Source of the DNA: a virus | Virus record (IMG/VR): IMGVR_UViG_3300017917_000493 | Location: 1-21,771 of that record | Strand: one strand, 5' to 3' | DNA: 21,771 nt | Shown: piece by piece, positions 1 to 21,771 of the stretch | Layout: every line of letters starts with the position of its first letter | How positions within the stretch are numbered: position 1 is the stretch's first letter | Notes under the pieces: generated by a model | Database searches by the model: none | What the model saw: the letters and a program-made list of their open reading frames with translations, nothing else | What the model was told of the DNA's origin: nothing | Program-made: the position numbers and the translations under genes

Positions 1-1
1 G

Positions 2-553
2 AGTGCTATTGGCTTGTACTCAAAGCTCTACGAGTTCTCAGCAGAAAAGAACATCCTTGTGTTCGATGACTGTGACTCAGTACTGTTAGATGACCTTAGC
101 CTTAACATCCTAAAGGCAGCACTGGATACATCAAAGAAGCGTACTATACATTGGAACACTGACAGCCGACTCCTGCGCAGTGAAGGAGTGCCCAACTCAT
201 TTGAGTTCAAGGGTGGTGCTATCTTTATCACTAACATCAACTTCCAAAACATCAAGTCAAAGAAACTGCAGGATCACTTGGCTGCTCTGGAAAGCCGTTG
301 CCACTACATTGATCTTACTATACACACAGAGCGCGAGAAGATGTTGCGCATCAAGCAGATCGTAGGCGATGGTATGTTAGCAGAGTACGAGTTCTCTGAT
401 GCTGAGCAAGCAGAGCTTGTACAGTTTATTGATGACAATAAGCGTCGCTTGCGTGAGCTGAGCCTGCGTACAGTACTAAAGACAGCAGATCTAATGCGCT
501 CATTCCCCCAGGGTAAATGGAAGCGTGTAGCACAGATCAGCCTTATGCGTTAA
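2..553 (+). CDS. AAA+ ATPase, C-terminal part (5' truncated by window edge)
   Basis: The frame is open from the left edge, so the gene starts outside the window; 183 residues are visible. Seen: a Walker B-type strand NILVFDDCDSVL early in the fragment, a sensor-1-like strand GAIFITNIN, and an arginine-finger-like LESRC, all in the order expected of an AAA+ module. A helical lid follows, ending in KWKRVAQISLMR. The Walker A loop must lie upstream and cannot be seen. AAA+ ATPases of this general kind occur in T4-like phages of aquatic bacteria, usually without an assigned role. It is the first of the + strand genes here and is closed by a strong intrinsic terminator about 30 nt after its stop, so it ends a transcription unit. 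The ATPase fold is fairly sure; the function is not known. Confidence 0.75.
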   Translation, partial: SAIGLYSKLYEFSAEKNILVFDDCDSVLLDDLSLNILKAALDTSKKRTIHWNTDSRLLRSEGVPNSFEFKGGAIFITNINFQNIKSKKLQDHLAALESRCHYIDLTIHTEREKMLRIKQIVGDGMLAEYEFSDAEQAELVQFIDDNKRRLRELSLRTVLKTADLMRSFPQGKWKRVAQISLMR

Positions 554-582
554 CAGATTAGAGGTTCGCTCCCTCTCTTTAT

Positions 583-607
583 AGAGACCTTCGGGTCTCT
601 TTTTTTT
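583..607 (+). terminator. Rho-independent terminator with UUCG tetraloop
   Basis: A perfect 7-bp stem, AGAGACC (583-589) with GGTCTCT (594-600), is closed by a TTCG loop and followed by seven T (601-607). It sits about 30 nt after the stop of the AAA+ ATPase gene and is well placed to end that transcript. Confidence 0.92.
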
Positions 608-804
608 AGAAAAAATTTCTCGATGTGGGAGAAAAGATTTTTTTCGAAAAAAAAATCCTGAGGGGTAGTAAAATAAAAGTGTTGTAAAAATACAACAGTG
701 TGGTAACAAATCACCAGGCCACCGAAAAAGTAGTTAAACTTAAAATTTTTACAGCCCAATTTTTTTAACCCTGTAGGACCCATTTGGGCCGCTCTATCAA
801 TATA
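608..804. other. AT-rich non-coding stretch with consecutive hairpins
   Basis: No convincing gene is seen between the terminator and the 43-residue ORF. The stretch holds several inverted repeats in a row. TTTCTC/GAGAAA has a 7-nt loop at about 616-634. A 9-bp AT-rich palindrome, GATTTTTTT (636-644) with AAAAAAATC (649-657), surrounds CGAA. GTTGTA (681-686) pairs with TACAAC (691-696) around AAAA. These may back up the terminator or insulate the island that follows. No tRNA fold and no sigma70 promoter with both boxes was found. Confidence 0.5.
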
Positions 805-813
805 GTTAAATAC
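805..813 (+). promoter_or_regulatory. Candidate T4-late-like promoter element
   Basis: GTTAAATAC lies 22 nt upstream of the ATG at 835. It shares TAAATAC with the TATAAATAC at 1919 and with minus-strand copies ahead of tail genes (14895-14903, 11045-11053). A start 5-6 nt past the box would give a short leader that includes the AGGAG at 824-828. It has two mismatches to the T4 late TATAAATA, so it is a candidate only. Confidence 0.4.
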
Positions 814-834
814 TTCTGTCTATAGGAGCGAACT

Positions 835-966
835 ATGTGGACAGCCGCGGAATACCTTAAACAAACCCCACCCAGAAATTTTCGATACACTCTGCTCTTT
901 GGTGCCAATGCTTGGCGCTATCATAATCTCAAGCCAAAAGGATTGTTTTTAGACTGTTCAGCATAA
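835..966 (+). CDS. Small 43-residue protein of unknown function
   Basis: ATG at 835 is preceded by a good ribosome-binding site, AGGAG at 824-828, with 6 nt spacing; TAA is at 964-966. The product begins MWTAAEYLKQTPPRNF and ends LFLDCSA. It is basic in the middle and has no membrane segment or known motif. It is the first gene of the small-gene island after a terminator, and a TAAATAC promoter-like element sits just upstream. Its start region (AGGAG, then ATGTGGACA) closely resembles that of pqqA 900 bp downstream, but the Glu-x3-Tyr pair of PqqA is absent, so it is not a second PqqA. The coding call rests on the ribosome-binding site and context; no function is assigned. Confidence 0.55.
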   Translation: MWTAAEYLKQTPPRNFRYTLLFGANAWRYHNLKPKGLFLDCSA

Positions 967-974
967 TAAGTACT
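965..974 (+). promoter_or_regulatory. ATAAGTACT element, copy 1
   Basis: AATAAGTACT overlaps the stop of the 43-residue ORF and ends 2 nt before the ATG at 977. Identical ATAAGTACT nonamers occur at 1275-1283 and 1687-1695, and once on the minus strand ahead of the giant tail gene. Its closeness to the ATG leaves no room for a leader here, so its promoter role at this gene is less certain than at the others. Confidence 0.35.
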
Positions 975-976
975 GT

Positions 977-1159
977 ATGGATGATAGAGATATTTTTATA
1001 CACAGCTCGCGAGGGCAGTACAAATACGACCCAGATTTTGACGTCTATAGACGAGTGCAGACACCGCCAAAACTCACTGTATTTCAACAGTGTTCGTGGA
1101 TCGTGGTTACACTGGTGTTGACTGTGATCTGTTTTGCTGTTACACTGTATAAACAGTAA
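977..1159 (+). CDS. Small single-pass membrane protein (60 residues)
   Basis: The product has a polar, charged N-terminal half (residues 1-35, starting MDDRDIFIHS and with a KYDPDFDVYRR patch). It then has one clear transmembrane helix at about residues 38-58 (WIVVTLVLTVICFAVTL) and a short KQ tail. The arrangement suggests an N-terminal cytoplasmic domain with a membrane anchor at the C terminus, though the topology is inferred. There is no signal-peptidase site and no holin hallmark such as paired helices. A convincing Shine-Dalgarno is missing; ATAAGTACT sits directly ahead of the ATG. It lies in a run of tiny + strand genes leading to pqqA. The function is unknown; this could be a host-takeover or membrane-remodelling microprotein, but nothing in the sequence proves it. 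Confidence 0.6.
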   Translation: MDDRDIFIHSSRGQYKYDPDFDVYRRVQTPPKLTVFQQCSWIVVTLVLTVICFAVTLYKQ

Positions 1160-1179
1160 ATTTAAGGATAAGTAATAGT

Positions 1180-1254
1180 ATGAGATGCCCTGTCTGTACA
1201 GCAATAGTCTTTATACTCTGTCTAGTGTTTGTATACATACATTGGCTTTGGTAA
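1180..1254 (+). CDS. 24-residue hydrophobic membrane peptide
   Basis: ATG at 1180 is preceded by AAGGAT (1164-1169) at usable distance; TAA is at 1252-1254. The peptide starts MRCPVCTAIVFI, is almost wholly hydrophobic, and ends in aromatic residues (HWLW), so it reads as a single transmembrane helix with a CPVC pair near its N terminus. It starts 20 nt after the stop of the preceding membrane protein, so the two are probably translated from the same message. A related sequence, GATAAGTAAT, overlaps its ribosome-binding region (1167-1176). Such a short ORF could be chance, but the ribosome-binding site, strand and spacing favour a real gene. The function is not known. Confidence 0.45.
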   Translation: MRCPVCTAIVFILCLVFVYIHWLW

Positions 1255-1273
1255 AAACTGGCCAGGGTATCAG

Positions 1274-1283
1274 CATAAGTACT
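1274..1283 (+). promoter_or_regulatory. ATAAGTACT element, copy 2
   Basis: CATAAGTACT lies in the non-coding gap ahead of the 92-residue gene, about 60 nt before its ATG. If used like a T4 late promoter, transcription would start near 1287 and the leader would carry the hairpin at 1299-1321 and the AAGGAG ribosome-binding site. Confidence 0.42.
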
Positions 1284-1298
1284 CCACAGAAAAATTAC

Positions 1299-1321
1299 GC
1301 AGATATTTTTTCTAAATCTGC
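1299..1321 (+). other. Hairpin in the leader of the 92-residue gene
   Basis: GCAGAT (1299-1304) pairs perfectly with ATCTGC (1316-1321) across an AT-rich loop. An outer helix GGGTAT (1265-1270) with ATACCC (1324-1329) could enclose it, placing the structure just before AAGGAG (1333-1338) and the ATG at 1344. The outer helix would exist only in transcripts that begin upstream of the ATAAGTACT element. It does not match any riboswitch class I can recall. Confidence 0.4.
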
Positions 1322-1343
1322 AAATACCCATTAAGGAGCGTCA

Positions 1344-1622
1344 ATGGCTAAAACTCGTAGTAAACAGCCCAAAACACAAGATCTAGTACCCAACGAAGAT
1401 TTTTCAAAGTTATCAGAAGATCAAGTCACAGATCTCTTAGAGCATACTCTAGCCACACTCTGTGATCGTTTAGAAGCCAACGGTGTAGACCCAGATTATA
1501 TATCGGGCGCACTGTTTAACCATTTTACACAGCGACTCTGCGATGTCAACGATCGTGAACAGTACGAAATGATCCTAGAAATGGCTCTAGATTCTGAGTG
1601 GGATGAACAGACTATTCACTGA
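1344..1622 (+). CDS. Acidic helical protein of unknown function (92 residues)
   Basis: A strong AAGGAG (1333-1338) with 5 nt spacing fixes the ATG at 1344. The N terminus is basic and probably flexible (MAKTRSKQPKTQ). From about residue 20 onward the protein is acidic and predicted helical: a SEDQVTDLLEHTL segment, then DRLEANGVDPDYISGALFNHF, then a REQYEMILEMALDSEWDEQ tail. There is no membrane segment or metal site. The gene lies in the small-gene island between the membrane peptides and pqqA, preceded by an ATAAGTACT element and a leader hairpin. I do not recognise the family. The coding call is good because of the ribosome-binding site and the uninterrupted frame filling the gap. Confidence 0.75.
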   Translation: MAKTRSKQPKTQDLVPNEDFSKLSEDQVTDLLEHTLATLCDRLEANGVDPDYISGALFNHFTQRLCDVNDREQYEMILEMALDSEWDEQTIH

Positions 1623-1685
1623 CACCATTACTGATCTTTAATGGTTTTACGTATGTGATTTCTGGGGTTTTTGTCATATAATCAC

Positions 1686-1695
1686 TATAAGTACT
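1686..1695 (+). promoter_or_regulatory. ATAAGTACT element, copy 3, ahead of pqqA
   Basis: TATAAGTACT differs from the T4 late consensus TATAAATA at one base and lies 51 nt before the pqqA start. It sits inside a short inverted repeat, CACTA (1683-1687) with TAGTG (1695-1699). A TATAAT at 1677-1682 just upstream lacks a good -35, so a late-type promoter is the better reading. A start near 1699 would give a leader of about 48 nt ending in the pqqA ribosome-binding site. Confidence 0.45.
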
Positions 1696-1746
1696 AGTGT
1701 AACACACAGGGTACTTAATTAACATTTATTCTCAAGGAGAAACATT

Positions 1747-1818
1747 ATGTGGACAAAACCAGAAGCAGTTGAAATGCGTTACGGTTTCGAAGTAACCATG
1801 TACGTAATGAACAGATAA
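1747..1818 (+). CDS. pqqA: PqqA, precursor peptide of pyrroloquinoline quinone
   Basis: This 23-residue peptide begins MWTKPEAVEM and continues RYGFEVTMYVMNR. It matches the compact PqqA form: MW(T/K)KP start, an MR-x-GFEVT-x-Y core, and a basic last residue. Glu15 and Tyr19 (E-VTM-Y) are the two side chains that the radical-SAM enzyme PqqE joins before PqqF/G, PqqB and PqqC complete the cofactor; PqqD presents the peptide. A perfect AAGGAG (1734-1739) lies 7 nt before the ATG, and a 10-bp-stem terminator follows 18 nt after the stop, so it is built as an expressed gene. No pqqB, C, D or E is in the window, so maturation would rely on host enzymes. The flanking genes are phage genes, which makes this a likely auxiliary metabolic gene. 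The wording of the core resembles proteobacterial methylotroph PqqA as I recall it. Confidence 0.93.
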   Translation: MWTKPEAVEMRYGFEVTMYVMNR

Positions 1819-1836
1819 TCACTGTTCCCGTACAAC

Positions 1837-1869
1837 AATAAGGTGCGTAGATTATGCACCTTATTTTTT
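1837..1869 (+). terminator. Rho-independent terminator after pqqA
   Basis: AATAAGGTGC (1837-1846) pairs perfectly over 10 bp with GCACCTTATT (1856-1865) across a 9-nt loop, and the T run continues to 1869. It follows the pqqA stop by 18 nt and ends the small-gene island. Confidence 0.9.
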
Positions 1870-1878
1870 GGCTTTTTA

Positions 1879-1898
1879 CCGCTCAGCGGCTTCGCCGC
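1879..1898 (+). other. Two overlapping GC-rich hairpins between pqqA and the next gene
   Basis: CCGC (1879-1882) can pair with GCGG (1886-1889). Alternatively GCGGC (1886-1890) can pair with GCCGC (1894-1898) around TTC. The two share 1886-1889 and so exclude each other. There is no T run after either, so neither is a terminator by itself. The block lies between the pqqA terminator and the TATAAATA at 1919 and may insulate the next gene. Confidence 0.4.
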
Positions 1899-1918
1899 CT
1901 AGGACTCTGGATCCTTGC

Positions 1919-1926
1919 TATAAATA
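1919..1926 (+). promoter_or_regulatory. T4-type late promoter box TATAAATA
   Basis: This is an exact match to the T4 late promoter octamer, with no -35-like hexamer 15-19 bp upstream, as expected for late promoters that use gp55/gp33/gp45. It lies right after a terminator and 6 nt before the ATG at 1933. Transcription should therefore begin at or next to that ATG, giving a leaderless or nearly leaderless message. Confidence 0.55.
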
Positions 1927-1932
1927 CCTGTG

Positions 1933-2574
1933 ATGCAGACCATGGCCTTATTTGTCAGCGATCCCTACTGCTCCGTCCAGTGCGCTAATGGAATAATACA
2001 CTGTCTGAGTCGGGATTATCAGATACGTCTATTTGGCCCTAGACCCGTGGAAGACTCATTTTGGCGTGATGTGGATCTAGTCTGTGTGCCCGGAGGCGAG
2101 GGCGATTCGGAAAGTTTCCATAGATTAATGATCAATCATAGACAGGATATACGCAGTCACGTTTGGGGAGGCGGGCAGTATCTAGGCATCTGCATGGGCG
2201 CATACTGGGCGGGATCACACTATTTGGATATCCTAGACTCTGTGGATGCTGTGCAGTATATAAGGCGGCCCTGCACAGATACTCGACGTCCACATGCTAA
2301 AAATATCTCAGTTCGTTGGCAGGATCGGGAGACAGAAATGTTCTTTTACGATGGCTGTGCTTTGGTAGGAGATACTGGTAAATTTACCACAGTGGCCAGT
2401 TATACTAACGGCGATGCCATGGCCATACAGCAGGGGCACATTGGAGTCATAGGCTGTCACCCCGAAGCGGAACCGTGGTGGTATGATAGTTATACGTGGA
2501 TGCAGGGTCTGTGGCAGGACCATGGGGCCCTGCTTCGTGACTTTGCCTTAGGCCTGCGCTTCGCCCCAGCGTAG
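1933..2574 (+). CDS. Class I glutamine-amidotransferase-like protein (BPL_N type)
   Basis: This 213-residue protein has a single alpha/beta domain. It carries a VPGG turn at residues 52-55, the nucleophile elbow GGGQYLGICMGAYWAG with Cys87, and CHPEAE with His176 and Glu178. Together these form the Cys-His-Glu triad typical of class I amidotransferase/DJ-1-like folds. The elbow wording (GGxYLGICxGAYxA) is closest to the biotin-protein-ligase N-terminal family. The BPL catalytic domain is absent, so it stands alone. The ATG at 1933 was chosen; GTG at 1930 or ATG at 1942 are alternatives. No Shine-Dalgarno is seen, and a TATAAATA ends 6 nt before the ATG, so the mRNA may be leaderless. The 3' end overlaps the convergent giant tail gene by 27 bp. 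The substrate is unknown, and a link to the neighbouring pqqA is only a matter of position. Confidence 0.75.
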   Translation: MQTMALFVSDPYCSVQCANGIIHCLSRDYQIRLFGPRPVEDSFWRDVDLVCVPGGEGDSESFHRLMINHRQDIRSHVWGGGQYLGICMGAYWAGSHYLDILDSVDAVQYIRRPCTDTRRPHAKNISVRWQDRETEMFFYDGCALVGDTGKFTTVASYTNGDAMAIQQGHIGVIGCHPEAEPWWYDSYTWMQGLWQDHGALLRDFALGLRFAPA

Positions 2575-5500
2575 AATTAAGTTAGCAGTGGCATTACTGC
2601 CTGCGACCTTATACACGTTGATAGCCAATACGTCCGGACCGTTGGGGAATGTACCTCTACCACCAATAGCAGTAGCAGTTAATTCTTTCAGTGCTTCTAG
2701 GCTTAATTCACCTGTTTCACCCGGATTAGCAATAAATGAAAATACCTGTTCACCCGGTGTGGCATAGTCTGCACCAAACTGGAATGTTATTGTGCCTGCG
2801 GCGCTGAGTGTACCCGAGAACGTTTGGTTAAAGGTCACACGATATACAGTAGTGCTGGCAAACGTTCTAGTTGTGATCTGCTGTACCGCAGAACCCGCTG
2901 GGAACGCTGTAACACTGGAAGCAACTCTAGTGCCCTGTGCCGCGCCCGAACTTAACCAACTTGCTGAAGTAAAGAACAAGAAGTTTCTGTTGGTGTAACT
3001 AGCGGCTGAACCAGCGGCTGTTACAGTAACGCTTTGACTGTTGGCTGCACCTGTAGGGCTGGTAGCATTGGCATTTGCTGACATTACAATACGTGTGTAG
3101 TTAGTACCGGAAATGTTTACATAACTCTGTGTAATTGAGTTGATGGTCTGACCGCCAGTGATGTAAGTGCCTAGGCTCAGAGTATCACCGATGGCCACTC
3201 CTGAACTTGCATAGGCCGCATCTGTGATCAAGAAGTCGCTTCTTGAACTACTCAATGCTGAGTTATAGGTAGCAGTCAGCGCACTGGTCACTGTAACAGT
3301 GACGTTGTTGCCTGCGCCACTAGGACTGCTACTGTTAGCGGCAGCACCCATGACAATTCTAGCATAACTAACGTTGGCTATGGTCACAAAGTTTGTGGTA
3401 ATAGTACTGATACTCTGTCCACCGGTTAAGTATGTTGTAGCACTGACTACGTCTGATACAGCCTGCGTGGTAATCTGTGTGTTAGGTACTAGGAAGTCTG
3501 TTCTAGCAGTGCTTAGAGCAGTAGCATAGGTCACAGATGCTTCAGCACGGAAAGTAATACCGTTAACTGCGGTATTCTGCGGACTAGTGTTGTTGGCATT
3601 AGCAGTCATTACAATACGTGCATAGTTGATTGAGTTAATTGTAATAAAGTTTGATGTAATACTTGATACACGCTGTCCGCCTGTGACATAAGTGCCCACA
3701 CTGATCAAATCGCCCGCTCTAATAGTAGTCTGCCAACCATTGACTGTGGTCTGCGGAATTAAGAAGTCACTGCGACCTGTACTAAATGCATTAGTGTATG
3801 TGCCATTCTGACCGTTGGTAATTGCCGGAGCATTACCTGTAACTGTAGTTGAGTTAAAACTTGTAGCAGTTAGTGTAGTAGTTGCCGCGTTAAATGCTAC
3901 TGCTGTTAAGGTAGTAGTAAATGCGCCCTGTATTGTAGCAGTGCTAGTTGAACTGCCTCCAGACCATGTTACAGAACCGCCGGCTGCTACCTGTGCAAAA
4001 CTTGGTTGTCCACCAGACGCACTGCTCTGTAATCCAGTCCAGGTAATCTTAGTTGGGTCTGTAGGATAGTTACTTGGATTTAAAATACCTTCAACAACCA
4101 GCGCACCTGTTACACCGCTGTCAGAAGTAATAGAAATACCTGACAACAGTAATTGCGCACGGTTTAGTAATTCGCGTTCACCTAGGTCACCAATCTGTGC
4201 GTTTGACACGCTAGGTGCTAGTCGAATTAAGAATGCTGTTTTCTTATCAACACTGACAGTAACCGCTGTACTTGCGTATGAGAAGATGTAACCACGATCA
4301 CTGTCGAATTGTCCGTCAATCATAAACGCAGATCCCCAGTGACTGATGTTTGGTGTAATAGTATTAGATACTAAAATAACACCAGCACGTTCACTGTGAG
4401 TGGCTGCAGATCCTGCTGAGAAGTTACGTTGACTACCTGCTACAAACTGTGTTAGGTTTGCCGCACGTACACACCCTGTTAGAGCTGTACCGCTGTTACC
4501 TGTATAACGAATTAATTCATTGTCAACGATAACTGTACCAGCACTAGGGAACCAGTAGCAGTCTTCTTCACTCATTGGTATTGTTGTTTGACTGTCAGTC
4601 ATTGAGGCTGTTAGTACGCCCTTAGCACCTTCGTTGATAACTTCATAACGAACAGGTTGGTTACCAGTACGCATATATGCTTCTGTGTTTACGTTTGAAT
4701 TACGGAAACGATGTGCAAAGATATAGTTACCTTCACTGCCTCTTAACATAAAATCAATAAATCCAGCACCATACCATGTGTGCTGAATACCAATCATCTG
4801 CATCTTAGTTGGATCTAAAATATAACCACTGGGTCCTGCACCGTTTAGACTATCTTGATTCCAATCTTCTTGTGGAACAACTAGATCAACAGTTTTAAGC
4901 ATTTTTGCTTCAGTTACATCAGTGACACCGCGATAGTCGGGTGTTACATACATCAGTGTATCGCTGGCAATCTGTGATACCACGTGGGTCATTCCTCGAA
5001 TAACTACACGATCTCCTTGTGCTAGTTGTTGAGTAAATCTAGTGTTAGTTCCGTTTACTGTGCTACTGTTACTTTGAATACCAATAACACCGGCACATTG
5101 GAATGTTGAGCTACGACGTACTACAGCCATTCGCTGTCCGTCATATTGCCAGAACATGCCGTTTTGATCATCAAATATACCAGAACGAATTGTGGAACCA
5201 TGCCACTTACGAATGCTCATTTGGCATGGATTATCTAACACTGCTGTGGTCGAACCCAGTGTCTTCTGTGCTAGAATTCTTAACACACGTTCGTTAACAA
5301 TGTCTGTAACGATGTAGTTACCGTTGTATCCTTCAGTTAGTACTCCGCTAATACCAATTTCACCACCAACTTGACAGCCATGATCTGTATCATCTGTGGT
5401 CAGTGTGATTAAACTACCAACTGCTGTTCCTGTAGAAGTTAAACTGCGTATGTCGTAACTAGGTGCAAACAGAGCACCGGTATTATACATTACACCCTTA

Positions 5501-8500
5501 CCAGATTGATAACGAATGTATTTCTTACTCATACGTATAGCAGTTGATCCGTGTGCTGGGCCAGCAGTACCTAACTGAACACCGCCGTCAAATGGTCTAT
5601 GAGTAAAGAATCCGTCTGGGCGTCCGTATACAACACCTACTAGGGTGTTATCGATAGTTCCGGGAGCTCGTGCAGTATAACGTATTGTTGTAGCACTTGG
5701 AACTTGCTCAACAAAGAATGGACCAGCGGCTAACTGTGCTCCTGTTCCTGAACTTGTAATAGAAGTAGTAATTGTATTGCCTGGAACGAAACCGTGTGGG
5801 CTGGTAAAATTAACCTGTATAGTTGCAATAGCACTGTAGGACAATGTAGTCCCGTTTGGAATAGACTGTGTAGTTGAGTCGTTGATTGTAAATGCGCTGA
5901 TAAAAGACTTAGTTGGCGCAGTAATTGTAGTTCCTGCGGCTGATACTGTTTGAATTAGTCCACCAGCATTAACGGTGGCTACTTGAATACTACCGTTAGC
6001 ATCAACGCTTTGAATTTGTATACTAGCGTCGCCGTTGCCGCCAGTGATATTAACAATTTCACTGGCTACATATCCACTACCTCGTTGATTAATAACAACG
6101 CTGTCAATGACTCCGTCTAAATCGCTGTCGGTGATATCTAATGTTAGTCCTGTTCCAGATCCGCCGCTGACCGTAGCAACATCTGTTGCGGTGATATATC
6201 CAGTGCCGCCAACTAACGAAGCACCGTTTAAAGATAACACTCTACCACGACTAAATCCTGATAAGATTGTAACAACTTCTCCTGGTCCATAATTTGCTCC
6301 AGGATTAACTACAGAAACTGCAAGAATAGAACCATTACCGTCAACTTGAATATCAACTGTTAATCCTGATCCTATACCAGATGCTGTAGTTGAAAGATTT
6401 GTTAGAGTTGTATATCCGAGACTTGGAACAATAGTAGATTGATTTAAAGTGGCTACAGTGTTTTTGTCGCTGGCTGTTGCTACTGTAACTGTACAGTCGT
6501 TAGTTGGTGTTGTACCACCTAATTGTGTTCCTAAAATTGTTATGGTATCGCTTTGCGCATAAGAAGTTCCAGGATTGGCCACAGTAGCAGAATATCCAGA
6601 TAAACTTCTCACAATAGTAAATGTTGCGCCCGATCCTGATCCGCTGGTACTGTCCTGTGTTCTGCTAGTATAAGTTTGATTAGTACCAGTTATATCAGCA
6701 GTTAGAGCTCCACTTAAACTTACAGTGTTACCAGTAACGTCTGTGACAATAACTGCTTCGCCGTCACCACGATCAAATATCAAACCAGATGATATACCTG
6801 TAGTGCTATTCACTGTTACAGAAGTGTTTCCAATAACAGCATTAGTTAATAATTGTGTGCTGGCAGCAACCCCGCCCGGACCAGTTACCGCAGTAATCTG
6901 TGCTCCAGTTGGGATACCAGTTCCAGTTATTGGAGCACCAACTGGAGGTATTGCTCCAGATCCAAAACCAATAACATCTCTACCACTAGGTGTAATTAAA
7001 CTAGTTGATACAGTGCCCGAACTACCCGCAGAAAATACTTGGAAACTAGGATTACCTACTGATGCGTTGGTATAGAATCCACCTTTACGTAATTGTGTAT
7101 AAGTGCTGGCCAATACCTGACCGTTTGTTGTTCCTACTTTTGATTTTGCATAATATGTAAATTGATTAGCCGCTGGTACGGAGAATACTAAGAATGATCC
7201 TTCAGCACGACTAAATCCACTGACAGTATTAGCCAACGCTTTAATTGTAAATGGATCACTGACTGCAAATCCGTGACTGCTCTGCGTAGTAACTGTGATT
7301 AAACTAGCACCAGTACCGCTGGTTCCAGAACTAGCATCTGTAACTACGTTAGTTACTGCTAGATCACTACCGGGAATTTCATATAATGACGGGTAGTTAC
7401 GCATTAGTGCAAGTGCCTGCCATTTAGTTGGTTGAAGTCCATATTCAAAGTCTGCGTCAAGCATACTCTGAGGAATACCAACTTTCATACGTTCCATAGC
7501 GTCTGTGGCTATTGGGTTTAGTCTAACTTGTTGTTCTTTACCTTCAACAAATATCTGGATGTTGTCAGTAACCATATGACTTGATGTATCTACATCAAAT
7601 GATAGTGTTGTTATTTTATCATTGCCATATAACAAACCAGCAAAGTCGTCATCATAATCTTCGCTATAGGTTACATCACCGCCCGTATTTGAATCTGCAA
7701 AGTTATATAAAATCGTGTTTCTGCTAGTGTTAGTAACTAACAAGAAATCTTTTAGTTTATAGAATCCAGGAACTTTGATATAACCGCGTTGAGAAACTTG
7801 TGTTGGAAGGTAATCAGTTCCCCCTGATATGACTTCAATAATTGTTGTGCTTAATTCTTTTAACTTAGTATCTGAGAATGTCTCTGGAATAATACCGTTG
7901 TCAATAACTTGACTTTCTACGATTTGACGTGCTGGATAAGCAACGTTGGCCCAAACATAATTTTCAACTAAGTCTCGAATAAAAGTATGAGCAAATACTT
8001 CTGGTTGACGATCTCCATCAACAACAGCAACACCACCTTCGTAGTATCGAGTAGCATTAAACCAAGTCTGTTTGTTGCCGCCATTCTTCATGTCGGTTAG
8101 ATAACCTTCAATAATGTAGCTCATATCTCTACGACACTTGTCTTGATTGTATGTAAAGAATATAAATGGTGAAATATTGTTAGCCACATTGTATGCAATA
8201 TAGGCAATAGTTTCTTCAAGGATAAACTTCTTATTAGCATCAAACAGTGCAACTGCATTAGGATGTAGACCGCCGCTCTGTGGGTCAGGTGCTACAACTT
8301 CTGGTAATGTGCTTGGGCCAGTAGTTAATACATCAATAATAATATCTGAATAATCAGTAAATGCTGTAATGCTTGAGGTTTCTGCATCATTTTCTAAAAT
8401 TGTCTGTTCAACATCATATTGATAATTTGCATGATATGTGTTGGTAAAAATGTAGTTGTTAATTAAATCTTGAATAAAATTTTGTGTATTAATTTCAACC

Positions 8501-9828
8501 TGTGAATTTGATAGTTGAATAACTCCGTTAAAATAATAGCGTGAACCTACATAATGAGTTAATTCATTACCACCATATGTAAGGTCGTGTATGTATGCAT
8601 CAATGACATAGGTTGTATCGCGTCGACATTTTGCTTCGTCGTAGGTATCGCCAACATATAACGAATTGTAGTTATAACTAATGCTAGGTAAACTTGTTAA
8701 TCCGTTGATAATTAAATCTGTAACAATATCAATCAATGTATCAAAACTTGTAATACCACCTGCTTCACCTGCTGAACCAGTTAATACCTGTGCAGAAACA
8801 ACAGGACTTTGTTGCGGAGTTGCCGCTACTCTAGGAATTACGTTAGTATTGATTAATGTTTTTAAGAAATCATAGACTGCGGCTTCTTGCGCAGGATACA
8901 ATAATTGTTCTTCACCGTTGAGCCAATATTGACGACCAATTCGGATAGTTTCAGCATTGCCGCCGCCCGTAATATCTGTTATCCACGCATCTACTAAGTA
9001 TCCAACATCTCGTTTACATTTTTCTCTAGTAGTAGAATCGTAGGGATATCCACCAAACGGATATGTCGGTGGTTCTATTGCTGGAAGACTTGATAATCCG
9101 TTTTGAATAACTGCTTTAGTTGCATTTAATAATGTAGTTACAGTAGTTGAAACACCGGCTTCTGCACTAGAGCCGCTGATATTTTGAGTCGCTGTAGTTT
9201 GTAAAGATGTATAAGCAGTTCTTATTAAAACATAATTGTTAATTAAAGTTTTTACAAATTCATAGGTAGCAACTTCTGGTGTTCTAGGACCGTCAATCTG
9301 AGCTACGCCATCTAACCAGTAGAATTTTAAAATTCTTCTAGTTTCAGCATTGCCACCGTATCTAATATCTTTAATTAGAGCATCAACAACATAGCCAATG
9401 TCTCTTAGACATTTTGTTTGATTATAGGTAACAATATTAGCAGATGTAAATGGCGCAATATTACCAGCAATCTGACTGTTAATCCATGCCACAGTTTCAT
9501 ATTTGATAAATTCTTTGTTGTTAGTTAACAGTGTAACAGCATTAGGAGCAAGGTTCTGCGAAGTTTGTGCGGCAATTTGATTAGTAACATAGGCAGCCGC
9601 TTCTTCTTTGATAAAGTTCTTATTATTTGTAAGTTGAACTATTGTATTTGGATATGCAGTAGGAGCAACGCTGGGCGTGTTGTAACCATAGTTTAAATAT
9701 CCTATTGATTCCTCTATGATAAAATCTTTGTTGGCCGTTAATAATGCCACTGCATTAGGATATTGATCATACGGTTGTGGAACTACCGCAGGAACAAATC
9801 TGTAATCTTTAATCTGTTTCTTTGCCAT
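2548..9828 (-). CDS. Giant tail fibre/virion structural protein (2426 residues)
   Basis: ATG at 9828 has a good AAGGA upstream. The N-terminal ~570 residues alternate short helical units (LLTxNKxFIxxE, four copies) with four KCxRDxxYxxDAxxxDxxxGGN units. A Gly/Ser/Thr-rich beta region follows with several YxxGDxITI-type modules. A long non-repetitive part comes next (containing KWHGSTIRSGIFDDQNGMFWQYDG and HRFRNSNVNTEAYMRTG), then three tandem ~88-residue repeats. The C-terminal domain contains NPGETGELSLEALKELTATA and ends ILRWGEAQA. This architecture is typical of very large structural proteins in T4-like phages of marine bacteria and suggests a fibre or baseplate-attached spike, probably used in host recognition. 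It lies 11 nt after the preceding fibre gene on the same strand; an ATAAGTACT element inside that gene may drive it. The structural role is confident; the exact virion position is not known. Confidence 0.85.
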   Translation of the reverse strand: MAKKQIKDYRFVPAVVPQPYDQYPNAVALLTANKDFIIEESIGYLNYGYNTPSVAPTAYPNTIVQLTNNKNFIKEEAAAYVTNQIAAQTSQNLAPNAVTLLTNNKEFIKYETVAWINSQIAGNIAPFTSANIVTYNQTKCLRDIGYVVDALIKDIRYGGNAETRRILKFYWLDGVAQIDGPRTPEVATYEFVKTLINNYVLIRTAYTSLQTTATQNISGSSAEAGVSTTVTTLLNATKAVIQNGLSSLPAIEPPTYPFGGYPYDSTTREKCKRDVGYLVDAWITDITGGGNAETIRIGRQYWLNGEEQLLYPAQEAAVYDFLKTLINTNVIPRVAATPQQSPVVSAQVLTGSAGEAGGITSFDTLIDIVTDLIINGLTSLPSISYNYNSLYVGDTYDEAKCRRDTTYVIDAYIHDLTYGGNELTHYVGSRYYFNGVIQLSNSQVEINTQNFIQDLINNYIFTNTYHANYQYDVEQTILENDAETSSITAFTDYSDIIIDVLTTGPSTLPEVVAPDPQSGGLHPNAVALFDANKKFILEETIAYIAYNVANNISPFIFFTYNQDKCRRDMSYIIEGYLTDMKNGGNKQTWFNATRYYEGGVAVVDGDRQPEVFAHTFIRDLVENYVWANVAYPARQIVESQVIDNGIIPETFSDTKLKELSTTIIEVISGGTDYLPTQVSQRGYIKVPGFYKLKDFLLVTNTSRNTILYNFADSNTGGDVTYSEDYDDDFAGLLYGNDKITTLSFDVDTSSHMVTDNIQIFVEGKEQQVRLNPIATDAMERMKVGIPQSMLDADFEYGLQPTKWQALALMRNYPSLYEIPGSDLAVTNVVTDASSGTSGTGASLITVTTQSSHGFAVSDPFTIKALANTVSGFSRAEGSFLVFSVPAANQFTYYAKSKVGTTNGQVLASTYTQLRKGGFYTNASVGNPSFQVFSAGSSGTVSTSLITPSGRDVIGFGSGAIPPVGAPITGTGIPTGAQITAVTGPGGVAASTQLLTNAVIGNTSVTVNSTTGISSGLIFDRGDGEAVIVTDVTGNTVSLSGALTADITGTNQTYTSRTQDSTSGSGSGATFTIVRSLSGYSATVANPGTSYAQSDTITILGTQLGGTTPTNDCTVTVATASDKNTVATLNQSTIVPSLGYTTLTNLSTTASGIGSGLTVDIQVDGNGSILAVSVVNPGANYGPGEVVTILSGFSRGRVLSLNGASLVGGTGYITATDVATVSGGSGTGLTLDITDSDLDGVIDSVVINQRGSGYVASEIVNITGGNGDASIQIQSVDANGSIQVATVNAGGLIQTVSAAGTTITAPTKSFISAFTINDSTTQSIPNGTTLSYSAIATIQVNFTSPHGFVPGNTITTSITSSGTGAQLAAGPFFVEQVPSATTIRYTARAPGTIDNTLVGVVYGRPDGFFTHRPFDGGVQLGTAGPAHGSTAIRMSKKYIRYQSGKGVMYNTGALFAPSYDIRSLTSTGTAVGSLITLTTDDTDHGCQVGGEIGISGVLTEGYNGNYIVTDIVNERVLRILAQKTLGSTTAVLDNPCQMSIRKWHGSTIRSGIFDDQNGMFWQYDGQRMAVVRRSSTFQCAGVIGIQSNSSTVNGTNTRFTQQLAQGDRVVIRGMTHVVSQIASDTLMYVTPDYRGVTDVTEAKMLKTVDLVVPQEDWNQDSLNGAGPSGYILDPTKMQMIGIQHTWYGAGFIDFMLRGSEGNYIFAHRFRNSNVNTEAYMRTGNQPVRYEVINEGAKGVLTASMTDSQTTIPMSEEDCYWFPSAGTVIVDNELIRYTGNSGTALTGCVRAANLTQFVAGSQRNFSAGSAATHSERAGVILVSNTITPNISHWGSAFMIDGQFDSDRGYIFSYASTAVTVSVDKKTAFLIRLAPSVSNAQIGDLGERELLNRAQLLLSGISITSDSGVTGALVVEGILNPSNYPTDPTKITWTGLQSSASGGQPSFAQVAAGGSVTWSGGSSTSTATIQGAFTTTLTAVAFNAATTTLTATSFNSTTVTGNAPAITNGQNGTYTNAFSTGRSDFLIPQTTVNGWQTTIRAGDLISVGTYVTGGQRVSSITSNFITINSINYARIVMTANANNTSPQNTAVNGITFRAEASVTYATALSTARTDFLVPNTQITTQAVSDVVSATTYLTGGQSISTITTNFVTIANVSYARIVMGAAANSSSPSGAGNNVTVTVTSALTATYNSALSSSRSDFLITDAAYASSGVAIGDTLSLGTYITGGQTINSITQSYVNISGTNYTRIVMSANANATSPTGAANSQSVTVTAAGSAASYTNRNFLFFTSASWLSSGAAQGTRVASSVTAFPAGSAVQQITTRTFASTTVYRVTFNQTFSGTLSAAGTITFQFGADYATPGEQVFSFIANPGETGELSLEALKELTATAIGGRGTFPNGPDVLAINVYKVAGSNATANLILRWGEAQA
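3011..3805 (-). repeat. Three tandem ~88-residue repeats in the giant tail protein
   Basis: Near the C terminus of the 2426-residue protein three consecutive units share the pattern (Y)xxA(F/L)S(T/S)xR(S/T)DFL, then TY(V/L/I)TGGQxxxxIT, then (Y)(A/T)RIVMxAxANxxSP. The units run at about 3536-3805, 3280-3535 and 3011-3279 (boundaries approximate). The identity is clear in protein but partly diverged in DNA, so the duplication is not recent. These are likely beta-rich fibre segments. Confidence 0.8.
6903..6947. repeat. 10-bp perfect inverted repeat inside the giant tail gene
   Basis: CTCCAGTTGG (6903-6912) is the reverse complement of CCAACTGGAG (6938-6947), separated by 25 nt. It lies in codons for a Pro-Val/Thr-Gly-Ala-rich stretch, so it may simply come from repeated PxGA codons. 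In the mRNA it could fold into a hairpin. Confidence 0.55.
8100..9425 (-). repeat. Four KCxRD...GGN repeat domains in the giant tail protein
   Basis: Four units contain KC(L/K/R)RDxxYx(V/I)(D/E)(A/G)xxxDxxxGGNxxT, at about 9345-9425, 8945-9022, 8560-8640 and 8060-8140. The spacing is roughly 130 residues for the first three and 165 for the last. Each is followed by a short (Y/W)-rich segment and a conserved helical FI(Q/R/K)xL(I/V)(N/E)N(Y/N)(V/I) run. The arrangement suggests stacked, similar domains at the N-terminal end of the fibre. Confidence 0.8.
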
Positions 9829-9839
9829 TTAAATTTTCC

Positions 9840-11021
9840 TTAGCTCAATGCTATCGATAATGCTATCGACTTTGTGTCAACATATTGTTTATTAGTTGCA
9901 TGTGATGGTTGAGTTGGTACAGTACTTATGTTTACATTACCACCCACAGTTACATTATTTGTAAATGTTCCCGAATTTCCTGCTACTGCGCCACCGGAAG
10001 ACACATTGCCAGATGCAGAAACTGCACCAGTTGTATTAATATTTCCAGTAGAAGTTAAATTAGCAACGTTGTCTACGTTGCCGCTTGTTTGAATAATAAC
10101 TGTATTAGCCACTGTTACTGAACCGGTAGTAGCAATAGCATTAGCAACAATATTTCCTGTGTTAATATTCCCAGAAGAATCAATATCTACTACTTCTAAA
10201 TTGCCTGAAGAATTAATATTGACTACAGTTAAATCTGATAAGGTTGCCTGGCCAACAACATCTAGTGTTCCTTGAATGTCAGTATTTCCGTTTGCAGAAT
10301 CTACTGAAAATTTCACCAAAGGCGTTAATGCACCGTTGGTAATTTTAAAATATTCTGTAGCCGCGGATGTTGATCCGTTGACAGTTAAATTACTGTTTAA
10401 GGTAGTATTACCAGTAACAGTTAACGATGTTAGAGTACCTACAGTAGTTAAACTACTAGTAACAACGTTAGGAGCCAGTGTAGTACCAATTAGGGCGCCA
10501 GCACCCACAGCACCACCTGTACCAAAGTTTGATAGAGTAAATGTTAGGTATCCAAGTGTAACTGGTTCGCCGTCGTCAATTGGATCTGCTAGATTATTAA
10601 TTCTGTACTGTGTTATACCGTTTAGTGTATTAAGGTTGCCACCCAATACCGGATTAGGATCGTCGGATAATTCATTAAATCCGCTGTTGTTGATAGTTAA
10701 AGTGCCGGGCGTTGTAGTGTCTAAAGTAATACCGCTTCCTGCGGCTATGGACAACCAACTTACACCAGTTCCGTTTGTTGTTAAAACTTTTCCAGAATTT
10801 CCAGCCAATGGTGGCAGTGATGATGGAGCAGACGCAATTTCTGCTTGTGTCCACTCTCTAGTTGCGAGTTTTAATCCGCCTCGATTTTGTGAATCATAAA
10901 TTCTTAGGGTATCGTTGGTTTGATCATAAAAGACTTCGCCACGAAGTCCAGTAATATTATCTAAACTTTGTCCAGTCCTACCTAAAAATCTAACACTTCT
11001 AAAATTGTTATTAACTGACAT
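9840..11021 (-). CDS. Tail fibre protein (393 residues)
   Basis: The N terminus (NNNFRSVRFLGRTGQSLDNI) and the early EVFYDQTNDTLRIYD segment are of the kind found at the virion-attached end of phage fibres. The bulk is a low-complexity Thr/Ser/Asn/Gly/Val beta repeat (GNTTLNSNLTVNGSTSA, GNINTTGAVSASGNVSSGG). The C terminus holds ATNKQYVDTK, a motif common at the trimerisation or shaft end of fibre proteins. It is transcribed with the giant structural gene 11 nt downstream. GTAAATAC at 11045-11052 is a likely late promoter about 24-31 nt ahead of the ATG; the ribosome-binding site is weak (CAGGG). The role is structural, probably trimeric; no receptor-binding tip is recognisable. Confidence 0.8.
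   Translation of the reverse strand: MSVNNNFRSVRFLGRTGQSLDNITGLRGEVFYDQTNDTLRIYDSQNRGGLKLATREWTQAEIASAPSSLPPLAGNSGKVLTTNGTGVSWLSIAAGSGITLDTTTPGTLTINNSGFNELSDDPNPVLGGNLNTLNGITQYRINNLADPIDDGEPVTLGYLTFTLSNFGTGGAVGAGALIGTTLAPNVVTSSLTTVGTLTSLTVTGNTTLNSNLTVNGSTSAATEYFKITNGALTPLVKFSVDSANGNTDIQGTLDVVGQATLSDLTVVNINSSGNLEVVDIDSSGNINTGNIVANAIATTGSVTVANTVIIQTSGNVDNVANLTSTGNINTTGAVSASGNVSSGGAVAGNSGTFTNNVTVGGNVNISTVPTQPSHATNKQYVDTKSIALSIALS
9921..9930 (-). promoter_or_regulatory. ATAAGTACT element ahead of the giant tail gene
   Basis: On the minus strand this reads CATAAGTACT, the same nonamer found three times on the plus strand at 965-1695. It lies inside the 3' end of the 393-residue fibre gene, about 93 nt before the start at 9828 and in the same orientation. 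It could supply extra late transcription of the 2426-residue gene, but it also encodes protein, so it may be chance. Confidence 0.35.
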
Positions 11022-11044
11022 ACATACAAGCCCTGTGTAGACTT

Positions 11045-11053
11045 GTATTTACC
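11045..11053 (-). promoter_or_regulatory. Candidate late promoter of the tail fibre genes
   Basis: The minus strand reads GGTAAATAC in the 34-bp gap between the helicase stop and the fibre start at 11021. TAAATAC matches the box at 1919-1927 and the one at 14895-14903. The position gives a leader of about 17 nt. Confidence 0.45.
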
Positions 11054-11055
11054 TG

Positions 11056-12516
11056 TTAAAAAGGATCTTTAGTTGGGTCGGCGGAACCGCCCATATTACT
11101 TAAAAATTGGCGTAATTTAGTGCTATCAGCCTGTGCTTTAATTTTAGGTAAAGGAACTCCCTGTGTAGGATCAACTGTTATTTCTCCAGTACCTAGATCA
11201 ACAGATTCTGCCGTAGATTTGCGTTTTAAATCATCTAAAATTGCACTGCTCTTTGGACGATATTCGTTGTCACCTTCAATCCCCGGATCAGTGATGCGTA
11301 GTGTATCAATGTCAAAGTCTAGGTCAATTTTCATACCTACACCGCTTGAACTACGAGTTTTCATTAACTGTATTTGATACTTGCCACGTTCACGCATAGC
11401 ACGACTAGTAAAGATGCCAAACACGTTATCTGCTGTTTGAATCTTACTTAAACCACCTGAGATGTGACTGTGATCAAATTCAACTTCTTCAACAGCACCA
11501 CGGTTCAACTGTGCCGCAGTAACAAACACACATTGTTTTTCCATGGCTAAGTTGCGCAACTCTTCTGCTACATACTTGTCTTTGACAAACAAGTTTTCCG
11601 CTGAAATCTTTTTAGAAATAGGCAACAGCAAGTCCATATAGTCAACTAACAGTACGTCTACCTTACGGCCCATTTTAATTTCGTATTCTTTTAAGTAAGC
11701 ACGGATATCGTTGGTATTTTTACCAGACGGCATATATTTGACCTGATATGCTCCAGATTTTTTACCAATCATTTTAACTTTCATTTCAACATTATCAATG
11801 TCTTTGAAAATATCTCTGGTAGGAATACCTGTGGTCATTGAATCTACACGCATACTAACTAATGCTTCACTCAACTCCAGTGTTAAGTAAACAACATTCA
11901 GTCCTTGTAGGGCCCAGTTTACGCCAAGGTTAGCAAGAAAGAGGGATTTACCTGCACCGGATCCGCCGGCAAAAATGTTAAGTTCTCCACGGTTCATACC
12001 TCCAAATAGTCGTTTATCGACTGTGTCCCACCCAGTCTTAACTTGTCCGTTTTTATCTTTAAGTCCTAGCAGTCGGCCCTTAGGATCACTCCAGTAGTCT
12101 GTGCCCATGTCTTTTTGTAAGCCAATCTGCACAGCCTGTTTGATCATATCTTCTACTGGACCATAGTTGCCTTCTTCCAACAAGTCTGCTGATTTTAGAA
12201 TAGCACGTTCAAGACCCTTGTGACGAGTAAATGTTTCAAACTCTGTCATTAACCAATCGAAGTGTTCATCTTTGAGTACCCCTGGGTCATTCAAATCAGT
12301 CTTAGTTGCTGCCTTAACCATTTCAAATGTTGGCAATGCGTTATGTTCTGTGACGTAGCGATTCATAAACTCCGCCGCATCTTGAAGTTTACGATCAAAT
12401 AATGTGGGATCAAAAATGCTTTGACAACGAACGAATGTGCCAGCATCACTGAGCATCATTTCCAAATATAATTTCTGTATATCGTATCCGTAGTCTGTAT
12501 TTTGTCTAGTTGTCAT
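11056..12516 (-). CDS. Replicative DNA helicase, T4 gp41/DnaB type
   Basis: This 486-residue hexameric 5'-3' helicase unwinds DNA at the phage fork and partners the primase. Seen: an N-terminal helical domain (about 1-135); Walker A GGSGAGKS at 184-191; Walker B VDVLLVDYMDLL at 286-297; a sensor-like TAAQLNR at 333-339; SGGLSKIQTADNVFGI at 353-368; and the arginine-finger segment MKTRSSSGVG at about 385-394. The length is usual for gp41. ATG at 12516 sits 6 nt after the -10 box of a perfect TTGACA-17-TATAAT promoter and has no Shine-Dalgarno, so its own transcript would be leaderless. The primase and a 74-residue gene lie just upstream. A tail fibre gene follows immediately downstream behind its own promoter element. 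Confidence 0.95.
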   Translation of the reverse strand: MTTRQNTDYGYDIQKLYLEMMLSDAGTFVRCQSIFDPTLFDRKLQDAAEFMNRYVTEHNALPTFEMVKAATKTDLNDPGVLKDEHFDWLMTEFETFTRHKGLERAILKSADLLEEGNYGPVEDMIKQAVQIGLQKDMGTDYWSDPKGRLLGLKDKNGQVKTGWDTVDKRLFGGMNRGELNIFAGGSGAGKSLFLANLGVNWALQGLNVVYLTLELSEALVSMRVDSMTTGIPTRDIFKDIDNVEMKVKMIGKKSGAYQVKYMPSGKNTNDIRAYLKEYEIKMGRKVDVLLVDYMDLLLPISKKISAENLFVKDKYVAEELRNLAMEKQCVFVTAAQLNRGAVEEVEFDHSHISGGLSKIQTADNVFGIFTSRAMRERGKYQIQLMKTRSSSGVGMKIDLDFDIDTLRITDPGIEGDNEYRPKSSAILDDLKRKSTAESVDLGTGEITVDPTQGVPLPKIKAQADSTKLRQFLSNMGGSADPTKDPF

Positions 12517-12522
12517 TGTATT

Positions 12523-12551
12523 ATTATATAATTATTTTTTGTTAGTGTCAA
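12523..12551 (-). promoter_or_regulatory. Consensus sigma70 promoter of the helicase gene
   Basis: On the minus strand TTGACA (12546-12551), a 17-bp spacer and TATAAT (12523-12528) match the consensus at all 12 positions. The helicase ATG follows after exactly 6 nt, so the usual start point coincides with the A of ATG. The promoter is embedded in the end of the 74-residue gene. It reads as an early, host-polymerase promoter. Confidence 0.85.
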
Positions 12552-12756
12552 TATATTCAAGTAATTTAGGCCGGTATGTTTCATTCCATTCGTGCTGTTT
12601 ACTAGCACTAAAACTTAATTCCATTACATCTTTAGCATCAGTGTCCGATACACTAGGATCTGTAAAAATTCTTATAAGATCCTGAAAAACTTCTTCCGGA
12701 AGTCCTTGTCCATCTGGACCACCATGCTTTGGTATTTTTAATTTTCTTTGAACCAT
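12532..12756 (-). CDS. Small protein between primase and helicase (74 residues)
   Basis: ATG at 12756 lies inside the 3' end of the primase gene (19-bp overlap), suggesting translational coupling. The product is hydrophilic, with MVQRKLKIPKHGGPDGQGLP at its start, then a helix EEVFQDLIRIFTDP, and a second helical part SDTDAKDVMELSFSASKQHEWNETYRPKLLEYI. There is no metal site or membrane segment. The place between primase and helicase suggests an accessory of the primosome, which is inference from position only. I do not recognise the family. Its last codons carry the -10 region of the helicase promoter, which constrains this end of the gene. Confidence 0.72.
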   Translation of the reverse strand: MVQRKLKIPKHGGPDGQGLPEEVFQDLIRIFTDPSVSDTDAKDVMELSFSASKQHEWNETYRPKLLEYIDTNKK

Positions 12757-13745
12757 TTCTTAGCTCTTAGTTGTATCTTAAGATCTGTGGTTTCAACAGA
12801 ATTAATAATTAGATACAATGTATAAAGTTTACCCAATTTACAAACAGCATCATTGATATCCTTAATACCTTCGGGCCAGTCTGGCATACTAACACCATAA
12901 CCGTTTTTAATTGCCTGTTCTACTGTGCGAGCTCCGTCAGTGTCGCGATCCGGAACAACGATGACTTGACGATTTAGTCTATTGATTAACAGTGCCTGCT
13001 TGTCCATTATTTCAGCACCTAGTATAGCAACACCATCAATACTTAGCGCATCAAATGGTCCTTCGCAGACAATTACGAATTCTCTATCCTGTGTTTGTCT
13101 ATCTAAATTAAACACATATCCAGGAGTTTGATCGGATATGTATTTGGGTTTAGCATCATTAATTGCACGGGCAGTATAACCAACAATAATGCCGTCTTTA
13201 TAGAAAGGAATGATTATTCTGTTTTTGTATCCTATCTTATTGGTCCAGTAAAAAGGATAACTGTAAGGATCTATATGTCTATTATTTCGTAGATAACAGA
13301 ATGCAGTAATTAAGTCTTGTTCTGTATTTTCCCAGCCATTTAGTTCAATCCAAGTACTCCATGCCTCGAGACTCTTTGCACCTTCGGGCAATTCACGTTC
13401 TTCAAACTTTGGCAATGATACTGCTTCTAATGCTTGAGCATCAGACTCTATTTTTAATGCTTCTAGTGATAATTTAGTGATAACATCGTCTGGAGCACCT
13501 AACCATTGCAGTAGGTACTTCATTTTTCTAGTTAGATGACGACCCGGTTGATAACTGGCTTTGTATCCACAATTGAAACAATGATAACTAACGCCTTCAC
13601 CGTTTTGGATCATTCCGCCACGTTGTCTAGTATCGGCTGTAGTACCATTATGGTGGCAACAAACCGCATTGAATTTAATCCAACCACTAGGAGTTTGTTT
13701 ACGGCGTGCCGGAAGGTACGAATAGATTATCTCACCAATACTCAT
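12738..13745 (-). CDS. DNA primase, T4 gp61/DnaG type
   Basis: This 335-residue primase synthesises RNA primers for lagging-strand DNA together with the gp41-type helicase. Seen: an N-terminal zinc-binding domain (CCHH at 29-32 and HCFNCGY at 55-61); a middle region with RIIIPFYKDGIIVGYTAR at about 176-193; and a Toprim catalytic domain with CEGPFDAL (Glu228), PDRDTDG (Asp266, 268, 270) and KDINDAV (295-301). The length and order fit gp61. ATG at 13745 lies 7 nt downstream of a TAAAAT -10 box with a perfect TTGACA, and no ribosome-binding site is present, suggesting a leaderless mRNA. It heads the primase, 74-residue protein and helicase unit. Confidence 0.93.
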   Translation of the reverse strand: MSIGEIIYSYLPARRKQTPSGWIKFNAVCCHHNGTTADTRQRGGMIQNGEGVSYHCFNCGYKASYQPGRHLTRKMKYLLQWLGAPDDVITKLSLEALKIESDAQALEAVSLPKFEERELPEGAKSLEAWSTWIELNGWENTEQDLITAFCYLRNNRHIDPYSYPFYWTNKIGYKNRIIIPFYKDGIIVGYTARAINDAKPKYISDQTPGYVFNLDRQTQDREFVIVCEGPFDALSIDGVAILGAEIMDKQALLINRLNRQVIVVPDRDTDGARTVEQAIKNGYGVSMPDWPEGIKDINDAVCKLGKLYTLYLIINSVETTDLKIQLRAKKWFKEN

Positions 13746-13752
13746 ATAGAGT

Positions 13753-13781
13753 ATTTTAGTTTCTTACTATAATTTTGTCAA
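13753..13781 (-). promoter_or_regulatory. Strong sigma70 promoter of the primase gene
   Basis: On the minus strand TTGACA (13776-13781), a 17-bp spacer and TAAAAT (13753-13758) match 11 of 12 consensus positions. The ATG of the primase follows 7 nt after the -10. The boxes overlap the last codons and stop of the upstream structural gene, so replication genes can be transcribed independently of it. Confidence 0.8.
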
Positions 13782-14862
13782 GTAATCCGGTAAATCCCTG
13801 ACCCGCAACATCTTCAAAAACTCTGTCTGCGGTTTCGGTACTGGCAACACCCATAATAGAAACACCGGCAATGCGTCTAGTATAACTGGCCAAACTGCCT
13901 AATACAGGTCCTTCAACTAAGGTGACAGTTAGGGTTAAATCATTAGATGGGCTAGATCCGCCTAGACTAGAGCCAGGTATTCGAATTTTGTCGCCAACTT
14001 CATATTGTGTACCACCAAACGTAATTTCTTCTACAGCATACACTGATCCTGTTTTAGAAATATTAAATTTGGCAATATCTGCGCTGGCATTTTTAGGAAA
14101 ACTGAATCGCATAAAACGATATCCAGTGTTATCAATAATCTGTCTTACTGATGTTTGTCCTACAGGAACTTCTACAGTATCAATTAGTTTCCAAGTTGTT
14201 CCAAATGCTGTACTCTTGTCATTAGTAGCATAAACTTTTACAAATCCAATAAATGGTGTTTCTACATTAGGTACTATTTCAATTTCCACAGAACCAATAA
14301 CTGTACTGTCTAATGTAGTACTGTAGTCGTCGTTGATGTAGTTTCCAAATTTTACTATTTCGCTGGTATACTCATCTTTGTCGTGTTCATAATTGAATAT
14401 CTTAGCAATATCTACAATTTCGCCAAAGCCTTTCTTTTCATTATAACCATCCATTAATTGAACATTGCCAAAAAGTTCAAATTGACCGTCAATGTATATT
14501 GGGCTGTCTGTAACGCCGTCGGTTAGATAAGCGGCCATACGTAACATCTGTGGATCAATGTTGGCGATCGTGTCGCCGTGGATAGTTACAGTCATCTGTC
14601 CTATTTGACTAGGTATAGGGTCAGCAGTTACAGAAAATAAGTTTTTGTGCTCTGTGTCAAAAAACTTTACTATTGCAGTTTTCCCTACTACAGCCTGCTT
14701 TCTTTGCTCTGAATTTCGTACTTCTAACTGTATTGTATTATCAATACCTTTGTATAATTTTAGTTGTCGTTGATACACTTGTCTATACTCCGTGTTGAAC
14801 CCTACTCGATCTGTAGTAACCGTAATTTTGTTTGGCACTAAATAAAACTGAATTTTTTGCAT
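13756..14862 (-). CDS. Baseplate/tail structural protein (368 residues), BppU-like N terminus
   Basis: The first ~115 residues form a beta-rich domain (LKLYKGIDNTIQLEVRN, then GQMTVTIHGDTIANIDPQ, then MAAYLTDG) resembling the N-terminal domain of phage upper baseplate proteins. A middle galactose-binding-like beta domain (about 185-265) ends in IIDNTGYRFMRFSFP. The C-terminal part has a YEVGDKIRIPGSSLGGSSPSND module that is also present in the giant tail protein. Its start at 14862 is preceded by CATAAATAC (14895-14903), a likely late promoter, with a weak ribosome-binding site. The gene lies upstream of the primase, whose promoter overlaps its stop. The structural role is likely; the exact baseplate position is not determined. 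Confidence 0.7.
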   Translation of the reverse strand: MQKIQFYLVPNKITVTTDRVGFNTEYRQVYQRQLKLYKGIDNTIQLEVRNSEQRKQAVVGKTAIVKFFDTEHKNLFSVTADPIPSQIGQMTVTIHGDTIANIDPQMLRMAAYLTDGVTDSPIYIDGQFELFGNVQLMDGYNEKKGFGEIVDIAKIFNYEHDKDEYTSEIVKFGNYINDDYSTTLDSTVIGSVEIEIVPNVETPFIGFVKVYATNDKSTAFGTTWKLIDTVEVPVGQTSVRQIIDNTGYRFMRFSFPKNASADIAKFNISKTGSVYAVEEITFGGTQYEVGDKIRIPGSSLGGSSPSNDLTLTVTLVEGPVLGSLASYTRRIAGVSIMGVASTETADRVFEDVAGQGFTGLLDKIIVRN

Positions 14863-14887
14863 TTGCTTAATTTCGCTTATCCAAGGT

Positions 14888-14893
14888 TATAAT
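14888..14893 (+). promoter_or_regulatory. -10 box TATAAT ahead of the plus-strand 123-residue gene
   Basis: TATAAT ends 7 nt before the ATG at 14901, the same geometry as the primase promoter. No good -35 is present at 16-18 bp (TTGCTT lies at a 19-bp spacing), so confidence is moderate. Confidence 0.45.
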
Positions 14894-14894
14894 A

Positions 14895-14903
14895 GTATTT
14901 ATG
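14895..14903 (-). promoter_or_regulatory. Candidate late promoter of the baseplate gene
   Basis: The minus strand reads CATAAATAC, one base from TATAAATA plus the C shared by other boxes in this window. It lies 33 nt ahead of the ATG at 14862. It overlaps the divergent plus-strand start codon at 14901, so the two opposite units share the same 15 bp. Confidence 0.5.
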
Positions 14904-15272
14904 GTAAAATTGACGGAAGACATCAGAGAGAACTTCCCCTTTATTTCAGTGGTGCATTACGGAGGCATAGAATACGTAGGCATCATAATTAATCAAGATC
15001 AGTACGTAACTAGCCTCTACAACTACGAATCCTTAAAAACTGAGGAAGATCGAAAGGTCTTCCTAGAATTAGGAGAAGCGTGGTGGTGGGAGAGCAATCG
15101 CACGATTCCTATTAATATTTTTCTAAAAGCAGAGATGGAACCCTACAAGTACTCTGTTATGACTATGAATACTAAGGATGTAACTGTGGTGTTTGGGCCC
15201 ACAATAAATTTACACAATATTTCAATAAAACGTGTAAAACGCAAGGTAATACAGTTAGTTAGAAAACGTTAA
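14901..15272 (+). CDS. Unknown 123-residue protein on the opposite strand
   Basis: This is the only + strand gene between 2575 and the right edge. The product begins MVKLTEDIRENFPFISVVHY and continues GGIEYVGIIINQDQYVTSLY. It has an acidic middle ending in WWWESNRTIPI and closes with a basic tail, SIKRVKRKVIQLVRKR. It has the look of a small globular beta/alpha protein that binds nucleic acid or a protein partner. I recall similar conserved unknowns in T4-like phages of marine bacteria but cannot name a function. It starts 7 nt after a TATAAT without a ribosome-binding site, and its stop overlaps the convergent polymerase-like gene by 4 nt. Confidence 0.75.
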   Translation: MVKLTEDIRENFPFISVVHYGGIEYVGIIINQDQYVTSLYNYESLKTEEDRKVFLELGEAWWWESNRTIPINIFLKAEMEPYKYSVMTMNTKDVTVVFGPTINLHNISIKRVKRKVIQLVRKR

Positions 15273-15847
15273 CTGTATTCGTAACTGATACCTTCGCAGA
15301 TTAAATTCATCTGCACAACCACTGCTTGAGCATAGGCAACAGCGTGTGCTTTCTTAAAATAGTATTCATCATTCTCTGGCTTGGTCCACACTTCCGTCAT
15401 CACCGTAGTCCATTCTTTCCCAATCAGATAGCGTTTCGCTGGACGTATCATCGCCAACACTGCCGCTAATTGTTCTATAGACTTTGGTGCCATCTGCCTT
15501 AGTATAGATCCATGACCGTTCACATGGAACAATAAGTTCACGAAGTCGTCTTGTAACAGTAAATCCCATAGTGGTTCCGTTTCCATTAATTGAATAAGGT
15601 GTGCCTCATCTCGTACACCTTCATAGATACCTACATTTAAAAAATCTATTTTAAAATATCCGCGATCTTCTGCTTCTTTGTAATCTATGGTGCTAAGACC
15701 AGTAGAAGGGTCATGTGGAATAGAATGACAATATATTCCTGTATTGTGTTTTTTAAAACTGCCATTTTCTTTAATAGCCGCAGTGATAGTTTCTAGTTTA
15801 TCTAACACTAGATCTCTATCTGCAAAATCTATGTCAATGTCTGGCAT
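15269..15847 (-). CDS. Miniature C-family DNA polymerase (Pol III alpha)-like protein
   Basis: In only 192 residues this protein carries, in order, the hallmark blocks of bacterial DNA polymerase III alpha. These are PDIDIDF (2-8, Asp5 and Asp7); a KHNTGIYCHSIP block (33-44) like KHAGGVVIAP; YFKIDFL (64-70, Asp68) like LVKFDFL; LFHVNGHGSILRQMAPKSIE (106-125) followed by AMIRPAKR (132-139), like VFQLES...LVALFRPGP; and FKKAHAVAYA (164-173) like FNKSHSAAYA. All three metal-binding aspartates of the palm are kept. The PHP, OB and tau-binding parts and about 200 residues of fingers are missing. ATG at 15847 has a strong AAGGAAGG upstream and overlaps the stop of the zinc-finger gene (TAATG). Whether it polymerises, or only binds DNA or nucleotides, is unknown. 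Confidence 0.78.
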   Translation of the reverse strand: MPDIDIDFADRDLVLDKLETITAAIKENGSFKKHNTGIYCHSIPHDPSTGLSTIDYKEAEDRGYFKIDFLNVGIYEGVRDEAHLIQLMETEPLWDLLLQDDFVNLLFHVNGHGSILRQMAPKSIEQLAAVLAMIRPAKRYLIGKEWTTVMTEVWTKPENDEYYFKKAHAVAYAQAVVVQMNLICEGISYEYS

Positions 15848-16581
15848 TATAAATTACCTTCCTTAACTACTTCTGCTATCAACTCTTGATCTGCTGGATA
15901 TACTTTAAAACGTCGAGCCCAATACTCCGGATCTAGTACTTCGAATACGATGCTTAATTGTTCGTCATTGAATTTACCTAATAATTCTCTTCCGGAGTCG
16001 CAGTTTAAAACTAACCAAGGACTGATTTTACCATCTTTGATTGCATAAACAGCACGATTAACACTTACATACTTAAAATAATGATTCCACTGGCTACTAT
16101 TTTCATTTGCCCAGTCCATCATTGTAGTTATACTACGCTGTAAAGCCACCTCGGCCGGTTCTTTCTTTATTAAGTCTAGAACGTATTTATAGTACAGTTC
16201 TTCTCTACACCAGTGATCTAATTTAACTCCACTGGTTACTACGAAATCGATATATCTGTCTGGATATAGTGGATCAACATTACTAAGGAAACTACCAAAT
16301 TTTACAAATGCATTATAATATTGACTGCCAGCAAACTCTTCGTAGGTTTTTGTATGTTTGGCTTTTTGAGTTAGTTGAAAAAATCTTACATACGTCTGAT
16401 AACCCAACAGAACATGTTTTTCGTTTTTAGCCAGATGTCTACGTTTCTGTTCACACATATGAACAGTTAGTGTAGATTCTTTAACATAGGCACTACCGCA
16501 GTATTGACATACGTAAGGCTTTTCAACTGTGCTCAATTTTATTTTTATTCCTTTGTGTTTTTCAAAAACATCTAAATTCAT
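15847..16581 (-). CDS. Zinc-finger protein of unknown function (244 residues)
   Basis: Near the N terminus lies a treble-clef or C2HC-like finger, VCQYCGSAYVKESTLTVHMC, with Cys25, Cys28, His41 and Cys43 spaced C-x2-C-x12-H-x-C and followed by a basic EQKRRHL. The rest is largely helical and rich in aromatic residues (TYEEFAGSQYYNAFVKFGSF; YYKYVLDLIKKEP; MMDWANENSSQWNHYFKYV), with no catalytic motif I know. The start overlaps the stop of the upstream gene by 4 nt, and the stop overlaps the start of the polymerase III-like gene by 1 nt. The two are thus tightly coupled and may act in one complex on DNA. DNA or RNA binding is inferred from the finger. Confidence 0.75.
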   Translation of the reverse strand: MNLDVFEKHKGIKIKLSTVEKPYVCQYCGSAYVKESTLTVHMCEQKRRHLAKNEKHVLLGYQTYVRFFQLTQKAKHTKTYEEFAGSQYYNAFVKFGSFLSNVDPLYPDRYIDFVVTSGVKLDHWCREELYYKYVLDLIKKEPAEVALQRSITTMMDWANENSSQWNHYFKYVSVNRAVYAIKDGKISPWLVLNCDSGRELLGKFNDEQLSIVFEVLDPEYWARRFKVYPADQELIAEVVKEGNL

Positions 16582-17045
16582 AAGGCCTTTTTAATATCTT
16601 TATCTTCCCACCCTAGGTCTCTTAAACGTTCTTTGACTTTCTTTTCAGTAGTCAAGGATGCCATTAATTCAAGTTCGTCCTCTTTCAAGTGTGGATATAG
16701 TGTTTCAAGAACTCGAACTATTTTGTTGTTGCCTTCTTTCTTTTTATGACCAATCCATTCATGAAAATAAATTTTCTTTTCTTCATTTCCGGTCATGCAA
16801 ACAAGATACCATAACAGTTTAGGATGTTTACTGAGATTAAAATAATTTCTATTAAAATACTCGTTGGTTTTAAAAATAGCCAGTTCCTGCGCTTCTCTGT
16901 CGCTGGTTTTTATCGAACTGGCATATCTTAGTAAAAGATAAAGACTGATCTGTTTGCGTTGTTCTTCTGTGAAATTATCCCACAGATCTCTAGCACCCAT
17001 ATCAATGGCCGCTGTTTCATCTTTGATTGTTAGTTTATCACTCAT
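16578..17045 (-). CDS. Helical protein of unknown function (155 residues)
   Basis: The product begins MSDKLTIKDETAAIDMGARD and is all-helical in appearance. It has a DLWDNFTEEQRKQISLYLLL segment, NLSKHPKLLWYLVCMTGNE, and a charged C-terminal region ELMASLTTEKKVKERLRDLG. There is no metal-binding or nucleotide-binding motif. It overlaps the 2OG oxygenase gene by 8 nt at its start, with no Shine-Dalgarno, which implies coupled translation, and the next gene by 4 nt at its end. I do not recognise a function. It belongs to the run of replication-associated genes between uvsW and the polymerase-like gene. Confidence 0.75.
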   Translation of the reverse strand: MSDKLTIKDETAAIDMGARDLWDNFTEEQRKQISLYLLLRYASSIKTSDREAQELAIFKTNEYFNRNYFNLSKHPKLLWYLVCMTGNEEKKIYFHEWIGHKKKEGNNKIVRVLETLYPHLKEDELELMASLTTEKKVKERLRDLGWEDKDIKKAL

Positions 17046-17664
17046 CTTTGGGGACTATCCTTGCATCAAATGCCATAACTGTTCTTGTACCTTGACCCTT
17101 CCATGGATAAACTGTATGTGCTAGGTAACTAGGGAATACAATTACAGTGCCAGGCACTGGTTTATATTTCCACGTATCATTCATTATAAATTTACTTACA
17201 TCTCTAGTTTCTGGTAATTTAAAAGTTATAACGCCGTCACTAGGATTACTGTTTTCTGCAAAATCTGGAGCAGTGATGTAAATGTTTCCACTGATATTGC
17301 CGCCTGGGTGACTGTGTAATTCTTGATACTGTCCTTGTTCTTGTCGAATGGTCCAAATACTAGTAACCACCGGTTTACATAATTTTAAATCTTCTGTGCC
17401 GCTTTGTGCAGAAACTATTTCCATGTAACCTTGACAGATAGTTTCTAACCATTTAACCAACCAGGTTACATCTAAATTTAATTCATTTGGATACACTTGA
17501 ATTTGCTGTCCCCCGCGGATACTGATAAACGGATTTCCGCTGTCATTTAATTCAGGATGCCCGTGTAGTTGTTCTGCTAGACTGTAAATTTTACTAAATT
17601 CAACTGGCGGAACTTGGTCAATAGCCATTATGATTGGTTGAAAGTATGCTACCTTTAGAGTCAT
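17038..17664 (-). CDS. 2-oxoglutarate/Fe(II)-dependent oxygenase
   Basis: This 208-residue protein has a double-stranded beta-helix core. Seen: the metal-binding block ELHSHPGGNISGNIYI (His117, His119), a central beta part with DGVITFKLPE, and the distal PGTVIVFPSYLAHTVYPWKG (His183) with Arg194 in RTVMAFDARI for 2-oxoglutarate binding. The wording (SGNIYI, FPSYLAHTV) fits the putative 2OG-Fe(II) oxygenase family often carried by marine myoviruses. The expected HxD acid appears replaced (HSH). The substrate is not predictable and could be a protein or a nucleic acid. The start is supported by AGGAAAA; the gene overlaps its neighbours by 4 and 8 nt. It may act in a tailoring or host-modifying step. 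Confidence 0.82.
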   Translation of the reverse strand: MTLKVAYFQPIIMAIDQVPPVEFSKIYSLAEQLHGHPELNDSGNPFISIRGGQQIQVYPNELNLDVTWLVKWLETICQGYMEIVSAQSGTEDLKLCKPVVTSIWTIRQEQGQYQELHSHPGGNISGNIYITAPDFAENSNPSDGVITFKLPETRDVSKFIMNDTWKYKPVPGTVIVFPSYLAHTVYPWKGQGTRTVMAFDARIVPKDE

Positions 17665-17933
17665 TTAGTTTTCCTGATAATATTATAAACTAGTATAGCA
17701 CGATCTAATGTTTTTTGTAAAGTCTTATTAGTTTTTGCGGTTTCTCGAATATTTCTCCAAAGACGTGCTTCTTTGGTTTCTAAAAATGTTTTACGACCAT
17801 CACCTGGGCGGTTTGGATCATAGTCCCACCCAATGGCTACTCTAGTACTAGGATCTGCACCTAATTCTCTAGCATAGGTTACGCCATTGGCACGTTCATA
17901 AATGTAGGTTGCACCTGGTTTAAGTTGTCCCAT
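17661..17933 (-). CDS. Small basic protein of unknown function (90 residues)
   Basis: The product begins MGQLKPGATYIYERANGVTY, followed by ARELGADPSTRVAIGWDYDP and a Gly/Arg-rich turn, then a basic helical C-terminal half (ETKEARLWRNIRETAKTNKT, ending YNIIRKTK). I recall similar short proteins in T4-like phages of aquatic bacteria, without known function. There is no catalytic motif. It overlaps the oxygenase start by 4 nt and is separated from the upstream gene by 2 nt, so it is cotranscribed. The ribosome-binding site is poor. Confidence 0.75.
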   Translation of the reverse strand: MGQLKPGATYIYERANGVTYARELGADPSTRVAIGWDYDPNRPGDGRKTFLETKEARLWRNIRETAKTNKTLQKTLDRAILVYNIIRKTK

Positions 17934-17935
17934 AA

Positions 17936-18442
17936 TTATAAAAGTTTATAATGATTAATAATTTCACTCTGTCTACTGATGTCTTTGGTGAAAAATGCAC
18001 AATGAGGTTTTTCACTGTCATACAACGGTACGGTCAACAATTGATTGTTTTTCATTTTAGGAAAAAACCATTTTACATCATTATAGACATTTACGATTTC
18101 TATCTGTGCGTATTCGTGTTTAAATGACGACAAGGGATTAAACAAAAATGCTTCAAATCCTCGGTCATTTAAACTAGTCAAGGGCAACACTTCTAGTTCG
18201 TTGCCACATTCACTGTCGCCTACAGCAATACTCCAATCAATAGGCATAGTTACTTCGTGTCCGCCGATGTTTAACACCATTGCCGGCGAATTAAAACTTT
18301 CTAAGAATATCAGAGGAATAAAGAAAAAATCTGGGTTACTAGGATCGTTGTTATCTAATACACTAAATCTAATATCATCTTCTAATTCATCAGGCATCTT
18401 AGATAGGTCAAAGCTCTTGTCATCTAAGGTCAATATATACAT
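17936..18442 (-). CDS. Acidic protein of unknown function (168 residues)
   Basis: ATG at 18442 is set by GGAG with 6 nt spacing. The product is acidic, starting MYILTLDDKSFDLSKMPDEL. It contains a beta-rich centre (AMVLNIGGHEVTMPIDWSIA; GNELEVLPLTSLNDRGFEAF) and a C-terminal FFTKDISRQSEIINHYKLL. Nothing enzymatic is visible. Proteins of this style occur in T4-like phages of marine hosts, but I cannot attach a role. It sits 16 nt after uvsW and 2 nt before the 90-residue gene in the same direction. Confidence 0.75.
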   Translation of the reverse strand: MYILTLDDKSFDLSKMPDELEDDIRFSVLDNNDPSNPDFFFIPLIFLESFNSPAMVLNIGGHEVTMPIDWSIAVGDSECGNELEVLPLTSLNDRGFEAFLFNPLSSFKHEYAQIEIVNVYNDVKWFFPKMKNNQLLTVPLYDSEKPHCAFFTKDISRQSEIINHYKLL

Positions 18443-18458
18443 TCTTTCTCCGTTATTA

Positions 18459-19922
18459 TTATTCTAACCATTCTATCTTTTCTAAAGTGAATGGATATTT
18501 CGCTTCCTTATAGAATTTCTTTCGCTCTGTTAAATGCCTTTTTGCATATTTGCAAGTAGATGTTATGTCCCAGATTTGGACGAAGTCTTTGTCTTCTGCT
18601 TTTCGAATGCCTCGTCCAATGCTTTGGATAACGCGGACAAAGCTCTTTCCGGGCTCAAGAAGAACCAGATTAAAAATCCTTGGAATATTAAGACCCACAG
18701 CGGCCACACCGTAAGTCGCCACAATAACCTTTTTATCACTGTCTTTGACCTCATCATAGTGTTCCTTTCTTTCTGTAAGTTTAACTTCTCCGCTGATGAA
18801 TACGGAATCTGGGATGGCATCTACTATTTGTTTGCCTGCATCTAGCCTGTCTACTAATATCAATGTATTGCCTGAATCTTTAATTGAGTTACATAATTTT
18901 GCAATATAGCCAATTCTATCAGAATCTGTAACTAGATATTTTAATTCTTCCTGATAGGTTCTAAATTCTTTATAGTCCATCATCTGTACAATGTTTACAT
19001 GACATTGACTAAGCACACCTTTCTTTTGTAATTCATGTGCGGCTATTCGATTAACCACAGGACCAATTGTGGCTAATATACTGTGAAAATTAATTTCTTC
19101 TTTAGGGATCGTGCCAGTTAATCCCCAGCGTATTGGAGCATTAGCCATGTTCATGCTTAATAGTTTTTTAAGAACATCTGCCTTGGCTTGGTGAACTTCG
19201 TCGATGATTACACAGACTACTCCGTCAAGAAATTCTGCAAGTGTTAGAGACTCATTGTCATGACTTTTCTTATCTAATATGTTTAGACTTTGCCATGTAC
19301 AGATTGTATGTGTTCGATTTAATTCTTTTCTATCACCAAAGTATACACCTACATCTAAGCCAACGTTACGATAATCTTCTTCGGTTTGCACTACTAGACT
19401 TTTGTTAGGCACAATAACCAGTGTACGACCATAAGGTTCACAGAGCGCACTCAGTGTAGCAGTGATAATAGTTTTACCAGCACCGGTGGCTAATTCTTGT
19501 AGCCCTTGCGGATTTTCCATAAAACCATTAATTGCATCTAGTTGATAGTCTCGTAATACAATCGGTTGACCCTCTATAGGATGTCCTTTGGGCCATACCT
19601 TACCTTTGTCTGCCCAGTATTGATCTGTAATTTTTTCAAATTCAAATTTGTGAGATTGTCTAAGGTCTTCAATCTCTTCTATGTCAACACCGGACTCTTC
19701 TAGCACAGCCATGATAACATCTAAGTGATTTAGATAACCGTTTCCGCCAAGACCAAAGAATGTAGTCGTACCATCCCATCGGCCAAGTTTGTATTGAGGC
19801 ATGTGACGTGCATAAGGTAATTCAAATTTCAGTGCATTAGAAATTTTCCTGCGTATTTCCACAGGCAATCCTTCTAATTTAATATTGACTTCGTCTCTAA
19901 TGACTAATTTACAACTGTACAA
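18459..19922 (-). CDS. uvsW: UvsW-type DNA/RNA helicase
   Basis: This 487-residue superfamily 2 helicase unwinds R-loops and branched DNA, and in T4 it drives the switch from origin to recombination-dependent replication. Seen: an N-terminal substrate-binding domain with KLGRWDG (45-51), LRDYQLDAI (123-131), Walker A ATGAGKT (145-151), DEVH (241-244), LTGTIP (268-273), a second RecA domain with ATYGVAAVGLNIP, and motif VI QSIGRGIRKAED. The length equals that of T4 UvsW. The start is a TTG at 19922, following AAAAGGA at about 10 nt, and overlaps the preceding gene by 14 nt; the N-terminal fit to UvsW supports it. It is part of the minus-strand recombination/replication block. Confidence 0.95.
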   Translation of the reverse strand: MYSCKLVIRDEVNIKLEGLPVEIRRKISNALKFELPYARHMPQYKLGRWDGTTTFFGLGGNGYLNHLDVIMAVLEESGVDIEEIEDLRQSHKFEFEKITDQYWADKGKVWPKGHPIEGQPIVLRDYQLDAINGFMENPQGLQELATGAGKTIITATLSALCEPYGRTLVIVPNKSLVVQTEEDYRNVGLDVGVYFGDRKELNRTHTICTWQSLNILDKKSHDNESLTLAEFLDGVVCVIIDEVHQAKADVLKKLLSMNMANAPIRWGLTGTIPKEEINFHSILATIGPVVNRIAAHELQKKGVLSQCHVNIVQMMDYKEFRTYQEELKYLVTDSDRIGYIAKLCNSIKDSGNTLILVDRLDAGKQIVDAIPDSVFISGEVKLTERKEHYDEVKDSDKKVIVATYGVAAVGLNIPRIFNLVLLEPGKSFVRVIQSIGRGIRKAEDKDFVQIWDITSTCKYAKRHLTERKKFYKEAKYPFTLEKIEWLE

Positions 19923-21156
19923 TTTGATGTGATCCTTTTATTTTGCCGTATCTTACTGATACTGAATTGTTGTAGTAGTACACCGTAGAAAAATCATTCA
20001 GGTACGCTGATGTTTTTCCAAATTCATGGTTTGATATTACTAAGGCAGTCCTTGGATGCCAGTCTGCTGAAAACAAAGGCTTGGGTATCCGATTTTTTGA
20101 CACGAACACAACCCTAGTTTTTGAATCTATATAATTATTTAAGTGGTTATCCCGTACAAATTGGTTAAATTCCATCTGATCAGGATTGCCATTTTCTAAT
20201 CTAAAAAATACAGTAACTTCGTTAGGATTCAATCTAGCCATTAGAGCATGGCAAAGGTCTTTTGTGGTAGAAATTACTTCTTTATTCTCATCGACTATGA
20301 TTAAAACAGGCCATTGCTTTAATTGATCTAAAATATCAAAGACCTTGGTATGACTGTGTTCTTGTGGATTAATGCGAAATCTAGTCTCTGTAGAAACCAG
20401 TATGTTTTTTATTAAAGAATCCTGGGTAAACTCATTGATTTTTTCAATAATTTTAGGGTTTTTATGCAAAATTCCACAATTTTTTAACCGGTCTAAAAAA
20501 ACAAGAAAATCTGAGCCTTTAACATCGGGAAACTCTTTATCTAAATATTCTTGACAACGAAAATTTACATTTTTTAAAACCAGTTGATCCTCGACCAGAT
20601 CTAGATAAGGTGCAAAATTATCAGGATTTTCTGAAATTTCTTCAATTTTTTCATAATACCGTTGCGCCACGGGTGTTAGTTCAAATCCTAATGGCTGTAG
20701 TGCATTTACAATTTTATAAAAATCCTGTTCGTTGAAAATTAAATGTTTTTCTCCCTTGCGATCTTCTGGATGCACATTTAATTCGTCCTGTAACGCACCC
20801 CAGAGACCGGCAAATTTCTTAGAAAATACGAATTTTATCAAAACTTTTAATTTTTTATTTGAATCAACATACAGCGAAATTAATTGTGTTCGATCTATTT
20901 CTCGCAGAGGCATACGCAAAGGTTTTTCGTTGAGCAAAAGTTCAACATTGACAAAATTTTGCTCTAAGCCCTGGCGATATTTTTCAATTTTTTTAATGGC
21001 AAGGTCTAATTGACGATCAGTTAAGGCTGTCTTTCTAAAAACCTGCCTAGCCAAACTGCGTACTAAATTTTGTTCACCTATATCGATGCGGACATTGACT
21101 GCTCGTGCAGCCATCCCACCTAAAATTTCTAGTGCGTCTTCGATTGTATGCGTCAT
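19909..21156 (-). CDS. Unknown 415-residue protein preceding uvsW
   Basis: The start was placed at 21156 (MTHTIEDALE). An in-frame ATG 18 nt upstream lies outside the -10 box of a strong promoter and could not be in its message. The N-terminal half is helical and charged (ITDRQLD-like helices, REIDRTQLISLYVDSNKKLK, EDQLVLKNVNFRCQEYLDKEF). The C-terminal third is alpha/beta with alternating hydrophobic strands, VLIIVDENKEVISTT, RVVFVSKNRIPKP and TALVISNHEFG, reminiscent of a degenerate RecA-like fold but without a Walker A. It overlaps uvsW by 14 nt and is cotranscribed with it, which suggests a recombination partner or regulator. I do not recognise the family. Confidence 0.7.
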   Translation of the reverse strand: MTHTIEDALEILGGMAARAVNVRIDIGEQNLVRSLARQVFRKTALTDRQLDLAIKKIEKYRQGLEQNFVNVELLLNEKPLRMPLREIDRTQLISLYVDSNKKLKVLIKFVFSKKFAGLWGALQDELNVHPEDRKGEKHLIFNEQDFYKIVNALQPLGFELTPVAQRYYEKIEEISENPDNFAPYLDLVEDQLVLKNVNFRCQEYLDKEFPDVKGSDFLVFLDRLKNCGILHKNPKIIEKINEFTQDSLIKNILVSTETRFRINPQEHSHTKVFDILDQLKQWPVLIIVDENKEVISTTKDLCHALMARLNPNEVTVFFRLENGNPDQMEFNQFVRDNHLNNYIDSKTRVVFVSKNRIPKPLFSADWHPRTALVISNHEFGKTSAYLNDFSTVYYYNNSVSVRYGKIKGSHQIVQL

Positions 21157-21162
21157 AATATG

Positions 21163-21190
21163 ATTATAACACATTTTTACACAGTGTCAA
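21163..21190 (-). promoter_or_regulatory. Consensus sigma70 promoter ahead of the uvsW unit
   Basis: On the minus strand TTGACA (21185-21190), a 16-bp spacer and an extended TGTTATAAT (-10 at 21163-21168) are seen. The ATG at 21156 follows after 6 nt, predicting a leaderless message. The -35 overlaps the stop codon of the glycosyltransferase-like gene. Confidence 0.85.
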
Positions 21191-21771
21191 CCGTTTAGAG
21201 CCAATAAAATTCTCTGTTGAGGTATGCCTTCTTGGATTTCTGGCACAGTCCATTCGGTGTGTAAGATTTTTTGAAACCAATGTGACCTATCGGGTAAAAA
21301 AATCTCATTAATTTTTGAAATAGTTTGACTAACTGGATAAGCCAAACTAGACTTATCACAGATTACGGGTGTTCCGTGCAGGGCCGCTTGTATTCCGGGG
21401 CCGCTGTTATGAGTAATCACACAGTGATGATTAAAATCTATGTCAAATTTGTCGTAGGTGTGAAGAATTTTTTGAGGACGTTGAAAAATTACTCCAGGCA
21501 TGTTGGAAATACTTATAGGATGTCTAGGATGCGGTCGAAAAATAATTGGTCTGTCAGATACTGCTCGAATTTCTGCAACTCGTTGTCTTAACCACGACAC
21601 AGTTGTTGGCTGATTTTGCCATTGCAGACTTCTTTCATGCTGTCCAATGATTAAAATTGAATCTTTTCTTCGTTCACGAATAGATTCTAAATTAATTCCC
21701 AATTTTTGACTTCTATTAGGATCTAAATTTTCTGTATTTCCATAAATTCCATCTGCAGAAATATGATTTGC
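21187..21771 (-). CDS. Glycosyltransferase-like protein, C-terminal part (5' truncated by window edge)
   Basis: The frame is open to the right edge; 194 residues are visible and the start lies outside. Seen: a Rossmann-like strand SILIIGQHERSLQW, then VSDRPIIFRPHPRHPIS, and the nucleotide-sugar-site-like THNSGPGIQAALHGTPVICD. That series (HPRHP, then S-G-x-x-x-x-x-A-x-x-x-G-T-P-V) is typical of GT-B/capsule-polymer transferase folds. It probably modifies a glycan or DNA base, which is inference. It reads in the same direction as the uvsW unit, whose promoter overlaps its stop, so the two are separable in expression. Confidence 0.6.
   Translation of the reverse strand, partial: ANHISADGIYGNTENLDPNRSQKLGINLESIRERRKDSILIIGQHERSLQWQNQPTTVSWLRQRVAEIRAVSDRPIIFRPHPRHPISISNMPGVIFQRPQKILHTYDKFDIDFNHHCVITHNSGPGIQAALHGTPVICDKSSLAYPVSQTISKINEIFLPDRSHWFQKILHTEWTVPEIQEGIPQQRILLALNG

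Follow-up and report, generated by a model that had tools for sequence, protein, structure and literature searches.

Phages of Methylophilaceae carry pqqA, the gene for the short precursor peptide of PQQ, and the phage-borne pqqA cassette probably feeds host PQQ synthesis for methanol dehydrogenase during infection. The gene was found at positions 1747–1818 (+) of a 21.8-kb virus record, itself a fragment, which was analysed over its full length and is called the window here. It encodes a 23-residue peptide, MWTKPEAVEMRYGFEVTMYVMNR, which was confirmed as a genuine full-length PqqA.

The window peptide scores above the cut-offs of both PqqA models, Pfam PF08042 (35.9 bits against a cut-off of 21.1, E 7e-9, model positions 1–19 of 19 covered) and NCBIfam TIGR02107 PQQ_syn_pqqA (34.9 bits against 20, E 1e-8, positions 1–21 of 21). 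This bears out the initial annotation, which had called a 23-residue PqqA with Glu15 and Tyr19 and had proposed such a model search as the check. E15 and Y19 are the Glu and Tyr of the ExxxY motif, the two residues that become the PQQ skeleton. The gene has the start codon, ribosome-binding site, terminator and codon-level selection of a translated small open reading frame, and a chance reading frame at 1747–1818 was ruled out because the same peptide gene recurs in many phages. A sequence search of the PDB gave no PqqA relative among solved structures.

Selection was measured on loci found by an N-terminal pattern, with only the last 13 codons counted, so that the measured codons are free of ascertainment bias. 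Across 119 such loci pS was 0.72 and pN 0.063, giving an omega of about 0.03 on codons that had played no part in the search; E[VI]TxY is kept in 119/119 loci, with Glu15 and Tyr19 invariant. The C-terminal half of PqqA is under strong purifying selection in phages. A first omega of 0.08 was set aside as biased, since its loci had been found by peptide patterns.

A tblastn search of the peptide against 50,697 phage records gave 12 matches, ten of them in genuine phages: four Melnitz isolates, MEP401, MEP402, MEP301, Venkman, P19250A and the environmental podovirus ctXG6705. The last is a close relative of Venkman, and the other nine are named Methylophilales or Methylophilaceae phage records. 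Together they span at least five unrelated lineages (MEP401/402 of the Zobellviridae, MEP301, P19250A, Venkman/ctXG6705 and Melnitz), which differ in gene content. Each of the ten records has one pqqA copy and none annotates it (0/10); the methylophage records leave the site blank or place a hypothetical protein on its complementary strand. The two further matches, both entries of 'Acinetobacter phage MD-2021a', are bacterial pqq operon DNA and were rejected; in CAKLQF020000010.1 (L008), deposited under that name, the stretch contains ppk and pqqBCDE and is bacterial chromosome. A Pseudomonas-type PqqA query returned the same records again and none in Pseudomonas or Klebsiella phages, and no genuine pqqA was present among the 50,697 records in phages of PQQ-capable Pseudomonas, Klebsiella or Acinetobacter. 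Pelagiphages related to Venkman (TerL 48–50%) and to MEP301 (TerL 42%) gave no pqqA match. pqqA tracks the host, not the phage lineage. The methylotroph host proposed in the initial annotation is strongly supported by these genuine matches, which are nine methylophages and the Venkman-related ctXG6705, and we infer a host of this kind for the window's phage. All methylophages, in this context, means all that matched; the taxonomy also names the Methylophilales phages MEP431–434 and EXVC038S.

In IMG/VR, where loci were sought with degenerate DNA patterns, a GFEVTMY-type pattern was found at no fewer than 120 loci and a GFEITMYIANR-type pattern at no fewer than 120, together on more than 240 contigs. 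Gene sharing divides the GFEVTMY-type matches listed into several groups without common genes, comprising a mosaic siphovirus/podovirus group, a 21-member group, a Melnitz-like group, two small groups and the window's own. Exactly one pqqA is present in 20/20 large virus records (47–365 kb). The GFEITMYIANR ending defines a second phage PqqA type, many of whose at least 120 IMG/VR stretches lie on very large contigs; examples within L442–L560 are L488 (364-kb record) and L490 (231-kb record). In bacteria the exact GFEITMYIANR pattern occurs in 1/369 genomes of the class and 3/60 of the order, directly upstream of a pqqB-like gene. A PqqA of alphaproteobacterial type (GMEVTSY) was seen on five contigs of the viral collection (L561–L565), one of them a 266-kb record.

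The window codes for a phage helicase, a primase and giant structural genes. The best matches of its helicases and replication genes are in the jumbo myoviruses PA5oct, Atu_ph07 and Phosso (49–57% identity) rather than in T4-type phages (Straboviridae/Kyanoviridae). The description of the genome as a T4-like phage therefore holds only loosely: phage it is, close T4 kinship it does not have. A megablast search with the full 21.8 kb as query matched phage records over no more than a trivial 63 bases. The insertion site of pqqA is marked on one side by a small gene for a 92-residue protein of no family that is conserved in relatives (1344..1622, +), and on the other by the downstream neighbour, which codes for a BPL_N (PF09825) glutamine-amidotransferase-like protein (1930..2574, +). 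Another small open reading frame lies nearby at 835–966 (MWTAAEYLKQTPPRNF..., 43 residues, with a ribosome-binding site) and is conserved in L283 and L284 as MWTASEYLRQ....

Relatives of the window were found through the gene at 2–553 and the downstream neighbour. Two independent relatives, L282 and L286 (a 278-kb contig), carry pqqA at the identical site. In L283 and L284, whose neighbouring gene shows 96% identity, pqqA is absent from this place; what they miss is exactly the segment from the stop codon of the 92-residue gene to the shared terminator, that is, the upstream box, promoter and pqqA, and the flanking genes and the terminator are kept. Of 20 more relatives, whose records are for the most part partial, 18 lack pqqA, which indicates that the gene is dispensable in this lineage. 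The empty site and the patchy relatives together identify pqqA as a small cassette that the window's lineage has acquired or shed.

These contigs also bear on whether host DNA was joined to phage DNA by misassembly or contamination. Orphan pqqA of hosts looks alike and likewise lies apart from pqqBCDE, so that weakly classified short IMG/VR contigs could include host DNA. No such doubt attaches to cultured phages, whose complete genomes carry pqqA. For the window locus misassembly is refuted by the same gene order in L282 and L286 and by the clean empty site in L283 and L284, and as an explanation overall it is hardly credible. pqqA is thus a host-type metabolic gene inside a genuine phage genome, with phage genes in the window and syntenic relatives; neither outcome that the initial annotation had named as fatal to its proposal, failure against the PqqA model or a chimeric assembly, was encountered.

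The gene is equipped with signals for expression. A ribosome-binding site, AAGGAG (1734..1739, +), is read in the sequence 7 nt ahead of the ATG, and a Shine–Dalgarno-like motif lies upstream of 147/154 phage pqqA genes. TATAAT at 1677..1682 (+) is the probable −10 of a predicted pqqA promoter without a consensus −35 hexamer. A generic sigma-70 scan did not pick this element, and none of its promoter calls exceeded chance expectation; the prediction rests on conservation of the arrangement among the relatives L282, L286, L013, L129 and L138. Downstream, AATAAGGTGCGTAGATTATGCACCTTATT and a T-run form an intrinsic terminator with a 13-pair hairpin (1837..1865, +; one found by the terminator scan against 0.2 expected). 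It is a property of the site and not of pqqA alone, since pqqA-less relatives keep it behind the upstream gene. Of the signals that had been assigned to pqqA as its own, the ribosome-binding site, the promoter-like element and the terminator itself stand, and only the ownership of the terminator does not. Behind the terminator, at 1886–1898, a GC-rich hairpin with a UUCG loop (GCGGCTTCGCCGC) occurs once, and once only, in the window; the close relatives L282–L288 likewise have a single copy each, whether pqqA is present or not.

Directly past the −10, a 5′-UTR stem-loop (AGUACU...GGGUACUU; 1690..1715, +) is predicted. A leader hairpin recurs at the same place in other phage pqqA leaders with varying sequence (ACATAC/GTATGT, TATACAC/GTGTATA, TGTCC/GGACA). 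In the interval from 60 to 10 nt ahead of the ATG, stems of 7 or more pairs occur in 62/238 phage leaders against 2.6% of shuffles, and in 11/117 host pqqA leaders against 3.4% of shuffles. The simplest reading is that it may serve as a protective 5′ hairpin. An Rfam search returned nothing meaningful, with one weak match far under the gathering score, and a tRNA search found none.

A near-palindromic box is shared by phage and host pqqA genes, which is new in this analysis. In phage pqqA leaders it takes the form TTAATGATTTTC..TAT, mostly 70–120 nt ahead of the ATG, and it precedes about 60% of phage pqqA genes; it also stands upstream of host pqqA genes. The box can also be written TAATGATTTTCATTA. 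The box analysis was exploratory. A matrix was trained on 73 phage instances only, so the host comparison is the part that is independent of the training set. At a score of at least 10, the box was found in 146/238 phage pqqA upstreams against 5/1000 phage ORF upstreams, and in 39/117 host pqqA upstreams against 7/608 host ORF upstreams. P19250A, MEP301, Melnitz, MEP402 and the window score above this threshold; at the same threshold the box is absent in Venkman, ctXG6705 and MEP401. The strict form TMATGATTTTMMNTAG occurs 12 times across six host genomes, and 10/12 of these sites have, by coordinates, a pqqA at most about 140 nt downstream. They are found in both orientations, as expected of a near-palindrome (CTAATGATTTTCATTAG). 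The sharing of the box points to a putative regulator of host pqqA. The remaining two strict sites (L579 and L584, position 1501), in two Methylophilaceae species, lie between dinB/umuC-like and glycine-zipper genes and are a possible second target of that regulator. In the window the operator-like box TTTAATGGTTTTACGTATG (1637..1655, +) has its centre about 33 nt upstream of the −10, where an activator could contact RNA polymerase; it could equally well serve repression.

PqqA was present in 100/100 Methylophilaceae genomes searched, in 1–12 copies each, in line with a literature report of 3–12 pqqA copies with a single pqqBCDE (PMC4109929). In a methanol-grown PQQ producer, two of five pqqA copies dominate expression (PMC9851590). 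The two commonest PqqA peptides are common to host and phage. Such amplification and overlap are as expected if substrate dose matters. Host PqqA (MWTTPAATEMRFGFEVTMYVMNK and variants; PF08042/TIGR02107) and the window peptide agree in the length of 23 residues, the MWTxP start, R11, Glu15/Tyr19 and the GFEVTMY core, and host pqqA is also often an orphan, away from pqqB–E, with a similar upstream box. They differ in that the window gene lies in a phage genome and that its combination of E6, V8, Y12 and R23 is absent among the 125 host loci compared.

Such abundance in hosts invites the view that a mobile, amplified host pqqA mini-gene has repeatedly been picked up without benefit to the phage. 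Many host copies are orphans, the gene is patchily distributed within the window's lineage, and four pqqA DNA sequences are identical between host and viral loci. A neutral passenger is nevertheless quite unlikely, as synonymous divergence is saturated with almost no amino-acid change, a selection measure that disfavours it; the regulatory box, ribosome-binding site and leader hairpin are retained; and all named methylophages that matched have the gene and no phage of other PQQ hosts does. The peptide is too short for a tree to date or count the acquisitions.

A search for pqqB, pqqC, pqqD and pqqE in the flanks of the viral copies tested found none near any of them, and the claim that no other pqq gene is present is true within the 21.8 kb of the window. 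Adjacency to pqqBCDE is not required, Methylophilaceae hosts having orphan copies too. Because PqqA resembles RiPP precursors and most genes of these phages are without annotation, the peptide might feed a phage-directed, non-PQQ pathway built on another radical-SAM enzyme. This is very improbable, given that no pqqD- or pqqE-like gene lies near the copies tested and that the sequence is that of host PqqA almost letter for letter.

Rather, the phage peptide would enter the host's own PQQ pathway, in which PqqD binds the PqqA leader, PqqE joins Glu and Tyr (Glu16/Tyr20 in M. extorquens PqqA), and PqqF/G, PqqB and PqqC complete PQQ (PMC10906245). Phages of Methylophilaceae, and those of other PQQ-using hosts, would carry pqqA as a portable cassette made of an operator-like box, a −10, a leader, a ribosome-binding site and 23–24 codons. 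Host RNA polymerase would transcribe it, probably aided by the host regulator that acts on host pqqA. Host PqqD would then bind the phage PqqA leader, host PqqE would join Glu15 to Tyr19, and host PqqF/G, PqqB and PqqC would finish PQQ, which would load methanol dehydrogenase and sustain energy and carbon flow during phage production. The phage would supply only the substrate that is consumed, leaving the catalytic enzymes to the host, and one extra substrate gene could be enough since PqqA is consumed stoichiometrically. In this scheme we infer transcription, processing, the rise in PQQ, the gain in fitness and the identity of the regulator; PQQ for methanol dehydrogenase would be the purpose of phage pqqA. 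As hosts already have several pqqA copies, the benefit of one more is not self-evident, and in Acetobacter overexpression of pqqAB gave a small rise in PQQ and that of pqqABCDE a large one (PMC7936290), so that extra substrate by itself may bring only a modest gain.

Supply of substrate alone, never of enzymes, could also suit a peptide that occupies host PqqD/PqqE as a decoy or signal, thereby slowing PQQ synthesis or diverting the radical-SAM enzyme; in principle, PqqD could be titrated by a surplus of substrate. We consider this unlikely. A decoy could lose both Glu15 and Tyr19, which are constant over the 119 loci in a peptide near-identical to the host's. One 72-kb virus record, moreover, carries pqqA about 6 kb from a PQQ-dependent dehydrogenase of the methanol/ethanol family (608 bits; 624 residues, L569 1084–2955, from the record of L045), which argues for raising PQQ. 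The dehydrogenase gene adjoins a repetitive 292-residue open reading frame resembling a curli-type repeat protein.

The initial annotation had cautioned that related phages might already be known to carry pqqA, and rightly so. PqqA was reported in 2020 in the T4-like Lake Baikal methylophage VP_266 (PMC7678222), where it was proposed as an auxiliary metabolic gene for methanol oxidation alongside a viral methanol dehydrogenase (PMC7678222). That report concerns one population and does not treat distribution, selection, regulation or cultured phages. The window, in contrast, comes from a different, jumbo-type phage and has no dehydrogenase within 21.8 kb. A 2026 listing for reservoir sediments includes viral pqqA, pqqD and pqqE. 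In the cultured methylophages MEP301, MEP401/402, P19250A, Venkman and Melnitz, the peptide is 77–87% identical to that of the window and single-copy, with no pqq enzymes; these phages belong to lineages unrelated to the window's and carry the gene, unannotated, at other genome positions. The publications on Melnitz, Venkman and MEP401 make no mention of pqqA, and nothing was found in the open-licence papers searched on its presence in all the matching cultured methylophages, its selection, the empty site or the box shared with hosts. Phage PqqA is thus known in kind, and its extent appears unreported.

We judge the chances to be even that no auxiliary gene of methylophages is more common or more host-specific than pqqA, which would have been gained independently by at least five lineages as a cassette of promoter and peptide that keeps the site of a putative host pqqA regulator, thereby placing a cofactor gene for the substrate alone under the control of the host. 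Standard gene callers miss pqqA even in complete genomes of cultured phages, and the gene offers a cheap metagenome marker for phages of methylotrophs. The findings open to testing the question of whether methanol oxidation is limited by PQQ substrate, both in infected cells and in hosts that have up to 12 pqqA copies. They suggest that many phages of marine and lake methanol consumers support PQQ supply through a 23-residue precursor alone.

Follow-up and report, generated by a model that had tools for sequence, protein, structure and literature searches.

Whether a protein of 192 residues can by itself be a working DNA polymerase of the C-family, or is only one part of such an enzyme, is the question raised by a small gene in a 21,771-nucleotide stretch of viral DNA (hereafter the window). 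The ORF begins with an ATG and runs from 15847 to 15269 on the minus strand, while a plus-strand reading of the same interval meets stops throughout and was ruled out. The ORF noticed by the first-pass annotation is therefore real, its strand is the minus strand, and it is described here as follows.

15269–15847, minus strand: 192-aa ORF, probable C-terminal (Mg2+/template-side) subunit of a split minimal DNA polymerase III alpha (ORF; PHROG 11778, E=6.4e-68; AF2 model; structural match)

Comparison with relatives that are 78–85 per cent identical gives a dN/dS of ∼0.05–0.10 for this ORF, an approximate value as synonymous sites are near saturation. The small size of the protein might recall a host dnaE gained by horizontal transfer and now decaying, but the reading frame is intact and under strong purifying selection, homologues number in the hundreds, and phages of many proteobacterial hosts share the gene order. 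That reading is scarcely conceivable, and the conservation data already refute it.

The protein (hereafter the C-half) contains all five blocks that had been reported from its sequence, and they occur in the order found in DnaE.

15824–15844, minus strand: PDIDIDF, residues 2–8; invariant in 59 relatives and aligned to Taq 461 onward
15731–15751, minus strand: KHNTGIY, residues 33–39, a HAGGVV-like block; His34, Gly37 and Tyr39 invariant
15638–15655, minus strand: FKIDFL, residues 65–70, with Lys66 and the predicted third catalytic aspartate, Asp68 (E. coli D555); invariant and aligned to DnaE KMDFL
15434–15532, minus strand: reduced fingers block LF..P..IEQLA..LA.IRP.K, residues 106–138; Pro121, Arg135, Pro136 and Lys138 invariant; PF17657
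15329–15358, minus strand: FKKAHAVAYA, residues 164–173; His168 and Tyr172 invariant; aligned to Mtb DnaE1 NKSHAAGY

PHROG 11778, labeled ‘DNA polymerase’, is matched over residues 3–185. In Pfam the 192-residue sequence alone scores below threshold against the finger domain of Pol III alpha (PF17657; 13.6 vs. 22 bits), and its ferritin matches in the PDB (E 0.4–0.6) were set aside as chance. The finger domain is matched by 52 of 59 family members (best 4.4e-7), and the family profile run against the whole PDB matches DnaE chains only (nine distinct sequences, E 0.0045–0.027, in colinear pieces). By tblastn, 63 phage records match at 33–53 per cent identity, 61 of them over at least 80 per cent of the length; the carriers include RaK2-like jumbo phages, Agrobacterium phage Atu_ph07, Sinorhizobium phage Phosso, PA5oct-like phages of Pseudomonas, Salicola phage SCTP-2 and phages of Xanthomonas, Erwinia, Vibrio and Stenotrophomonas, and homologues in viral contigs add at least several hundred to these. 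Given the PHROG match, these phage records, the restriction of PDB matches to DnaE and the low dN/dS, the blocks are not a product of chance.

The residues invariant across 59 diverse relatives include Asp3, Asp5, Asp7, His34, Gly37, Tyr39, Lys66, Asp68, Pro121, Arg135, Pro136, Lys138, His168 and Tyr172. The metal ligands and active-site residues of E. coli alpha are D401, D403 and D555 (PMC3919608, PMC8485763), and alignment to Taq M461-P-D463-I-D465 places Asp3 and Asp5 at E. coli D401 and D403 (Taq 463 and 465). By this alignment the catalytic aspartates should be Asp3, Asp5 and Asp68, and the three may be expected to cluster. The claim that all three are kept stands, as each is invariant; their earlier numbering as Asp5, Asp7 and Asp68 does not, since Asp7 corresponds to E. 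coli D405, a conserved residue outside the three named magnesium ligands. His168 aligns with E. coli H760 (in KSHSAAY), a residue in contact with the deoxyribose that has been proposed as the steric gate (PMC8485763), and is probably a steric gate here as well.

The predicted structure points to the same family. An AlphaFold2 model of the C-half (pLDDT 91.0, pTM 0.72) returns only DnaE or PolC in the first 16 PDB rows of a Foldseek search, at E-values of just 1e-3 to 1e-2. In VIA-align the model (1–192) matches C-family entries in rows 1–15 (Z 6.1–9.3, 171–191 residues aligned), and the first row outside the family is an unrelated protein at Z 4.1. The model corresponds from end to end to Taq 461–841, E. 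coli 400–784 (with residues skipped within) and PolC 971–1358. The rmsd of these matches is high (4.9–6.2, or about 5 Å), which would fit a reduced and rearranged fingers region. The comparison with the C-family palm that the first-pass annotation had proposed was thus run, the model aligns with DnaE and PolC, and together with PHROG 11778 and the family profile it bears out the C-family relationship.

What the 192-residue chain does not contain is the GRGS triphosphate loop, which is carried by a separate phage protein. Searches of four complete jumbo phages with PF07733 found a second small gene far from the first, encoding a protein of 168–188 aa (PHROG 11127, labeled ‘DNA polymerase’; hereafter the N-half). 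In Atu_ph07, GAP32, Paride and Phosso this protein terminates in GxGRGSSVxSYxLxLIGxHxVxSIxYxLDxxEFL, with no more than one or two residues between this motif and the stop. All 55 N-half members examined match PF07733, and GRGSS is invariant in them. The matches found in phages nickie, ANB28 and MA9V-3 proved to be full-length DnaE and were not counted as N-halves, and a PADLOC search with either half gave no match to a defense system.

The first-pass annotation had taken the 192-residue protein to be a mini-enzyme in itself, a whole polymerase squeezed to about one-sixth of its length. This one chain does have the finger motifs along with the full set of three catalytic aspartates, as a complete mini-polymerase or nucleotidyltransferase would require, but the chain is without the GRGS palm segment present in every C-family enzyme aligned, and in all complete phages examined that segment is a separate conserved protein ending where the C-half begins. 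A self-sufficient enzyme is on this evidence very unlikely; the C-half is the part of the polymerase that follows E. coli ∼400.

The junction between the two proteins can be placed closely. The N-half model (pLDDT 93.0) aligns from residues 65–77 to its last residue with E. coli 278–280 to 393 and Taq 291–295 to 455 (VIA Z 7.8–12.0, the next row being at 2.0), and the match of the N-half profile to DnaE reaches E. coli 392–393 and Taq 454–455, while the C-half profile starts at Taq 461. Structures and sequence profiles agree on a break at E. coli 393|400–401, or Taq 455|461. On DnaE the profiles and models of the two halves fall next to each other, so that the chains tile the catalytic core and leave ∼6 residues between them. 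The first ∼62–65 residues of the N-half stand in the place of the PHP domain; they have no convincing match outside N-halves in the fetched loci, and VIA matches barely cover them. The models cover only E. coli 278–393 and 400–784, and the PHP, thumb, beta-/clamp-binding, tau-binding and OB parts are absent from both chains, in keeping with the earlier statement that PHP, OB and most of the fingers are gone (the thumb can be added to that list).

Cyanobacteria also encode DnaE in two pieces, which are joined by a trans-splicing intein. The phage break lies at a different point, and no intein remnants were found at the ends of the N-half and C-half ORFs examined: nearly all short N-half ORFs stop one residue past (D/E)FL, and in most C-half ORFs a Met precedes the first Asp by one or two residues. 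Among 191 N-half and 184 C-half ORFs none matched both halves, so no fused form was seen in this set. Without intein pieces the chains cannot be spliced, and if they work together they must pair non-covalently.

There is reason, then, to regard the 192-residue protein as the C-terminal subunit of a minimal C-family catalytic core built from two chains, and this explanation as a whole is considered probable. The N-half, with its GxGRGSS triphosphate loop, and the C-half, with its three aspartates and reduced fingers, would assemble non-covalently into one active site, which would add dNTPs by two-metal catalysis. Against a split core stand the ∼5 Å rmsd of the C-half matches, the Foldseek E-values of no better than 1e-3 to 1e-2, the PF17657 score of the window protein alone, which is below the cut-off, and the loss of the thumb, which would hold primer-template DNA.

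If the two proteins form one enzyme, it might be expected that they occur together. Both halves are present in Atu_ph07, GAP32, Paride, Phosso, SCTP-2, Vibrio 2.275.O, XacN1, CM1, fENko-Kae01 and Slicko01, and in most other phage records listed for either half. The N-half gene is located tens to hundreds of kb away from the C-half gene; the two were found far apart in W01–W09, W11, G001, G007, G008, G009 and others. The 21.8-kb window itself contains no N-half, and the two-gene arrangement of its own phage can be judged only through its nearest relative, G001 (270 kb; C-half 85 per cent identical), in which an N-half at 191424–191918 gives a full-length match to PHROG 11127. Among 19 large contigs that were selected as carriers of an N-half, a C-half was seen in 11; none was detected in G014 (277 kb), G018 (543 kb) or G030 (359 kb), even with a broader profile and PF17657. 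These three contigs may be incomplete and were not counted as counter-examples, though co-occurrence may fall short of universal. A Klebsiella record with no N-half (W12-3, 109 kb) is marked UNVERIFIED and is far shorter than its relatives. The 141-kb circular genome of Alishewanella phage Slicko01 (OQ508956; L357/L374/L375) carries both mini halves in the usual setting, and the system is therefore not limited to jumbo phages.

A B-family polymerase, which the first-pass annotation expected in such phages, was found in 19 of 19 genomes and large contigs tested, though none is visible in the 21.8-kb window, and every complete jumbo phage examined has it along with both halves. The B-family gene can itself lie in two parts: it is annotated as two adjacent ORFs in Slicko01, is split into two genes by an inserted homing endonuclease gene in Paride (OR805295 88000–94000; L373), and lies in two frames in Atu_ph07 and contig G019. 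The polymerase genes of this phage group seem prone to splitting.

The surroundings of the C-half, in the survey of relatives and neighbor genes that had been suggested for it, proved to be a conserved replication setting. Counts were drawn from 168 C-half loci and limited to those with enough flank. The window features concerned are these.

11056–12516, minus strand: gp41/DnaB-like replicative helicase, so annotated in relatives; 56/56 loci with >6 kb downstream
12738–13745, minus strand: primase (gp61-like, Toprim); 56/56 loci with >6 kb downstream
14901–15272, plus strand: convergent conserved gene, PHROG 11637, whose stop overlaps the stop of the polymerase gene by 4 bases
15847–16581, minus strand: upstream gene for a C2H2-zinc-finger-like protein, PHROG 11058, with a one-base overlap at the start of the polymerase gene (TAATG)
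18459–19922, minus strand: UvsW-like helicase; 66/74 loci with >6 kb upstream

Of the related loci, 159 of 165 have the zinc-finger gene; 143 of 156 have the convergent gene, every time on the opposite strand. A DnaQ-like epsilon exonuclease also lies near the C-half in GAP32 and XacN1. The conserved company of primase, gp41 and UvsW ties the C-half to replication and recombination. The zinc-finger gene is coupled to that of the polymerase and keeps its position nearly as strictly, and its product is a candidate partner; the weak match of this protein to Cas11 (E=0.005) was taken as chance. Two other genes of the window may be mentioned here. A 2OG-Fe(II) oxygenase-like gene (17038–17664) is inserted in the replication cluster and occurs in just 37 of the 168 related loci, and a 2426-aa ORF (2548–9828) probably encodes a tail or fiber protein, judging from its repetitive, low-complexity composition.

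The invariant place between uvsW and the primase and helicase genes suggests a short-patch role. Having neither a thumb nor clamp-binding parts, the two-chain core would be a distributive polymerase acting beside the phage B-family replicase, and its short-patch synthesis could serve to extend or hand off primers, to fill gaps, or in repair linked to recombination, with a partner such as the conserved zinc-finger neighbor perhaps helping to hold the DNA. A short-patch or second polymerase beside the primase and helicase would be the most likely function. A more specific reading is possible but is offered only tentatively: the C-family enzyme, obligately of two chains and without a thumb, would work at the phage fork as a second polymerase, paired with the B-family replicase (extending primers of the neighboring primase, for example, or filling lagging-strand or recombination gaps).

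The same neighborhood and the same missing domains bear on two other readings of the gene pair. With neither thumb nor OB domain left to hold a template, and with a primase and a helicase as neighbors, the pair might be catalytic without being a template-directed DNA polymerase, for instance as a nucleotidyltransferase of the RNA or end-adding type, or as an aid to priming. Both His168, the probable steric gate, and the finger motifs are nevertheless invariant, which argues for dNTP selection and makes this unlikely. Alternatively, the extreme reduction of the core, in phages that already own a B-family replicase, might indicate a catalytically idle accessory such as a scaffold, a clamp-loader decoy or an inhibitor of host Pol III. 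Such a protein would hardly be expected to keep the catalytic residues of both halves invariant (59 and 55 diverse sequences) at a dN/dS this low, and the clamp- and tau-binding parts that a decoy would need are missing; an idle role is quite unlikely on these grounds, and the decoy function suggested earlier is disfavored by the invariant catalytic residues. A split, dNTP-adding core remains the preferred explanation.

A split minimal Pol III alpha of group 2.2 jumbo phages has been described from sequence (Iyer et al. 2021, Viruses 13:63; PMC7824862) as phage-specific, encoded by two distantly located genes, and present in phages with a B-family polymerase, Atu_ph07 being a member of the group. 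By description, phage group and domain content the window protein fits the C-terminal part of that family, with no essential difference. Earlier, CBB had been credited with a truncated alpha of 172 aa (PMC5259590) and Atu_ph07 with an alpha subunit (PMC6102473); to judge from sizes and gene numbers, both reports would appear to concern the N-half. In GenBank a Phosso protein is labeled DnaE-like, and a note in the fENko-Kae01 record cites an HHpred match to E. coli alpha, while the labels of PHROG 11778 and PHROG 11127 give no sign that these proteins belong together as one enzyme. Both the family and the fact that it is split were thus in print by 2021, and the window is a further member; what is added here is a precise position for the break, the tiling of the two models on DnaE, the corrected set of catalytic residues, the lack of inteins and fusions, the strict synteny and a 141-kb, non-jumbo member.

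The phage pair shares motif order, fold and metal ligands with bacterial DnaE (E. coli alpha, Taq alpha, Mtb DnaE1) and PolC, and differs in having two chains, no PHP, thumb, clamp-binding, OB or tau-binding parts, and ∼360 aa rather than ∼1160. At that total it is perhaps the smallest enzyme of the C-family. Should the pair prove to be an active enzyme, it would mark the minimum that a bacterial-type replicative polymerase requires and would offer a natural, non-covalently split polymerase for study. Giant T4-like phages would then be keeping polymerases of two unrelated families at the same fork, a question already raised in 2021. No experimental test of the split enzyme was found in the literature searched; the exact break and the strictly conserved residues make such a test simple.

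Divided C-family genes also occur in unrelated phages. In Tenacibaculum phage Larrie (L356) DnaE is encoded by two adjacent genes (515 and 676 aa) with a break ∼57 residues past that of the mini-polymerase, and in Thomasclavelia phage TR-TP2 (L355) the two genes that make up DnaE have an HNH endonuclease gene between them. Finally, one lineage of marine phage contigs has the mini C-half in its usual place together with a second, single-chain and PHP-less C-family polymerase of ∼563 aa, located a few genes downstream of gp41 (L226:11127–12551; complete in L372:590–2281, minus strand, 563 aa; also L231, L237, L251, L263 and L266), whose nearest named record is the uncultured 484-kb phage LR756508 at 40 per cent identity.
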